Below, one piece after another: positions 1 to 64,000 of a stretch of DNA of 64,000 bases (within the stretch, counting starts at the first letter, position 1; every line of letters starts with the position of its first letter). Below the pieces are notes generated by a model. The model was not told the origin of the DNA and did not search any database. It saw only the letters and a program-made list of their open reading frames with translations. Source of the DNA: Aestuariispira ectoiniformans (lineage in GTDB: Bacteria > Pseudomonadota > Alphaproteobacteria > UBA8366 > Aestuariispiraceae); the NCBI RefSeq assembly GCF_025136295.1, contig NZ_CP062788.1, positions 3,675,588 to 3,739,587 of the forward strand, read 5' to 3'. A program made the translations under genes and the position numbers.

Positions 1-201
1 TCAAAGGGATGCAGCCTGGATTTCCACCAGTCCGCCTTTCCCGTTGGCACATGCAAGGCAACCCATTTCGCCCATCTTTCCATCCTTATCCAACGGTTGG
101 ACAAGACGGTCTTTCGCCTCTATCTGCCGCGCAGTTTCGCCGCCAGCGGATGGGAATGGCTGATGGATGCCGCAAGCGAATATTCACTGACGGTAGAGTA
201 A
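1..201 (+). CDS. C-terminal fragment of an unidentified protein
   Basis: An open frame enters from the left edge in frame 1 and runs 66 codons to a TAA at 199-201. The encoded end is rich in aromatic and hydrophobic residues (for example LDKTVFRLYLPRSF and GWEWLMDAASEYSLTVE), which looks like the end of a folded protein rather than chance frame. I do not recognise the family. The PAS_5 gene starts 67 bases downstream on the same strand. The start lies outside the window, so length and function cannot be judged. Confidence 0.45.
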   Translation, partial: SKGCSLDFHQSAFPVGTCKATHFAHLSILIQRLDKTVFRLYLPRSFAASGWEWLMDAASEYSLTVE

Positions 202-268
202 CCACTTTTATTTTCCCCTTGTACCGCCATACAACCTCAAGACAGCATGGGTACGAGAGGAAAATGCA

Positions 269-775
269 ATGGTGGTACAGCCGGATTATCTGGTCGATTT
301 GGAGGAAATTACCGACCTTTCACCTGCCCTTCAGCAGGCCCATGACTACTGGGACGGGCTGCGCGGAACGCGGGCCTTTCCGTCCCGTGACGATATCGAC
401 CCGCTCGACATCCCGAAACTGTTGCCCAAGGTGGAACTGATCGATGTGCTGCCGCCGACGGCAGACGGCATTCCCGATTTTCGCTATCGCCTGATCGGAA
501 CCGGAGTCGATGACATTTCCACGCAATTCTATGGCGGACGCAAGGTCAGCGACATTCCTCATCAACGTGCGCCCAGCAAGCTCCACAGCATGCTGGCGCT
601 TGTTCTGATCCGCAAGGCCCCTGTCACCGCGCGCCTTCCCTATATCGGTGACGACAAGGAGATAGAGGCTGTCGACAACTTTGTCGCCCCGCTGGGCCGC
701 GACAACGAGACGATCGACATGCTGTTGAGTATCGTTGACCCCATTCGCCGCAGACGTGGTCCATCTCAACAATAG
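269..775 (+). CDS. PAS_5-type small sensory protein
   Basis: This 168-residue soluble protein matches the PAS_5 family pattern. It has an early YWDGLRG segment (about residues 28-34), then RAFPSRDDIDPLDIPKLLPK and a hydrophobic strand LIDVL, followed by the PAS core FRYRLIGTGVD. These proteins are common in Rhodospirillales as stand-alone single-domain PAS proteins whose ligand and output are unknown. The start at 269 has an AGAGGA ribosome site 7 bases upstream. It is convergent with the LysR gene that ends at 778, only 2 bases away. Two divergent relatives lie near 39.1-40.2 kb. The family call is fairly firm; a cellular role cannot be assigned. Confidence 0.8.
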   Translation: MVVQPDYLVDLEEITDLSPALQQAHDYWDGLRGTRAFPSRDDIDPLDIPKLLPKVELIDVLPPTADGIPDFRYRLIGTGVDDISTQFYGGRKVSDIPHQRAPSKLHSMLALVLIRKAPVTARLPYIGDDKEIEAVDNFVAPLGRDNETIDMLLSIVDPIRRRRGPSQQ

Positions 776-777
776 AA

Positions 778-1683
778 TCACTCCAAACGGATATTCGCTG
801 CCAGGAAATCAATTACTGCCCGGACCCGCCTCGGCAACGGCCCGCCTTGGCCCACATAAACCACATGGATGGGGTCCCGGTCTCCTGGATTAAAATCCCC
901 CAACACCTCAACAAGGCGCCCTGCGTGAAGGTCTTCATCAACAAGAAAGCGGGACAGGCGCACAATCCCCGCCCCGGCCAGAGCCAAACGACGCGCACTT
1001 TCACCGTCGCTAACCTTGACTGCGCCCGATACGCCATAGCGGGAAACCGTCTCGTCCTGCAAAAAGGGCCAGCCCGGCTGCTGTCGACTGAAATTGAAAC
1101 CGATCAGGCGATGGCGATCCAGGTCGGACGGATTTTCCGGCAGTCCGAAGTAATCCACATAGGAAGGTGCCGCGACCACCGCCAACGCACTTTCCCCCAA
1201 TTTGCGGGCAATCAACCCGGATTCCTTTAACGGGCCGACACGGACCGCAAGGTCTGCACCTTCATCGAACAGGTCTACCACCGTGTCACTTAGCGAAATA
1301 TCCAGCGTGATCGCCGGATGACATTCCAGGAAACGTGGCACCAGCGGTAACAGGAATTTCTGACCAAAGGGAAGATTGGCATTGATACGGACCGGACCGC
1401 GCGGCTCGGTGCTGCGGGAGACCTCCTGTTCCGCTTCCTCCATATCGATCAGGATAGCCAGACTGCGGTGATAGAACTGCTCTCCCTCCACAGTCAGTTG
1501 CAGCTTGCGCGTGGATCGGCTGAGCAATCGAACACCCAATCGTTCCTCAAGTCGGGCAATGAGTTTGCTGACCGCCGAAGGGGTCATGCCAAACAAACGG
1601 GCCGCAGAGGAAAAGCCGCCTGTCTCCACCACTTTGGTGAAGACCTCCATCTCGCCTGACCTGTTATGTTCGAGTTTCGCCAT
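778..1683 (-). CDS. LysR family transcriptional regulator
   Basis: A 301-residue LysR regulator of normal length. The N-terminal winged helix-turn-helix (about residues 8-66) contains FSSAARLFGMTPSAVSKLIARLE followed by LGVRLLSRSTRKLQLT. The rest is a substrate-binding-type effector domain with GPVRINANLPFG and the typical ending of the CrgA/DntR-like group. It is divergent from the aldo/keto reductase gene; their starts are about 110 bases apart, so this regulator probably controls that gene and itself. The inducer cannot be told from sequence. Confidence 0.9.
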   Translation of the reverse strand: MAKLEHNRSGEMEVFTKVVETGGFSSAARLFGMTPSAVSKLIARLEERLGVRLLSRSTRKLQLTVEGEQFYHRSLAILIDMEEAEQEVSRSTEPRGPVRINANLPFGQKFLLPLVPRFLECHPAITLDISLSDTVVDLFDEGADLAVRVGPLKESGLIARKLGESALAVVAAPSYVDYFGLPENPSDLDRHRLIGFNFSRQQPGWPFLQDETVSRYGVSGAVKVSDGESARRLALAGAGIVRLSRFLVDEDLHAGRLVEVLGDFNPGDRDPIHVVYVGQGGPLPRRVRAVIDFLAANIRLE

Positions 1684-1793
1684 ATGATGAGTTCAACTCA
1701 TATCTGTTAGTAATTATATCCTACTAGTCCAGAAAGAATTTTATGTCCATATCCGGCAGAACAATGGAAAACAGCCAGATCAAGGAGACTGAC

Positions 1794-2828
1794 ATGGACT
1801 ATCGGCATTTGGGCCATTCGGGACTAAAGGTACCGGCATTGAGCCTGGGCACCGGGACTTTTGGCGGCCAGGGGCCACTTTTCGGGGCCTGGGGAACAAC
1901 AGATGCAAAAGAGGCCAGAAAGCTTGTCGATATCTGCCTGGAAGCCGGGCTGACCATGTTTGACAGTGCCGATGTCTATTCCGATGGCGCCTCTGAAGAG
2001 GTCCTGGGAACGGCGATCGAAGGCCGCCGCGATGAGGTTATCCTGTCCACCAAGGTCGGGCTTGCCATGTCGGAGACACCGGATGACTTTGGTGCGTCCC
2101 GAGGCCGCCTCGCCCGCGCTGTCGAAGGGTCGCTGAAGCGTCTGGGTACGGACTATATAGACCTGCTTCAATTACACGGCTTCGATGGCCACACCCCGAT
2201 TGAGGAAACCCTCTACTCCCTGGATCAGCTTATCCGAAGCGGCAAGGTTCGTTATATCGGCGCGTCCAACTTCGCCGGATGGCAATTGATGAAATCCCTG
2301 GGCATATCCGATCGCGACGGCTACCCGCGTTATGTGGCCCATCAGGTCTATTATTCACTGGCCGGGCGGGATTACGAATGGGAACTGATGCCGCTGGCGC
2401 AGGACCAGGGCGTCGGTGCCATGGTCTGGAGTCCACTGGGATGGGGTCGACTGACAGGCAAGATCAGGCGGGGGCAGCCCCTGCCGGAAGGAAGCCGACT
2501 GCATCAGACCTCCGAATTCGGGCCGCCAGTCCCGGATGAATGCTTATATGATATCGTGGATATACTGGATGAAATCGCCCGGGAAACCGGAAAGTCGATC
2601 CCACAGATTGCTATCAACTGGTTGTTACAGCGGCCAACAGTCTCATCGGTGATCATCGGGGCCCGGAATGAAACCCAGCTGCGCGACAACCTGGGGGCTG
2701 TCGGATGGGCCCTGGAAGCCGATCAGATCGCGCGCCTGGACAAGGTCAGCAAACGTACCCCGCCTTATCCCTACTACCCCTATTACAACCTGGATGGCTT
2801 CACGCAATTGAACCCGCCCGCAGTCTAG
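1794..2828 (+). CDS. Aldo/keto reductase
   Basis: An NAD(P)H-dependent reductase of aldehydes or ketones, 344 residues from the chosen start. The TIM-barrel family signatures are present: MDYRHLGHSGLKVPALSLGT at the N-terminus, the catalytic Tyr in FDSADVYSDGASEEVLG, the catalytic Lys in ILSTKVGL, and His in LLQLHGFD. The C-terminal IIGARNETQLRDN is a cofactor-binding signature. An upstream in-frame ATG at 1743 would add 17 residues, but the ATG at 1794 has a clear AAGGAG site 5 bases upstream and begins at the conserved domain. It is divergent from a LysR gene that may regulate it. The closest general match is the YajO/Tas-like AKR group; the substrate is unknown. Confidence 0.88.
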   Translation: MDYRHLGHSGLKVPALSLGTGTFGGQGPLFGAWGTTDAKEARKLVDICLEAGLTMFDSADVYSDGASEEVLGTAIEGRRDEVILSTKVGLAMSETPDDFGASRGRLARAVEGSLKRLGTDYIDLLQLHGFDGHTPIEETLYSLDQLIRSGKVRYIGASNFAGWQLMKSLGISDRDGYPRYVAHQVYYSLAGRDYEWELMPLAQDQGVGAMVWSPLGWGRLTGKIRRGQPLPEGSRLHQTSEFGPPVPDECLYDIVDILDEIARETGKSIPQIAINWLLQRPTVSSVIIGARNETQLRDNLGAVGWALEADQIARLDKVSKRTPPYPYYPYYNLDGFTQLNPPAV

Positions 2829-2883
2829 GCTGTCGAAAAGGTGGCCCGGCACATACACAAACGGGCCACCACCGACGGCAGGT

Positions 2884-3285
2884 TTATTTTCCCGGTCGTT
2901 CCACCGGCTGGATATCCGAACCGGCTTCTTTCCAGGCGGAAAAGCCGCCCTCGATATGGGCCACGGGCGCCAACCCCATATCCTGCATGGCCTTGGTTGC
3001 AAGGGCAGAGCGCCAGCCCATGGCACAGAAGAAGACGTATTTCTTGCCGCTGGAGAATTCCGGCTTGTGATAGGGGCTTTCCGGGTCCACCCAGAATTCC
3101 AGCATCCCGCGCGGCGCATGAAGCGCGCCGGGAATGGTGCCGTCACGCCACAATTCACGGACGTCTCGGATATCGACAATCTGCACATTCGGATCATCCA
3201 CCAGAGCCTGCACATCCCCGACGGACAGGGCCTCAATCTCCGATTCCGCTTGGGCGACCATATCCTTGACTGACTTCTTCACCAT
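2884..3285 (-). CDS. Rhodanese-like sulfurtransferase, copper operon
   Basis: A single-domain rhodanese of 133 residues. The active-site loop CAMGWRSA holds the catalytic Cys (Cys87), preceded by the strand KYVFF. The signatures VDIRDVRELWRDGTIPGALH and GGFSAWKEAG are also present. It would carry a persulfide or transfer sulfur in the cytoplasm. It is the last gene of an apparent minus-strand operon copA-cueR-cytochrome c-rhodanese, starting 22 bases after the cytochrome gene, with a GGGAG site before its ATG. Its place suggests a role in thiol or copper stress, but that is an inference from context. Confidence 0.85.
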   Translation of the reverse strand: MVKKSVKDMVAQAESEIEALSVGDVQALVDDPNVQIVDIRDVRELWRDGTIPGALHAPRGMLEFWVDPESPYHKPEFSSGKKYVFFCAMGWRSALATKAMQDMGLAPVAHIEGGFSAWKEAGSDIQPVERPGK

Positions 3286-3307
3286 AATTCTCCCTGTTCT
3301 TTTACTT

Positions 3308-3799
3308 TCAGCGGCTCATCTGTTCGGCCATCTTCTTTGTAATGCGCGCCTGCCGCTGGCGAATTTCCGATGGCCATGTGCTCTTGATATAGGCAAGCAC
3401 AGCCAGAATTTCATCATCAGCCAATTTGTCCTCAAAGGCAGGCATATTGCTGACAAAATCCTTCGGCGCGTTGAACTTACCGCCAAATTTGGTCACCGCA
3501 AACAGTATCTGGTCCGGATGATGCCAGGTATGGCCGGTCTCGTCATGGGGCGGTGCGGGCAGACCGCCTTCGGGCAATGGCTGACGCCAGTTGGGCTCAC
3601 CTTTCAGGTCCGCCCCGTGGCAACTGGCACAGTTGGCCGCATAAAGCTGTTTTCCCTGCGCGACCAACTCGGCATTCGAGGCATCTGCATAGAGGTCCGG
3701 CGATATGCCGCTGCTACTCTGGTTTGCATAATAATAGGCGCCGCCGCCGACAATCGCCGCCGCCCCAACAGCCATCACAATCGCGCTGGTCGATTTCAA
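3308..3799 (-). CDS. Membrane-anchored class I c-type cytochrome
   Basis: Encodes about 163 residues. There is an N-terminal hydrophobic stretch (VMAVGAAAIVGGGAYYY, about residues 8-24) that is a signal anchor or signal peptide, then a single cytochrome c domain. The heme site is C57-A-S-C-H61 and the probable axial Met is M119 in VSNMPAF. The frame stays open 72 codons further upstream, but that part lies inside cueR and is not protein-like. I place the start at a TTG (3799-3797) that overlaps the cueR stop codon, with GGGAGG 9 bases upstream; a later ATG at 3775 is an alternative. Next to copA and cueR it may act in periplasmic electron transfer tied to copper handling. The tail is highly charged. 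Confidence 0.82.
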   Translation of the reverse strand: MKSTSAIVMAVGAAAIVGGGAYYYANQSSSGISPDLYADASNAELVAQGKQLYAANCASCHGADLKGEPNWRQPLPEGGLPAPPHDETGHTWHHPDQILFAVTKFGGKFNAPKDFVSNMPAFEDKLADDEILAVLAYIKSTWPSEIRQRQARITKKMAEQMSR

Positions 3800-4200
3800 T
3801 CCCTGGGCCCTCCCTGTCCTGCCAGGTCCTCCAGGATCGGGCAATGCGGCCGGTCGTCCCCATGGCATTTCCGAACCAAGGTTTGCAGCGTATCCTTCAT
3901 CGCCTCCAATTCGGCGATCTTCTGGGTGATTTCGTCCACATGCTTTTGGGCGAAGGCCTTTACGTCGGCGCTCGCGCGGTTTCTGTCCTGATACAAGGAC
4001 AGCAACTCCCGGCATTGCTTCACTGAAAAGCCCAGACCGCGCGCGCGATGCAGGAAGGCCAACAGATGCACATCGTCTTCGCTATAGTCGCGATACCCCG
4101 ATTCCCGCCGATCCGCAGGGGCAACCAGCCCGATATCCTCATAATAGCGAATGGTCTTTGCTGACATGCCCGAAATCCGGGCTGCATCCCCGATATTCAT
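3796..4200 (-). CDS. cueR: Cu(I)-responsive MerR family activator CueR
   Basis: A 134-residue MerR-family regulator. The N-terminal winged helix starts MNIGDAARISGMSAKTIRYY, a dimerisation helix follows, and the C-terminal metal loop has Cys112 and Cys120 (CHGDDRPHC), the same spacing and numbering as the Cu(I) ligands of E. coli CueR. It would sense cytoplasmic Cu(I) and activate copA. The start at 4200 overlaps the copA stop as ATGA and has GGAGG 7 bases upstream; an ATG at 4221 is less likely. A matching operator lies upstream of copA at 6447-6463, so the protein probably regulates its own operon. Confidence 0.9.
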   Translation of the reverse strand: MNIGDAARISGMSAKTIRYYEDIGLVAPADRRESGYRDYSEDDVHLLAFLHRARGLGFSVKQCRELLSLYQDRNRASADVKAFAQKHVDEITQKIAELEAMKDTLQTLVRKCHGDDRPHCPILEDLAGQGGPRD

Positions 4201-6404
4201 TTCAATGCCTCCGCTTTCCAACCGCGTAACAGCAGGGAATTACTCAAAACGAGAACACTGCTGAAGGCCATGGCCCCGCCCGCAATCATCGGGTTCAGCA
4301 ACCCGAAGGCCGCCAAGGGGATGCCGGTGACGTTGAAAATAAAGGCCCAGAAAAGATTCTGCCGGATTTTCCAGACCGTCTTGCGGGAAAGTTCCACCAC
4401 CGCCGGGATCAGCGAGAGGTCGGACCGCATCAGGGTCACACCAGCGGTTTCAAGCGCCACGTCCGTGCCACTGCCCATGGCGATCCCAACGTCCGCGCTG
4501 GCAAGTGCGGGGGCATCATTGATGCCATCCCCCACCATCGCAATGACGCCGCTTTCCGCACGCAATGCATTCACCCGTTCCGCCTTTTCTTCCGGCAGAA
4601 CGCCGCCATAGCTTCTGTCGAGGTCAAGTTCGTCCGCCAGCTTACCGACCACGGCAGGGGCATCACCGGACAGGACAACTGTTTTCAACGCCCTTGCCTT
4701 CAGGGATGCAACAACAGTCCCGGCCTCTGCACGCGGCCGGTCCTGCAACAGGACCACCGCCGCCAGAACGCCATCGACCGCAACATAGGCACTGGTATAG
4801 CCCGGATCAGTCCGCGGCGCGCGATCCAGCGAAATTCCGTTCGTTTCCATCATCGCAGCATTGCCGACCGCCACACGATGACCATCAACCTCGCCGGACA
4901 GACCGAACCCAGCCTTCACCTCAACCCCCTGTGCCATTGGAAGGCTGATCCCCTTCCCGGACGCATAGGTCACGAAAGCCTGCGCCAGGGGGTGATCGCT
5001 ACCGGCCTGAACGGCTGCTGCCAGGCGAAGCGTCTCCGATGCCTCACCGGAGACCGGCTGCAGATCGACCACCTGAGGGCGGCCTTCCGTCAGCGTTCCC
5101 GTCTTGTCAAAGACAACAGTTTTGAGGTTGAAGGCCGTTTCCAATGCCTCAACATTCCTGAACAGGATACCGGACCGGGCCGCAGCCCCCATGCCCGCCA
5201 CGATTGCCGTCGGCGTCGCCAGCCCCAGGGCACAGGGGCATGCAATAACCAGAACGGCAACAGCCGCCGTCATGGCCGCCTCCGCACCATATCCCAGTGC
5301 AAGCCAGGCAACGAAGGTAACGATAGCAATCACAAGAACCGACGGCACAAAGACCGCGCTGACCCGATCGACCAGCGCCTGCACCGGGGCCTTGCCTGCC
5401 TGGGCGTTTTCAACCACCTGGACGATCTTGCCCAGGCGGCTGTCTTCCGCCACTGCCGTCACTTTCAGGGTCAATGCCCCCAGGCCGTTCACCGTGCCGG
5501 TAAAGATCATATCGCCAACGCCATGCGCCACCGGCATGCTTTCCCCGGTCAGCATGGATTCGTCTACGTCGCTGCTGCCTTCAATTATTTCTCCGTCCAC
5601 GGGCACCCGGCTACCGGGACGAACCAGAACCGTATCGTCCTCGCGGACCATGGCCAGCGGCAGCTTCTTATAGGCCCCGTCACGCATGACCATGGCGGTT
5701 TCCGGGCGAAGGTTCATCAGGGCGCGCACTGCCGCGCCTGTCTTGCGTTTGGCACGCGCCTCCAACACCCGCCCGGCCAGGATCAGGGTCACAATCACGG
5801 CGGCGGATTCGAAGTAAAGGTGCCCCTCACCGATACCAAAGACCAAGACCGCCAGACTGTAGAAATAGGCCGCGGACGTTCCCAGGGCGACCAACGAGTC
5901 CATCGTACCGCTGCGATGCTTCAGGGCAGACCAGGCGCCGCGATAGAACCGCCACCCGGCGACAAACTGAACCGGCGTCGCCAGGACAAGTTCCCACCAG
6001 GGGCTGAAGGTAACCGAAGCCCCGGCGAGAGAGGCCACCATCTTGCCCACAAGAGGCAGGGTCAGCAACACGGCCATCCCCAGGATTACAAGCGTGCGTG
6101 TTTCAGCACGCAGTGCCTGTTTTTCCTCCGGACGTTCTGCCCGCGAAAAGGGTGTGGCCTCAAACCCGGCATCACCGACCGCTGCAATCACCGCGCTGAT
6201 ATCCGGCCCCTTGTCGTCAACAGCAACGGTTGCCCGTTCCAGGGCAAAGTTCACCATCGCGTCTGCCACGCCGGCCTGGGATTTCAGATGCCGCTCAAGA
6301 CGACTGGCACAACCTGCACAGGACATGCCGGACACGGAAACCGCGACAGTCGCCGGGGCATCCTGCCCCGGACCCATGGTCGTTGGCGAAAGGGAACTTG
6401 TCAT
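4197..6404 (-). CDS. copA: Copper-exporting P1B-type ATPase CopA
   Basis: A P-type ATPase of about 735 residues that pumps Cu(I) out of the cytoplasm. In order there is one N-terminal metal-binding domain with GMSCAGCAS (Cys29 and Cys32), a run of membrane helices, the phosphatase motif LTGES (about 286), the CPC membrane metal site ACPCALG (about 390), the phosphorylation site DKTGTLTEG (about 431) and the hinge GDGINDAPALA (about 626). CPC with DKTG and the single HMA domain mark the Cu(I)/Ag(I) group. An ATG at 6434 lies within a few bases of the predicted transcription start, so I prefer 6404 with a GTGAGG site. It heads an operon with cueR, a cytochrome and a rhodanese. Confidence 0.93.
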   Translation of the reverse strand: MTSSLSPTTMGPGQDAPATVAVSVSGMSCAGCASRLERHLKSQAGVADAMVNFALERATVAVDDKGPDISAVIAAVGDAGFEATPFSRAERPEEKQALRAETRTLVILGMAVLLTLPLVGKMVASLAGASVTFSPWWELVLATPVQFVAGWRFYRGAWSALKHRSGTMDSLVALGTSAAYFYSLAVLVFGIGEGHLYFESAAVIVTLILAGRVLEARAKRKTGAAVRALMNLRPETAMVMRDGAYKKLPLAMVREDDTVLVRPGSRVPVDGEIIEGSSDVDESMLTGESMPVAHGVGDMIFTGTVNGLGALTLKVTAVAEDSRLGKIVQVVENAQAGKAPVQALVDRVSAVFVPSVLVIAIVTFVAWLALGYGAEAAMTAAVAVLVIACPCALGLATPTAIVAGMGAAARSGILFRNVEALETAFNLKTVVFDKTGTLTEGRPQVVDLQPVSGEASETLRLAAAVQAGSDHPLAQAFVTYASGKGISLPMAQGVEVKAGFGLSGEVDGHRVAVGNAAMMETNGISLDRAPRTDPGYTSAYVAVDGVLAAVVLLQDRPRAEAGTVVASLKARALKTVVLSGDAPAVVGKLADELDLDRSYGGVLPEEKAERVNALRAESGVIAMVGDGINDAPALASADVGIAMGSGTDVALETAGVTLMRSDLSLIPAVVELSRKTVWKIRQNLFWAFIFNVTGIPLAAFGLLNPMIAGGAMAFSSVLVLSNSLLLRGWKAEALK

Positions 6405-6437
6405 TGCGAACCTCACCGAATTGCAAAAGTTCACTAT

Positions 6438-6468
6438 GATTTAAGGCTTCCAGTTACTGGAAGGTCAA
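6438..6468 (-). promoter_or_regulatory. CueR-type promoter and operator of copA
   Basis: On the minus strand there is a -35 TTGACC (6463-6468) and a -10-like TAAATC (6438-6443) separated by 19 bases, the over-long spacer typical of MerR-family promoters. The spacer holds the dyad CTTCCAGTTACTGGAAG (6447-6463), which closely matches known CueR sites. It sits directly upstream of copA-cueR. The dyad and spacing are seen directly; CueR binding follows from the family. Confidence 0.85.
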
Positions 6469-6475
6469 GACCTGT

Positions 6476-7678
6476 TCAGTCCTTAATCAACATGACAAGG
6501 GTCAAATCATCCAGAAGCCCACGCCCAGGAACCTTCGGCATGGCCCTGCGCACCGTATCGATCACCCGTTGTGGATCGTTGTGGGAGGCCGCTTCGGACA
6601 CAACAGACAGCAACTCGTCTTCCGACATCATCGCGCCATCCGGCCCCGGTGTTTCCAGCAGGGCATCGCTGTAAAGGAAAATAAAGGAACCACTTGAAAA
6701 CGGTGCGACGCGCCGGGCATGTTCGGCCTGACTGCGGATACCGGCGGGCAGGCCGGACGTCTCATGAAAGGTCGCCTCGCCACCGACCTTGCCGATAATC
6801 ACCCTCGGGCAACCGGCAGATACATAGACCAGTTGCTCCTTTGTCGGCTCAAGCAATCCATAAAAGGCCGTGGCAAACTGGTCCGTCTGGGTCATCCGAT
6901 AGAGATGGGTATTGGTTGCCATCATCCACAGTTCCGGATTGTACCAGTCAATCCCCGTGCCCATCAGCAGGGTATGGAGGCGAATGGTGTTCAGGGCCGG
7001 TGCGACCCCGTGGCCGGAGAAATCCGCCGTATAAAGGCCAAGCCGGCCACCGCCCAGGGGTTTCAGGCCCCAGAAATCGCCCCCCAGTTCAGAAGAAGAC
7101 TCGTAATAGGCAGCGACACGGATGTCGCATTGATCCGCCGCCTCCTGCATGGCACGTTCCGACGGCAGCAGGCTTTCCTGAACCTTACGCGCCGCATCCA
7201 GTTCACGCACCATCCGTTCATGATATCGGCGCTGACTGCGCGCCATGTGCACATTTTGCAGATGCACCTTCACCCGGGCGGCCAATTCCTGACCGTTAAG
7301 GGGTTTAAGGACAAGGTCCGTTGCACCGACCTCAAAAACCTCCAGCCGCTCCGCACTGTCTTCAAGGGCGGTTTCAACCAGGATCGGAATATGTGCAAAT
7401 TTGGGGTTTTGGCGGATGGTGCGGCAGACTTCGAAACCATCCATTTCCGGCATCAGGATATCCAGGATCACGATATCCGGCTGGATTTCTTCCAGCATCG
7501 CAATCGCCTTTGCCCCGTCTTCGGCCACATGGATATTGTTAAACCCTTCCCGTGAGAGGAAAGATTTTATCAACTCCCGCAAAATCTGGGAATCATCGGC
7601 GACTAAAATTGGCGCATCCGCAATCTCGGAGAACGGAAACGACGCTACATCGCCCAAACTTCCATCAATCCGCTTCAA
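6476..7678 (-). CDS. Response regulator with SpoIIE/PP2C phosphatase output
   Basis: A 400-residue fusion of a receiver domain and a serine phosphatase of the RsbU/SpoIIE type. The receiver spans about residues 23-140, with acidic residues in VADDS and phosphoacceptor Asp73 in VILDILMPEMDG. A short coiled linker follows (MVRELDAARKVQESLLP, about 170-187). The phosphatase has metal-binding signatures ELGGDFWG and TADFSGHG and ends LLDDLTLVMLI. Such proteins dephosphorylate an anti-anti-sigma factor. The STAS protein encoded 53 bases upstream is the obvious substrate. The start is TTG with AAGGG upstream; no ATG fits. No RsbW-type kinase is seen in the window. Confidence 0.88.
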   Translation of the reverse strand: MKRIDGSLGDVASFPFSEIADAPILVADDSQILRELIKSFLSREGFNNIHVAEDGAKAIAMLEEIQPDIVILDILMPEMDGFEVCRTIRQNPKFAHIPILVETALEDSAERLEVFEVGATDLVLKPLNGQELAARVKVHLQNVHMARSQRRYHERMVRELDAARKVQESLLPSERAMQEAADQCDIRVAAYYESSSELGGDFWGLKPLGGGRLGLYTADFSGHGVAPALNTIRLHTLLMGTGIDWYNPELWMMATNTHLYRMTQTDQFATAFYGLLEPTKEQLVYVSAGCPRVIIGKVGGEATFHETSGLPAGIRSQAEHARRVAPFSSGSFIFLYSDALLETPGPDGAMMSEDELLSVVSEAASHNDPQRVIDTVRRAMPKVPGRGLLDDLTLVMLIKD

Positions 7679-7731
7679 TTCTTGCCCTTCACTGGCCGGT
7701 TACAAACAGGTTCAGTCCCAATCAACTGTGC

Positions 7732-8034
7732 CTATTGGATGTCGAGCACCTCGTTGAGGCTTGCGAGTTCCACCATCTTCTGCACCTGCCCATGTACGCC
7801 GCGTACCCGGACGGTCTTGCCTGTTTCATCGGCACGCTCCTGCGCCAGCAGCAACATCCCCATGCCCGAGGAATCGATGAACTCGATCCTGGACAGGTCC
7901 AGAACCACATCAGGAGCCGAACGCGCCACGACATCGTCGAGCATGTCGCGGAAGCTGTCCTGATGATTGAAGGTCAACTCACCTTCGATTGCACATAAAG
8001 TGTGATCGCCTGCATCAGAAACCAGATAGTTCAT
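7732..8034 (-). CDS. STAS domain anti-anti-sigma factor
   Basis: A 100-residue single STAS domain like SpoIIAA/RsbV. The conserved phosphorylation loop is FIDSSGMGML, with the likely phospho-Ser at Ser56 by alignment with SpoIIAA, preceded by VVLDLSRIEF. It would bind and release an anti-sigma kinase depending on its phosphorylation. It is the first gene of a two-gene unit with the response-regulator phosphatase, which suggests that signal input to the phosphatase controls this protein. The partner kinase and sigma or output protein are not in the window. Confidence 0.88.
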   Translation of the reverse strand: MNYLVSDAGDHTLCAIEGELTFNHQDSFRDMLDDVVARSAPDVVLDLSRIEFIDSSGMGMLLLAQERADETGKTVRVRGVHGQVQKMVELASLNEVLDIQ

Positions 8035-8184
8035 GTTTCGTCACCTTACGCCCTTGTGGAACAGTTAGGATATTCTATTTCGAAACAAATTTCGCCCCCT
8101 TTATGGCGAAAGCGCCTGAAAGGACACACTTAAAGGGTGCAGATACCATAAATATTGCCCGTCTGCGGGTGACGATCGCCCTGC

Positions 8185-8216
8185 ATCCGGCGGCAACGCT
8201 CAGTTTGCCGCCGGAT
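8185..8216. terminator. Strong stem-loop downstream of tex
   Basis: A perfect 12-base-pair stem (8185-8196 with 8205-8216, arm ATCCGGCGGCAA) with an 8-base loop lies just after the end of tex. Neither strand has a run of T after it, so it may be an RNA 3' end or a Rho-type site rather than a classic intrinsic terminator. Confidence 0.5.
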
Positions 8217-8228
8217 TTGAGCGGGACA

Positions 8229-10562
8229 TTACTTCTTGAGGGCCTTGGCGAAGGCCGCCGCCATTGCGCCATCGGCAGCAGGGGCGGCTCCTTTGCCTGA
8301 TGGTTTATTCGGTCCGCGACCGGGCTTGCCGCCCTGTTTGGGCCGGTTGTCCCGGCGGTCTTGCTTCGGCTTCGCCGCCTGGCCCGGCTGGTCCCCCATA
8401 CGCATGGTCAGCGAGATGCGCTTGCGCGGCACATCCACTTCCAGGACTTTCACCTTCACCACGTCGCCCGGCCGCACCACCTCGCGCGGGTCCTTGACGA
8501 ATCGGTCGGCCAGCATGGACACATGAACCAGCCCGTCCTGATGGACGCCGACATCGACAAATGCACCGAAATTAGCCACGTTGGTCACGACACCTTCCAG
8601 CATCATGCCGGGTTTCAGATCCTTGATCTCATTGACGCCATCCTGGAAGGTTGCGGTCTTGAATTCCGGACGCGGGTCGCGGCCCGGCTTGTCCAGTTCC
8701 GCCAGAATGTCACGAACAGTGGGTTCACCGAAATTCTCGTCTGTAAAGTCGGCGGCCTTCAGGCCGCGCAGGGTCTGCGTATCGCCCAGCAGCGCCTTGA
8801 TATCCACTTTGGTGCTGGCCAGAATCTTTTTCACGACCGGATAGGCCTCCGGATGCACAGCCGAACGGTCCAGCGGGTTATCGCCATTCATGACGCGCAG
8901 GAAGCCCGCGGCCTGTTCAAAGACCTTCGGACCAAGGCGTGGTACGTCCTTGAGCGATTTCCGGGTGGCAAAAGCGCCATGGGCATCGCGATAGGCGACA
9001 ATGCCTTCCGCCAGGCTCTGCCCCAGACCGGAAACCCGCGCCAACAGAGGGGCGGAGGCCGTATTCACGTCCACACCCACGGCGTTCACACAGTCTTCCA
9101 CCACCGCATCCAACGCCTTGGACAATTTGAACTCGCTGACATCATGCTGATACTGGCCGACACCAATGGATTTCGGGTCGATCTTCACCAATTCCGCCAG
9201 CGGGTCCTGCAGGCGCCGCCCGATGGAGGCCGCGCCGCGCAGGGATACATCCACATCAGGGAATTCGCGAGAGGCATATTCGGAAGCGGAATAAACCGAG
9301 GCCCCGGCCTCGGACACCATAATCTTGGTTGCTTTCAGTTCGGGATGTTTCTTGATCAGTTCCGCCGCCAGTTGGTCCGTCTCGCGCGACGCGGTGCCGT
9401 TGCCGATGGAAATCAACTCCACCTTATGCCGCAGACAAAGGGCGGCCAGCACAGCAATGGACTGATCCCATTGGCGCTGCGGCTCATGGGGATAAATCAC
9501 AGCGGTATCAACCAATTTGCCGGTGGCATCGACCACGGCCACCTTAACCCCCGTTCGGAAACCGGGGTCGAGCGCCAGCGTCGGACGCTGTCCGGCAGGC
9601 GCTGCCAGCAGCAAGTCACGCAGGTTTTCCGCAAAAACGCGGATCGCCTCTTCTTCCGCGGCTTCCCAGAGACGGCGCATCAGTTCCAGTTCAATGAAGA
9701 GAGACAGTTTCACCCGCCAGGCCCAGCGCGCCGTATCCGACAGCCATTTATCCGCCGCCCGTCCCTGGTCCTTCAACCCGAAATGATGGGCAATCTTCAA
9801 CTCGCAAGGATGCGGGGCGGTCTTGTCTTCCGGATCGCCGACAACGAGAGAGGCTTGCAGTACCTCTTCCTTACGGCCCCGGAAAATCGCCAGCGCCCGA
9901 TGCGAGGGAACGGATTTCAGCGGTTCGGAATAATCGAAATAATCGGCGAATTTGGCACCGTCCTTTTCCTTGCCGTCGATGACCTTGGAAACCAGTTTGG
10001 CCTCGTCCCAGACATAATCACGCAGCTTGCCGACCAGTTCGGCATCCTCGGCAAAACGTTCCACCAGAATCTGGCGCGCACCGTCCAGCGCTGCCTTGAT
10101 GTCCTCAACACCTTTCTCTGCGTCGATATATTTCTCCGCTTCGGTTTCCGGTGTCAGGGTCGGGTCGTTGAACAGATTGTCGGCCAGCGGCTCCAGCCCC
10201 GCCTCGCGCGCGATCTGCGCCTTGGTGCGGCGTTTGGGCTTGTAGGGCAGATACAGGTCTTCCAGACGCGCCTTGGTATCGGCGGTCATGATATCCTTCC
10301 GCAATTCGTCGGTCAGTTTGCCCTGCTCGTCGATGCTTTTCAGGATCGTCTGGCGGCGATCTTCCATTTCCCTGAGATAGCCCAGCCGTGTTTCCAGCGT
10401 ACGAAGCTGTGCATCGTCCAGACCGCCGGTCACCTCCTTACGGTAACGGGCGATAAAGGGCACTGTCGCCCCGCCATCCAACAGATCGACGGCGGATTGC
10501 ACCTGTTGCTCGCGGACCTGCAATTCGGTGGCAATGGTTTGGGAAATGGACATCAAAGACAT
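8229..10562 (-). CDS. tex: Tex family RNA-binding transcription accessory protein
   Basis: A 777-residue Tex/YhgF protein, the usual length. The N-terminal helical region holds [17 protein letters not shown], characteristic of Tex. The RNase H-like YqgF domain begins near [17 protein letters not shown] (about residue 330). Helix-hairpin-helix repeats follow ([16 protein letters not shown] and APKVFEQ-like region), then an S1 RNA-binding domain ([20 protein letters not shown], about residue 650). The tail is basic and Gly/Lys-rich. Tex binds nucleic acid and affects transcription and stress tolerance. The gene is divergent from hrpB. Two close ATGs (10562 and 10553) are possible starts. Confidence 0.93.
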
Positions 10563-10682
10563 GGGGCTCGTGGGTTCCTTTTATTTTTCACGCACCTTAA
10601 AACTAGTTCTTTATTGGCATTGATTCGAGCACCCTCACAAGACGCTTGATTTCCCCCTTGCCAATCAACACCATGCGCGCCC

Positions 10683-13199
10683 ATGAACAGACTGCCGATT
10701 GACGAAATTCTGCCCGACCTCTGCACGACGCTGGCCGCCGCGCCCAATGCGGTTTTGCAGGCGCCTCCCGGTGCGGGTAAAACCACCAAAGTGCCCCTGG
10801 CACTTCTGGATCAGGACTGGCTGCAGGGCCGCAAGATCGTCATGCTGGAGCCGCGCCGCCTCGCAACCCGGGCAGCCGCCCATCGCATGGCGCAATTGCT
10901 GGGCGAGAAAACAGGCGAGACTGTCGGCTATCGCATGCAACTGGACAGCAAGGTTGGACCCAACACAAAGATCGAGGTGGTCACCGAAGGTATCCTGACG
11001 CGCCGATTGCAGCGCGACCCGGAACTGGCGGACGTGGCCTGTGTCATTTTCGACGAATTCCACGAACGCAGCCTGCAGGCCGATCTCGGGCTGGCGCTGA
11101 CGTTGGACTGTCAGGCGGGATTGCGCGACGACCTGCGCATCCTTGTCATGTCGGCGACACTGGATGCGGACCCCGTTGCCAAGCTATTGGACGATGCCCC
11201 CCTGCTGACCAGCGAGGGCCGCGCCTTTCCCGTGGAGACCCGCTATCTGCCCCAGCCGGACCGCACCCGGATCGACGACAGTATGGTTCAGGCCGTGCGA
11301 CAGGCATTGAATGAAGAAAGCGGCAGCATCCTCGCCTTCCTGCCCGGCGAAGGGGAAATCCGTCGCGTGGCCGACCGGCTGGAAAGCGGCAACCTGCCCG
11401 GCAATGTGACAGTCGCGCCGCTCTATGGTGCCCTGCCCCAGACCGAACAGGACAAGGCCATCGCGCCAACGCCGGAGGGTCAGCGCAAGGTCGTGCTCGC
11501 CACGTCCATTGCCGAAACCAGCCTGACCATCGACGGTATCCGCGTCGTGATCGACAGCGGTCAGGCCCGCGTTCCCCGTTTCGATCCCAATAGCGGCCTG
11601 ACCCGGCTGGAAACCGTGCCTGTTTCCATGGCCGCCGCCGACCAGCGCCGCGGCCGCGCAGGCCGACTGGAACCGGGCGTATGTTATCGCCTGTGGAATA
11701 AGGCAGCCGAAGGGGGCATGCCGCGCTTTGCCCGCCCCGAAATCGAAGAGGCCGACCTGACACCGCTGACGTTAGATCTGGCCAACTGGGGTGTCATTGA
11801 CGTTACCTCGCTGAGCTGGATGACGACACCGCCACCTGCAGGCATCTCCCAGGCGCAAGGCCTGTTGCGGGATTTGGGCACCCTGGACAAGGACAACCGC
11901 ATCACCGCCCACGGCAAACAACTGGCGCGCCTCCCCATGCATCCGCGGCTCGCCCATATGGTCGTAACAGGCGCGGAACACGGGCTGGGCAAACTGGCTG
12001 TTGAGGTTGCGGCCCTGCTGTCGGAACGGGATATCCTGCAAAGGCGCGGGCCGGAGGCCCTGCCCGTGGATATGCGCCTTCGCGTTCGTGCCCTGCACGG
12101 GGAGCGCATTGCCGAGAATACCCATCGCGGCAGTCTGAGCCGCGCAAAGGCGCTCGCCAAACAGTGGGCCCGCAGCCTCAAACATGCTCCGCAAGGCAAG
12201 CTGGATATCATCGAAGAAGACGAAATCGGCCTGCTGCTGGCGTTTGCCTATCCCGACCGCATCGGCCAGCGCCGTCCGGGCAAGGATGCCCGATACCGCA
12301 TGGCGGGTGGCAAAGGGGCCGTGTTGGACAATGACGACCCGCTGGCGGGCGAAGCTTTCCTGGCCCTGGCAGAGATGGCAGGCAAGACCCGCGAAGGCCG
12401 GGTGCGCCTCGCCGCCCCTCTGTCGAAGGCGACACTGGAAACCATCTTTGCCGACCGGTTGGTAAGCGGCGAGATGGCTGCCTGGGACAGCCGCCAGAAA
12501 CAGGTCGCCGCCCGACGCCAGACGCGGCTGGGAGCACTGGTCTTAAGCGATGCACCGGCCAAGGATGTATCACCGGACCAGATCAGCGCCGCCCTGTTGG
12601 ATGGCATCCGGGAAACCGGTCCTCATTGCCTGACCTGGAGCAAGGAAGCGCTGGCCCTGCGTGGCCGCGTCGCCTGTCTGCGCCATGCAGAGGGCGAGGA
12701 CAGCACCTGGCCGGACTGGTCGGATGATGCATTGCTGGACACAATGGAAGACTGGCTGCTGCCGTATTTGTCCGGCAAAAGCCGTCTGGACCAGATGGCC
12801 GAGTTGAATTTGAAAGAAATCCTGCTGGCGGGGTTGGACTGGAACGACCAGCAACGGCTGGACCAACTGGCCCCAACCCATTGGACCGTGTCCAGCGGTT
12901 CCAACATCCGCATTGATTACAGCACCCCGGAAGCCCCGGTCCTGCCCGTGAAACTGCAGGAAATGTTTGGCGCGACCGAGACACCCGCCATTGCCAATGG
13001 CAGAGTGGCACTGGTCCTGCACCTGTTGTCACCCGCCGGACGACCGTTGCAGGTGACCCAGGACCTGCCCGCCTTCTGGGCCGGGTCTTACACGCATGTG
13101 AAGGCGGAAATGAAGGGCCGTTACCCCAAACACCCCTGGCCGGACGACCCGATGGCGGCCGCCCCGACCAGGCATACAAAGAAACGGTCGGAGAAATAG
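10683..13199 (+). CDS. hrpB: ATP-dependent helicase HrpB
   Basis: An 838-residue DEAH-box (SF2) helicase of the HrpB family. Motifs run in order: Walker A APPGAGKTTK (about 27-36), DEFHERS in place of DEAH (about 123), SATLD, TSIAETSLTIDG (motif V) and QRRGRAGR (motif VI, about 320). A helicase-associated domain and the HrpB C-terminal domain, ending near KGRYPKHPWPDDP, follow. The C-terminal PKHxWPDDP signature is typical of HrpB. The family is widespread in proteobacteria; its precise RNA or DNA substrate is not established. The start is the ATG at 10683, divergent from tex. Confidence 0.93.
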   Translation: MNRLPIDEILPDLCTTLAAAPNAVLQAPPGAGKTTKVPLALLDQDWLQGRKIVMLEPRRLATRAAAHRMAQLLGEKTGETVGYRMQLDSKVGPNTKIEVVTEGILTRRLQRDPELADVACVIFDEFHERSLQADLGLALTLDCQAGLRDDLRILVMSATLDADPVAKLLDDAPLLTSEGRAFPVETRYLPQPDRTRIDDSMVQAVRQALNEESGSILAFLPGEGEIRRVADRLESGNLPGNVTVAPLYGALPQTEQDKAIAPTPEGQRKVVLATSIAETSLTIDGIRVVIDSGQARVPRFDPNSGLTRLETVPVSMAAADQRRGRAGRLEPGVCYRLWNKAAEGGMPRFARPEIEEADLTPLTLDLANWGVIDVTSLSWMTTPPPAGISQAQGLLRDLGTLDKDNRITAHGKQLARLPMHPRLAHMVVTGAEHGLGKLAVEVAALLSERDILQRRGPEALPVDMRLRVRALHGERIAENTHRGSLSRAKALAKQWARSLKHAPQGKLDIIEEDEIGLLLAFAYPDRIGQRRPGKDARYRMAGGKGAVLDNDDPLAGEAFLALAEMAGKTREGRVRLAAPLSKATLETIFADRLVSGEMAAWDSRQKQVAARRQTRLGALVLSDAPAKDVSPDQISAALLDGIRETGPHCLTWSKEALALRGRVACLRHAEGEDSTWPDWSDDALLDTMEDWLLPYLSGKSRLDQMAELNLKEILLAGLDWNDQQRLDQLAPTHWTVSSGSNIRIDYSTPEAPVLPVKLQEMFGATETPAIANGRVALVLHLLSPAGRPLQVTQDLPAFWAGSYTHVKAEMKGRYPKHPWPDDPMAAAPTRHTKKRSEK

Positions 13200-13208
13200 C
13201 CCGTTCGC

Positions 13209-13293
13209 AAATCCCGGCCTGCGCCGGGACGAGCGGCGTTTCTATCTGATATATTGCCCCTTATTCCGCTCATCCCGGCGCAGGCCGGGATCT
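13209..13293. repeat. Inverted pair of REP-like palindromes
   Basis: Two oppositely oriented copies of one element, 13209-13236 and 13266-13293, are complementary over about 28 bases with two mismatches and are separated by 29 bases. Each also contains an internal palindrome (CCCGGCCTGCGCCGGG). The unit could fold as one long hairpin and may also end transcription of hrpB. A third copy lies at 13650-13675. This element type, close to GATCCCGGCCTGCGCCGGGA, is a familiar dispersed intergenic repeat in alphaproteobacteria. Confidence 0.8.
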
Positions 13294-13311
13294 CGCGTAT
13301 CTCACATGAGA

Positions 13312-13596
13312 TCACAATAGTTCACTCGCCAAATCTCGCCAATCCGGGTTCAATTCTTCGATTAGTCGGATCTTCCAACTGCGTTTCCAGTTTTTGATAC
13401 ACCGTTCGCGAATAAACGCGCTTTCACGCGATGGGTGACTTTCATGCCAGACCAACTTTTCGCAATTGTATTTGTCCGTGAAGCCGGCAAGCATGTGGTT
13501 CCGATGCATCCAGGCTCGCCGGTTGATATCATCCGTCATCCCGGTATAGAGAATGCCATTGGGCTTGTTTGCCATGATGTAAACAAAGAAAGCCAT
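13312..13596 (-). CDS. GIY-YIG domain endonuclease-like protein
   Basis: A 94-residue protein that is almost entirely a GIY-YIG nuclease domain: VYIMANKPNGILYTGMT at the N-terminus (the two Tyr-containing strands), followed by an Arg pair in DDINRRAW and a Glu-rich helix RESAFIRERCIKNWKR. It belongs to the short group often mislabelled UvrC-like or YhbQ-like. An in-frame ATG at 13647 would add 17 residues without domain sequence; 13596 is preferred, with GGAGA 10 bases upstream. REP-like palindromes bound the gene on both sides. A link between the nuclease and the palindromes is possible but unproven. Confidence 0.82.
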   Translation of the reverse strand: MAFFVYIMANKPNGILYTGMTDDINRRAWMHRNHMLAGFTDKYNCEKLVWHESHPSRESAFIRERCIKNWKRSWKIRLIEELNPDWRDLASELL

Positions 13597-13649
13597 CGTC
13601 CCATTCTCTCCATCCCATGTTTTGCTCTTCCCCCACGCGAACCGCATGA

Positions 13650-13675
13650 GATCCCGGCCTGCGCCAGGATGAGCG
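13650..13675. repeat. Third REP-like palindrome copy
   Basis: This copy has the same sequence and orientation as the copy at 13209-13236, with the central CCGGGA changed to CCAGGA. It lies upstream of the GIY-YIG gene, so that gene is bracketed by copies. Confidence 0.75.
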
Positions 13676-13739
13676 GGTTTATGAGATGTTTTGACGGGAA
13701 ACGAACGCCTTAATGGTCAAAGCCATGACCGCCCTTAAT

Positions 13740-14300
13740 CTACAGCAGCTCCGCAATCGGGCGAACCGAGACTTCACAATCCCCGGCATCGAAACCATCC
13801 AGGGTCTTGTTGTGATGGGCGATGATCTGTTCGAAGGTCAGGATGCCATTATCAACGGTTGAGTGACCATCGGCGCAAAGCGTTGCATTGAAGCCATGGG
13901 CCACCGCACTGCGGCAGGAGGTATCGACGCAGTAATTCGTCATACAGCCCGCGATGGCGATATGTTTTGCCCCGACCAGGTCCAGTTCTTCCTGCAGGCT
14001 GGTCTGGTAGAAGGCATCGCAGGCCTCTTTATAGACAACAACCTCACCGTCCTCCGGCGTAACCGCATCCAGGAATTCCCAGCCTTCCGTGCCTTTTTCG
14101 ACGCGATGCCCCTTTGGGCCGCTATGCTGGATGTGAATGATTGGCAGGTCCGCCTTGCGCGCGGCCTTCAACAGTTTTTTCAAACGGCCCAGGACCGCCT
14201 CCAGATTGGCGTCCGCTTCGGCCTGCCGGTCGCCGCCGACACCACGAACGATCCCCTTTTGAAGATCGATCAGAACAACCGCATCAATCGTCTTGTCCAT
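13740..14300 (-). CDS. Isochorismatase-like cysteine hydrolase
   Basis: A 186-residue cysteine hydrolase of the isochorismatase/nicotinamidase superfamily. The catalytic triad is visible: Asp12 in VLIDLQKG, Lys91 in VVYKEACDAFYQT and nucleophile Cys124 in GCMTNYCVDTSCR, with a non-proline cis-peptide type GCMT before it. Such enzymes hydrolyse amide or vinyl-ether bonds in small metabolites; the substrate here is not deducible. ATGs at 14321 and 14387 extend the frame, but 14300 has AAGGG 8 bases upstream and begins at the domain. It is divergent from the Na+/H+ antiporter gene. Confidence 0.85.
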   Translation of the reverse strand: MDKTIDAVVLIDLQKGIVRGVGGDRQAEADANLEAVLGRLKKLLKAARKADLPIIHIQHSGPKGHRVEKGTEGWEFLDAVTPEDGEVVVYKEACDAFYQTSLQEELDLVGAKHIAIAGCMTNYCVDTSCRSAVAHGFNATLCADGHSTVDNGILTFEQIIAHHNKTLDGFDAGDCEVSVRPIAELL

Positions 14301-14432
14301 GACAGTCACCCTTCTTGCCATAACCCCGCACCCTTGGCGCAAACCGCCTTGTGCTACAACTTGTAAACGTTGACAACCCCCTCTCAAACAGGCGAAGAAA
14401 TCAATGTCTTAGCAAGCAGGAGAGCCTAGGCC

Positions 14433-15707
14433 GTGACCATTTTCGACATCGCCGCCGCCCTGACGGTTCTGGCCGCCACTTTCGGGTTGCTGAACCATCA
14501 CGTGATCCGACTGCCGCATACCATTGGCCTTGTGGTGATTTCGCTGGTCACGTCGATCGTCATTTTGATGTTGAATGCGGGCTGGCCGGAACTGGGCATT
14601 GCCCCTGCGGTACAGGGCGTCTTGGAACGCATTGATTTCCATGAGGCCCTGATGAACGGCATGTTGAGCTTCCTGTTGTTCGCGGGCGCCTTGCATGTGG
14701 ACCTGCGCACCATGCGTGAACAGGTCTGGGCAATCGGCATTCTTGCAACCCTAGGCGTCATCCTGTCCACCGTCATGGTCGGCGTGGCGATCTGGTGGCT
14801 GCTGAATACCATGGGCCTGCCGATCCCGCTGGGCTATGCGATGGTCTTCGGCGCACTGATCAGCCCGACCGACCCGGTGGCGGTATTGGGTATTCTCAAG
14901 ACCGTCAAAATCCCGCGATCGCTGGAAATCAAGATTGCCGGGGAATCCCTGTTCAATGACGGTGTCGGTGTTGTGGTTTTTCTGGTGGTTCTCGCGCTGG
15001 CCGCCGGAGGGCACGGCGGTGACGGCGTTGACGCCGGCGAGGTTGCAATCCTCTTTGCCAAGGAAGCCCTGGGCGGCAGCGTTCTTGGGCTGGTCGCGGG
15101 GTATATCAGCTATCGTGCGCTTGCCTCGCTGGATGAATTCGCATTGGAAGTGCTGATCACCCTGGCTTTGGTCATGGGCACCTACGGTCTGGCCCATCAT
15201 ATTCATGTCAGCGGACCGATCGCCATTGTCGTTGCGGGTCTGCTGATCGGTAATCAGGGTATGTCGCGCGCCATGAGCGACAAGACCCGTGACCATGTTC
15301 AGAAATTCTGGGTTTTGCTGGACGAAATCCTGAATTCCATCCTCTTCCTGATGATCGGTTTCGAGGTGCTGGTGGTCGGCTTCAACCAATCAACCCTGAT
15401 GGCCGGTGCGATCACGATCCCGATTGTGCTGGCGGCGCGCTACATCTCGGTAGGACTGCCACTGACTGCGTTGCGCATGCTTGGCGAACGCTTCACCCGA
15501 GGCGCGATCCCCGTCCTGACCTGGGGCGGCCTGCGCGGCGGCATTTCCGTGGCGCTGGCCCTGTCCCTGCCGCCCAGCGAGGTCAAACCGGTGATCCTGT
15601 CGATCACCTATGTTGTGGTGGTCTTCTCGATCATCGCACAGGGCCTGACCATGAAGCCGCTGGTGGCGCGGGTGGTGAAGACGGACGAGGGCAGCGGCAA
15701 GGGTTGA
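14433..15707 (+). CDS. CPA1 family Na+/H+ antiporter (NhaP-like)
   Basis: A 424-residue polytopic membrane protein with about 12 hydrophobic segments. CPA1 signatures are LSFLLFAGALHVDL, the GALISPTDPVAVLGIL helix, FNDGVGVVVFLVV (the Asn-Asp ion site) and TWGGLRGGISVALALSLP. It would exchange cytoplasmic Na+ or K+ for H+ at the inner membrane. The start is GTG at 14433 with AGGAG about 10 bases upstream. The tail is short, with no large cytoplasmic domain. It ends 9 bases from the convergent hydrolase/OsmC gene. Confidence 0.92.
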   Translation: MTIFDIAAALTVLAATFGLLNHHVIRLPHTIGLVVISLVTSIVILMLNAGWPELGIAPAVQGVLERIDFHEALMNGMLSFLLFAGALHVDLRTMREQVWAIGILATLGVILSTVMVGVAIWWLLNTMGLPIPLGYAMVFGALISPTDPVAVLGILKTVKIPRSLEIKIAGESLFNDGVGVVVFLVVLALAAGGHGGDGVDAGEVAILFAKEALGGSVLGLVAGYISYRALASLDEFALEVLITLALVMGTYGLAHHIHVSGPIAIVVAGLLIGNQGMSRAMSDKTRDHVQKFWVLLDEILNSILFLMIGFEVLVVGFNQSTLMAGAITIPIVLAARYISVGLPLTALRMLGERFTRGAIPVLTWGGLRGGISVALALSLPPSEVKPVILSITYVVVVFSIIAQGLTMKPLVARVVKTDEGSGKG

Positions 15708-15716
15708 GCGAACGGC

Positions 15717-16934
15717 CTACTCCTCCGCGCGTTTGGTCTGAACCCGGACCTTGCTTTCCAGCGTCCTGTGAACCGGACATTTATCGGCAATTTCCAGCAG
15801 GCGTTTGATCTCGTCTTCGGTCATATCACCGACCAGCTCCACCTCGCGCTCGATCACATCAATCCCGCCGTCGAATTCCTCACAATCCTCCGCATGGATT
15901 TTTTGATGCCGCAGGCGTACCGCCACCCGCTCCAGGGGAATGCCCTTGCGCCGCGCATACATGCGCACGGTCATGGACGTGCAGGCCCCAAGCCCGGACA
16001 ACAGAAAGCCATAAGGTGTTGGCCCCAGATTGTCGCCGCCCATCTCGAACGGTTCGTCCGCATGCAGGACATGTCCGGCACTGTCGATGAACTGGCTGAA
16101 CAGCCCCTCGCCCGTTTCCGCCACGACGGTGGCATCGCGTCCGGCGCGCAGGTCCGTTCTGATCTGGTCGCGCTGCAACTCCGGGACATAGCGCGGCGCC
16201 CAGGCCCCGATCACCTGGCTCACGTAAACCGAGTCCTCATAGCGGGACAGAAGATGATCCGCATCATCCAGCGAAACAAAACTCTTCGGGTGTTTGGCTG
16301 CCAGGAAGATCGCACTGGCATTCTCGACGCCAACGGTTGTGTCCATCGGCGCATGGAAAACCAGAAGCGCCTTTTTCAGGTTGGCGATCTTTTCCTCCAG
16401 ATCATGGCTGCGGATATCATCCAGGAACTGTTTCTTGACCCGGAAGCGGCGACCTGCGATCTGAACTTCCGCCTCTCCATCGCGCTCAATCACTTCCATC
16501 TTATCCAGGAAATGATGCCCTACATGTTTCGGATCAAAGGGTGCGCCGATTGTGGCAATCGCCTTGGCATCGTCAACCTGGCCCGCCACGGACAGCATCG
16601 CCGCACCGCCCAGGCTGTGGCCGATCAGAATACGCGGCGGCTGGTAGTTTTCCTCCAGGAAGCGGACCGCGCAAAGCAGGTCCTCCACATTGGACGAGAA
16701 ATTGGTATTGGCGAATTCTCCGTCCGACGCCCCCAGACCGGTAAAATCAAACCGCAGGGTCGCAATCCCCAGTTCGGTCAGCCCGGCCGCAATCCGGGAA
16801 GCGGCAAAAATATCTTTCGAGCATGTGAAACAATGGGCAAACAGAGCATAGGCCCTCGGCTTGCCTTCAGGTAAATCCAGCCGTGCGGCAAGATTGCCCT
16901 GACTTCCCTCAAACGTAACTTTTTGAGAGCGCAT
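15717..16934 (-). CDS. Alpha/beta hydrolase - OsmC fusion protein
   Basis: A 405-residue two-domain protein. Residues 1 to about 255 form an alpha/beta hydrolase with the nucleophile elbow GHSLGG (Ser107), an Asp in FHAPMDTTVG and His in DDADHLL. Residues from about 265 to the end form an OsmC/Ohr-like domain with LSGLGACTSMTVRMYA (first Cys) and DKCPVHRTL (second Cys). OsmC domains detoxify organic hydroperoxides through a Cys pair. This domain pairing is a known recurrent family in proteobacteria. The hydrolase may release a peroxide or ester substrate for the OsmC part; that is inference. Confidence 0.9.
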   Translation of the reverse strand: MRSQKVTFEGSQGNLAARLDLPEGKPRAYALFAHCFTCSKDIFAASRIAAGLTELGIATLRFDFTGLGASDGEFANTNFSSNVEDLLCAVRFLEENYQPPRILIGHSLGGAAMLSVAGQVDDAKAIATIGAPFDPKHVGHHFLDKMEVIERDGEAEVQIAGRRFRVKKQFLDDIRSHDLEEKIANLKKALLVFHAPMDTTVGVENASAIFLAAKHPKSFVSLDDADHLLSRYEDSVYVSQVIGAWAPRYVPELQRDQIRTDLRAGRDATVVAETGEGLFSQFIDSAGHVLHADEPFEMGGDNLGPTPYGFLLSGLGACTSMTVRMYARRKGIPLERVAVRLRHQKIHAEDCEEFDGGIDVIEREVELVGDMTEDEIKRLLEIADKCPVHRTLESKVRVQTKRAEE

Positions 16935-17077
16935 AAAAATCCCCTCACTCCTGCACCGCGCCTAGGCCACAACCTCTTATACCTCGTCAACGGAGGCGTC
17001 TTTGTGGGACTTCAAGGCCTAAGTCTACCCGAATTGGGTCACGGCATCCAATATACTCATGGCATATCGCAGAAAAG

Positions 17078-17704
17078 TTAACGTTCCTGTAATGCCAGCC
17101 GGATACCAAGACCGACAAGGACAGCCCCAACCGCCCGATCCATCCATCGGGTCAGGCGTCGGCTTTGGCGCAAACGTCCGGCGATCCGGTCGGCACAGAG
17201 GATCAATCCCGCCTCCCAGACGATACCAATGGCAATCACCGTTGCCCCCAGCGCCAGGATCTGGACGAACACCGGGCCACGGTCCGGGCTGATGAACTGC
17301 GGCAGGAAGGCCAGGAAGAAAATCGACATTTTAGGATTCAGGAGATTGACGAGAACGCCCTGCCCGAAAACCCGCCAAGGGGACAGGATGGGTAACGCAC
17401 CGTCCAGGGAAAGGCCCGTTCCCTTGGAACGCAGGGCCTGAATACCAAGCCAAAGCAGATAGGCGGCGCCAATATATTTCACGATGGAAAAGGCCAGCGC
17501 CGAACTCGCCAATATGGCCGACAGCCCCAGAGCTGCCGCCACAACATGGATGGCCGCCCCGCAATAAATGCCCCAGCTTGACAAAAAACCGGACCACCGC
17601 CCCTGCGCCAAGGTCCGCGTAACGATATAGATGGCGTCCGGGCCCGGCGCGACAGTCAGCAGAACGGCCGCAATCACAAAGGGGATATAGACTTCCAGTC
17701 CCAT
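17078..17704 (-). CDS. LysE/RhtB family amino-acid exporter
   Basis: A 208-residue membrane protein of the LysE family with about six hydrophobic segments. The family signature VLLTVAPGPDAIYIVTRTLAQG lies near residues 14-35, and LLNPKMSIFFLAFLPQFI is also typical. Members export amino acids or related metabolites such as homoserine, threonine or lysine; the substrate is not predictable. The frame is open to 17839, but the ATG at 17704 has GGAAGG upstream and begins at the first membrane segment. Confidence 0.9.
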   Translation of the reverse strand: MGLEVYIPFVIAAVLLTVAPGPDAIYIVTRTLAQGRWSGFLSSWGIYCGAAIHVVAAALGLSAILASSALAFSIVKYIGAAYLLWLGIQALRSKGTGLSLDGALPILSPWRVFGQGVLVNLLNPKMSIFFLAFLPQFISPDRGPVFVQILALGATVIAIGIVWEAGLILCADRIAGRLRQSRRLTRWMDRAVGAVLVGLGIRLALQER

Positions 17705-17978
17705 CACAGCACCACCTTCCCACATATGGTCCGCCCGACATATTCCATGATCATCTGCATCTCCCCCCGCCCGGCCAATCAACAGGCCTAAAGGGTATGT
17801 GAATCCGCACGCTTTAAAAAGAAAAACAACAGGGCGCAATTATGCCGCATGTCCCGAACCCTCCCATTTTCTTAAAATACATAATATTGTCCAAAAGGCC
17901 GATTGAGGGTAATGTGGCAGCATTATGGACGGCCTGATAGCGAATCGGGCTGGTTTGCTGTGACTCGAGGGGAGCACC

Positions 17979-18551
17979 GTGAAGACAGACCTGCAGCGAA
18001 ATGCACGGAATCGACTGCTGCGCCGGACCGGTGCGGCACTGGGTATGTTTGCCCTCGCTGGCGGCCTTGCCACAAGCGCCCTTGCCGCAGAATGCCGGAC
18101 GACGACGCTGGCCGTGCCGCAGAAGGTGAAGGTCGTGGATACCGTCCAGGCCGCCAAACAAGTTCGCCGCCTGCAAAGCGAATTGATGGTGGCGGCCCTT
18201 GGTTGCGGCCATCGCAGCCAATACAACGCCTTCGCGGTTGCCTATCGGTCCGACCTGCAAAAGAACGGTAAGTTCCTGAAGTCCTATTTCCGGTCCCAGC
18301 ATGGCTCCGGCGGTGAACGGGCGCTGAACCGTTTTGTCACCTCGCTCGCCAATGAGGCGTCCATGCGCATGGCCTCCAACCCGGAATATTGCTCACAGAC
18401 GGATATCGCCTTCGACTACCTGCTGTCCGACTCTGACACGGGAATGGGCCTGGAACAGGTTGCCGTCCAATATGCAAACCATGACAGCGACCTGACCGAG
18501 GTTGCCGGCGCCACCACATGCGACGGCACGGACCAGATTTCAGCGCGCTAG
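17979..18551 (+). CDS. Hypothetical exported protein
   Basis: I do not recognise this 190-residue protein. The first about 36 residues are a good signal peptide: a basic start (RNARNRLLRR), a hydrophobic core (GAALGMFALAGGLATSA) and a likely cut after ALAA. The mature part has four Cys (in AECRTT, LGCGHRS, EYCSQT and TTCDG), which could form disulfides in the periplasm. The remainder is mixed alpha-helical with YNAFAVAYRSDLQKNGKFLK. The start is GTG at 17979 with GAGGGGAG upstream. It stands alone, divergent from lysE by about 270 bases. Confidence 0.75.
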   Translation: MKTDLQRNARNRLLRRTGAALGMFALAGGLATSALAAECRTTTLAVPQKVKVVDTVQAAKQVRRLQSELMVAALGCGHRSQYNAFAVAYRSDLQKNGKFLKSYFRSQHGSGGERALNRFVTSLANEASMRMASNPEYCSQTDIAFDYLLSDSDTGMGLEQVAVQYANHDSDLTEVAGATTCDGTDQISAR

Positions 18552-18630
18552 GCTTCTTTTCCATTACGCGTCAAACTGCCAACAGCCAGTCGGTTACGAG
18601 AGACACGCAACCGACTGAAACTTGTTATTG

Positions 18631-19149
18631 TTACTCGCCGTCCCAATAGTCCAGACACTGTTCTTCCCGCCCGACATACAACAAGCGGCGAGGCTCTCCC
18701 TGGGCATCCGGTGCCAGTTCCGCAAATATGCCAAACTTACCCGAATCGGGATAATCAACGACCTCCGGCGTCTCTTTCGTGCTGACGGCGAGATAACGCA
18801 GTTCCACCGACCCGGTGTTGATAATCTGATGTGCGACTTCCGGACCGCCTGGAGGGCAGGCAACGAAATCCCCTTTCCGGATGGCGTAAACGGCATCCCC
18901 CATACGAACTTCACCATCGCCGTCCAGGATAAAAAACATCTCTTCGTTGACTTGGTGATTATGGCATGGAAAGGCCCGCATGCCCGGCGGAACCGCAGTG
19001 ATATTATACCCCAGCTTGGCGGCTCCAATCTGTGGCCCTACCATCCCCACCTTAGAGTCATACCGCTCTGCCGCCTCCCCTTTAGGGGCAAACGCCGCCG
19101 GACGCGGCTTCAGCTCGACATCATCGATATTGATAACCGGTTTTCTCAT
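18631..19149 (-). CDS. Cupin domain protein
   Basis: A 172-residue protein with one cupin beta-barrel. The metal-binding motif region is HNHQVNEEMFFILDGDGEVRMG, with two His and a Glu, followed by the second motif GGPEVAHQIINTG. This supports a metal-dependent fold; the function could be an isomerase, dioxygenase or sugar-binding protein. The start at 19149 (MRKPVINIDD) has AAGGA upstream, whereas the ATG at 19197 adds an unrelated-looking leader. It follows the ompA-like gene on the same strand, but a terminator lies between them, so it is probably transcribed separately. Confidence 0.78.
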   Translation of the reverse strand: MRKPVINIDDVELKPRPAAFAPKGEAAERYDSKVGMVGPQIGAAKLGYNITAVPPGMRAFPCHNHQVNEEMFFILDGDGEVRMGDAVYAIRKGDFVACPPGGPEVAHQIINTGSVELRYLAVSTKETPEVVDYPDSGKFGIFAELAPDAQGEPRRLLYVGREEQCLDYWDGE

Positions 19150-19200
19150 CTCGGTAATCCTTGCCCTGATTGCGATTGAATTGGCCGGAGTACCCAACCA

Positions 19201-19238
19201 AAGAAAAAGCGGGAAAGGCTTTCACCTTTCCCGCTTTG
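19201..19238 (-). terminator. Intrinsic terminator of the OmpA-type gene
   Basis: On the minus strand a 13-base-pair stem (19226-19238 with 19207-19219, arm AAAGCGGGAAAGG) with a 6-base loop is followed by a T-rich run (TTTTTCTTT). It lies 22 bases past the stop of the OmpA-type gene. Confidence 0.9.
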
Positions 19239-19260
19239 AGCTAGCACAGTATTTGGTCGT

Positions 19261-20352
19261 TTACTGCAGAACGATTTCCACACGGCGGTTCTGCGGCTCA
19301 CGGATGCCGTCAGCGGTCGGGACCAGCGGTTCCGTCTCGCCTTTACCGTAGGTGGCGATATCTGCGTCGCCCAGACCCAGACGCTTCAGCGCGTCCCGGA
19401 CAGACGCGGCACGACGCTCGGACAGGCCGACGTTGTAACGCGCCGGACCGGAGGTATCCGCGTGGCCGGTTGCTACCAGACGGGTAATGCCGCCACGGTC
19501 TGCATTTGCAACAGCCTCGCGCAGGACCGCCATGGCTTCATCGCTCAGTACCGTGCTGTCCCAGTCGAAGAAGACCAGGAAGGTGCGAACGATCGGAGCC
19601 GGCTGCGGTTCGGGCGCAGGCGCCGGTGCGGGAGCCGGTTCCGGCTCAACCTGTGCGACCGGTTTCGGTTCTTCCATCGGCATGGACTTCGGCGCACCGA
19701 AGTGGAAACGCAGGCCAACCATAACAGCATGGTTATAGTAGTCGCTATCAACACTGGTGCCGTTGACTGCGTTCACATTCACGTCCGGAGCCGCCAGGAA
19801 GTTATAGCGTGCGGTCAGGTCAATCGTGTCACTGACCTTGTAGCCGACACCGGCGATCAACTGACCGGCAAGCGCCGTGTCGGAATCGTCGATAACGGAA
19901 ACGGTGTTACCCAGAGTGCCGTCGATATCAATACGCGCGGCACCAAGGCCGGCACCGACGAACGGCGTGAAATCACTGCCATTTTCGAAATCATAGAGCA
20001 CGTTGACCATGCCGGTCAGGGCGCTCACGTCGCCCCCGGCGCTGATGCTGCCGGTACCGGAAACGCTGTCGACGTCATTGCGGCGATAACCCAGTTCGAA
20101 TTCACCGCGCCAGTTGCTGTCGTATTTGTAGCCGAAGGACACAACACCGGCGAAGCCCGGATCCAGATCCGCATCTTCGTTGATCGTGGCGGTATCAATG
20201 TCCATGTCCTGCATGAAGCCGACACCAGCCGCACCACCCAGGTAATACCCGGTCGGCATACCTTCGCCCGCAACGGCGCCGGACGCCAAAGCGATGCTGG
20301 AAATACCGGCAACAGCCAGACCGGCCAGCAGGCTTTTCTTAAATTCTTTCAT
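19261..20352 (-). CDS. Outer membrane beta-barrel protein with OmpA domain
   Basis: A 363-residue outer membrane protein. Residues 1 to about 28 form a signal peptide (KKSLLAGLAVAGISSIALAS, with a cut near AVAG). An eight-strand-type beta-barrel follows, with alternating strands such as NWRGEFELGYRRNDVDS and DLTARYNFLAAPD. A Pro/Glu/Ala linker around residues 226-250 leads to the C-terminal OmpA peptidoglycan-binding domain: FLVFFDWDSTVLSDEAM, ATGHADTSG and SERRAASVRDALKRLG, ending NRRVEIVLQ. It would tether the outer membrane to the cell wall. A GTG at 20361 is a weaker start than the ATG at 20352, which has GGAG 8 bases upstream. Confidence 0.92.
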   Translation of the reverse strand: MKEFKKSLLAGLAVAGISSIALASGAVAGEGMPTGYYLGGAAGVGFMQDMDIDTATINEDADLDPGFAGVVSFGYKYDSNWRGEFELGYRRNDVDSVSGTGSISAGGDVSALTGMVNVLYDFENGSDFTPFVGAGLGAARIDIDGTLGNTVSVIDDSDTALAGQLIAGVGYKVSDTIDLTARYNFLAAPDVNVNAVNGTSVDSDYYNHAVMVGLRFHFGAPKSMPMEEPKPVAQVEPEPAPAPAPAPEPQPAPIVRTFLVFFDWDSTVLSDEAMAVLREAVANADRGGITRLVATGHADTSGPARYNVGLSERRAASVRDALKRLGLGDADIATYGKGETEPLVPTADGIREPQNRRVEIVLQ

Positions 20353-20576
20353 AATCGACACTCCGATTCCCCAACTGCCATCGGCAACGGATTGCTCGCA
20401 ACGGCAACGCCCGGCACTGGGCAGGGCCCAAGTCGGACTACAATGATCTCGTTGACAACAATAGGGGATTACCGTGCGACGGGCAATCTACCAACGCGAT
20501 TTTCCGCGCGCCCACCGCAGGTTTGGCAATAGCTGTTGCGCAACTGCAACGCAGATGGCGCACACTCCAAAGAATA
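20353..20576. other. Intergenic region upstream of the OmpA-type gene
   Basis: This 224-base stretch separates the OmpA-type gene from the hppD terminator. It must hold the promoter and leader of the OmpA-type gene. I see no convincing -35/-10 pair and no conserved small reading frame. Confidence 0.4.
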
Positions 20577-20610
20577 AATCCGGCAGCCTGGGTTAACAGG
20601 CCGCCGGATT
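20568..20610 (-). terminator. Intrinsic terminator of hppD
   Basis: On the minus strand an 8-base-pair outer stem (20603-20610 with 20577-20584, arm AATCCGGC), extended by a CCTG/CAGG inner stem, is followed by TTTATTCTTT. It lies about 50 bases after the hppD stop codon. Confidence 0.85.
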
Positions 20611-20661
20611 AGGGAGGACGGCGGAGACGTGTACCGCCGTCGATGGGACAACGGTGCCGGA

Positions 20662-21759
20662 TCAGTCCTTTTTCAGGACGCCACGGCGAATCTGGTCCAG
20701 CTCGATGGATTCGAAGAGTGCGGTGAAGTTGCCTTCGCCGAAGCCTTCGTTGCCTTTACGCTGAATGATTTCGTAGAAGATCGGGCCGATAACCGTCTTG
20801 GTGAATATCTGCAACAGCAGGCCCTGACCTTCGGTCGGCGCACCATCCACCAGAATGCGGTTCTTCTGCAGGCGCGGCAGGTCCTCACCATGGTTGGGCA
20901 CACGTTCGTCCAGTTTTTCGTAATAGGTGTCCGGCGTATCCATGAAGTCCACGCCGTCGGCGCGCAGGCCTTCGACGGTCTCATAGATATTGTCGGTGCC
21001 CAGTGCGATATGCTGAATGCCTTCGCCTTTATATTCGTCCAGATATTCGTCAATCTGGCCATTGTCTTCGGCGGCCTCGTTGATCGGAATACGAATCTTG
21101 CCACAGGGGCTGGTCATGGCGCGGGATTTCAGGGACGTCAGCTTGCCTTCAATGTCGAAATAGCGGATTTCCTTGAAGTTGAAGAGCTTTTCATAAAAGC
21201 CCGCCCATTCGTCCATGTTGCCTTTGTAGACGTTGTGGGTCAGGTGATCCACATAGGTCAGGCCACTGCCTTGCGGTTTCTGATCGACACCCGGAATCGG
21301 TTCGAAATCCACGTCATAGATGGAACGGTCGCCATAGCGGTCGACCAGATAAACCAGAGAACCGCCGATGCCCTTGATTGCGGGGATGTTCAGCTCCATC
21401 GGACCAGCGCCGCTTTCAACACCTTCCGCACCGCGCGCCAGCAGACCTTCGTAGGCTGCCGCCGCATCCTTCACACGGAAAGCCATGGCACAGGCGCAGG
21501 GACCGTGCTCCTTGGAGAAGCGTTCCGCATGGCTGGAGGGCTGGTCGTTCAGAATGAAATTGATATCGCCCTGGCGGAACAGGGTCACATTCTTGTGGCG
21601 ATGCCTGGCGACCGCAACAAAGCCCAGGCTCTTGAAAAGAGCCGCCAGTTTTTCCGGCTCGGGGGAAGAATATTCGACGAATTCAAAACCGTCAGTTCCC
21701 ATCGGGTTGTCCCAAAGGTCCTGACTGTCGTCCTGTTTCATTGCGGCAACTGCGCTCAT
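20662..21759 (-). CDS. hppD: 4-hydroxyphenylpyruvate dioxygenase
   Basis: A 365-residue Fe(II) enzyme that converts 4-hydroxyphenylpyruvate to homogentisate in tyrosine breakdown. Two vicinal-oxygen-chelate domains are visible. The first begins GTDGFEFVEYSSPEPEKLAALF. The second holds the metal His in YVDHLTHNV and in GIQHIALGTDNIYET, and the C-terminal ligand Glu lies in the IFYEIIQRKGNEGFGEGNF signature of the family. The start at 21759 has AGGAG 8 bases upstream; the ATG at 21789 is less likely. An Lrp/AsnC regulator is divergent next to it and is the probable controller. No homogentisate dioxygenase gene is in the window. Confidence 0.95.
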   Translation of the reverse strand: MSAVAAMKQDDSQDLWDNPMGTDGFEFVEYSSPEPEKLAALFKSLGFVAVARHRHKNVTLFRQGDINFILNDQPSSHAERFSKEHGPCACAMAFRVKDAAAAYEGLLARGAEGVESGAGPMELNIPAIKGIGGSLVYLVDRYGDRSIYDVDFEPIPGVDQKPQGSGLTYVDHLTHNVYKGNMDEWAGFYEKLFNFKEIRYFDIEGKLTSLKSRAMTSPCGKIRIPINEAAEDNGQIDEYLDEYKGEGIQHIALGTDNIYETVEGLRADGVDFMDTPDTYYEKLDERVPNHGEDLPRLQKNRILVDGAPTEGQGLLLQIFTKTVIGPIFYEIIQRKGNEGFGEGNFTALFESIELDQIRRGVLKKD

Positions 21760-21816
21760 GTCCCTACTCCTGCATGATTTTTGCGCCAAACTTCATCAGT
21801 ACGGCGTTTGTTTTAA

Positions 21817-21885
21817 TATAATGCAGAGAGGCCACATGATCCTTGCAATCTTATCCTCAAAAACCCAATATGTTGCACGAAACAT
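21817..21885 (+). promoter_or_regulatory. Candidate promoter and dyad of the Lrp-type gene
   Basis: A perfect -10 TATAAT at 21817-21822 lies 93 bases before the Lrp-type start, but no good -35 precedes it. An inverted repeat ATGTT-6-AACAT at 21870-21885 lies in the leader and could be an autoregulatory or hppD-controlling site. Confidence 0.35.
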
Positions 21886-21914
21886 GCATCCATAGCCGAC
21901 CCGATGGAGAAACC

Positions 21915-22397
21915 ATGCTCGCCGTTCAGTTGGAACCTCAGGATATTCGCATTCTGACCGCGCTGCAGGCCAATGCCCGACTCACCAACGTGGAATTATC
22001 CGAACAGGTAAATCTGTCACCGTCGCAATGCTACCGGCGTCTGAAGCGGCTGGAGGAACAGGGTTTCATCAAGCAATATGCCACCATCGTCAGTCGCCGT
22101 GCGGTTGGCCTGGACGTCATGGCTTTCGTCAGCGTAACGCTGGATAAACATGGTGAAGACCCGGCCCGCGCCTTTAACGAGGCGGTCAACCGTTTCCCGG
22201 AAATCCTGGAATGCTGGGCTGTTTCGGGTGATTCGGATTATCTGCTGCGCGTTGTATCCACCGACCTGCGCAGTTTTTCCAACTTCCTGATGCGCGACAT
22301 GTTGAGCCTGCCCATGGTGGCGGGTGTGAAATCCACCATCCTGCTGGAGGAAGAAAAAAATACGACGGCCCTGCCACTGAACCACCTGCGGGACTGA
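21915..22397 (+). CDS. Lrp/AsnC family regulator next to hppD
   Basis: A 160-residue Lrp/AsnC protein. The N-terminal helix-turn-helix is DIRILTALQANARLTNVELSEQVNLSPSQCYRRLKRLEEQG, and the C-terminal RAM effector domain ends near KSTILLEE. The frame is open to 21843, but the ATG at 21915 has GGAGA 5 bases upstream and starts at the domain. Divergent placement next to hppD suggests it responds to tyrosine or phenylalanine metabolites and controls hppD. Many alphaproteobacterial hppD genes have such a neighbour. Confidence 0.9.
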   Translation: MLAVQLEPQDIRILTALQANARLTNVELSEQVNLSPSQCYRRLKRLEEQGFIKQYATIVSRRAVGLDVMAFVSVTLDKHGEDPARAFNEAVNRFPEILECWAVSGDSDYLLRVVSTDLRSFSNFLMRDMLSLPMVAGVKSTILLEEEKNTTALPLNHLRD

Positions 22398-22430
22398 TCC
22401 TTAATATTGCAGCCGGGAAATCAGGATTTC

Positions 22431-23141
22431 CTATAGCGACCGATAGGCATCGTCACGGAAGACCGGCACCACGTCACTGACATTCAACTGGCCGGCAATA
22501 CTGACATCTTCGGGAAACCCGTGCTGGGTCAACTCCCGCCCACTGGCACTGTCCAGCAGCACCTGCATAAGACGGGACGCCACGGCCTGGAAAGCCGCTT
22601 CCGCCACCTGCGCCTCGGGAGAGCGCCGACCGGGCAGGACGCTGATGATCGCCCCGGCCCCGATCAGGTCTTCAATAGCCGGGCGCAGGTTGCCATCGGG
22701 CCATCTCTCCCCCGCAGGCACAAACGTCACTGCGCCGCCGACCCGTTGTAAATAGCCCGCCACAGCCCTGGCGTTTCGCAGGCAGCCTGCGATAACGGTT
22801 TGCCCCCGAGCGGCACAGGACAGGGTCGCACCATTGGGAGACGGCAAAACCAGACTGCTGTCCGCAGGCAGGGATTGCAGGCTCACTGGGGAAAGGGAAT
22901 AGCCATCGGTCCGACGGTTTCCCGCCAGCACCGCATCTTTTGAAACCGCAAATTCCGACGCCGTTGCGTCCCGATAGCGGTAGGGATAGACAACCGCCCC
23001 TCTGGACAGCGCCACATCAACACAGGTGGAAAAAGACAGCACATCAACAATCACGCAGCTATCGGCTTCGGCCGCGACCTCCGTCGCACCGGCTTCCCCC
23101 CATTCACAGCGTATGTCAAAATCCCTTTGGAAATGCGGCAC
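22431..23141 (-). CDS. 2-phosphosulfolactate phosphatase (ComB) family protein
   Basis: A 236-residue ComB-family phosphatase. Recognisable segments are VIVDVLSFSTCVDVALSRGA, LVLPSPNGATLSCAA, VIAGCLRNARAVA and GERWPDGNLRPAIEDLIGAGA. The archetype removes phosphate from 2-phosphosulfolactate in coenzyme M synthesis; bacterial members without that pathway have less certain substrates. I place the start at GTG 23141, with AGGAG 8 bases upstream and 19 bases after the SDR stop; upstream ATGs at 23177-23216 overlap the SDR gene. ComA, ComC and ComDE partners are not in the window. It is last in an apparent CDF-SDR-ComB unit. Confidence 0.85.
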   Translation of the reverse strand: MPHFQRDFDIRCEWGEAGATEVAAEADSCVIVDVLSFSTCVDVALSRGAVVYPYRYRDATASEFAVSKDAVLAGNRRTDGYSLSPVSLQSLPADSSLVLPSPNGATLSCAARGQTVIAGCLRNARAVAGYLQRVGGAVTFVPAGERWPDGNLRPAIEDLIGAGAIISVLPGRRSPEAQVAEAAFQAVASRLMQVLLDSASGRELTQHGFPEDVSIAGQLNVSDVVPVFRDDAYRSL

Positions 23142-23160
23142 CGTCTGCTCTCCTGCCCAA

Positions 23161-23907
23161 TCACCGCCCGCCGGAGACATCCAGCAATGCGCCCGTGACA
23201 TAGGATGCCTCGTCACTCAACAGCCAGAGGATGCTGTTAGCAATTTCAGACGCCTCACCCGCCCGGCCCAACGGCGTGGTTGCGCCGATCCGTTCCGCCC
23301 GGCCCGGTTCGCCGCCGGAGGCATGGATATCGGTGAGGATGACGCCGGGTCGGACTGCGTTGACGCGTATCCCCTCAGGCCCCAGCTCCTTAGCAAGGCC
23401 GATAGTCATGGTGTCAATTGCGCCCTTGCTGGCCGCATAATCCACATATTCGAAGGGAGAACCCAGACGGGCAGCGATGGACGAAACATTGACGATAGTC
23501 CCGCCCTCGCCACCCAAACTTTTGGACATCCGGCGTGCCGCCTCCCGGGCACAAAGAAAGGCCCCGAAGACATTGACGTCGAAGACGCGCTTCATGCGAT
23601 CGGCTTCCATATCCGCCAGTTTCAATGACGGCGCGACAATACCAGCATTATTGACGAAACCATCCAGGCGACCGAAGGCTTCCAACGTCCCATCGAACAA
23701 GGCGAGTACATCCGCCTCGCTGGCGACATCGCCCTGAAACGCGACGGCCTCGCCCCCCTCGTCGATAATCCGGTCGACGACCTCGTCGGCGGCCTCCGCG
23801 TTGCCGCGATAATTGATCGCCACCTTCCAGCCATCACGCGCCAGCCGCAGGGCCGCTTCCCGGCCAATGCCCCGGCTGCCGCCGGTAATCAAGACTGTCT
23901 TTTTCAT
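23161..23907 (-). CDS. Short-chain dehydrogenase/reductase
   Basis: A 248-residue classical SDR. The NAD(P)-binding motif is TGGSRGIG (about residues 8-15), then NNAG, and the catalytic Ser and Tyr/Lys are in NVSSIAARLG and YVDYAASKGA. The ending (ASYVTGALLDVSGG) is typical of FabG-like enzymes, but FabG itself is usually beside fatty-acid genes. The substrate is unknown. The start at 23907 begins at the conserved strand; an ATG 10 codons earlier is possible. It follows the CDF transporter gene by 26 bases and probably shares its transcript. Confidence 0.88.
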   Translation of the reverse strand: MKKTVLITGGSRGIGREAALRLARDGWKVAINYRGNAEAADEVVDRIIDEGGEAVAFQGDVASEADVLALFDGTLEAFGRLDGFVNNAGIVAPSLKLADMEADRMKRVFDVNVFGAFLCAREAARRMSKSLGGEGGTIVNVSSIAARLGSPFEYVDYAASKGAIDTMTIGLAKELGPEGIRVNAVRPGVILTDIHASGGEPGRAERIGATTPLGRAGEASEIANSILWLLSDEASYVTGALLDVSGGR

Positions 23908-23933
23908 ATCCTCTGTCCCCACTATCCCGGCTG

Positions 23934-24878
23934 TCACGCCGGATTGTCAGCCTGCGCAACCTGTTCCGCATGGGCCTTGGCGGATTGCACCTCGATGAAA
24001 ATACGCCGGACCTGCGGCATCGTTTCCTTCACCTGGCGTTCCAGTTCAGTGACCGTGCTTTCCACCATGCCAGCGGGGATATCATTGCGGAAATCCAGAC
24101 TTAGATTAACCAGAATGTCTTCCGGCCCCAGATGCATGGTGAGGATTTCATTCACCTCCGCCACATGAGCATGCTGATCGGCCAGCTTGCGGATGGCTGC
24201 CACCACCTCCGGGCTCGCCGCCTCCCCGATGAGCAGGGCCTTGGTTTCAACGGCCAGGACAACGGCGATTGCCGCCAGCAACAGGCCGATCCCGACCGAG
24301 GCAACGCCATCCAGCACGGGCATATTCAGGAAATAGCTGCCCGCCACGCCACCAAAGGCGATCACCAGCCCCAGGATCGCCGCGCTGTCCTCCAGCAGGA
24401 CCGCCAGCACCGCCGGGTCCTTGGTCCGGCGTACCGCCTGCGGGATGGTGTAACGCCCGCGCGTACGATTGAATTCCTTCAGGGCCAGCAGCCAGGCCCC
24501 GCCTTCGACCACAGCAGCGATCCCCAGAACGACGAAGTTCACCAGCGGGTTCTCGACGGCATGGGGGGCAATAATCTTATGGATGCCTTCATAGATCGAC
24601 ACCCCTGCCCCGACCGCGAAAATCAGCAAGGCTACGACGAAGGACCAGAAATAAAGCTCCTTTGAATAGCCGAACGGATGCTCCCGGTCCGCTGGCTTTG
24701 CGGCCTTGTATAGCCCCAGCAACAGCAAAAGCTGATTACCGGTATCAACCGTGGAATGGATTGCCTCGCTGAACATGGCCGCCGATCCGGTCACCACCGC
24801 CGCGGTAAATTTCGCTGCCGCAATCACGGCATTGGCGCCAATCGCCGCAAAGACAACTTTCTTAGATCCGCCCGCCAT
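23934..24878 (-). CDS. Cation diffusion facilitator transporter
   Basis: A 314-residue CDF-type divalent metal exporter. Six hydrophobic segments are visible. The metal-site helices hold HSTVDTGNQLLLLLG (segment 2) and LEDSAAILGLVIAF (segment 5), and DREHPFGYSKELYFWSF is the family's loop signature. A cytoplasmic ferredoxin-like domain closes the protein. It would move Zn, Co, Fe or Mn out of the cytoplasm against protons; the metal cannot be fixed. The start at 24878 has GAGGGGTGAG just upstream, and the in-frame sequence before it is not protein-like. Confidence 0.9.
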   Translation of the reverse strand: MAGGSKKVVFAAIGANAVIAAAKFTAAVVTGSAAMFSEAIHSTVDTGNQLLLLLGLYKAAKPADREHPFGYSKELYFWSFVVALLIFAVGAGVSIYEGIHKIIAPHAVENPLVNFVVLGIAAVVEGGAWLLALKEFNRTRGRYTIPQAVRRTKDPAVLAVLLEDSAAILGLVIAFGGVAGSYFLNMPVLDGVASVGIGLLLAAIAVVLAVETKALLIGEAASPEVVAAIRKLADQHAHVAEVNEILTMHLGPEDILVNLSLDFRNDIPAGMVESTVTELERQVKETMPQVRRIFIEVQSAKAHAEQVAQADNPA

Positions 24879-24954
24879 CTCACCCCTCGCTGGTCTATAT
24901 TGCCGACGGTATCTGTTTATGGTGTTCTTCTGCCAAAGACAACCGGAGGCAGCC

Positions 24955-25491
24955 ATGCGTATCATCGACCTAAGCCAGCCACTCTACCCGGATATGCCGG
25001 TTTATCCCGGTGATCCGGCTGTAGGAATGCCAGTGGTCCACACTATGGAGAGCCATGGCTGGGTCCTGCGGGAGCTGACTATGGGCAGCCATACCGGCAC
25101 CCATGTAGATGCCTTCGCCCATATGGTGGAAGACGGAGCGGCGCTGGATGATATTCCATTGGAACGATTTTGCGGCAAGGCCATCGCCATCGGGCCGGAG
25201 GACGATATTCCTGACCGGAGCGGCGTGATCCTTGTCGAAGGCGAGGTCGACGCAGCCTTGGCCGCCAGGTTGAAACGGGCAGGCAGCGATTTCATCGCCA
25301 TCGGTGAAAAAGCGGAATTGAGCGAGGACATGCAGCGGCAGCTTTTGGCCGATGGCATTCTGACCTTCACCGATCTGGTCAACACAGATGCCCTGCCGCG
25401 CGGCCAGGAATTCCTGTTCATCGGGCTGCCGCTGAAAATCAGGAATGGTGACGGTTCTCCCATACGCGCTGTGGCGTTGCTGGATTATTGA
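24955..25491 (+). CDS. Cyclase family protein, kynurenine formamidase-like
   Basis: A 178-residue metal hydrolase of the cyclase/KynB family. The N-terminus RIIDLSQPLYPDMPVYPGDP and the metal motif GSHTGTHVDAFAHM (three His and an Asp) are diagnostic. Members include bacterial arylformamidases of tryptophan breakdown and other amide hydrolases. No kynurenine pathway gene is nearby, so the substrate remains open. The ATG at 24955 has GGAGG 7 bases upstream; the longer frame to 24751 runs into the divergent CDF gene and is not coding. It ends with a 7-base tail-to-tail overlap with the next gene. Confidence 0.88.
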   Translation: MRIIDLSQPLYPDMPVYPGDPAVGMPVVHTMESHGWVLRELTMGSHTGTHVDAFAHMVEDGAALDDIPLERFCGKAIAIGPEDDIPDRSGVILVEGEVDAALAARLKRAGSDFIAIGEKAELSEDMQRQLLADGILTFTDLVNTDALPRGQEFLFIGLPLKIRNGDGSPIRAVALLDY

Positions 25492-25814
25492 ACCTTGTTT
25501 TCCTCGTCGATCAGAATCGACATCAGGAATTTCTCGAAGGCCTTGTCAATTTCCGGTACCCGTTCTGCCCAGTCGGGATAGCGATTCGCCAGGCTGTCCC
25601 AGTGATTACCCTGCTCCAGTCGCAGCAGCCAGCCATCGTCCTTGCTGCGCCGGATTTCAAAAGCCTGCTGTTCGGGGTGTTCTCTGGATGCATACAAGGC
25701 CTGCATATCGGCAAAGCGGAACGCAAGATAAGCGTCTCTACCCTGAAGGAGAACATCATTGTCCGTTGGCGGGGTGATATCCTGTTTGGAGCCAAACAGT
25801 TTTCTGAAAACCAT
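25485..25814 (-). CDS. Uncharacterised 109-residue protein
   Basis: I do not recognise this protein. It is acidic and soluble, with no signal or membrane segment. Visible features are FRKLFGSKQD at the N-terminus and a Trp-rich middle (GWLLRLEQGNHWDSLANRYPDWAERVPEI), ending in a helix FEKFLMSILIDEENK. Codon use resembles its neighbours. Its last 7 bases overlap the end of the cyclase-family gene tail to tail. No ribosome site stands out. Confidence 0.6.
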   Translation of the reverse strand: MVFRKLFGSKQDITPPTDNDVLLQGRDAYLAFRFADMQALYASREHPEQQAFEIRRSKDDGWLLRLEQGNHWDSLANRYPDWAERVPEIDKAFEKFLMSILIDEENKVQ

Positions 25815-25922
25815 ACATGATCCCGGGTCGGGGGTTGATACAGATACGTAGTGTCACACCGACAACCGCGCAATGACAGTAGAAATTCAATGTTTCACTT
25901 TACCAACGCGTGTTTCTGATTT

Positions 25923-26375
25923 TCAAACGGAACTCAGGAGGATGCTGGTCTCGCTGTTGAGTATCCCGTCGATCATGCGCACCTCACGCAATACACGGTC
26001 GAAATCGGCCAGACTGGAAGAGCGGATTTCCGCCACCAGGTCCCAGGCACCGTTGGTGGTATGCAACTGTTGCAATTCCGGCAGGCCGCGCAGTTTGCGG
26101 ATCACCTCGGTAGTGGACTTCCCGGCCACCTCGATCATCATGACCGCCCGCACCGTATCTGGGTCGTAATCCTCCCGCACCCGCGCCGTAAAACCCAACA
26201 ACGCCCCGCTTTCCATGAGGCGATCCAGACGGTTTTGAACCGTGCCCCGCGACACCCCCAGAATATCCGCCAGTTTGGATAGGGGCGCACGGCCATCCCG
26301 GCGCAACAGAGCAATCAGTTCCCGATCGAGGGGGTCATAGACATACTTCGGTTGTTCCGCCGGTTTTACAGTCAT
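25923..26375 (-). CDS. AsnC family regulator of the ornithine/citrulline genes
   Basis: A 150-residue AsnC-type regulator. The N-terminal helix-turn-helix is LDRELIALLRRDGRAPLSKLADILGVSRGTVQNRLDRL, and the C-terminal RAM domain contains AVMMIEVAGKSTTEVIRKL. It is divergent from the ornithine cyclodeaminase gene, with about 160 bases between starts. That gap holds a TTGCCA/TGGCAA dyad. A role as arginine- or ornithine-responsive controller of that pair is a good inference from position. Confidence 0.9.
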   Translation of the reverse strand: MTVKPAEQPKYVYDPLDRELIALLRRDGRAPLSKLADILGVSRGTVQNRLDRLMESGALLGFTARVREDYDPDTVRAVMMIEVAGKSTTEVIRKLRGLPELQQLHTTNGAWDLVAEIRSSSLADFDRVLREVRMIDGILNSETSILLSSV

Positions 26376-26405
26376 CTGACGATTTACACATCTCTATTGA
26401 TCATT

Positions 26406-26424
26406 TTGCCAAATTACGTGGCAA
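26406..26424. promoter_or_regulatory. Dyad between asnC-type gene and ocd
   Basis: A perfect inverted repeat TTGCCA-7-TGGCAA in an AT-rich divergent intergenic region. Its position between the regulator and the ornithine cyclodeaminase gene makes it a candidate operator for the AsnC-type protein. Confidence 0.45.
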
Positions 26425-26536
26425 TATTTGTAATCTGTTAGCATTTTTTATCACATTGCCCAAGCCTAGACTCTCCCTATGGACGCAGGGAGACGTCCAC
26501 CTAGTTCTATTCTGTAAGTTTAGGGAGGCTTCGCTC

Positions 26537-27607
26537 ATGCCACTGTTACAACCATCAGCCTTAAGTATGGTCCCGTTCGTCAGTGTCGATCATATGATGA
26601 AAACGGTGCTCGCCATCGGCATCGAAGAAACATTGAAGGGCATCGCGGACTATATCGAAGAAGATTTCAAACGCTGGTCTCTCTTCGACAAGACGCCGCG
26701 TATTGCCTCCCACTCCCAGGAAGGGGTGATTGAGCTGATGCCTACCAGCGACGGCGAGGTCTACGGCTTCAAATATGTGAACGGCCATCCCAAAAACATG
26801 AAGACCGGCCTGCAGACGGTCACCGCCTTCGGCATGCTGGCGAATGTGGATACGGGTTACCCGGTGCTATTGTCGGAGATGACGGTGCTGACCGCCCTGC
26901 GTACTGCGGCCATGTCTGCGCTGGCCGCCAAATATCTGGCCCCTGAGAATGCCACAACGATGGCGGTCATCGGCAACGGCGCACAGGCGGAATTCCAGAC
27001 GCTGGCCTTCCGTGTAATCACCGGTATCGACACCGTTCGCCTCTATGACATTGACCCGGCGGCAACGGAGAAATGCGTGCGCAACCTAGCGGGCAAGATC
27101 GACAATATCGTTCGCTGCAGCACGCCTGAAGAGGCTGTCGAAGGCGCGGAGATCATCACCACCTGTACCGCAGACAAGCAATATGCCACCATCCTGACCG
27201 ACAACATGGTCGGCAGTGGTGTCCATATCAACGCGGTGGGCGGTGACTGCCCTGGCAAGACGGAGCTGCACAAGGATATCCTGGGCCGGTCCGAGATTTT
27301 CGTGGAATATCCCCCACAGACCCGGATCGAAGGGGAGATTCAGCAACTGCCGGAAGATCACCCGGTGACCGAGCTTTGGCAGGTGATGACCGGCGACGCC
27401 AAAGGCCGTCAGGACGCCCGCCAGATCACGCTGTTCGACAGTGTGGGCTTTGCAATCGAGGATTTTTCCGCCCTGCGTTACATCCGTGATCAATTGCACA
27501 AGACCGGCTGTTTCCAGGATCTGGACCTGGTGGCTGATCCGGATGACCCGCGGGACCTCTTCGGCATGGTCATGCGCGCCCAGCAGGCGATGGAGAAAGC
27601 ATCGTGA
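26537..27607 (+). CDS. Ornithine cyclodeaminase
   Basis: A 356-residue member of the ornithine cyclodeaminase/mu-crystallin family. Ornithine cyclodeaminase makes L-proline and ammonia from L-ornithine using bound NAD+. The N-terminal substrate part includes FVSVDHMMKTVLAIG, and the Rossmann motif is AVIGNGAQAEFQ (about residue 137). The length fits the group with the conserved ending RQITLFDSVGFAIEDFSALRYI, typical of true ornithine cyclodeaminases. The start at 26537 has GGAGG about 9 bases upstream. It overlaps the next gene by 4 bases (GTGA), so the two are translationally coupled. Confidence 0.9.
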   Translation: MPLLQPSALSMVPFVSVDHMMKTVLAIGIEETLKGIADYIEEDFKRWSLFDKTPRIASHSQEGVIELMPTSDGEVYGFKYVNGHPKNMKTGLQTVTAFGMLANVDTGYPVLLSEMTVLTALRTAAMSALAAKYLAPENATTMAVIGNGAQAEFQTLAFRVITGIDTVRLYDIDPAATEKCVRNLAGKIDNIVRCSTPEEAVEGAEIITTCTADKQYATILTDNMVGSGVHINAVGGDCPGKTELHKDILGRSEIFVEYPPQTRIEGEIQQLPEDHPVTELWQVMTGDAKGRQDARQITLFDSVGFAIEDFSALRYIRDQLHKTGCFQDLDLVADPDDPRDLFGMVMRAQQAMEKAS

Positions 27608-28536
27608 GCCCGCGACGCAGCGCCCAGGCACCAGCGGCCGTGGTGATGGTCCGCCCGCATCATTTCACCCCGAACGAGGCGACCGCACAGGACAATGCCT
27701 TTCAGTCCCGGGGCCAGGAAAAGGTAACACCAACGCTTGCCAAACAGGCCTACCGCGAGATGACCCATGTCGCCGAGACCCTGGAATCCCACGGCGTGCG
27801 CGTGCATATCTTTGAGGACAAGGGCGAGGAAACACCGGATTCCGTCTTTCCCAACAACTGGTTTTCCACCCATGCCGGGGGCCATGTGGCGATCTATCCG
27901 CTTTACACGCCCAACCGGCGCAAGGAACGCCGCAGCGACATCATCGAGATGCTGAAACGCGACTATCGGGTTCAGGATGTCATCGACTATTCCGGACTGG
28001 AGCCGGACGGCCTGTTTCTGGAAGGAACCGGCGCCATGGTGTTGGACCACGTGGAACGGGTCGCCTATTCCGCCCGCTCCCGGCGCACTGACCCGGTGAC
28101 GCTGGAGCGCTTCTGCACCCATTTCAACTATGAACCCATGCTGTTCGACGCCATGGACGAGCACGGCATGCCGATCTATCACACCAATGTATTGATGTGT
28201 ATCGGAACCGACTTTGCCATGGTCGGCCTGGAAATGATCACTGACGGCAAGAGACGCGACGAAATCGCCGAACGCCTGGCACAGCCGGGCCGGGAGATCG
28301 TCTCCCTCACAGCGGACCAGATCAATCACTTCGCCGGGAACGCCATTGAATTACAGGGGGAAAAGGGGAGAATTCTCGCCCTGTCACAGCGCGCCTATGA
28401 CAGCCTGACACCCAAGCAGATCGCAACATTGGCGAATAGCGTCATGCTGGTGCCTTTGTCAGTTCCCACCATTGAATTGGCCGGCGGCTCCGTCCGCTGC
28501 ATGCTGGCGGGCATCCATCTGCAGCCGCGCAGTTGA
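27604..28536 (+). CDS. Amidinotransferase-fold citrulline hydrolase (CtlX-like)
   Basis: A 310-residue protein of the guanidine-modifying (pentein) superfamily. The pattern VRPHHFTPNEATAQDNAFQ at the N-terminus, FPNNWFSTHAGG (active-site region) and the C-terminal nucleophile Cys in GGSVRCMLAG match the CtlX group described as citrulline hydrolases. Others are annotated as arginine deiminase-related. Coupled to ornithine cyclodeaminase, a flow citrulline to ornithine to proline is sensible. The start is a GTG at 27604 overlapping the upstream stop. The exact substrate is an inference. Confidence 0.82.
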   Translation: MSPRRSAQAPAAVVMVRPHHFTPNEATAQDNAFQSRGQEKVTPTLAKQAYREMTHVAETLESHGVRVHIFEDKGEETPDSVFPNNWFSTHAGGHVAIYPLYTPNRRKERRSDIIEMLKRDYRVQDVIDYSGLEPDGLFLEGTGAMVLDHVERVAYSARSRRTDPVTLERFCTHFNYEPMLFDAMDEHGMPIYHTNVLMCIGTDFAMVGLEMITDGKRRDEIAERLAQPGREIVSLTADQINHFAGNAIELQGEKGRILALSQRAYDSLTPKQIATLANSVMLVPLSVPTIELAGGSVRCMLAGIHLQPRS

Positions 28537-28545
28537 ATAAAAAAG

Positions 28546-28573
28546 AGGCGGCAGAAGTAATCTTCTGCCGCCT
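28546..28573 (-). terminator. Terminator between ctlX-like gene and hydroxyproline epimerase gene
   Basis: A perfect 12-base-pair stem (28546-28557 with 28562-28573, arm AGGCGGCAGAAG) with a 4-base loop. On the minus strand it is followed by CTTTTTTATT, a good T-run, so it terminates the epimerase transcript. It may also act weakly on the plus strand for the convergent gene. Confidence 0.85.
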
Positions 28574-28597
28574 TAAAACAGGGACGCTCTAGGAAGG

Positions 28598-29599
28598 TCA
28601 CACCACCTGGAATCCATGAGCGTAGGGGGCACGCTCGTCGATGAAGATGGTGTTGTAGCCATGCACCCGCGCCCAGCCGCGGATGGATGGGATGATCGCG
28701 TCATAGTCGCCAACTTTTGCGCTGTCCTCGACGCGACCGTGAAACTGGCTGCCGATAATGCTTTCATGGACAAAATCATCGCCCACATTCAATTGCCCTT
28801 TGGCAACACGTTGCGCCATGCGGGCCGACGTGCCCGTGCCACAGGGGGAACGGTCGATGGCCTTGTCACCGTAAAAGACGGCATTGCGGGCATCGCTGTC
28901 GGGCTGCGTCGGTTTGCCGGTCCACTGGATATGACTGAGGCCCCTGATGGTCGGATTTTCCGGGTGAACGAAGTCATAGGCCTCGTTCAGCGCGGCGCGC
29001 AGCTTCAGGCTCATGCGGATCAGGTCCCCGGCGGAGTAGTCCGCCATGTCCCGGAAGTTTTCCTGTTCCTCGACAATTGCATAGAAGTTGCCGCCATAGG
29101 CCACATCCACGGTCAACGGGCCCAGTTCCGGACAGTCAATCGGCAGCTTCTCGGAATGAAGGAAAGAGGCTACATTGCGAATACGGACCCATTCGACAAA
29201 GCCGTCCTTCATTTCATAATCCGCAATGACCAGCCCTGCGGGCGTATCCAGGCGAAGCACGCCTTCTTCCCGTGGTTTCACCAGGCCGTTCTCAAGGGCG
29301 ATGGTAACGGTCCCGATCGTGCCGTGGCCGCACATGGGCAGGCAACCGCTGGTCTCTATGAAGAGGATCGCCACATCGCAGTCGTCACGGGTGGGCGGGT
29401 AGAGGATGCTGCCCGACATCATGTCATGGCCGCGCGGTTCGAACATCAGGCCGGTGCGAATCCAGTCATATTCCGCCAGAAAATGCTGGCGTTTATCACT
29501 CATGGTCGCCCCTTCCAGGGCCGGTCCGCCGGTCTTCACCACCCGGACCGGATTGCCGCAGGTATGGCCGTCGATACAATCGAAACGATGCGCGGTCAT
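28598..29599 (-). CDS. 4-hydroxyproline 2-epimerase (proline racemase family)
   Basis: A 333-residue proline racemase-family enzyme. The two catalytic Cys are present: Cys90 in SGCLPMCGHGTIG and Cys253 in DRSPCGTGTSARMA. The GHTCGNPVRVV start and the MCGHGTIG motif fit 4-hydroxyproline 2-epimerases, which turn trans-4-hydroxy-L-proline into cis-4-hydroxy-D-proline. The deaminase-like gene upstream supports this reading. The next enzyme, a D-amino-acid-type oxidase, is not in the window. The start is an ATG at 29599. Confidence 0.88.
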   Translation of the reverse strand: MTAHRFDCIDGHTCGNPVRVVKTGGPALEGATMSDKRQHFLAEYDWIRTGLMFEPRGHDMMSGSILYPPTRDDCDVAILFIETSGCLPMCGHGTIGTVTIALENGLVKPREEGVLRLDTPAGLVIADYEMKDGFVEWVRIRNVASFLHSEKLPIDCPELGPLTVDVAYGGNFYAIVEEQENFRDMADYSAGDLIRMSLKLRAALNEAYDFVHPENPTIRGLSHIQWTGKPTQPDSDARNAVFYGDKAIDRSPCGTGTSARMAQRVAKGQLNVGDDFVHESIIGSQFHGRVEDSAKVGDYDAIIPSIRGWARVHGYNTIFIDERAPYAHGFQVV

Positions 29600-29622
29600 T
29601 TAATCCTCTACCCCTTATTCCC

Positions 29623-30540
29623 TTACGCCGCCGCTTTCAGACCGTATTTGGTCAGGTCCGGGCGGGTTTTGATACCATGGTCAATGATGGCCTGAACCTG
29701 TTTCAGTTCCTCACCGGCCAGTTCCAGGCGCGGACGCCGTACATAAGGCGAGCCGACACCAACAGCCGTTTCCGCCAGTTTGATGTTCTGCACCAGTTTG
29801 GTGTTTACATCCAGGTGCAACAGCGGCGTGAACCAGCGGTAGATTTCGCGTGCCTCTTCAATACGACCGGCCTTCACCAGTTCATAGATCGCAACGGTTT
29901 CCGCCGGGAAGGCGCAGACCAGACCGGCCACCCAGCCCTTCGCGCCCAGGACCATGGCCTCAAAGGCCAGATCGTCGACGCCGCAGAAGATGTCATAGCG
30001 GTCACCGGTCAGGTTGATGATATCGGTAACGCGGCGGATATTGTCGGAGCTTTCCTTGATCGCCGCGAATTTCGGCTCGTCGGCCAGACGTGCGAACATT
30101 TCCGGCGACACATCCATGCGATAGGTGACCGGGTTGTTATAAACCATGATCGGATGGTCGGATGCCCCGGCGATGGCGCGCAGATGCGTCTCTACTTCGC
30201 GCTCGTCAGCAACATATTGCATACCCGGCAATGCCATGAAGCCTTGGGCACCGTTTTTCTGTGCATCTTCCACATACTGGATCGCGCGGCGCGTGGTGGT
30301 TTCCGCCACGGTGGCGACAACCGGCACACGACCGGACGCGGCGCGAACGGCAGCCTTGATGACTTCCTGTTTTTCATCGGCGTCCATCACGCCGTTTTCA
30401 CCCAGCGAGCCATTCACGATGATGCCGTGAACGCCGTTGTCGATCTGGAAGTTCACATTGCGCTCGAACAGTTCCAGGTCGAGGCTTTCATCTTCATGGA
30501 AGTTGGTCGTTACCGCAGGAAATACACCGGCCCAGCTCAC
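29623..30540 (-). CDS. DapA-family lyase, probable pyrroline-4-hydroxy-2-carboxylate deaminase
   Basis: A 305-residue DapA/N-acetylneuraminate-lyase-fold enzyme. The N-terminus SWAGVFPAVTTNFHEDESLD, the loop GSLGENGVMDADEK, the catalytic Tyr region VYNNPVTYRMDVS and the Schiff-base Lys region AIKESSDNIRR are all visible. Beside a hydroxyproline epimerase, the deaminase of the bacterial hydroxyproline pathway, which makes alpha-ketoglutarate semialdehyde, is the best reading. True DapA would sit elsewhere. A TTG at 30555 is weaker than the GTG at 30540, which has AGGAG 8 bases upstream. It is the first gene of a two-gene minus-strand unit. Confidence 0.85.
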   Translation of the reverse strand: MSWAGVFPAVTTNFHEDESLDLELFERNVNFQIDNGVHGIIVNGSLGENGVMDADEKQEVIKAAVRAASGRVPVVATVAETTTRRAIQYVEDAQKNGAQGFMALPGMQYVADEREVETHLRAIAGASDHPIMVYNNPVTYRMDVSPEMFARLADEPKFAAIKESSDNIRRVTDIINLTGDRYDIFCGVDDLAFEAMVLGAKGWVAGLVCAFPAETVAIYELVKAGRIEEAREIYRWFTPLLHLDVNTKLVQNIKLAETAVGVGSPYVRRPRLELAGEELKQVQAIIDHGIKTRPDLTKYGLKAAA

Positions 30541-30625
30541 GTTACGTCTCCTCAAAATTCACAAAAAAGAGCGGGGCTTAACGCGCCCCAGTTTGGTTGA
30601 TTGCCACAGGCAGTTTTTTAATATC

Positions 30626-30638
30626 GGATATTGTATCC
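30626..30638. promoter_or_regulatory. Candidate operator upstream of the hydroxyproline genes
   Basis: The dyad GGATATTGTATCC lies 86 bases upstream of the deaminase start in an AT-rich stretch. It overlaps a TTGTATCCAA element, similar to sites bound by FCD-type GntR regulators. The GntR gene at 31433-32143 is a plausible binder. Confidence 0.4.
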
Positions 30639-30821
30639 AATTTCAAACATAAAAATATATCAGACTGCACGCCACCCGAAAATCAGGTTGTAACCATCTG
30701 ATATCAATTAACTTTATTCCACCAATAAAATTTCACCAAACATGGGTGTTCACCTATTCAGTCTCCTGTCAGCTTCCTGTGGACATATAGCGTCACCTCC
30801 ACCCAATTACCCCTGGCTGAA

Positions 30822-31436
30822 ATGAATAACACTCTTTCACGAACTCAAAAGCGCCGAAAAGCCACGATTGCAATCGGCGCTTTATTTCTCCTTTCGGCTT
30901 TCCTTGTCACCCAGTCCAGCTGGCAACCATCCGCCGCGATGCATGAGAGTATCGAATTCACCGGACTTGCCCTGATCATTGTTGCGGTGCTGGGACGGAC
31001 CTGGTCGACGCTTTATATCGGCGGGAAAAAGAATGGCGACCTGGTCCATAACGGTCCCTATTCAATGTGCCGCAACCCCCTTTATGTTTTCTCCGTCATC
31101 GGGGCGACGGGCATGGGCATGGTATCGGGAACAATCACCGGCGGACTGGTGACCGGGCTGGCCTGCTTTCTCGTTTTCGACCGTGTTATCAGGAAGGAGG
31201 AAAGCTTTCTGACGGCACATTTCGGCGCGCCTTACCGGCATTATCTCGACACGGTGCCGCGCTGGCTGCCCAACCCCGCCTTATGGCATGATGTGGAAGA
31301 GACGGTCGTCCGGCCCAAACTGGTGCTGACCACCTTCCGGGATGCCTGCATCTTCCTGCTGGCCTATCCATTTTTCGAATTTGTCGAAAAGGCGCAACTG
31401 GTTCATATAGCGCCGATTCTCGCCCACGTTCCCTAA
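30822..31436 (+). CDS. Isoprenylcysteine methyltransferase-like membrane protein
   Basis: A 204-residue integral membrane protein with about four or five hydrophobic segments. The C-terminal half carries the ICMT/PEMT-type signature: GPYSMCRNPLYVFSVIG, then a second conserved segment EESFLTAHFGAPYRHYLDTVPRW. Such bacterial proteins bind S-adenosylmethionine and methylate lipids or unknown targets. The start at 30822 has no clear ribosome site. Its end overlaps the convergent GntR gene by 4 bases. The substrate is unknown. Confidence 0.8.
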   Translation: MNNTLSRTQKRRKATIAIGALFLLSAFLVTQSSWQPSAAMHESIEFTGLALIIVAVLGRTWSTLYIGGKKNGDLVHNGPYSMCRNPLYVFSVIGATGMGMVSGTITGGLVTGLACFLVFDRVIRKEESFLTAHFGAPYRHYLDTVPRWLPNPALWHDVEETVVRPKLVLTTFRDACIFLLAYPFFEFVEKAQLVHIAPILAHVP

Positions 31437-32143
31437 GCCTGCCCCTCCAGAACAGCCATTCCCGATCCGTCCTGTTCTGACAAGACCCTTCGGGTGGCGG
31501 CAACAAGATACGCCATCAGCGCATCGGAGGCTTCCTGCGCCTCCACCGGATCACCGGAAATAACACCGGCCATGATCCTGCGGTGCATATCCGCAGCATA
31601 GGCCAATTCACCCACACCCTGGTGGCAATACCAGAACCGGCGGCTTTTGCTTTGCAGGGGCGTACAGCATTCCCGGGCAAAGGGGTTGCCGCAGGCCTCT
31701 CCCAAAATCTGGTCGAATTCCCGGTCAAGCCGCATGAAACCGTCGATGTCCTTATCGGCAGCCGCCGTTGCAAAGGCCTGTGCGCAATCCTGCAGGGCGC
31801 GCCGCGCCTGTGCATCCGCACGTTCCGCCGCCAGACCGGTTATCAGATGCTCCAGAACGGCCCGGGTCTCCAGGACCAGAAGATGTTCCTGTGCGTCGAC
31901 CGGGCTGACAGTCATCGCCCGGCGCGGGCGGATCAGGACCAGACGTTCGGTTGCCAGCCGTTGCAGAGCCTCCCGCACAGGCGTGCGGCCAATATCCAGC
32001 TTTTCACACAGGCTCGCTTCGTTGAGGACGTCGCCAGGCGGCAGGCGCAGAGTGACAATCATCTCTTCCAACTGACGATAGGCCCTATCCGCCAGCTTTT
32101 CCTTTTTTGGTTTCTGCTGTCGCGTCACCGAGTAGACCCTCAT
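31433..32143 (-). CDS. GntR family regulator (FCD type)
   Basis: A 236-residue GntR regulator. The winged helix is KLADRAYRQLEEMIVTLRLPPG followed by ASLCEKLDIGRTPVREALQRLATERLV. The C-terminal FCD domain, rich in acidic and His positions (for example AADMHRRIMAGVISGDP), binds small organic acids, often with a metal. It is divergent from the TRAP binding protein gene and near the hydroxyproline genes, and could control either. The effector is unknown. Confidence 0.9.
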   Translation of the reverse strand: MRVYSVTRQQKPKKEKLADRAYRQLEEMIVTLRLPPGDVLNEASLCEKLDIGRTPVREALQRLATERLVLIRPRRAMTVSPVDAQEHLLVLETRAVLEHLITGLAAERADAQARRALQDCAQAFATAAADKDIDGFMRLDREFDQILGEACGNPFARECCTPLQSKSRRFWYCHQGVGELAYAADMHRRIMAGVISGDPVEAQEASDALMAYLVAATRRVLSEQDGSGMAVLEGQA

Positions 32144-32277
32144 AGTTTCCTACGATTTCTATATGATTTCTTAGGCATTGCAAACTGTTAGCATATCGGG
32201 AAAAACTTGTGCATGATGGTGCCGACGTATCACAGATGAACGGGAGGCCCGCTTCACTCCTGGGGGACAAGACAGAA

Positions 32278-33375
32278 ATGAAAAGACGTGAATTCCTGAA
32301 AACCGCCGGCCTTGCCACCGGCACCGCTGCCGCGGCTGCGGCGACCAGCTTTCCGGCGCCTGCCATCGCGCAGGGCAAACGGACCTGGAAGATGGTCTCG
32401 CCCTGGCCCCGCAATGCACCGGGTGTTGGCGTCAACGCCCAGCGTGTGGCCGATGCTCTCACTGCCGCAACGGATGGCCGGATCACGATCCAGCATTTTG
32501 CAGGCGGCGAACTGGTTCCGCCGTTTGAATGCTTTGACGCCGTACAGGGCGGTGCCGCAGACATTGCCCATGGCACGCCCTATTACTGGGTCGGAAAGAG
32601 CAAGGCACTCAACTATTTCACGACCATTCCCTTTGGCATGACTGCCGTTGAAATGGCGTCCTGGCTGCGTTTTGGCGACGGGCAGGCCCTGTGGGACGAG
32701 GCCTATGGCCAGTTCGGCATGAAAGGCTTTTATGCAGGCAGCAGCGGTGTCCAATCCGCAGGCTGGTTCGCGCATGAAGTCAACTCCCTGGACGATCTCA
32801 AGGGACTGAAAATGCGCATTGCCGGTCTCGGCGGTGAGGTTATGCGCCGCCTGGGCGTCTCGGTTGTCCTGATGCCGCCGGGAGATATTTTTGGCGCCAT
32901 GCAGTCCGGCGCGGTCGACGCCGCGGAATGGGTCGGCCCCTGGAACGACCTGGCCTTCGGCCTCTACAAGGCAGCCAAATACTATTACATGCCAGCCTTC
33001 CACGAACCGGGGCCCGCACTGGAAGTTTTCATGAAAAAGGAAACTTTCGAGGACCTGCCGAAAGACCTGCAGGTGATCGTGGAGACGGTTGTCCGGGCCA
33101 CGGCCATGGAAACCCTTGCGGATTTCACCTACCACAATATCGACAGCCTGCAGTCGGTTTTGGAGAAAGAAGGCGTGCAGCTTCGCCGCTTCTCGCCGGA
33201 AATCGTCGATGCACTGGGCAAGACAACCAAGGAAGTTCTGACAGAAATCGCCGCGACCGACGAACTGACAGGAAAAATCCACGCCAGCTTCATGGATTTC
33301 ATGACCAAGGCCAATGCCTACGCCAAAGTCATGGACCAGCCCATGCTGGAAGATCGCGCCCGCGTCTGGGGGTGA
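32278..33375 (+). CDS. TRAP transporter substrate-binding protein (DctP family)
   Basis: A 365-residue periplasmic binding protein. The N-terminus KRREFLKTAGLATGTAAAAAA is a twin-arginine signal with a cut near AIAQ. The mature part has DctP-family segments WKMVSPWPRNAPGVGVNAQRVAD, DIAHGTPYYW, LKGLKMRIAGLGGEVMRRLG and MQSGAVDAAEWVGPWND. It resembles the group that binds 2-oxo acids or related anions as a dimer. No dctQ/dctM membrane genes follow; a terminator comes directly after. It must therefore work with a transporter encoded elsewhere. The start at 32278 has GGGGGAC upstream. Confidence 0.9.
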   Translation: MKRREFLKTAGLATGTAAAAAATSFPAPAIAQGKRTWKMVSPWPRNAPGVGVNAQRVADALTAATDGRITIQHFAGGELVPPFECFDAVQGGAADIAHGTPYYWVGKSKALNYFTTIPFGMTAVEMASWLRFGDGQALWDEAYGQFGMKGFYAGSSGVQSAGWFAHEVNSLDDLKGLKMRIAGLGGEVMRRLGVSVVLMPPGDIFGAMQSGAVDAAEWVGPWNDLAFGLYKAAKYYYMPAFHEPGPALEVFMKKETFEDLPKDLQVIVETVVRATAMETLADFTYHNIDSLQSVLEKEGVQLRRFSPEIVDALGKTTKEVLTEIAATDELTGKIHASFMDFMTKANAYAKVMDQPMLEDRARVWG

Positions 33376-33384
33376 TGACACATA

Positions 33385-33419
33385 CGGGTGGCCGGTAAAG
33401 GCCGGTCACCCGCCCTTTT
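33385..33419 (+). terminator. Intrinsic terminator of the TRAP binding protein gene
   Basis: An 11-base-pair stem (33385-33395 with 33402-33412, arm CGGGTGGCCGG, one G-T pair) with a 6-base loop, then CCCTTTTC. It follows the stop codon by 9 bases. Confidence 0.85.
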
Positions 33420-33434
33420 CAAATCCGCATGACC

Positions 33435-34349
33435 TCACGCCACAGGCGTGGAAGCAAGACCGGTCAACTCCACCTCCCGCAATATCCATTCGCGGAAGGC
33501 ACGCACCTTGGGCGTATTACGCCTGGCCTCAGGGTAAACCATCCAATACCCCCTCTTCCCATCCTTGCAAAGCAAATCAAAGGGCTGCATCAAACGCCCC
33601 GCCTCCACTTCCGCCTGATAGAAATTCGGGGTCAGGATCGCCACCCCATGACAGGCCATGGCCGCATTGGCTTCCAATGTCTGTGCCCCAAGGCGGCTTT
33701 TGGGTCTGGTATCCAGATCATGTTCCGTCACCCCGGCAGCCTCGAACCACTGCACCCACCAAGGGTCGCTGGCATCAATGAAGGGTAACTTCAAGAGGTC
33801 TGCAGGTTCATTGACGCCGCCAATGCTTGCCGCAAGCTCCGGGCTCAACATGGGAGTGAATGTTGCAGGAACGAGAAGGTGAGCCTTGAGCCCGGGCCAG
33901 ACACCCTCGCCACTTCTAATTCCGATATCGACCTCTTCCCGGGCAAAATCGACCATCTGGTCCGCAGACATCAGCCGTACAGCGATGCCCGGATGCTCCA
34001 GTTGAAACCGTCCAAGATGCCGCACCAGCCATTGAGCAGAGAAGGTCTGCAGGGCACTGATCACCAACGTTCCCTGCTTATCCTCGCGGATAGAGGAAAA
34101 GGCGGATCGCAATAACTCAAAAGCCTGATTTATCGACGGCGCAAGTGCATGGCCCAGTTCGGTGAGTTCCACCTGACGCGGACGGCGGAGGAAAAGCGCC
34201 CCACCGACCCGTTCCTCCAGCACCTTGATCTGATAGCTGACAGCCGCCTGGGTCATGCCCAGTTCGTCTGCTGCCTTGGTAAAGCTCTGATGGCGGGCGG
34301 CTGCCTCAAAAACACGCACAGCGGCCAAAGGCGGGATCACGGACGTCAT
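33435..34349 (-). CDS. LysR family regulator, GcvA-like, array copy 1
   Basis: A 304-residue GcvA-like LysR regulator. The helix-turn-helix region reads RVFEAAARHQSFTKAADELGMTQAA followed by LFLRRPRQVELTELG. The effector domain includes EEVDIGIRSGEGVWPGL and ends KVRAFREWILREVE. It is one of three adjacent paralogues (also at 34654 and 35595) that share these segments almost unchanged, so the array arose by duplication. A tiny divergent gene (34466) starts about 115 bases upstream. Its target is probably that neighbour or genes elsewhere. Confidence 0.9.
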   Translation of the reverse strand: MTSVIPPLAAVRVFEAAARHQSFTKAADELGMTQAAVSYQIKVLEERVGGALFLRRPRQVELTELGHALAPSINQAFELLRSAFSSIREDKQGTLVISALQTFSAQWLVRHLGRFQLEHPGIAVRLMSADQMVDFAREEVDIGIRSGEGVWPGLKAHLLVPATFTPMLSPELAASIGGVNEPADLLKLPFIDASDPWWVQWFEAAGVTEHDLDTRPKSRLGAQTLEANAAMACHGVAILTPNFYQAEVEAGRLMQPFDLLCKDGKRGYWMVYPEARRNTPKVRAFREWILREVELTGLASTPVA

Positions 34350-34465
34350 ATGGATAAGCCCTCCTTATACACACTTATCGAGCTTCGATTGGATATTGAG
34401 CCGAAAGACCCGCATATTCAAGTCAACCCCGACAAAAAAAGCGCCCTCAGAAAGTGGATAAAGCC

Positions 34466-34657
34466 ATGTTTTTCGAACTGAAATTGCACTTTCCCTTCGC
34501 CTGCAGTCTGAAATCCTTCATGACCCGGAACAGCCGCGACACCACCCCTGGAACGCATAAGGTCAGCTACAAGGAGCTTATGTCTTCACCGGATCACCTG
34601 AAGCGCGATCTGGGCCTGCGGGACGGTCGGGCACGGCGCGGCACGGACCGCATTTAG
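34466..34657 (+). CDS. Small protein, DUF1127-like ending, copy 1
   Basis: A 63-residue basic protein divergent from LysR copy 1. It starts MFFELKLHFPFACSLKSFM and ends with SSPDHLKRDLGLRDGRARR. A related 60-residue protein is encoded at 36616, with matching FEL(K/R)L start and PDH(L/I)KRD(L/I)GL.DGR end. The ending resembles DUF1127 small proteins, some of which act in RNA turnover and phosphate control in alphaproteobacteria. Conservation between two copies supports real coding. The ATG at 34466 corresponds to the start of the second copy; an earlier GTG at 34454 is possible. It overlaps the end of LysR copy 2 by 4 bases. Confidence 0.65.
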   Translation: MFFELKLHFPFACSLKSFMTRNSRDTTPGTHKVSYKELMSSPDHLKRDLGLRDGRARRGTDRI

Positions 34658-35553
34658 GCGGTCAGTCCCGTCGTCACGACCTCTTTCAAAATCCAGTCCC
34701 GAAACGCCCGGATACGTGGCGCATTGCGCCGGGTCTCCGGGTAGACCAGCCAATAGCCGTGGTCGGCCTCACATACCAGATCGAAAGGCTGCACCAGCAA
34801 CCCCTGCTCCAGTTCCCGCTGATAGAGGGCCGGTGTCAGGATCGCCGCCCCCTGCCCGGCCATGGCAGCATTGGCCTCCATGAATTGCGAGCCATAACAA
34901 TTGCGCCTGCGCGATTGAAGGTCGAATTCCGTCACGCCGGCCTGCGCGAACCATTCCGCCCACCAAGGGTCTTCCGCACCCAGCAGGTCCAGCTTCAAAA
35001 GATCCGACGGCTCATCCAGGCCACCAATGCGATCCAATAATTGCGGGCTGAGCATGGGAGCAAATTTCACTGGGACAAGCTTGTGGCTTCTCAGGCCGGG
35101 CCATTGCCCGCCGCCGCCACGAATGGCAACATCCACATCCTCCCGATAAAAATCCACGACCTTATTGGACGTTTCCAGTTGAAGACTGATCCCCGGAAAC
35201 TCGTCCTGAAAGTCACCCAGGTGACGGGTCAGCCATTGAACGGAGAAGGTCTGCAGAGAGCTGATCACCAGTCGACCGTCGGCTTCGTCCTGAACAGAAC
35301 CATAGGCGGAACGCAGCAGTTCAAACGCCTCCGTCGTCACGGATGCCAACTGCCGCCCCCGGTCCGTCAGTTCAACCTGACGCGGACGGCGCAGGAACAA
35401 CGGTGCGCCGATACGCTCTTCCAGGGCTTTGATCTGGTAACTGACGGCTGCCTGGGTCATCCCCAGTTCTTCTGCCGCCTTGGTGAAACTGCCATGCCGT
35501 GCGGCTGCTTCAAAAACCCGGATGGCCGCCATCGACGGAAGCATTGATGTCAT
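34654..35553 (-). CDS. LysR family regulator, GcvA-like, array copy 2
   Basis: A 299-residue paralogue of the neighbouring LysR proteins. The N-terminal segment is RVFEAAARHGSFTKAAEELGMTQAA then SYQIKALEERIG and LFLRRPRQVELTDRG. The effector domain has EDVDVAIRGGGGQWPGLRSHKL and ends RIRAFRDWILKEV. Relative to copy 1, the N-terminal domain and the region near WPGL are most conserved. Its end overlaps the small gene at 34466-34657 tail to tail by 4 bases. It lies 41 bases downstream of copy 3 and may share its transcript. Confidence 0.9.
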   Translation of the reverse strand: MTSMLPSMAAIRVFEAAARHGSFTKAAEELGMTQAAVSYQIKALEERIGAPLFLRRPRQVELTDRGRQLASVTTEAFELLRSAYGSVQDEADGRLVISSLQTFSVQWLTRHLGDFQDEFPGISLQLETSNKVVDFYREDVDVAIRGGGGQWPGLRSHKLVPVKFAPMLSPQLLDRIGGLDEPSDLLKLDLLGAEDPWWAEWFAQAGVTEFDLQSRRRNCYGSQFMEANAAMAGQGAAILTPALYQRELEQGLLVQPFDLVCEADHGYWLVYPETRRNAPRIRAFRDWILKEVVTTGLTA

Positions 35554-35594
35554 TTGGAAACCCCACCTCCCCTACTTGCTCTTATTGTTATTCA

Positions 35595-36509
35595 TCAGGA
35601 CGGCCGGGACAGTAACCCCGTTCGCTCAAGCTCTGCAAATATCCAGTCCCTGAACAGACGAATTTTTGGGACGTTGCGGCGCGCTTCCGGATAGACAAGC
35701 CAAACGGACATCTCGTCCCGGCAGGTCAACTCGAAGGGCTGGACCAGGCGACCGGCGGCAACTTCCTGCCGATAATATTCAGGGGACAGCACAGCCACTC
35801 CCTGCCCGGCCATGGCCGCATTAGCCTCCAGCACCTGCGATCCGTATTGGCTATGTGGGCGATCGCTGAGGTCTACATCTGCAAATCCTGCGGCCGTAAA
35901 CCAGGCTGCCCACCAGCGGTCCCCTGCATCTATCAAGGGCAATTTCAACAGGTCCGGCGGCTCATTGATACCGCCAATGCTGTTCGCCAACTCCGGGCTT
36001 AGCATGGGCGAGAAAGTTACCGATAGCAACTTCTCGGCTTTCACCCCGGGCCAGTTTCCCAGACCGACACGAATTCCCAAATCCACCTCTTCCCGATTGA
36101 AATCCACGATCTGGTCGGACGTCCGCAGGCGTACGGCAACTTCCGGATTCGCCACCTGGAACCCTCCAAGACTTCGCGCCAGCCATTGGCCCGTGAAGGT
36201 ATGGACCGCCGTAATCGACAGAGTGGTGTTTTGCTCCCCGTTGAGCGCACCATAGGCGTTGCGCAGTGTATCGAAGGCATCCGTTGTCGGCAGCGCCAGC
36301 GCCTTGCCCAATTCGGTCAGTTCCACCCGACCGGGCTGACGCAGAAACAATGGACCGCCAACCCGCTCCTCCAGCACCTTGATCTGATAGCTGGCTGCCG
36401 CCTGTGTCATGCCCAGTTCTTCCGCCGCCTTGGTGAAATTGCCATGGCGGGCAGCGGCCTCGAATACGCGGATCGCAGCCAGAGGAGGAAGCGCTTTTGT
36501 CATGACCAT
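35595..36509 (-). CDS. LysR family regulator, GcvA-like, array copy 3
   Basis: A 304-residue paralogue. The N-terminus PPLAAIRVFEAAARHGNFTKAAEELGMTQAA differs from the others in ASYQIK instead of VSYQIK. It continues LFLRQPGRVELTELG, with the effector domain carrying EEVDLGIRVGLGNWPGV. The start at 36509 has AAGGA 6 bases upstream; the ATG at 36503 aligns best with the other copies, and the ATG at 36530 is less likely. A second small gene (36616) is divergent, about 106 bases away. Confidence 0.9.
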   Translation of the reverse strand: MVMTKALPPLAAIRVFEAAARHGNFTKAAEELGMTQAAASYQIKVLEERVGGPLFLRQPGRVELTELGKALALPTTDAFDTLRNAYGALNGEQNTTLSITAVHTFTGQWLARSLGGFQVANPEVAVRLRTSDQIVDFNREEVDLGIRVGLGNWPGVKAEKLLSVTFSPMLSPELANSIGGINEPPDLLKLPLIDAGDRWWAAWFTAAGFADVDLSDRPHSQYGSQVLEANAAMAGQGVAVLSPEYYRQEVAAGRLVQPFELTCRDEMSVWLVYPEARRNVPKIRLFRDWIFAELERTGLLSRPS

Positions 36510-36615
36510 AAACTGTCCTTGTGGCGCCATGCAGGCATTCGATTGGATTTATGCTGCTCGCGGGATCATTTTCAAGTCAACAGATTGAAATGCCTGAAAG
36601 AAGAAAGTCAAATTC

Positions 36616-36798
36616 ATGACCTTTGAACTGAGACTCCCCCTATTTCCCAGCTTCAGCCTCGAATTTATCCTGCGCCGAACGACAGCCACCACAAAGGATG
36701 ATATTTCAAATCTTATCATCGACGACCTAAAGGCCGCACCTGACCATATCAAACGGGATATCGGCCTGATGGATGGACGATCCCCGCGACGCAGGTAA
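36616..36798 (+). CDS. Small protein, DUF1127-like ending, copy 2
   Basis: A 60-residue protein divergent from LysR copy 3 and related to the one at 34466. It begins MTFELRLPLFPSFSLEFIL and ends KAAPDHIKRDIGLMDGRSPRR. The shared start and end with a variable centre suggest a functional small protein duplicated with its LysR neighbour. The C-terminal RD(L/I)GL pattern recalls DUF1127. The ribosome site is weak in both copies, but an AGAAAGT element precedes both starts. Function unknown. Confidence 0.65.
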   Translation: MTFELRLPLFPSFSLEFILRRTTATTKDDISNLIIDDLKAAPDHIKRDIGLMDGRSPRRR

Positions 36799-36819
36799 AC
36801 AGACCCGGCTTCAGCCCGA

Positions 36820-37395
36820 TCAGCGCACCGGCCGACCGAGGACGACGACCATGAAGGCCCTTGCGCGGCCCGGCCCCGGATTGACGATGGTATGGGGACG
36901 ATCAGCAGGATAGCGAATGGTCTCACCGGCCTCGACACGACCGAAATCTTCACCGGTCTCGATCGTCAACTGGCCTTCCAGGACCGTCAGGTTTTCCAAT
37001 GTGCCAAAGTCATGCTGTTCGGATTCAAGCGCCCCGCCCGGTTCCACGAAAACCTCATACCACTGCAGCCAGTTCACGGTCGTGATCGGCCCCAGAATAC
37101 GCAGGGTGCATTTCCCGTCTTCACTATGGATAACCGGCGTGCTCTGGTCCGTCACCACGTCGAAGACCCGCGGGTCGGTTTCTTCCCGCACGATTTCCTC
37201 AACCGTGATGTTAAGCGCCCTGCAGATACGCCAGATCGTCGACAAGGTCGGGTTGTTCTGATCGCGTTCGATCTGTGACAGCACGGACTTGGAAACACCG
37301 GATTTCGCCGCCAGGTCATCAAGGCTCATCTTATAAGCCTGACGCAAACGCTGTACCTTACGCCCGATTTTCGGCATTTCGCCGACCGCATTCAT
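36820..37395 (-). CDS. XRE family regulator with C-terminal cupin
   Basis: A 191-residue regulator. The helix-turn-helix (about residues 9-63) reads KVQRLRQAYKMSLDDLAAKSGVSKSVLSQIERDQNNPTLSTI. A cupin domain follows, with EQHDFGTLENLTVLEGQLTIETG and AGETIRYPADRPH. This two-domain type usually senses a small metabolite through the cupin. It is divergent from metZ, about 190 bases between starts, so control of metZ and the downstream rhodanese is likely. The frame is open to 37515, but the ATG at 37395 has AGGAAAG upstream and begins at the domain. Confidence 0.9.
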   Translation of the reverse strand: MNAVGEMPKIGRKVQRLRQAYKMSLDDLAAKSGVSKSVLSQIERDQNNPTLSTIWRICRALNITVEEIVREETDPRVFDVVTDQSTPVIHSEDGKCTLRILGPITTVNWLQWYEVFVEPGGALESEQHDFGTLENLTVLEGQLTIETGEDFGRVEAGETIRYPADRPHTIVNPGPGRARAFMVVVLGRPVR

Positions 37396-37483
37396 GATAC
37401 ACTTTCCTACGCATAAGTCTTTGTCATCTATTGGCATGCTATATGGCACAGAAGATCTGTCTGTTGCAACGAAACAATTTTGA

Positions 37484-37571
37484 TTGACAGAACACGCGTT
37501 CTTTTTATTGTACAAACCACAGCCCCACAGGGGCCGGTTTTCATTCTGTCACACGCGTTTCCCACACGCGT
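37484..37571 (+). promoter_or_regulatory. Promoter of metZ with repeated ACACGCGT boxes
   Basis: A perfect -35 TTGACA (37484-37489) and a -10-like TATTGT (37506-37511) are separated by 16 bases. Three identical ACACGCGT boxes lie at 37492-37499 (between -35 and -10), 37551-37558 and 37564-37571. The first is placed for a repressor. The divergent XRE-cupin protein is the natural candidate to bind them. Confidence 0.5.
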
Positions 37572-37587
37572 ATTCTGAGGTAGCGTC

Positions 37588-38775
37588 ATGAGCAAAGATC
37601 CATCTGAATGGCATCCGGAAACGGTTCTGATCCAAGGAGGCCTGAGCCGTTCCCACCATATGGAAACGGCAGAAGCGATCTACATGACCTCTGGCTATGT
37701 CTATGACAGTGCGGAAGACGCCGAACACGCCTTCAAGGCCGACGGCGCACGCTATGTCTACAGCCGTTACGCCAACCCGACCGTTACCACCCTGCAAGAA
37801 CGCCTGCGCCTGATTGAAGGGGCAGAAGCCTGCGTTGCCACCGCCAGCGGCATGTCGGCTGTCTACAACGCATTGATTCCCCTGGTCAAAGCCGGAGATC
37901 GCATCGTCGCCTCACGTGCGCTGTTCGGCTCCTGCACCTATATCATTGGCGAGATCATGCCGCGTTTCGGGGTGGAATTTGAATTCGTCGACGGCACCGA
38001 CCTGGAACAATGGGAAGCCGCACTTTCCAGAGGCGCACAGGCCGTCTTCCTGGAAACGCCCTCCAACCCGACGCTTGAGATCATCGACCTGCCGAAAGTT
38101 TGCGAGCTGGCCCATGCCGCCGGTGCGACCGTCGTTGTCGACAACGTCTTCGCAACACCGGGCAACCAGAAGCCGCTGGAACTGGGTGCGGATGTGGTGA
38201 TCTATTCCGCCACCAAACATATCGACGGCCAGGGCCGTTGTATGGGTGGTGCGATCCTGGGCACGCAGGAATATTGCAAGGAGAAGGTCACCCCCTTCAT
38301 TCGCCACACCGGCCCCAGCCTGAGCCCGTTCAACGCATGGGTCCTGCAGAAAGGCCTGGAAACCCTGCCGCTGCGCGTAGAGCGTCAAAGTGCGACCGCC
38401 TTTGCGCTGGCCCGGAAATTCGAGGACCACAAGGCCCTGTCCCGCGTGCTTTACCCGCATCTGGACAGCCACCCGCAGGTGGAGCTTGCCAAGGCCCAGA
38501 TGAAGCTGGGCGGCACTATGCTGACCCTAGAACTGAACGGCGGCAAGGAAGCGGCCTTTAAACTGCTGAACGGCCTCAAGGTCGCAACCATTTCCAACAA
38601 TCTGGGAGATTCCAAAACGCTGGCGACGCATCCGGCCACGACCACCCATCAGCGCCTGACGGATGACGAACGGGTCGCGATGGGGATCACAGACGGCATG
38701 CTGCGCGTTTCCGTTGGCCTGGAAAATGTCGACGATCTGATCAACGACTTCGAACGCGCCTTGAGCGTGCTGTAA
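37588..38775 (+). CDS. metZ: O-succinylhomoserine sulfhydrylase
   Basis: A 395-residue PLP enzyme of the Cys/Met metabolism family that makes homocysteine from O-succinylhomoserine and sulfide in methionine synthesis. Segments include SGYVYDSAEDAEHAF, YSRYANPTVTTLQERLR, TASGMSAVYNALI and the PLP Lys in SATKHIDGQGR. The ending DDLINDFERAL is typical. MetZ rather than cystathionine enzymes fits the GHxSATKHIDGQGR pattern and the alphaproteobacterial setting. It is followed by a rhodanese gene after 28 bases, which suggests sulfur supply. No SAM riboswitch was seen in its leader. Confidence 0.92.
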   Translation: MSKDPSEWHPETVLIQGGLSRSHHMETAEAIYMTSGYVYDSAEDAEHAFKADGARYVYSRYANPTVTTLQERLRLIEGAEACVATASGMSAVYNALIPLVKAGDRIVASRALFGSCTYIIGEIMPRFGVEFEFVDGTDLEQWEAALSRGAQAVFLETPSNPTLEIIDLPKVCELAHAAGATVVVDNVFATPGNQKPLELGADVVIYSATKHIDGQGRCMGGAILGTQEYCKEKVTPFIRHTGPSLSPFNAWVLQKGLETLPLRVERQSATAFALARKFEDHKALSRVLYPHLDSHPQVELAKAQMKLGGTMLTLELNGGKEAAFKLLNGLKVATISNNLGDSKTLATHPATTTHQRLTDDERVAMGITDGMLRVSVGLENVDDLINDFERALSVL

Positions 38776-38803
38776 GTAACATTAAAGGGACAGGGCAAAG
38801 ACC

Positions 38804-39127
38804 ATGGTCGACGTGAAAGAAGTAACTCCGGCAACCGCAAAACAGTGGGTGGACGAAGGCAAGGCCGTCCTGATCGACGTGCGCGAAGTCAACGAATGGG
38901 ACGCAGAAAACATTCCGGGCGCGACGCTGGCACCGCTTTCCCAGTTTGCCGCGGCCCAACTGCCCGACGAAAAGGACAAGATAGCCATATTCCATTGCCG
39001 TAGCGGCCGCCGGACAGAGGATTATTTTCCGCTGTTCGTCCAGACCGGCTTCGCCGATGTCTATCACATGGCAGGTGGCATTCTTGCCTGGAAAGAAGAA
39101 GGCTATCCGGTTCAGTCGCCGTCCTGA
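38804..39127 (+). CDS. Rhodanese-like protein downstream of metZ
   Basis: A 107-residue single rhodanese domain: KAVLIDVREVNEWDAENIPGA, the catalytic loop IFHCRSGRRTED with the active Cys, and GGILAWKEEGYPV at the end. It would carry persulfide sulfur in the cytoplasm. Co-direction with metZ and the 28-base gap suggest an operon, possibly delivering sulfur for homocysteine formation, though MetZ itself uses sulfide. Its last 16 bases overlap the convergent PAS_5 gene. Confidence 0.88.
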   Translation: MVDVKEVTPATAKQWVDEGKAVLIDVREVNEWDAENIPGATLAPLSQFAAAQLPDEKDKIAIFHCRSGRRTEDYFPLFVQTGFADVYHMAGGILAWKEEGYPVQSPS

Positions 39128-39627
39128 TCCATTTCCCCGCATTGTGGGTCGAAACAGCCAACAACGTGACTGACCGTGCCATCCTCGCCCCATAGAGGGC
39201 AGTCGATGGATTCAAAACGGACAAAGCCCCGATCTATATGCGCCAATGTTCCGACGCAAAGATGGGGCTTTTCTGTTTGGGCAACCGACAGGATATAGTG
39301 CGCCAGGTCTGCGTGGAACGGCTTTTCCGAAGTCACGGATACGATTCTGCCTGCCCAGGACCGACCAAAAGCACCTGCGACGGCCTCACCATTGATACGC
39401 AATTGAATCTCATCCGAAGACAGTATCTGATACAAATGCAAATAGGGTATCAGTTTCCGGTGGTCGAGGACGTCGAAATCATTGCGCAAGGGACACCCGC
39501 CCCTGGTTGACTGCCACCATTCGAACAGGTGCCGCGTCATCGGCGATCGCAACTGCCCGGCGTCGGTCAGTTCCCTCCGGACCACCTCATGCAGTTCACC
39601 TGACACTTCCTGATCGTCATTCATCAT
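39112..39627 (-). CDS. PAS_5-type small protein, tandem copy A
   Basis: A 171-residue protein of the PAS_5 type. The core is FEWWQSTRGGCPLRNDFDVLDHRKLIPYLHLYQI, followed by the PAS strand IQLRINGEAVAGAFGRSWAGRIVS. The end SHVVGCFDPQ matches the neighbouring copy's SHVVGLLVPE. The two lie in tandem 15 bases apart and are clear paralogues. The conserved FESIDCPLWG-type Cys position is shared. Signal and output are unknown. The end overlaps the rhodanese gene tail to tail by 16 bases. Confidence 0.78.
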   Translation of the reverse strand: MMNDDQEVSGELHEVVRRELTDAGQLRSPMTRHLFEWWQSTRGGCPLRNDFDVLDHRKLIPYLHLYQILSSDEIQLRINGEAVAGAFGRSWAGRIVSVTSEKPFHADLAHYILSVAQTEKPHLCVGTLAHIDRGFVRFESIDCPLWGEDGTVSHVVGCFDPQCGEMDQDGD

Positions 39628-39642
39628 TCTCGCCTTTACGGC

Positions 39643-40176
39643 CTAGAGCGCGGAACGGCGGCCTCCCTTGGCAAATTCCGGCACCAACAATCCAACAACG
39701 TGGCTCACGTTTCCATCGTCGCCCAGAAGCGGACAATCGATCGATTCAAAGCAGACATGCTTCTTGTCGACAAAGGCCAGCGTGCCCCGGCAACAATGAG
39801 CCTGCCGCGCCTCGGCAACATCCATCAGATAATTGGCCAGCGCCGCCATCTCAGGGTCTTCATCGGCGGCAGAGAACACATTCCCCGCCTGGGACCGCCC
39901 GATCGCAGCAACTATCGCCTCTCCATTCAGGCGATATTCGATCACATTGGGCTCATTAAACCGATAGAGATACAAATACGGGACAAGTTTCCGGTGATCG
40001 AGAATGTCGAATTCCGACCGTTTCGGCAGTGCAGGCTGATGGGCAGACCACCAGGTGTAAAGCCGCTCGGTCAATTCCGAGGTAAACACCGTCTGCGGGG
40101 AGACGCTAAAACGTTCCACCTCCAGAAAATGCTTCACATTCTCGTTCTGATTATACCCACTTCCAAAGGAAGACAC
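39643..40176 (-). CDS. PAS_5-type small protein, tandem copy B
   Basis: A 177-residue paralogue of copy A. It shares LDHRKLVPYLYLYRF, the RLNGEAIVAAIGRSQAGNVFS strand and CFESIDCPLLGDDGNVSHVVG. The first about 30 residues differ and may be a specific N-terminal extension. It is upstream of copy A, and the two probably form one transcript. Like the copy at 269, it is a free-standing PAS protein without an output domain. A role as a diffusible sensor is only a guess. Confidence 0.78.
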   Translation of the reverse strand: MSSFGSGYNQNENVKHFLEVERFSVSPQTVFTSELTERLYTWWSAHQPALPKRSEFDILDHRKLVPYLYLYRFNEPNVIEYRLNGEAIVAAIGRSQAGNVFSAADEDPEMAALANYLMDVAEARQAHCCRGTLAFVDKKHVCFESIDCPLLGDDGNVSHVVGLLVPEFAKGGRRSAL

Positions 40177-40257
40177 CTGAAATACACCTCACCCATCGGT
40201 CTTTGTGCAGAACACTAAAGCACAGACATCTAAACCAAATATTAACCCCGCCATACA

Positions 40258-40281
40258 GGACCCGGCATCAATTCAGGGTCC
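40258..40281. terminator. Possible stem-loop after the nonulosonic-acid operon
   Basis: An inverted repeat GGACCC/GGGTCC (40258-40263 with 40276-40281) with a 12-base loop lies just after the cytidylyltransferase gene. No T-run follows on the minus strand, so it is a weak candidate for an operon end. Confidence 0.3.
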
Positions 40282-40287
40282 CGGCAT

Positions 40288-40986
40288 CTAATGTTTTCGT
40301 GACATTAAATAGGTAACGATATTCAAATCAAGCGGCGTATCAATGTCGAGACTGCGCGCCTCCGGCATTTCATAGAGGCCCGTATCGTCATAAAAGACTT
40401 TTGGCCCCAGCCAAAATGCATCCCGCGCCCATACATAGACAGACGCATTCATATCAAAGCATTGCGGCGCATCCTGACGCCGCAAGACCGGACTATCAAG
40501 GACCTTGGACAAACCGACCGAACCGTCAGCCCTGCGTTCGACCATATTGAAATAGGGAGATCGGCGGCTTGCCGCGCCGGTAATCACGTTGGAACAACCC
40601 GTCGCCTCCAACAAGGCCACCGCACCTTTGATATCCTCCACCGCCCGCAGGGGAGAGGTCGCGTCCAGGTCCACAAAAACATCAAAGGAAACGCCGGATT
40701 GCGCCTCCGCCTGTTCCGCGCAATGACGGATTGCGGGCAATTTGCCCGCCTCGTCCCCCGCCAGGTCGGCAGGCCGCTTGACCACCAGGTCGACGCCTTC
40801 CTGCCGGGCCACGTCCAGAATGGCCTCGTCGTCACTGCTGACCGCGAGGATATCGAACAGACCGCTGGCCCGCGCCTGACGGATACTGTGAACAATCAGC
40901 GGAAGCCCCTGGATAGGCACGAGGTTCTTGTTGGGCACACCTTTGGAACCACCACGCGCACAGATGCTGCAAAGACGCCGTGTCAT
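40288..40986 (-). CDS. Acylneuraminate/nonulosonate cytidylyltransferase
   Basis: A 232-residue nucleotidyltransferase. The N-terminus CSICARGGSKGVPNKNLVPIQG is the CMP-sugar synthetase signature. The central FDVFVDLDATSPLR and SLDIDTPLDLNIV are also typical. It joins CMP to a nonulosonic acid (sialic, legionaminic or pseudaminic type) before transfer to glycan. It is the last of four overlapping minus-strand genes with the 2-epimerase and NeuB-type synthase, so the activated sugar is made here. It overlaps the previous gene by 4 bases. Which nonulosonic acid is made cannot be told. Confidence 0.88.
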   Translation of the reverse strand: MTRRLCSICARGGSKGVPNKNLVPIQGLPLIVHSIRQARASGLFDILAVSSDDEAILDVARQEGVDLVVKRPADLAGDEAGKLPAIRHCAEQAEAQSGVSFDVFVDLDATSPLRAVEDIKGAVALLEATGCSNVITGAASRRSPYFNMVERRADGSVGLSKVLDSPVLRRQDAPQCFDMNASVYVWARDAFWLGPKVFYDDTGLYEMPEARSLDIDTPLDLNIVTYLMSRKH

Positions 40987-41912
40987 GCCTTGTCCTCCCC
41001 TATCCAGCAGGACGAGGCCGCCGCCTTTTCAACCGCATCTATCATGGCCAGTACATTCCCGGCGGCTTTCAGATCACACAACAGCTCCCTGTCATTTCCC
41101 TCAACGAAGGCACGCATCTGACTGTGATAGGCATCCCCACCCGCACCGACCTTCTCCACCTCGCCATTCGTGGAAACCGTTCCCTCGATCAGGTCTGCAA
41201 CAAGACTGGTATCCGTGGAATTCACGCGTATCTGGCGCACAGGAACCCGGTCCAGGCAATTCAGGTGAACAGACACAACCGGACAATGGCCCATGACGGC
41301 AGAAATCTGCCAGACATCGTCCGCATTCATGGGCAACGCGCTCAAGGCCCCGCCCAGCGCCGTCAAACGCTGCCAAGGACCGAACAACAGCAATGCCAGG
41401 TCCAGTTCATGGCTGAGATCGCGCAACGCGCCGCCGCCGCGCATCTTGTCCGCAGAATACCCGTTCTGCCAGTCGCGCCCCGGACGCCAGTCCGGCAGAT
41501 ATTGGCCCACGAGAAATTGGGCAGCGACAACAGGCCCATCCAATGCGGCAAGCTGCTCCCGCAGGCGTCGTACGACCGGACTGAAACGCAGGTTATAAGC
41601 CACGTGAAGCTGCGCATCCTCAAATCCATCCACATCCGAATATTGCGCAAAAAGCGGCTTTTCCACCAATACCGGTCCGTCAAACCCCGCCCGGCGCAGA
41701 GTGAGCAGGTCCTCTTTATGGTCTGACGTTGCACTGGCGATGAGCACCGATGTCGGGTCGAAAGTGGAAAACGCATCGGCAATATTACTGTAATCACCAA
41801 TTCCGTCGCGCCTGCTGACCGTTGCGGTTCTGTATCCCAGATCACGGCTTACCTGTGCATGGCGCTGCCCGATACTGCCCTGCCCGATAATCAGGACGCG
41901 AGGCTCATTCAT
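40983..41912 (-). CDS. Gfo/Idh/MocA family oxidoreductase in sialic-type operon
   Basis: A 309-residue oxidoreductase. The Rossmann motif VLIIGQGSIGQRHAQV is at residues 6-21; VLVEKPLF (Lys of the EKP motif) follows, and GGGALRDLSHELDLALLLFG contains the usual His. Gfo/Idh/MocA enzymes oxidise or reduce sugar nucleotides or sugar acids with NAD(P). Lying between the NeuB-type and NeuA-type genes with 4- and 8-base overlaps, it probably modifies the nonulosonic acid or its precursor. It is not part of the minimal sialic acid pathway. Confidence 0.85.
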   Translation of the reverse strand: MNEPRVLIIGQGSIGQRHAQVSRDLGYRTATVSRRDGIGDYSNIADAFSTFDPTSVLIASATSDHKEDLLTLRRAGFDGPVLVEKPLFAQYSDVDGFEDAQLHVAYNLRFSPVVRRLREQLAALDGPVVAAQFLVGQYLPDWRPGRDWQNGYSADKMRGGGALRDLSHELDLALLLFGPWQRLTALGGALSALPMNADDVWQISAVMGHCPVVSVHLNCLDRVPVRQIRVNSTDTSLVADLIEGTVSTNGEVEKVGAGGDAYHSQMRAFVEGNDRELLCDLKAAGNVLAMIDAVEKAAASSCWIGEDKA

Positions 41913-42993
41913 CGCGCAGCTCTCCCGGTTCTATCGCCTCATCCGGCGCATAGCTTCGCTTGGCTGGTCTGCCAAGCAATCGCCAATAGGCAAAGGGCGA
42001 CAACCCCGCCTGCGGCCGCTTCACCGTCAGATTGCTGTCGGAAAAAAACTCCCCCGCAGCAATCGCCTGACAGGCCGTGAGACTTCGCCGGGCCGCCATG
42101 ATATTTTCCTGCTCCACCGCATCGGGTTGTTTCAACCCATCGCCCAAAGCCTCCTGAACGGCCCTAATCCGGCTGACAAAGTCAGCCAGTTCGTCGGGGT
42201 CCAGCGACGCATTATGGTCCGGGCCAGATGCGGTCTTGTCCAGCGTGAAATGCTTCTCGATCACACAAGCGCCCTTCGACACCGCCGCAAGGGAGGCATC
42301 CGCGCCGATGGTGTGATCCGAATAGCCGACCGGCAGGCCGAACCGATCCGCCAGGGTCTCCATCGCCCTCAGGTTCACCCCTTCCATTGGCGTCGGATAG
42401 GCCGTCGTACAATGCAGCAACGTTACCCTGCGGGCCAGATCCGCGCGCAGAACCTTGTCTTCCACCCAGGCACCAAAGTCAGCATCCACACCCGGAGCCT
42501 CCCCCATCAGGCCATAACCCAACACACCGACCGCATCCCGGACTTCCTCCAGCACCGCCATTCCGGTGGAGAGGATAATCCTGCGCCCTGTGCGGGCTGC
42601 TGCAAACAAGAGCGGCGCATTGGTCAGATCGCCGGAACCTATCTTGATGAAAGGCGGGTCAAGTTCCCGGTCAAGGAACTCCAGACTGGACGGATCGAAC
42701 GGGGTTGCCGCAAAGGCAATGCCCAGCCGCCTGCATTCAGCCAGAATACGCAGGAAATCATCCCGGCCTAACTCCAGCTGGCGCAGCATTTCAACCTGAT
42801 CGGTCGTTTCCGTACCGCTTTCCTGATAGGGAGCCAGCTCCGCCCGGCGGGAGGCCAGCGCATCCGCGTGGAATATCTGAAACTTGACCACATCCGCCCC
42901 GGCACGCGCAGCAACCTCAACCAGCGCCAGCGCCTTTTCCAGCGATCCGTCGTGATTGACGCCTGCCTCGGCAATAATGGTCAGCGGTTTCAT
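41905..42993 (-). CDS. NeuB-type nonulosonic acid synthase
   Basis: A 362-residue NeuB-family enzyme that condenses phosphoenolpyruvate with a 2-acylamino mannose-type sugar. The N-terminal TIM barrel starts IIAEAGVNHDGSLEKAL and has ATPFDPSSLEFLD, IKIGSGDL and TLLHCTTAYPTP. The metal and substrate segment YSDHTIGAD and EKHFTLDKTASGPDHNASLDP follow. A C-terminal SAF/antifreeze-like domain holds RRSLTACQAIAAGEFFSDSNLTVKRP. It overlaps the 2-epimerase gene by 4 bases. Sialic versus legionaminic specificity is unresolved. Confidence 0.92.
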   Translation of the reverse strand: MKPLTIIAEAGVNHDGSLEKALALVEVAARAGADVVKFQIFHADALASRRAELAPYQESGTETTDQVEMLRQLELGRDDFLRILAECRRLGIAFAATPFDPSSLEFLDRELDPPFIKIGSGDLTNAPLLFAAARTGRRIILSTGMAVLEEVRDAVGVLGYGLMGEAPGVDADFGAWVEDKVLRADLARRVTLLHCTTAYPTPMEGVNLRAMETLADRFGLPVGYSDHTIGADASLAAVSKGACVIEKHFTLDKTASGPDHNASLDPDELADFVSRIRAVQEALGDGLKQPDAVEQENIMAARRSLTACQAIAAGEFFSDSNLTVKRPQAGLSPFAYWRLLGRPAKRSYAPDEAIEPGELRDE

Positions 42994-44156
42994 ACAAACT
43001 CCCGATCCACAAAAGGCTTATCCAGCAAGGCACGATAATCGGTGATGCCAGTCAGCACGTCCACAAGCTTTTCGGCCGCACGCCCGTCACCATAGGGATT
43101 GATAACGTCACGGCAATCCAACGCCGAGGCCTTGTCCAAGGCCCGACCAATGCTTTCATCATCCCCGTGACAATCAATGACCGACGCCGCCTTTAACCGA
43201 CCATCCTGCCGCCGCCCGACATTCACGGTAGGCACCTTGAAACTGGGCGCTTCATAGAGACCGCTTGAGGAATTCCCGATCACCATCGCGGCCTGCCTCA
43301 TCACATTCAGATATAGGTCATGGCCCAGGTTCCGGCGAAAGACCGCCCGGCTGCGCGTTTGGGCAAAGGCCTCAAGACGTTCCGAGATTTCCACACCGCC
43401 CGCATCGGCATTACTGCCACTCAGGACCAGGGCAATATCCGGGTCCAAACCGGACAGGGCCTGACAGAGGCTTTCAACCTGATCCGCCACCGGTCGGGCG
43501 CTGAGGGTTTCAGGATGCAGTGAAACAAGATACAGCCGGTCCGATTGGGGCAACCCCAATTCGTTGAACACCGCCGCGCGTCCGGCAAACGTCATTTCCC
43601 GAATGGCATCCAGCCCAGGGCTACCAATAGTGAATACCCGCTCGTCCGCCTCCCCCATCTGTTTCAAACGCCTGGCTGCATCTTCATTACTTGGAAAATG
43701 CAGATGCGCCATTTTAGAAATTCCGTGACGCAGGGCATCGTCAATTGCACCCGTCGTCAGGTCCCCACCGCATAAATGCGCCAGCGGGATATTCAGCAAA
43801 CAGGCCGCCGTGGCCGTGGCAAAAATCTCATACCGGTCCCCCAACAGCAGCACCAAGTCCGGCTGCAGCCGGCTGAGCGCCTGCGCCATGCCCTGCAGGG
43901 CAACACCAGCACCCTGTGCCATATCAAGGGGACTCACTACCCGGTCTGACAGCGGCACATCCGCATCGATGCAAAATCCGTCCGCCAGAATGATATCCCG
44001 ACTTTCACCATAGGTTTTCGAATGATGGGAGCCCGTCACGACAAGCTGCAGGGTCAAACCCTCGCACTCCCGAATTCGGGCCATGGGAGATTTTAGCAGT
44101 CCATAGTCCGCCCGGCTGCCGGTTACGACGCAAATTTTACGGTTCTTTTTCGTCAA
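42990..44156 (-). CDS. Hydrolysing UDP-GlcNAc 2-epimerase (NeuC/LegG-type)
   Basis: A 388-residue GT-B-fold enzyme. It starts KICVVTGSRADYGLLKSPM, the family's GSRADYGLL signature, then LVVTGSHHS, LGDRYEIFA, HLCGGDLTTGAIDDALRHGISKMAHLHF, VIGNSSSGLYEAPSF and VNVGRRQDGR. It would convert a UDP-N-acetylhexosamine into free ManNAc or a 6-deoxy analogue, the substrate of the NeuB-type enzyme next in line. The frame is open to 44207, but a TATAAT lies directly upstream there. I therefore choose the TTG at 44156 with GGAAGGG 5 bases upstream. Confidence 0.9.
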   Translation of the reverse strand: MTKKNRKICVVTGSRADYGLLKSPMARIRECEGLTLQLVVTGSHHSKTYGESRDIILADGFCIDADVPLSDRVVSPLDMAQGAGVALQGMAQALSRLQPDLVLLLGDRYEIFATATAACLLNIPLAHLCGGDLTTGAIDDALRHGISKMAHLHFPSNEDAARRLKQMGEADERVFTIGSPGLDAIREMTFAGRAAVFNELGLPQSDRLYLVSLHPETLSARPVADQVESLCQALSGLDPDIALVLSGSNADAGGVEISERLEAFAQTRSRAVFRRNLGHDLYLNVMRQAAMVIGNSSSGLYEAPSFKVPTVNVGRRQDGRLKAASVIDCHGDDESIGRALDKASALDCRDVINPYGDGRAAEKLVDVLTGITDYRALLDKPFVDREFV

Positions 44157-44208
44157 GACGGCCCTTCCGGCATCAACCAACAGTTCCACAACGGCGGATC
44201 GGTGCAAA

Positions 44209-44236
44209 ATTATAGTCCATATAGGCAGTTAGACAA
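44209..44236 (-). promoter_or_regulatory. Promoter of the nonulosonic-acid operon
   Basis: On the minus strand a perfect -10 TATAAT (44209-44214) follows a -35-like TTGTCT (44231-44236) at 16 bases. It lies about 50 bases before the chosen epimerase start. Confidence 0.5.
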
Positions 44237-44647
44237 ATCCGCACCTCTTTGTGCAAGCCCTCTTCACCACGCCCCCACTGTCATCCATCCCACGACTTCC
44301 CGACTTACCAGCACCTCAAAATGAGAACATTATAAGAACTTATAAAGTAATTGGTGCCTCGTCTACAAATAATGCCTCGTTCTTTTAGCATCACTTTCCC
44401 GCCGGCAACCGATTGAAACCTAAATAGAAGCAAAAAAACTACTTAAAAAGCCCCGTAAAAAACCGCAGTTTTACTGGACTTCCCGTTGACGAGGCAGCTA
44501 TTCCCATGATATCCCATAAATACCCAGATATGTCATCACGGGGGTGGTCTATCCCAAATCAGACCCCAAAGACCAGACGACATAGCCGGGTTCGCGGGCA
44601 AAAAGCCCATGTTTTGATGCGAATGTCAGGGGAAGGACTGCAGCGGT
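44237..44647. other. Long intergenic region between the sialic-type operon and mraZ
   Basis: This divergent 411-base region is AT-richer than the genes around it. It contains a perfect 16-base palindrome TTATAAGAACTTATAA at 44330-44345, a TTGACG at 44486-44491 that could be a dcw -35 (no good -10), and two TTTGGG-type boxes on the minus strand at 44553-44570. No credible gene fits. It must hold the promoter and control of the whole dcw cluster. Confidence 0.5.
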
Positions 44648-45103
44648 ATGGCCTTATTCACAGGCACATACGAGAACAAGGTAGACGGCAAGGGACGTGT
44701 GTCTCTTCCGGCCGATTACCGTGACCTGCTGTCAGATGACGACAACCGCAGTTTCTATGTCTTCCCTTCGCCCAACAACAACTGCCTGGAGGCCTGCGAC
44801 AAGACCTTCATGCAGCGTGTCGCCGACAGTATCGAAGATCAGGCCGACATGTTCTCCGAAGAGGAAGAGGGGCTGAGCTTCATCATCTCCAGCGCGCGCC
44901 GTATCCAATATGACAGCACCGGACGTTTCGTCCTGCCGTCCGAATTCGCCCATCTGGCGGAAATCGACGGGCAGGCGCTGTTTGTCGGCATGGCGGCCCG
45001 CTTCCAGATCTGGAACCCGGCGGCCTATGCGGAACGCCTGCGCGAAAAACAAAACAAGGCCAAGGGCATGACCCTGCGCCTGAAAAAACCGGGAGCGGGC
45101 TGA
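44648..45103 (+). CDS. mraZ: Transcriptional regulator MraZ
   Basis: A 151-residue MraZ protein, first gene of the dcw cluster. Two AbrB-like SpoVT swapped-hairpin repeats are visible: [22 protein letters not shown] at the start and [23 protein letters not shown] in the middle. MraZ forms a ring that binds repeats in the dcw promoter and usually represses the cluster. Its stop overlaps the rsmH start (TGATGG arrangement). Confidence 0.93.
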
Positions 45104-46062
45104 TGGCTGAACAGATCCACTATCCGGTCATGCTGCGGGAGGTCCTCGAAACCCTCTCGCCTGCTGACAACGAAACCTACCTGGACGGCACCTTCGGCGC
45201 AGGCGGTTACAGCCGCGCCATTCTGGAGGCCGCCAACTGCAATCTCTACGCGATCGACCGCGATCCGGAAGCCGCCGAGCGGGCCAAGCCCCTCAGCACC
45301 GAATATTCCGGACGCTTTACCCTGCTGCGTGGATGCTTCGGCGACATGGCCGACTTATTGGCCGAAGCAGGGGTCGGACAGCTTGACGGCATCGTGCTTG
45401 ACCTCGGTGTCTCCTCCCCCCAGCTGGACGACCCCACACGCGGCTTTTCCTTTCGCGCGGACGGACCTTTGGACATGCGGATGGGCGATGAGGGCCAGTC
45501 CGCCGCCGACCTCGTCAACAATTGGGACCCGAAGGACCTCGCCAAAGTAATCCGCGATTTCGGTGAAGAACGCTTTGCCGGTCGGGTTGCGCGCGCCATC
45601 GTCAAGGCGCGCGAGGAACAGGAAATCACAACGACCCTGCAACTGGCGGAAATCGTGCGCGCCGTCGTGCCGAAATCCAAGGACGGCATCGACCCGGCAA
45701 CACGCACCTTCCAGGGCCTGCGCATCGCGGTCAATGACGAGCTGGGCGAATTGGACCGGGCGCTGGTGGCAGCCGAAAAGCTGCTGCGCCCCGGTGGGCG
45801 TCTGGTAGTGGTGTCCTTCCACAGTCTGGAAGACCGCCGCGTCAAACAATTCCTTAAAAAGCGCAGTGGCCGTGGCGGCGGCTCCTCCCGTCACCTGCCG
45901 CAAACGCTGCAGGAACAACAGGTCCCGTCCTTCTCCCTGATCACACGCAATGCCTTGAAGCCCAAGGACGACGAAATCCGTGAGAACCCACGCTCCCGCT
46001 CTTCCCGTCTGCGTGCGGCCACCCGCACCGATGCGGGTGTCTGGGCTTTGGAGGACTCATGA
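45103..46062 (+). CDS. rsmH: 16S rRNA (cytosine1402-N4)-methyltransferase RsmH
   Basis: A 319-residue methyltransferase (formerly MraW) that N4-methylates C1402 of 16S rRNA. The S-adenosylmethionine motif is [14 protein letters not shown]. Other signatures are [40 protein letters not shown] and [17 protein letters not shown]. The normal length and the position between mraZ and ftsL confirm the call. It overlaps ftsL by 4 bases. Confidence 0.95.
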
Positions 46063-46439
46063 CGAAGTTCTTTGGCCTCATCATGTGGACCACGGCCGCG
46101 GCGATCACCGCCTACGCATTATTTTATGTCAGCTATCGCGTGGAAGGGATGGAAGACCAGTTGGCCCAGATCAACCACCAGATCCTGAAAGAACAGGAAA
46201 CCATCCATGTGCTGCAAGCCGAATGGAGTTACCTCAACAACCCGGACCGGCTGCAGAAACTGACCGATCAGTTGATGCCCGAAATGCAGCCGCTGAACGC
46301 CTCCCAATTCGTTTCATTGGATTCCATCCCCTTCCGTCCCGTTGAAGCGGGCGGAGATGGAACGGCCACGGCGGATTCCAAAGAACCCCGCCCAGACTAT
46401 TTCCGTGCTGCGGCCCATCGGCCGGGAGAAGAGCCATGA
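46059..46439 (+). CDS. ftsL: Cell division protein FtsL
   Basis: A 126-residue single-pass membrane protein. The N-terminal membrane helix is [20 protein letters not shown] (about residues 5-24), followed by a periplasmic leucine-zipper-like coil ([20 protein letters not shown]) and the segment [13 protein letters not shown] common to alphaproteobacterial FtsL. A disordered acidic tail ends it. It would form the FtsQLB complex at the division site. The overlaps with rsmH and ftsI are 4 bases each. Confidence 0.85.
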
Positions 46440-48214
46440 CCAGGATCGAAGACAATAACACCCGTGTCGCTCTTTCCGCAGACGTCTCGCGCCTGTCCGG
46501 CCCGACCCGGCGTATGTCCGACAATGACAGCGCGCGTCCCCACAATCGCGACGGCCTGTTCCGTCAGGCGATAGAAACCGGACGCACCCGCCTGTTGATC
46601 ACCGGCACGATCCTGGCGCTTTCCTTTGCTACAATCGGTGTGCGGTTGGTTGACGTCACGGCACTGCGCATGCCGTCGGAAAGCCGGGACATTCACGCCG
46701 CCCGAACGGAACCGATCAAGACCAGCCGCTCCAACATCACGGATCGCAACGGCACCATCGTCGCGACAGAGCTGAGGACGGTCTCGCTGTCGGCCAATCC
46801 TAAACATATTCTCGATGCACAGGAAGCTGCGGTTAAGCTGGCATCCGTTCTGCCGGACCAGTCGGCCTCCGCGCTGGCCAAAAAGCTGTCCAGCGGCCGC
46901 CGTTTCGTATGGATTCAGCGCCAGCTAACGCCGCTGCAGCAGTGGGAAGTCAACGCGCTCGGCATTCCGGGACTGGAATTTCATGCCGAAGAATCCCGCG
47001 TTTACCCGCAAGGCCGCCTGCTGTCCCATATCCTTGGGTTCACGGATATCGACAACAACGGCATTTCCGGCATTGAGAAGGAATTCGACAAAAGCCTGCG
47101 CAACGGCGATGCCCCCCTGCGCCTGTCGATCGATACCCGCCTGCAATATCTGATGCGCCGCGAGTTGTCTTCCGCGATCAAGGAATTCAGCGCAATCGGC
47201 GGCACCGGTCTGATAATGGACGCCCGCAACGGTGAAATCCTGTCCATGGTTTCCCTGCCGGATTTCGACCCCAACCATCCGGGTGAGGCAAATTCGGAAG
47301 CGTTGTTCAACCGGTCCACGCTTGGTATTTACGAGTTGGGCTCCACTTTCAAGATCTTCAATTCCGCCCTGGCTTTGGAGAGCGGAGTCGCCAAACTCGA
47401 TACTGAGTTCGACGCGTCAAAACCATTGCGCGTCGCACGCTTCACAATCAACGATTATCATGGCAAAAACCGCTGGCTTTCGCTGGCGGAGGTCTTTATC
47501 TACTCCTCCAACATCGGCTCTGCGCAGATGGTGAGTGAAGTCGGTCCGGTCGCGCAAAAGGCCTTCATGGACAAGCTTGGTTTCCTGTCGCAGGTTCCGG
47601 TGGAATTGCCCGAGACGGGAAGCCCCCTCTACCCCAAGGTCTGGCGACCGATCAACATGATGACGATTTCCTATGGTCATGGCATTGCCATCAGTCCCCT
47701 GCACCTGGCAGCGGGCGTTGCCGCCATGGTCAATGGTGGCGTGATGCATAGTCCTACCCTGATCGCCAGCGACGAACCGCGCAAGGGCCACCGCATCATC
47801 TCCAAACGCACCTCCAAGGCCGTGCGTAAGCTGATGCGCCTGAACAACATCGACGGGTCGGGCAAGAAATCCAATGCGGTGGGCTATCTGGTCGGTGGTA
47901 AGACCGGTACGGCGGAGAAGGTCAACGCCAATGGCGGCTACGCCCGTAAATCGCTGATTTCCTCCTATGTGGCAGCTTTCCCGATGAACGACCCGAAATA
48001 TATCGTCTATGTCGTGCTGGACGAACCGCATGGCACCAAGGCCACCTTCGGCTATGCCACCGGCGGCTGGGTCGCAGCCCCGGTCGTCAGCCGCGTGGTA
48101 AGCCAGATGGGCCCGATGCTCGGAATTGAACCGGTCGATGCCGAAGCGCCTGAGGTTCGTCAGGAACTTGCCATCGGATCGCCCAAAGGAGGGAAGACAT
48201 TGGCGTCTTTCTAA
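46436..48214 (+). CDS. ftsI: Septal peptidoglycan transpeptidase FtsI (PBP3)
   Basis: A 592-residue class B penicillin-binding protein, the septum-specific transpeptidase. A basic cytoplasmic tail is followed by a membrane anchor (ILALSFATIGVRLVDVTAL, about residues 60-78). The dimerisation/pedestal domain has RNGTIVATELRTVSL. The transpeptidase has SxxK in LGSTFKIFNS, SxN in IYSSNIGSAQ and KTG in VGGKTGTAEKV. A long N-terminal tail of about 55 residues before the anchor is somewhat longer than in E. coli. It is coupled to ftsL by 4 bases. Confidence 0.95.
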   Translation: MTRIEDNNTRVALSADVSRLSGPTRRMSDNDSARPHNRDGLFRQAIETGRTRLLITGTILALSFATIGVRLVDVTALRMPSESRDIHAARTEPIKTSRSNITDRNGTIVATELRTVSLSANPKHILDAQEAAVKLASVLPDQSASALAKKLSSGRRFVWIQRQLTPLQQWEVNALGIPGLEFHAEESRVYPQGRLLSHILGFTDIDNNGISGIEKEFDKSLRNGDAPLRLSIDTRLQYLMRRELSSAIKEFSAIGGTGLIMDARNGEILSMVSLPDFDPNHPGEANSEALFNRSTLGIYELGSTFKIFNSALALESGVAKLDTEFDASKPLRVARFTINDYHGKNRWLSLAEVFIYSSNIGSAQMVSEVGPVAQKAFMDKLGFLSQVPVELPETGSPLYPKVWRPINMMTISYGHGIAISPLHLAAGVAAMVNGGVMHSPTLIASDEPRKGHRIISKRTSKAVRKLMRLNNIDGSGKKSNAVGYLVGGKTGTAEKVNANGGYARKSLISSYVAAFPMNDPKYIVYVVLDEPHGTKATFGYATGGWVAAPVVSRVVSQMGPMLGIEPVDAEAPEVRQELAIGSPKGGKTLASF

Positions 48215-48217
48215 TCA

Positions 48218-49681
48218 ATGAACGGGAACGAGATGAGCGCTAAGGAAATTTTCAACAAGGTAAGCATCACCGGGCTGACGGCGGACAGTCGTCAGGTGAA
48301 GGCGGGCTACCTCTTTGCGGCCATTCCCGGCACGACGGTCGACGGTGCAAAATTTATCCCCGATGCGATCAAGGCAGGTGCGACGGCGATCCTCGCCAAT
48401 GCCGATGTTACTGCGGACGATCTGCCGGACGGCATCCATCTGATCACGGATTCCAATCCGCGTCGGCGGCTCGCCAAACAGGCCGCACAGTTTTATGCGC
48501 CTCAGCCCGGGACCGTCGTGGCGGTCACCGGCACCAATGGTAAGACTTCTGTCGCGGACTTCACACGCCAGCTCTGGACCGCGCTCAAGACGCCCGCCGC
48601 CAGCATCGGTACGCTGGGCCTTGTCACCAATCTGGCAGATAACACCAAGATGAGCGGCCTGACCACGCCCGATCCCGTGGAACTGCACGCCACATTGGGT
48701 GAATTGAAAGACAATGGCATCGACAATATTGCCATGGAGGCCTCCAGCCACGGGCTGGACATGTATCGCCTGGACGGTGTTTCCTTCACCGCAGCCGCCT
48801 TCACCAACCTGTCGCGGGATCATCTGGACTATCACGGCGGCATGGAAGCCTATCGCGCAGCGAAACTGCGGCTGTTTGAGGAATTGCTGGCGACCGGCGG
48901 GACCGCCGTTGTCAACAGCGGTGCGGCCGAATTCGACCTGATTGCCAATATCGCCAACGAGCGCAAGCAGCGCGTTATCGCCTATGGCCTGGCCAACGGC
49001 CAGATCCGTTGCATCAAGGCGGATACCCGCCCTAGCGGCTTCCACCTGGAACTGGATGTGATGGGCGAACGTTTTGATGTGGATTTCCCCCTCCCCGGCC
49101 GTTTCCAGATTGAAAATGCCCTTTGCGCCCTGGGCCTTGTCATGGCCTGCGGCGCGGAGGCAGCCCAGGTTGTTCCGCACCTGAGCAATCTGCGCGGCGT
49201 GCGCGGCCGGATGGAACGCGTGGCCGTTCTGCCCAATGGCGCTGCGGTCTATGTGGATTTCGCCCATACCCCGGATGCACTGGAAACCGTCCTCAAGTCG
49301 GTCCGCCCGCATGTTCAGAATAAACTGCATGTGGTTTTCGGCTGTGGCGGTGATCGCGATCCCGGCAAACGCCCGATGATGGGCAGGACATGCCATGACT
49401 TTGCCGATGTGCAGATCGTAACCGACGACAACCCGCGCAGCGAAGACCCTGCCCATATCCGTGCCGCCACTATGGAGGGCTGCCCCGGTGGCATCGAGGT
49501 TGCCAGCCGACGCGAGGCAATTCGGACCGGCCTGAAGGGCCTGCAGGCAGGCGACGTCCTCGTCGTTGCGGGCAAGGGCCATGAACAGGGTCAGATCGTA
49601 GGCGAAAAGGTTCTGCCCTTCGACGATGCAAGTGTCGTTCGCGAGGAAGTCAAAGCATTGGGATTGGAAGACGGCCAATGA
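48218..49681 (+). CDS. murE: UDP-MurNAc-tripeptide synthetase MurE
   Basis: A 487-residue Mur ligase that adds the third amino acid (meso-diaminopimelate in Gram-negatives). The N-terminal domain starts ITGLTADSRQVKAGYLFAAI. The ATP motif is VTGTNGKTSVADF (about residue 106). The central domain has EASSHGLDMYRLDG and NLSRDHLDYHGGMEAYR, and the C-terminal domain VVFGCGGDRDPGKRPMMG and the DNPRSEDP motif characteristic of MurE for meso-diaminopimelate. The ATG at 48233 is an alternative start. It overlaps murF by 4 bases. Confidence 0.95.
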   Translation: MNGNEMSAKEIFNKVSITGLTADSRQVKAGYLFAAIPGTTVDGAKFIPDAIKAGATAILANADVTADDLPDGIHLITDSNPRRRLAKQAAQFYAPQPGTVVAVTGTNGKTSVADFTRQLWTALKTPAASIGTLGLVTNLADNTKMSGLTTPDPVELHATLGELKDNGIDNIAMEASSHGLDMYRLDGVSFTAAAFTNLSRDHLDYHGGMEAYRAAKLRLFEELLATGGTAVVNSGAAEFDLIANIANERKQRVIAYGLANGQIRCIKADTRPSGFHLELDVMGERFDVDFPLPGRFQIENALCALGLVMACGAEAAQVVPHLSNLRGVRGRMERVAVLPNGAAVYVDFAHTPDALETVLKSVRPHVQNKLHVVFGCGGDRDPGKRPMMGRTCHDFADVQIVTDDNPRSEDPAHIRAATMEGCPGGIEVASRREAIRTGLKGLQAGDVLVVAGKGHEQGQIVGEKVLPFDDASVVREEVKALGLEDGQ

Positions 49682-51099
49682 CCGTGATTTGGGACCATAA
49701 GGCAGCGGAAAAGGCGACCGGCGGAAAAGCCTCCGGCCCCTGGGAGGCGACGGGTGTCAGCATCGACACCCGGACAATCACCCCGGGAGACCTGTTTGTT
49801 GCCCTGAAAGGCCCCAATCATGACGGCCATGCCTACCTTGAAACGGCCCGCGACAAAGGCGCGGCGGCGGCAATCATCTCCGACAGCGATAAAGCTCCGG
49901 AAGGCCTGCCAGTCCTGACTGTCACCAACACAATGGGCGCGATGATCGACCTCGCCGCCGCCGCCCGCACCCGCATGTCGGGCAAGGTGATTGCAATCAC
50001 CGGCAGCGTCGGCAAGACCGGCACGAAAGAAGGGCTCGCCCTTGCCTTCGCCGCCCTGGGCAAGACCCATGCGACGTTGGGCAACCTGAACAATGAGATC
50101 GGCCTGCCGCTAACGATGGATCGCATCCCGGCGGATACGGATTATTCCGTCCTGGAAATGGGCATGAACCATCCCGGCGAGATTCAGCCGCTGAGCGACC
50201 TCGCCCGTCCGGACGTCGCCATCATCACGACCGTGCAGCCGGTTCATCTGGAATTCTTCGAAGGTATCCAAGGGATCGCCGACGCAAAGGCAGAGATCTT
50301 TTCCGGCCTGAACAAGGGTGGCTATGCGATCCTGCCACGGGACCATCCGCTGTTTCATCACATGCGCGAGCGCGCGCTTGAGGCAGGCGTTGCCGAAGAC
50401 CGGATTATCGGCTTTGGCACCCATCCGGATGCCCATGTCCGCCTGCTGAAATGCGACGCCATTCCAACCGGCAGCCGGGCAACGGCAGTCATGGACGGTG
50501 AAACCCGCGTTTATGAAATTGGCATGCCGGGCGAGCATTGGGCCATAAACAGCCTTGCAATCCTGGCGGCGGTCCGTTACCTCGGCGGCGATCTGGACAA
50601 GGCTGTTGAGGCCTTGAAGGATTGGCGTCCCGGCAAGGGACGCGGATGTCGGCATCAGATCAGCCTGCCACAAGGTGGCAGCTTCACCCTTATCGACGAA
50701 AGCTATAACGCCAGCCCGCCCGCGATGCGCGCGGCCTTCGACGTTCTGGCCCATGTCAAACCGCACCCCGGCGGCCGCCGCGTCGCCATCCTGGGTGACA
50801 TGCTGGAATTGGGCGACAGCGCCCCGTCCCTGCATGCCGCCCTTGCATCGTCAATAGAGGAAAACAGTATAGATATGGTCTTCACCGCCGGACCCAATAT
50901 GGCCCATCTGAACAAGGTCCTGGAACGAGGCCGCAAGGCCAATCACGCGGCAGACAGCGCGGCCTTGATCGGCCCTGTCGTCAGTTATATCGGCGCGGGC
51001 GATGTCGTCCTGGTGAAGGGGTCTCTCGGCATGCGTATGGCGGCAATCGTCAACGCCCTGAACGCCCTGGACAAAAAAGGCGCGCGCGATGCTGTATAA
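49678..51099 (+). CDS. murF: UDP-MurNAc-pentapeptide synthetase MurF
   Basis: A 473-residue Mur ligase that adds D-Ala-D-Ala. The N-terminal domain has [20 protein letters not shown]. The ATP loop is [18 protein letters not shown], and the conserved [12 protein letters not shown] follows. The centre has [12 protein letters not shown] and [11 protein letters not shown], and the C-terminus [17 protein letters not shown]. The ATGA overlap with murE and the 11-base overlap with mraY show tight packing. Confidence 0.95.
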
Positions 51100-52174
51100 C
51101 CTGCTGACGCCCTATGTCGACTCTCTGAGCTTCCTGAACCTGTTCCGTTACCTGACCTTCCGCACCGGCGGCGCAATGATGACGGCATTGGTCATCAGCT
51201 TTATCCTCGGCCCGTGGATCATCAACTGGCTGAAGGCAAAGCAATGCGGTGCCTCCAACGTGCGCGAGGACACGCCTGAAGGCCATCTGGTCAAGGCGGG
51301 CACGCCGACCATGGGCGGCTTCCTGATCCTGCTGGCGATTTCCATCAGCACGGTTCTGTGGTCCGACCTGCGCAACGGTTATGTCTGGGTGGTTCTGCTG
51401 GTCACCATGGGTTTCGGTGCGATCGGATTCCTTGATGACTACCTGAAACTCACCAAGAAGAATTCCAAGGGCCTGCCGGGCAAACTGAAACTGTTGGGGC
51501 AAATCCTGATCGGCGGCTCCGCGGCGATCTGGTACGCCCATATCACGCCCGATCCGCTGGCCACCAGCCTGGCCGTTCCCTTCTTCAAGGATACCCTGGT
51601 CAACCTGACCTGGTTCTTCGTACCTTTTGCCATCTTCGTCATGGTCGGAGCCTCCAATGCGGTCAACCTGACCGATGGCCTGGACGGACTTGCCATCGTG
51701 CCTGTCATGATCGCGGCGGGCAGCTTTGGCTTCATCGCCTATCTGGTCGGTAACGCCATCTATGCGGAATACCTGCAGATCCATCACGTGGCAGGCAGCG
51801 GCGAACTGGCGGTTTTCTGTGGCGCACTGGTCGGCGCAGCCCTCGGCTTCCTCTGGTTCAATGCACCGCCTGCCATGATCTTCATGGGTGATACCGGCTC
51901 GCTTTCCATGGGCGGCGCACTGGGCGCGATCAGCGTGATCACCAAACATGAAATCGTACTCGCCATTATCGGCGGTCTCTTTGTGCTGGAAACCGTCTCG
52001 GTCATCGTACAGGTTGTCTCCTTCAAGACCACCGGCCGCCGGGTTTTTGCCATGGCGCCGCTGCATCACCATTTCGAAAAGAAAGGGTGGAAGGAACCCA
52101 CTATCGTGATCCGCTTCTGGATCATCGCCATGATCCTTGCCCTCGTGGGCCTTGCCACGTTGAAGTTGAGGTAA
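51089..52174 (+). CDS. mraY: Phospho-MurNAc-pentapeptide transferase MraY
   Basis: A 361-residue polytopic enzyme that makes lipid I by transferring phospho-MurNAc-pentapeptide to undecaprenyl phosphate. About ten membrane segments are visible. Motifs are [30 protein letters not shown] (catalytic Asp pair), [30 protein letters not shown] and [14 protein letters not shown]. The start lies 11 bases before the murF stop. It is a classic target class of nucleoside antibiotics. Confidence 0.96.
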
Positions 52175-52178
52175 CGTC

Positions 52179-53588
52179 ATGGCGGTGATTGCACATCCGT
52201 ATAAAGACAAGACGATTGCGGTGATGGGGCTCGGCAAGGCGGGCCTCAGTGCCGTTCGTGCCCTTTGCGATGCAGGCGCCGCCGTCCGTGCCTGGGATGA
52301 CAACGACAAACGCCGCGATGAAGCAGCCACCCTGGGCGCGCAGATCATCGAGCTGACCAACAGCAGCGCCTTCGACGGCTGCTGTGCGCTGGTGCTCAGC
52401 CCTGGCATCCCGCATACACACCCCGAACCGCATCCCGCCGCCGCCGCTGCCAAAGCCGCAGGCGTCCCCATCATTGGCGAGGTTGCCCTGCTGGCGGAAA
52501 CACAACCGGATGCGCGCTACATCGGCATCACCGGCACCAATGGCAAATCCACAACCACCGCGCTGACCGGGCATATTCTGGAACATGCCCGCAAAAAGGT
52601 CGGCATCGGCGGCAATCTGGGCACGCCCTCGCTGGACCTGGACGCACTGGGCGAGGACGGCACCTATGTGCTGGAAATGTCCTCCTATCAGTTGGAACTG
52701 TCCCCGATCCATTTTCATGGTGCGGTGTTGTTGAATATCAGCCCCGACCATCTTGCCCGTCACGGTGGCATGGATGGCTATGTCGCGGCGAAAATGCGTA
52801 TCTTCGACGGTCAGACCGCCGACGATTTTGCCGTGGTCGCCATTGACGACGACCGCTGTGCGGGACTGGCAGAGGCCCTTACCCATGGTGACCGCCGTGT
52901 CGTGCCTGTTTCCAGCCAGAGCGAGGTTCCCGGCGGTGTCTATGTCAAAGGCACCGACCTGATCGACGACCTCGACGGTGAGGCAAAGGCCGTTCTGGAC
53001 CTCAGCATGGTCACCACCCTGCCCGGCCTTCATAACTGGCAGAATGTGGCGGCGGCTTACGCCACCGTGCGGTTGCTGGGCATCAGTGAAAAAGTCACCT
53101 GCGACGCCATCAGCGATTACCCCGGCCTGCCGCATCGCCAGCAGATGATCGCAATCATCGACGATGTCGCCTACGTCAATGACAGTAAAGCGACCAACGC
53201 AGAGGCCGCCGCCAAGGCGCTGTCCTGCTATGGCGATATCTACTGGATTGCCGGTGGCGTTGAAAAAGAAGGCGGCTATACGGAACTGGACCCGTATCTG
53301 TCTCATATCCGCCATGCCTTCCTGATCGGGGAAGGCGCGGGCAGCATCGCGGACTATCTGGGTGACCGCGTTCCCCATACCCTGTCCGTCACATTGGACA
53401 CCGCAGTTGCACAAGCTTCCACCCTGGCAAGGGAAGACGGGGCGCACCGGCCGGTCGTATTGTTGTCTCCGGCCTGTGCGTCCTTCGACCAATATCAGAG
53501 TTTCGAGGCGCGTGGGGATCACTTCCTGTCGTTGGTTCGCGACCTGCCTGGACAAATCCGGCAATTCTTCGTGATGGAGGGGCGCTGA
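52179..53588 (+). CDS. murD: UDP-MurNAc-L-Ala:D-Glu ligase MurD
   Basis: A 469-residue Mur ligase adding D-glutamate. The N-terminal domain starts TIAVMGLGKAGLSAVRALCDAG. The ATP loop is ITGTNGKSTTTALTGHI, followed by the GGNLGTPSLDL and EMSSYQLELS signatures. NISPDHLARHGGMDGYVAAK and PGLPHRQQMI are also present, and the C-terminal domain has YVNDSKATNAEAAAKAL. It lies 4 bases after mraY and overlaps ftsW by one base. Confidence 0.95.
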   Translation: MAVIAHPYKDKTIAVMGLGKAGLSAVRALCDAGAAVRAWDDNDKRRDEAATLGAQIIELTNSSAFDGCCALVLSPGIPHTHPEPHPAAAAAKAAGVPIIGEVALLAETQPDARYIGITGTNGKSTTTALTGHILEHARKKVGIGGNLGTPSLDLDALGEDGTYVLEMSSYQLELSPIHFHGAVLLNISPDHLARHGGMDGYVAAKMRIFDGQTADDFAVVAIDDDRCAGLAEALTHGDRRVVPVSSQSEVPGGVYVKGTDLIDDLDGEAKAVLDLSMVTTLPGLHNWQNVAAAYATVRLLGISEKVTCDAISDYPGLPHRQQMIAIIDDVAYVNDSKATNAEAAAKALSCYGDIYWIAGGVEKEGGYTELDPYLSHIRHAFLIGEGAGSIADYLGDRVPHTLSVTLDTAVAQASTLAREDGAHRPVVLLSPACASFDQYQSFEARGDHFLSLVRDLPGQIRQFFVMEGR

Positions 53589-54703
53589 TGTCGATTGCGC
53601 GCAACGATACCTCGATCCTCGGCCGCTGGTGGTGGGAAGTAGACCGCTGGACGTTGTTTGCGATCCTGGCGCTCTGCGGGATCGGTGTCGTCCTGACGCT
53701 TTCCGCCAGCCCCAGCGTGGCAGAGCGTATCGGTGCGGACAGCATGCATTTCGTGCGCAAGCAGGTCACCCTGCTTCTGCCCGCGCTTTGCATCATGATC
53801 GGCGTGTCGCTGTTGGAATTGCGCAATATTCGCCGTCTGGCAATCGTCCTTGTCGGCGTTTCCATCGTGCTGTTGATGGGTACGCTGGTCTTTGGCACGG
53901 AGATCAAGGGCGCGACGCGCTGGGTTTCTTTTGGCGGGGTGACGATCCAGCCGTCCGAATTCGCCAAACCCGCCTTTGCCGTGGTTGCCGCCTCCTTCTT
54001 CAGCGCCAGCCGCCTCGGCGAGGATATTCCCGGCTACACCATGTCGACCGCGCTCTATTTCGTGATCGTCACGCTGCTTTTGCTACAGCCCGATGTCGGC
54101 CAGTCCATCATCCTGAGCGCCATCTGGTTCGTGCAGTTCTTCCTGGCGGGCCTGCCAATGATGCTGGTGATCGTCATGGCGCTTGCCGGTGTCATGAGCC
54201 TGGTCGGCGCCTATTTCATCTTCCCCCATGTGCAAAGCCGTATTGATCGCTTCCTGGACCCGGCATCGGGCGACAGCTATCAGATCGACCGTGCCATGGA
54301 TGCCTTCATGAATGGCGGTATCCTTGGAACCGGACCGGGCGAAGGCACTGTCAAGAACACCCTGCCCGATGGCCACGCCGACTTTATCCTGGCGGTCGCG
54401 GGTGAGGAATTCGGCCTTATTCTGTGCCTGATCATCGTCTTGCTTTATGCCTTTGTGGTGTTGCGCGGCTTCACCCGCGTACTGAACAGCAACAATCTGT
54501 TTGTGGTCCTCGCCGCAACCGGCCTGCTGGTGCAGTTCGGCCTGCAGGCGCTGGTCAACATGGCCTCAACGCTGAGCCTGATCCCGACCAAGGGCATGAC
54601 CCTGCCCTTCATTTCCTATGGTGGTTCCTCCCTGATCGCACTGGCGATCGGCATGGGGATGCTGCTGGCAGTGACGCGTTCGCGTCCGGGAGGTACGGTA
54701 TGA
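53588..54703 (+). CDS. ftsW: Septal glycosyltransferase FtsW
   Basis: A 371-residue SEDS-family membrane glycosyltransferase that polymerises lipid II at the septum with FtsI. About ten hydrophobic segments are visible. Conserved parts are GATRWVSFGGVTIQPSEFAK, LLQPDVGQSIILSAIWFVQF and the SEDS ending PFISYGGSSLIALAIGMGMLL. The N-terminal RWWWEVDRWT is the usual short cytoplasmic start. Its stop overlaps the murG start (ATGA). Confidence 0.95.
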   Translation: MSIARNDTSILGRWWWEVDRWTLFAILALCGIGVVLTLSASPSVAERIGADSMHFVRKQVTLLLPALCIMIGVSLLELRNIRRLAIVLVGVSIVLLMGTLVFGTEIKGATRWVSFGGVTIQPSEFAKPAFAVVAASFFSASRLGEDIPGYTMSTALYFVIVTLLLLQPDVGQSIILSAIWFVQFFLAGLPMMLVIVMALAGVMSLVGAYFIFPHVQSRIDRFLDPASGDSYQIDRAMDAFMNGGILGTGPGEGTVKNTLPDGHADFILAVAGEEFGLILCLIIVLLYAFVVLRGFTRVLNSNNLFVVLAATGLLVQFGLQALVNMASTLSLIPTKGMTLPFISYGGSSLIALAIGMGMLLAVTRSRPGGTV

Positions 54704-55845
54704 GCCGCCTGATCGTTCTGGCAACCGGTGGTACTGGCGGACATGTCTTCCCGGCGCAGGCCCTGGCGGAAGAATTGGGGGCGCGCGGCTATCGCCTGGC
54801 ACTGATCACCGACCGGCGCGGCGATGCCTACAGCGGCCCGCTCGGCAGCCTTGAAACCCACACCATCAGCGCCGCCGGGGTTTCCGGACGTGGCAAGCTG
54901 GGCGTTATTTCCGCGCTGGCGCGGCTTGGCGTGGGATATTTCCAGGCACGCAAGTTCCTGAAACGGCTGAAGCCCGATGCGGTCGTCGGGTTCGGCGGAT
55001 ATCCTTCCCTGCCGGCCATGATGGCGGCAAGTCACCTCGGCCTCAAAACCGTCGTGCATGAACAGAATGCGGTGCTGGGCCGAGCCAACCGCCTGCTGGC
55101 CTCCCGCGTGGACCGAATTGCGGCGTCCTTTGAATTCACCGCAGAACTGCGCGCGCGTGACCAGAAAAAGGCTGTCTGGACAGGCAACCCCGTTCGCCCG
55201 GAAATCGCGGCACTCGCCAATCGGCCCTATCCGGAGATCGCCGCCGACAGTTCCATCAACATTCTGATTACGGGCGGCAGCCAGGGTGCCGCTGTCTTTG
55301 GTCAGACTGTCCCGGCAGCGCTGGGTCTGTTGTCGGCGGACCTGCGCAAACGCCTGCATGTGACACAGCAGGTGCGCGCCGAACAGTTGAATGAAGTCGA
55401 GGCGCATTATGCCGATATGGACCTCGCCGCCGACCTGCGCCCCTTCCTGAATGACATCCCGGAACAGCTTACCGCGGCCCATCTTGTCATCTGCCGCGCA
55501 GGGGCATCGACCATCGCAGAAATTTCAACTGCGGGCCGTCCTGCCATATTGGTGCCATATCCCTATGCTGTAGACGACCATCAAACGGCGAATGCCGCCC
55601 GTCTTTGCGACGCGGCAGGCGCCTGGATGACCCCCCAATCGGACCTGACGGCGGAAAGCCTGGCCGCCCGCCTGACGGAACTATTGAACAATCCCCGCAC
55701 CCTGGCAAACGCCGCGCAGGCCGCCGCCAGGATCGGCATGCCCGAAGCCACATACCAATTGGCCGATGTGGTTGAAGGGCTTGTAGACGGTAATGGTAAG
55801 GACGGGTTGAAACCCGCCAAACGCGCTTTGGAGGCTGCAGCATGA
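54700..55845 (+). CDS. murG: Lipid II synthase MurG
   Basis: A 381-residue GT-B transferase that adds GlcNAc to lipid I on the cytoplasmic face. The N-terminal signature is [22 protein letters not shown]. It is followed by [54 protein letters not shown] and the donor site [22 protein letters not shown]. The frame is open upstream to 54424 but the ATG at 54700 overlaps the ftsW stop and begins at the domain. It overlaps murC by 4 bases. Confidence 0.96.
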
Positions 55846-57260
55846 TGAAAATGCCGCTCAACATCGGTCGGATTCACTTTGTCGGAATCGGCGGGATCGG
55901 CATGTCAGGCATTGCAGAAGTCCTGCATACGCTGGGCCATGAGGTCAGCGGCTCCGATATGAGCGAAAGCGCCAATGTCAAACGCCTGCGCGATCTGGGC
56001 ATCAATGTCATGATAGGCCATAAGGCTGAAAACGTGGAAGGTGCTGCCGTCGTCGTGGCCTCCTCTGCGATCAAACCGGACAACGAGGAAATGACGGCTG
56101 CCCGGGAAAGCCTGATCCCTGTCGTGCGCCGCGCGGAAATGCTGGCCGAACTGATGCGCCTGAAATGGTCGGTCGCTGTCGGCGGCACCCATGGCAAGAC
56201 GACCACGACCTCACTGGTGGCGCAGATGCTTGAATCCGCCGATATGGACCCGACGGTTATCAACGGCGGCATCATCAACGCCTATGGCACCAACGCCCGG
56301 CTCGGCACCGGCGAATGGATGGTGGTCGAGGCAGATGAAAGCGACGGCACCTTCATCAAGCTTCCGGCGACGATTACAGTTGTCACCAACATCGACCCGG
56401 AACATATGGACTTCTACGGTTCGTTCGACGCGCTGCGCGCCGCCTTCCAGACCTATGTCCAGAATATCCCCTTCTATGGCTTTGCGGCGCTGTGCATCGA
56501 CCATCCGGAAGTACAGGCCCTGATCGGCAAGATTTCCGACCGCCGCCTGATCACCTACGGGCTTTCGCCGCAGGCCGATGTGCGCGCCACCGACATCAAG
56601 ACCGGCATCGACGGCACACGCTTCAACGTGCGGGTCGCCCTGCGCGGTGAAGAGGAACGCGTGATCGACGACGTAATGCTGCCGATGCATGGCAATCACA
56701 ACGTCCAGAACAGCCTGGCGGCTGTCGTCATCGCCCTGGAAATGGGCCTGTCGGACGATCTGGTCCGCAAGGGGCTGGCCGAATTCAGCGGCGTCAAACG
56801 CCGCTTTACCAAGACAGGCGAAGTCGACGGCATCACCATCATCGACGACTACGGCCATCATCCGGTGGAAATCGCCGCGGTCCTGAAAGCGGCCCGCGCA
56901 GCAACCCGGCGCAGCGTCATCGCCGTGGTCCAGCCCCACCGCTATACCCGGCTGCAAAGCCTGTTTGAGGAATTCTGCGCCTGCTTCAACAATGCCGACA
57001 CCGTCATCGTGGCGGATGTCTATGCCGCTGGCGAAGCCCCCATCGAAGGGGTCGACCGCGACGCGCTGGTCCAGGGGCTTAAAACACACGGGCATAAATC
57101 CGTGATTGCACTGAAATCCGAAGACAAGCTTGCGACATTGGTCAATGGCACGGCCCATAAAGGCGACCTCGTTGTCTGCCTGGGCGCGGGCACGATCACC
57201 CATTGGGCCCATGCCCTGCCGGAACAACTGACAGCCCTGCGCGGTGGAGGTGCCGGATGA
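55842..57260 (+). CDS. murC: UDP-MurNAc:L-alanine ligase MurC
   Basis: A 472-residue Mur ligase that joins L-alanine to UDP-MurNAc. The N-terminus [29 protein letters not shown] is diagnostic. The ATP loop [18 protein letters not shown] follows, then [26 protein letters not shown] and the C-terminal [18 protein letters not shown]. Its stop TGA overlaps the murB ATG at 57257. Length and order are usual. Confidence 0.96.
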
Positions 57261-59059
57261 CGGAACGCCTGATCGACCGCCTGCCCGAAGTCCGGGGCCG
57301 CTATACGGAAAATGCAGACCTTTCCAAGGTCACCTGGTTCCGTGTCGGCGGCGTCGCGGATGTGCTGTATAAACCGGCGGACCTGGACGACCTGCGGCAC
57401 TTCCTGCAGTTCGCGCCGCTGGAAATTCCGGTCTTCGTTCTGGGCGTCGGGTCAAACCTGCTGATCCGTGACGGCGGTTTCCGTGGCGTGGTCATCCGCC
57501 TGGGCGGCGGCTTCGCCGACGTCACGGTTGAAGGTACGACCGTTACCGCAGGGGCGGCAGCGCTGGATTTGAATGTCGCCAAGACGGCTGCCAAGGCAGG
57601 TATTGCCGGGCTTGAGTTTCTCAGTGGCATTCCGGGCACGATCGGCGGCGCATTGCGTATGAATGCCGGTGCCTATGGCAGTGAGACCAAGGACGTCCTG
57701 ACCCACGCCTGGGCCGTCAGCCGCGATGGCGACCTGCATGAACTAACCAATGACGACATGGGCTTTACCTATCGTCACAACGCCCTGCCGGAGGACTGGA
57801 TCTTTGTGAAAGGCCAATTCCGTGGCGAGCCGGGCGATGTATCCGAAATCCAGGCCCTCATGGAAGACATCCAGACCAAGCGCGCGGAAAGCCAGCCGAT
57901 CCGAAGCCGCACCGGTGGTTCCACCTTCAAGAACCCGGAAGGCCACAAATCCTGGCAGCTGATCGACGCCGCAGGCTGTCGCGGTCTGATCCATGGCGGT
58001 GCGCAGGTCTCCGAACAGCACTGTAACTTCCTGATTAACACAGGCGACGCCACGGCGGCCGACCTGGAAGATCTGGGCGAAGAGGTACGGGCCCGCGTCA
58101 AAAAAAAGAGCGGCATTGAACTGCATTGGGAAATCAAACGGATTGGGGAGCGCGCAATGACCAAACATGTAGCCGTAATCATGGGTGGCTGGTCTGCGGA
58201 ACGCGACGTTTCCCTGTCGTCAGGCACGGAATGCGCCAAGGCACTGGAAGAAGCGGGTTACAAGGTCACCACTATCGACCTGACCAATGATCTGGCGGAA
58301 ACGCTGCAGGCCCTGACGCCGCGACCGGATGTGGTGTTCAACGCCCTGCATGGTCGTTATGGCGAGGATGGCAACATTCAGGGTGTGCTGAATATCATGG
58401 GCATCCCCTACACCCATTCCGGCCTGCTGGCCTCTGCCGTTGCCATGGATAAGCCGATGGCACTGCGTATGTTCCGGGCGGCGGGCATCCCCACCGCCGA
58501 CGGTGTGGTCGTTGCACAGGAAGAACTGGGCAAAGGCGACCCCATGCCCCGCCCCTATGTGGTGAAACCGGCAACGGAGGGGTCCAGCGTCGGGGTCTAT
58601 CTGGTTTTCGAAGGCGACAACGGGCCTGACTATTCCGGCTGGACCTTCGGCGATGCCATGGTGGAGGAATATATTCCGGGCCAGGAGTTGACCGTTGCGG
58701 TCATGGGTGACAAGGCCCTGGGCGTCACGGAGCTTAAACCCCACGACGGCTTCTACGACTATGAAGCCAAATATACCGACGGCAAGACGACACATATCTT
58801 CCCGGCCCCGGTGCCCCAGGAAATCGCCGACCGTTGTATGGATTATGCCAGCCGCGCCCATCGGATTCTGGGCTGCCGCGGCGTATCCCGGTCGGACTTC
58901 CGTTATGACACAGACAGCGGTCGCATTGCGATCCTTGAAGTCAACACCCAGCCGGGCATGACACCGCTGTCGCTGGTCCCCGAACAGGCAAAGCATAAAG
59001 GGATTTCATTTCCTGATCTTGTAAGCTGGATGGTGGAGAACGCCACATGCGATGGCTAA
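57257..59059 (+). CDS. murB-ddl: MurB-Ddl fusion: UDP-MurNAc dehydrogenase joined to D-Ala-D-Ala ligase
   Basis: One 600-codon frame covers both enzymes. Residues 1-300 are MurB, the FAD enzyme that completes UDP-MurNAc: [55 protein letters not shown] and the type I MurB motif [20 protein letters not shown]. Residues 301-600 are Ddl, which joins two D-Ala: [56 protein letters not shown] and [23 protein letters not shown]. MurB reads to its usual end (HWEIKRIG) and continues without stop into an ATG at 58157, which keeps a GGGGAG ribosome site. Both halves appear complete. Losing one G in GGGG (58145-58148) would create separate genes, so a sequence error must be excluded. Confidence 0.85.
58145..58159 (+). 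promoter_or_regulatory. Internal ribosome site and start of ddl
   Basis: GGGGAG at 58145-58150 lies 6 bases before an in-frame ATG (58157-58159), where the D-Ala-D-Ala ligase half begins [11 protein letters not shown]. The site could give free Ddl in addition to the fused product, so this may be a gene with two translation products. Confidence 0.6.
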
Positions 59060-59937
59060 AGAAGGACAGTAATGCCAAGCCGAGAGGCAAAGCCAAAAGC
59101 GCCGGCCAGGCCCCGCGCCGCAAGCCGCCTGCGCGTCGCAAGGCCGCATCCGCCTGGCGCAAGCCGATGATCTATGGCGCGGTGTCGGCGGTATTGCTTG
59201 GCACGGTCGCCGGGACCGGCACCTGGCTTTGGGCAAGCGGCACGATCCAGCGCAGCTATGACGACACGCTGGCCGCCATCGGAGACGGCCTCGTCGATAG
59301 CGGCCTGGCAGTGCGTGAAGTCCTGGTGATCAACCGGGAAAAAACCCATAAGTCCGACATCCTCAAGGCCCTGCATGTCAATCTGGGCGACCCGATCCTG
59401 ACCTTCGACCCGGCAGCGGCCCGCGAGCGGGTGGAGAAAATCGGCTGGGTCAAGTCAGCCGTGGTCGAACGCCGCTTCCCCAACAAGGTGGTTGTTTACC
59501 TGCAGGAGCGAAGCCCGGCCGCCATCTGGCAGCGCGAAGACAAATATTATCTGGTGGATATCGACGGCGAAGTCATCAACCGCAAGGATGTCCGCCACTA
59601 CCCGAAGCTGAAGGTCATCACCGGCGACAACGCGCCCAAACATGCGGCAGCCCTGCTGGAAGTGCTGAATGAGGCACCGGAGCTTCGTGACGAGGTGGTT
59701 GGCGCCATGTGGGTCGGTGACCGCCGCTGGAACCTGGAACTGAATAACAGGATTGCCGTGCGCCTGCCGGAACAGGATCCGCAGGGCGCCTGGAAGAAGC
59801 TGGCAAGCCTGATCGAGGAACACAAGCTTCTGAACCGGGAGATCGAGGCGATCGACCTTCGTCAGCCGGACCGGTTGATCATCCGCATGACGCGATCCGG
59901 CAAACGACAACTGGACACGCCGGAAGAACATACCTGA
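59047..59937 (+). CDS. ftsQ: Cell division protein FtsQ
   Basis: A 296-residue bitopic division protein. A very basic cytoplasmic tail rich in Lys, Arg and Ala (about residues 1-38) precedes a membrane anchor ([21 protein letters not shown], about 40-60). A POTRA domain follows ([20 protein letters not shown]), then the FtsQ domain [31 protein letters not shown]. It recruits FtsL, FtsB, FtsW and FtsI. Its start overlaps the end of the ddl part by 13 bases. Confidence 0.92.
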
Positions 59938-59996
59938 TCGGGATGGGTAAAACGGGCAGGAATTGAGACTTAACAAGGGAATTTAGGAAGACCACC

Positions 59997-61232
59997 GTGG
60001 CAGCGGCAAAAACCATAGCGGCACTTGATATCGGCAGTTCCAAGATCTGTTGCTTCATCGGCGAGGCAACGGACGCGGGACGTATTCGCGTAACCGGTAT
60101 CAGCCACCAGGCCAGCGCAGGCGTGAAAAACGGCGTCATTGTCGATATGGAAGCCGCCTACCAGTCTATCCTGGCCGCCGTGCACAGTGCCGAACAAATG
60201 GCCGGTGTCACCATGAATGATGTGGTCGTCAGCCTGGCGGGCGGTCAACCGGTCAGCCAGATCGTGCGGCGCGAGGTCAATATCGGCGGCGGCGCGATTC
60301 GCGAGGCCGATATCAATCGCCTGCTGAACGACGGTCGTCAGGCCGCAGACCTGACCGACCGCATGCTGGTCCACGCCATTCCCATGGGTTACGACGTTGA
60401 CGATGCGCAGGGTATTACTGACCCGCGCGGCATGCATGCCAACCGGCTTGCCATGCGCATGCATCTGGTAACCGCACGCACGGCGGGCATCCATAACCTG
60501 ACCCATTGCGTCAACCGTTGCCACCTGACGGTCAAGAATATCGTGGTCGGCCCCTATGCGTCCGGCCTGTCCTCGCTGGTCGAAGACGAACGCGACCTGG
60601 GGGCGACCGTCATCGACATGGGCGGCGGCACCACATCCATTGCTGTCTTCTACGAAGGGGCTGCGGTCTATACCGACTGTATCCCCGTTGGCGGCATTCA
60701 CGTCACCAGCGACATCGCCCGTGGCCTGTCCACCTCCATCCAGGAAGCGGAAAAACTGAAAACCCGCCATGGATCAACGATCCATGCGGTCTCCGACGAC
60801 CGGGAAATGCTGGAAGTGCCGCAGGTGGGCGAGGAAGAGGACGCGCCGAACGAAATCCCGAAAAGCTATCTGGTTTCGATTATTTCCCCGCGCATCGAGG
60901 AAACCCTGGAACTGGTCCGCGACAAACTGGAGGCCTCCGGCGTGGCCGGACTGGCCGGACAGCGGGTGGTGCTGACCGGGGGGGCCTGCCAGTTGAACGG
61001 CTTGCGCGAACTGGCGACCCATATGCTGGACAAACAGGTTCGCGTTGGAAAACCGATCAGCATCAGCGGCCTGGCGGAGGCCACCGGCGGCCCTGCCTTT
61101 GCCGCCGCAGCAGGCTTATTGAAATTCGCCGTTGACGACCGAGGAGAGGCACGCGCTGTGGAATTGGCGCGCCCCAAGGTCTCCGGCGGGGTATTCGCAC
61201 GTGTGGGAGGATGGTTCCGTGAGAACTTCTAA
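59997..61232 (+). CDS. ftsA: Cell division protein FtsA
   Basis: A 411-residue actin-like protein that anchors FtsZ to the membrane. ATP-binding signatures are IAALDIGSSKICCFIG at the start, IDMGGGTTSIAVF in the middle and VVLTGGACQLNGLRELA near the end. The 1C domain holds the SHQASAGVKNGVIVDMEAA segment. The C-terminal helix GVFARVGGWFRENF is the amphipathic membrane-targeting sequence. The start is GTG at 59997 with AAGGGAATTTAGGA upstream. A 59-base gap separates it from ftsQ. Confidence 0.95.
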   Translation: MAAAKTIAALDIGSSKICCFIGEATDAGRIRVTGISHQASAGVKNGVIVDMEAAYQSILAAVHSAEQMAGVTMNDVVVSLAGGQPVSQIVRREVNIGGGAIREADINRLLNDGRQAADLTDRMLVHAIPMGYDVDDAQGITDPRGMHANRLAMRMHLVTARTAGIHNLTHCVNRCHLTVKNIVVGPYASGLSSLVEDERDLGATVIDMGGGTTSIAVFYEGAAVYTDCIPVGGIHVTSDIARGLSTSIQEAEKLKTRHGSTIHAVSDDREMLEVPQVGEEEDAPNEIPKSYLVSIISPRIEETLELVRDKLEASGVAGLAGQRVVLTGGACQLNGLRELATHMLDKQVRVGKPISISGLAEATGGPAFAAAAGLLKFAVDDRGEARAVELARPKVSGGVFARVGGWFRENF

Positions 61233-61265
61233 ACTAACGGTTTCATCCACCTGTTTTGTATTTCA

Positions 61266-61314
61266 CCGGGGGCTGCAACACAGACCCCGGCGGCGGCTGC
61301 TGATTCGACAGCCG
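61266..61314. promoter_or_regulatory. Two adjacent stem-loops before ftsZ
   Basis: In the 154-base ftsA-ftsZ gap, CCGGGG/CCCCGG (61266-61271 with 61285-61290) and CGGCTG/CAGCCG (61294-61299 with 61309-61314) can form two hairpins. They may be leader structure or a processing site; neither has a T-run. They lie about 70 bases before the ftsZ start. Confidence 0.45.
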
Positions 61315-61386
61315 AATTCCGTCGTTTCCCTCTTGGAACGGCGAATCGAATCTGGCAATGATGACTATGGCACAATGGAGGCGTAA

Positions 61387-63036
61387 ATGGCTTTGAATCT
61401 GACCACGCCCCAACCGGTAACCGAACTGAAGCCACGCATTGTCGTGGTCGGTGTAGGTGGCGCCGGTGGGAACGCAGTAAACAATATGATCCGCTCCAAT
61501 CTGGAGGGGGTTGAATTTATCGTAGCAAACACCGACGCGCAGGCCCTTGAGCACAGCGCGGCGGAACGCCGGATCCAGTTGGGATCCAACATCACCCAGG
61601 GTCTGGGTGCCGGTGCGCGCCCGGAAGTGGGCCGTGCGGCAGCCGAAGAGGCACTGGACGAGGTGATGGACCAGCTCACCGGCGCAAACATGGTATTCAT
61701 CACCGCCGGCATGGGCGGCGGCACCGGCACCGGTGCGGCACCGGTCATCGCGGAAGCCTCCCGCCGGGCAGGCATCCTGACGGTCGGCGTCATCACCAAG
61801 CCGTTCCATTTCGAAGGGTCCCAGCGTATGAAGCTGGCGGAACAGGGCATCGAAGAGCTGCAGGGCTTTGTCGACACCCTGATCATCATCCCGAACCAGA
61901 ATTTGTTCCGCGTCGCCAACGAAAAAACCACATTCGCAGATGCCTTCAAAATGGCTGACGATGTGCTTTATTCCGGCGTCCGTGGCGTAACCGACCTGAT
62001 GGTTATGCCGGGCCTGATTAACCTGGACTTTGCCGATATCCGTACCGTCATGGGCGAGATGGGCAAGGCCATGATGGGCACAGGCGAATCCGAAGGCGAA
62101 TCCCGCGCGATTTCCGCCGCCGAGGCAGCAATCTCCAACCCGCTTCTGGAAGATGTCACCATGCATGGCGCACGCGGCGTGCTGATCAACATCACCGGCG
62201 GTGGCGATATGACGCTGTTCGAAGTGGACGAAGCCGCCAATCGTATCCGTGAGGAAGTCGATCCGGAAGCCAACATCATCTTCGGTTCCACTTTCGACGA
62301 AACCCTGGAAGGCACCATGCGGGTATCCGTGGTTGCAACGGGCATCGAAGGCGAACACGCCGTCATGCCGCGCCCGCTCAGCACGCCCAAGCCGACCCCG
62401 GCCCCGCAGCCGACGGTGGACGAGGCTCCTGCTGCAGACGAACAGGCGCCGATCGCCGCTGTTCAGGAAACTGAACCGGCCCCGGTCGCAGAAGCTCCGG
62501 TCATGGCGGAAGCAGCCATTGACGAGCAGCCCGCAGCCCAGGCTGAAAGCCAGGCGGTTGAAAGCACTTTGTTCGACATGAACGAAGCGCCCGCAGCCCA
62601 GGCCGCGCCGCAGGCACCACAGGCGCCGGCACAGCAACCGCTGATCCGTCCGACACCGGCACAGGAAGCAGCCGTCAACCAGCCGCTGCCGCGCCCGGAT
62701 GCCGTCCCGACCCGCGATGCCTTCATCCCGCCGACCCCGGCACAGCCGGAAGACATGATGAACGAATCGGCCGGTCAGCCGGACCCCTTCGTTGAGGCAG
62801 ACTTTGCCAATGCGGGCCACGTCTCGCAGTCGGCGAAGAAAAAACCGAACAACATCTTCCGTCGCATGACCGGCCTGATGGGCCAGCGGGAGGACTACCC
62901 AAAGACTGAGGCCGCCGTACAGAACCGGAGTGAACCGGGCCTGCGGACCGCACAGAGCGAGAAACCTGCGGCGGCCACATCTCCGGAAGAAGAAATGCTT
63001 GAAATCCCTGCATTTCTGCGCCGTCAGGCAAATTGA
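61387..63036 (+). CDS. ftsZ: Cell division GTPase FtsZ
   Basis: A 549-residue tubulin-like GTPase that builds the Z ring. The N-terminal GTPase domain has [26 protein letters not shown], the tubulin signature [19 protein letters not shown] and VGVITKPF, and the T7 loop follows in [13 protein letters not shown]. From about residue 320 to 520 lies a long Ala/Pro/Gln/Glu-rich linker. The end carries the conserved EIPAFLRRQ peptide that binds FtsA and other partners. It is longer than the E. coli protein (383) because of the linker. The start is an ATG at 61387. Confidence 0.97.
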
Positions 63037-63371
63037 TCCCTGACGTCCTTCATTGTTGCCAGATACGGGCGGCCCGAACCATCGGAACCGATGGAAATCC
63101 GGGTCGCCCGCTATCAAAGTAACCTGTTAATTTTAAAATGAAATTTGCCGACTGTTACGGTTTATTTCGCTCTGCAACAATCCGTAACACTATTTGATTT
63201 GAGTAGGCACATCCCGGTTGTTAGACAGATGATCAGAAAAAGCCACCGCGCCTTTCATAGAAATTAGGGCAACGCTTTAGTTCAAGACACGGCACGACGG
63301 TTTTCTCGATAACTTGTTAGTAAATCTCTTTTTGAATTTTCACGGCATGGAAAGGCCGAGGGGTGGTTAGG
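63037..63371. other. Gap between ftsZ and lpxC with hairpin and dyad
   Basis: This 335-base region holds no gene. A branched hairpin at 63066-63110 (outer arms CGGGCG/CGCCCG, inner CCATCGG/CCGATGG) follows ftsZ and may end the dcw transcript, though no T-run follows it. An inverted repeat TGTTACGG...CCGTAACA (63153-63160 with 63182-63189) lies next, in AT-richer sequence that probably carries the lpxC promoter. Confidence 0.6.
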
Positions 63372-64000
63372 ATGCTCGACAGTATGAGCGACAGCGGACA
63401 ATACGGGATGACGCCTGGGGTAGACGCCTCCCTGCCTGTCTTGCACCAGCGGACCCTGAAAAACACCATCCACTGCAACGGCGTCGGCCTGCACAGCGGC
63501 CACAAGATTTCACTGGCCCTGAAACCGGCAGCCCCGAACACGGGCATCATCTTCCACCGTACGGATGTTTCCGGTGAGGCGGCGGTGGTCCCGGCGCGCT
63601 ATGACACGGTAACCGACACCCGCCTGTGCACCAAAATCAGCAACGCCCACGACATTTCCGTCGGTACTGTTGAACATCTGATGGCGGCGATTGCAGGCTG
63701 TGGCATCGACAACCTGATCGTTGAACTGGACGGCCCGGAAGTTCCGGTCATGGACGGCAGTTCCGAACCTTTCGTCTTCCTGATTGAATGTGCAGGCATC
63801 GAAGACCAGCACGCCCCGCGTCATGCAGTGGTCGTGAAAAAGACGGTCAGCGTGGACAACAACGGCTGCACGGCAACCTTGTCCCCGTCCAACGACTTCA
63901 CGATCAGCATGGGCATTGATTTCCCGAACAAGGTGATCGGCCGTCAGGAACTGTTCCTGGAAGTCAGCGGCGACAACTTCAAGCATGAAATCTGCCGCGC
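63372..64000 (+). CDS. lpxC: UDP-3-O-acyl-GlcNAc deacetylase LpxC (partial)
   Basis: The frame starts ATG at 63372, with GAGGGG about 10 bases upstream, and runs off the window edge, giving about 209 residues. LpxC removes the acetyl group in the first committed step of lipid A synthesis. Signatures are RTLKNTIHCNGVGLHSGHKI, TRLCTKISNAHDISVGTVEHLMAAIAG (with the zinc His) and DGPEVPVMDGSSEPFVFLI. A later ATG at 63384 is possible. A non-homologous leader of about 25 residues precedes the domain. The C-terminal zinc His and catalytic residues lie beyond the edge. Confidence 0.93.
   Translation, partial: MLDSMSDSGQYGMTPGVDASLPVLHQRTLKNTIHCNGVGLHSGHKISLALKPAAPNTGIIFHRTDVSGEAAVVPARYDTVTDTRLCTKISNAHDISVGTVEHLMAAIAGCGIDNLIVELDGPEVPVMDGSSEPFVFLIECAGIEDQHAPRHAVVVKKTVSVDNNGCTATLSPSNDFTISMGIDFPNKVIGRQELFLEVSGDNFKHEICR

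Follow-up and report, generated by a model that had tools for sequence, protein, structure and literature searches.

A GIY-YIG nuclease gene bounded by REP palindromes in Aestuariispira ectoiniformans, and a probable enzyme partner for CGTC-class repeats

The GIY-YIG gene and its palindromes

The analysed window, a stretch of 64,000 nucleotides of the A. ectoiniformans genome, contains a small GIY-YIG nuclease gene that is intergenic, lying between an 838-aa and a 215-aa ORF, and is accompanied by three copies of a 26-nt palindrome (Table 1). The sequence-only reading of this DNA, which placed two inverted copies downstream of the gene and one upstream, is borne out by the coordinates. The protein has 93 residues; the longest ORF of the gene, open to position 13647, comprises 111 aa. 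The three copies differ in one or two bases, and no further copy within seven mismatches was found in the 64 kb. Copies 1 and 2 form an inverted, REPIN-like dimer which, as single-stranded DNA, folds into one hairpin (-36.4 kcal/mol, z -8.05); copy 3, with its mismatched stem, folds weakly (-4 kcal/mol). Two long hairpins elsewhere in the window, at 19206-19237 (stem 13) and 28546-28573 (stem 12), are unlike the REP and are probably terminators.

Table 1. Positions in the window of the GIY-YIG gene, the REP copies and the unit that they bound
Feature	Position	Strand	Remarks
REP copy 1	13211-13236	+	downstream of the GIY-YIG gene; stem 7, loop 4; tag rightward, facing copy 2
REP copy 2	13266-13291	-	downstream of the GIY-YIG gene; stem 8, loop 4; tag away from gene
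GIY-YIG nuclease gene	13312-13593	-	93 aa from ATG at 13593; Ssn-type subfamily
REP copy 3	13651-13676	+	upstream of the GIY-YIG gene; one stem mismatch; tag away from gene
REP-bounded unit (dimer, gene, single REP)	13212-13693		homologous unit at ~1,657,530-1,658,020, 2.0 Mb away

The palindromes resemble the CGTC-tagged REPs, mainly of Alphaproteobacteria, that were defined by Di Nocera et al. 2013 and include dRS3 of Neisseria and RPE-4 and RPE-6 of Rickettsia (PMC3733652). Members of this class, apparently without a dedicated transposase, have a CGTC tag (or its variants TGTC and CCTC) unpaired at one end, a stem of 8-9 that begins with AT, a loop of 4 (family 1) or 5 and a CCA tail, and they form inverted dimers (PMC3733652). 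The window REP resembles them in the tag unpaired at one end, the stem of 8 (copy 2), the loop of 4, AT at the stem foot and the inverted dimer. However, its tags read CCGCTCAT or CCGCTCGT, with GCTC in place of the canonical CGTC, and in copy 2, whose stem of 8 is ATCCCGGC and whose loop is of 4, the tail is CTC where CGTC REPs have CCA.

The encoded protein matches the Pfam GIY-YIG family with 48.8 bits (cut-off 22.6) and no other family; a search of NCBIfam gave no match, and its paralogs score below the cut-off there. Tyr5, Tyr16, Arg26 and Glu63 are invariant, and the catalytic residues are intact in the window protein. An AlphaFold2 model (pLDDT 95.5) displays the GIY-YIG fold; the closest solved folds are those of UPF0213, Slx1 and UvrC domains, and the nearest structure is that of the UPF0213 protein BH0048 (1zg2). 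The HUH motif and catalytic tyrosine of IS200/IS605 transposases are absent, family and fold being GIY-YIG instead. The label 'homing-type' in the sequence-only reading is misleading, since this is a short stand-alone protein lacking the additional DNA-binding domain that homing enzymes carry. I-TevI-like homing endonucleases have such a separate domain and lie in an intron, an intein or an allele-specific site, whereas the window protein is a single domain of 93 aa encoded between genes. Assignment to a defence or phage gene was rejected, the paralogs giving only weak partial matches to PADLOC PDC-S14 and weak ones to phage homing endonuclease families.

A gonococcal relative, which we take to be Ssn, shares 52% identity with the window protein (91% of the query aligned), and its surroundings contain 16 ATTCCC-N8-GGGAAT repeats in 3.2 kb. 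The window protein presumably belongs with the Ssn nucleases, enzymes that cleave repeat sequences in single-stranded form. Chenal, Veyrier and colleagues reportedly described Ssn in Nature Communications in 2025 as site-specific nucleases of the GIY-YIG family which cleave single-stranded DNA at Neisseria repeats; their study is said to comprise thousands of homologues, each with its own targets, and to show a role in Neisseria transformation. The repeats around the gonococcal gene agree with the pairing of Ssn and target that has reportedly been shown in Neisseria. The two proteins are alike in being short stand-alone GIY-YIG enzymes, and the gonococcal gene lies in repeats of the CGTC-1/dRS3 type; however, it is in Neisseria that the activity, the target and a part in transformation have been reported, and the tag of the window REP is GCTC.

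REP-bounded units in the genome

The genome, assembled as one contig of 4.36 Mb, contains five PF01541 genes, namely UvrC and four small ones. All four small genes have hairpins on both sides, which belong to three types: CCCCTGCG.AGGCAGGGG, GGCCGnnCTTGnnnCGGCC, and the window type, common to the window gene and the fourth gene (at 1,657,773), which is frameshifted. The two other types carry the tags CGTCAC/TGTCAC and CGTCAT; they are also rare, with two copies of each at its gene. Genome-wide REP counts come from pattern searches. The window type occurs in 25 places with up to three mismatches (a control pattern gave none), and eight of the 25 adjoin the two GIY-YIG genes; the pattern was built from the window locus, which is thereby favoured in the ranking, while the second gene played no part in it. 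The frameshifted gene (L005; L113 ~9274-9420; genome 1657773-1657919) still lies amid five REP copies, so that REPs can outlast the gene.

The window unit and that of the fourth gene align over 496 bp with 72% identity. The alignment spans the interval from the first REP to 17 bases past the last one; outside it there are short REP-to-REP matches only. Homology thus runs from REP to REP and not beyond, which indicates that the gene and its REPs moved or were duplicated as one unit. A tandem gene-plus-REP copy was observed in G031 (L109 9153-9777, G031:C129), where two GIY-YIG genes about 400 bp apart have the same tagged hairpin before each.

These arrangements may point to an active mobiliser, with the nuclease nicking REPs and inserting or copying them elsewhere, the unit being autonomous, the dimers its MITE-like offspring and the enzyme a GIY-YIG counterpart of RAYT. 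This would agree with the two units homologous from REP to REP at unrelated sites of one genome, with the tandem copies in G031, and with one genus in which the REP dimer occurs about 100 times (>100 dimers) in G011, which has two genes, versus 2-4 times in G010 and G012, which have none. However, G004 carries 25-29 dimers and no gene, showing that REPs can survive loss of the gene or reach a genome by other routes, and the unit could also be copied by ordinary duplication or REP-REP recombination. A clean empty site, sought via the isochorismatase neighbour and via the neighbourhoods in G011, was not found: the former showed no synteny, and in G010 a regulator-like gene occupies the place. 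The loci compared for empty sites showed no target duplication, and GIY-YIG enzymes are not known to act as transposases. Active mobilisation is therefore regarded as possible but doubtful.

It is unlikely that the gene is a selfish homing-like element for which the REPs are merely insertion sites or recombination ends. Units in unrelated places, the existence of a frameshifted copy and the weak similarity that the paralogs show to homing endonuclease profiles would be compatible with this explanation, but the homing-type DNA-binding domain is absent, and many lineages carry the gene along with matching genome-wide REPs, which insertion alone would not predict.

Flanking repeats in related loci and genomes

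Related proteins were examined in 80 loci from one-genome-per-species contigs, of which 75 were usable; they span Alpha-, Beta- and Gammaproteobacteria and records labelled Syntrophaceae, Desulfobacteria, Chloroflexi, Bacteroidetes, Ignavibacteria and others. Several plasmid-collection records, such as L195 (NZ_CP119140.1), are of chromosome size (2.2-4.9 Mb) and appear to be misfiled chromosomes. Within 50 bp of the genes there are 9-10 hairpins per kb, compared with 0.6-0.7 per kb beyond 1 kb. With flanking defined as a tagged hairpin within 200 bp of the gene, both-side flanking was found at 39 of the 75 genes and one-side flanking at 18, versus 6 and 121, respectively, of 814 control ORFs of the same loci (Fisher p 1e-40). 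Most of the flanking copies are of the canonical CGTC type, and in the commonest layout the tags point outward from the gene on both sides. A second sample, comprising 118 genes from genomes of the class, gave 61 genes flanked on both sides, 31 on one and 26 on none, with tagged hairpins declining from 6.3 per kb at 0-100 bp to 0.6 per kb at 400-1000 bp. For about one-fifth of the subfamily genes, the 200 bp on either side contain no tagged hairpin. A chance neighbourhood of repeat and nuclease gene was rejected on the counts in these two samples and has a negligible probability, since flanking was replicated in three samples and eight of the 25 sites in the genome adjoin two genes.

The third sample, from the order, was drawn with Pfam and so includes all GIY-YIG types, among them the three intact genes and the broken one of A. 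ectoiniformans. With the subfamily border at 70 bits to the Ssn-type (A2) profile, 18 of 19 subfamily genes are flanked, 13 of them on both sides, versus none on both sides, and two with one hairpin, among 22 other GIY-YIG genes (UPF0213-like, SLX1-like and other). Both-side flanking is restricted to one subfamily, and the possibility that all GIY-YIG genes are alike was ruled out by the UPF0213-like and SLX1-like genes. Proteins of the latter kinds, UPF0213 (YhbQ-like) and SLX1-like, have the same fold as the window protein; unlike the Ssn type, they have another C-terminal part, score 0-58 bits against the Ssn-type profile instead of over 70, and are never flanked on both sides.

The same data bear on the explanation that the REPs are ordinary terminators or repeats which accumulate near a gene that is small and either recently acquired or non-essential, without any action of the nuclease on them. 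REPs are generally located downstream of genes (PMC3733652), and one flanking hairpin is common at any gene, as in the 121 of 814 controls. However, both-side flanking is about 70 times commoner at subfamily genes than at other genes and was found at 2 of 204 small ORFs, other small GIY-YIG genes present in the same genomes are not flanked in this way, and the repeat type follows the protein even among the paralogs of one genome (17 of 23, see below). The explanation is therefore judged quite improbable.

The gene and the repeats are also associated among genomes. A genome was counted as having REPs when two general CGTC REP patterns gave at least one match; in a sample of 289 genomes of the class, this holds for 66 of the 93 genomes with the gene and for 35 of the 196 without it (OR 11, p 2e-18). 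One genome per family gave 28 of 37 versus 13 of 81 (OR 16, p 5e-10) and, for at least 10 copies, 17 of 37 versus 3 of 81 (OR 22), indicating that the association is not made by the flanking copies alone. Five genomes (G268, G261, G116, G205 and G183) have 44-186 matches to the CGTC REP patterns and no subfamily gene at E 1e-15; they may have lost the gene, carry one that was missed or rely on a different enzyme.

Repeat type and the probable role of the nuclease

The flanking hairpins fall mainly into two loop classes, with 4-nt (GNAN) or 5-nt (such as CTTGT) loops, and the loop class tracks the protein lineage. Prediction from the three closest proteins encoded in other genomes gave the right class for 123 of 144 (base rate 74; the best among 1000 shuffles reached 93), and for paralogs in genomes carrying both classes it was right for 17 of 23 (p 0.017). 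The protein tree requires 19 changes of loop class versus about 48 with shuffled labels (minimum 41 in 100), and palindrome distance between genomes grows with protein distance (rho 0.24, permutation maximum 0.08). The REPs counted genome-wide correspond: at least three 4-nt-loop REPs were found in 16 of 17 genomes with only 4-nt-loop genes, and 5-nt-loop REPs in 2 of the 17, while among 27 genomes with only 5-nt-loop genes, 5 had 4-nt-loop and 18 had 5-nt-loop REPs.

Since the same enzyme family is flanked by REPs in many genomes, with the repeat type tracking the enzyme, this GIY-YIG subfamily is probably the missing partner of the CGTC-class REPs. The proposal of the sequence-only reading that a GIY-YIG nuclease holds the place of RAYT among REPs is strongly supported by the clustering here and in relatives, the tracking of types and the REP-to-REP duplication; copies of the repeat gather at the small GIY-YIG genes in both settings and are neither equally dense everywhere nor missing from relatives. 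Both-side flanking, the duplication of the unit and the matching of types over many genomes are added by the present data. RAYT/REPtron and REPIN systems, with GTAG REPs and tyrosine transposases, similarly have the enzyme gene between inverted REPs of the genome's own family and inverted dimers elsewhere. However, the window enzyme is of the GIY-YIG rather than the HUH/tyrosine type, the tag differs, and REP mobilisation by it is hypothetical.

It is thus likely that the window gene encodes a stand-alone Ssn-type nuclease whose recognition sequence is the flanking CGTC-class REP, and we infer that the protein most likely recognises and cuts the window REP when single-stranded. A REP that becomes single-stranded during replication, DNA uptake or conjugation would fold, and the nuclease would recognise its tag and hairpin and then cut; each nuclease lineage would have its own REP type. 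The gene and the flanking REPs would represent a unit similar to the RAYT 'REPtron', persisting and occasionally duplicating together, and the scattered single and dimeric REPs would be its dependent copies. Cutting might spread the REPs, simply maintain them or restrict incoming DNA; their retention at the gene may come about through copying coupled to repair, through the unit being protected or through control over DNA uptake.

The CGTC REPs, widespread in Alphaproteobacteria, had no dedicated enzyme according to the 2013 description, and a gene family flanked by repeats of matched type names a candidate, making the question testable with purified proteins. A search of the literature for GIY-YIG proteins joined with REPs found no paper, the Ssn study lying outside the searched set; both the REP-bounded unit and a general connection with CGTC REPs may extend further than the Ssn work. 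The finding joins three fields, namely REPs, RAYT-like upkeep of repeats and Ssn nucleases, and many natural enzyme-target pairs are offered for sequence-specific cutting of single strands.

The residues most informative on loop class are 57, 61, 65, 68 and 70 (window numbering), which in the AlphaFold2 model lie along one face of the Glu63-bearing helix and in the turn after it. Phylogenetically independent contrasts on single residues gave one supported pair with few supported branches, so that these specificity residues are a lead. A wider proposal is that throughout bacteria the CGTC REP superfamily has its missing dedicated enzyme in this subfamily and that the REP-bounded gene is a mobile unit spreading or copying REPs through cutting of single-stranded hairpins, with specificity from the helix face at 57/61/65 and the turn at 68/70; it is put forward tentatively and may well not hold as a whole. 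In one subclade the motif KxGSRxxK replaces KxWxRxWK (L127, L168, L169, L190, L356, L371, L380, L383, L387, L389 and others); 13 of its 15 genes have no CGTC REPs beside them, and the subclade may recognise another target.
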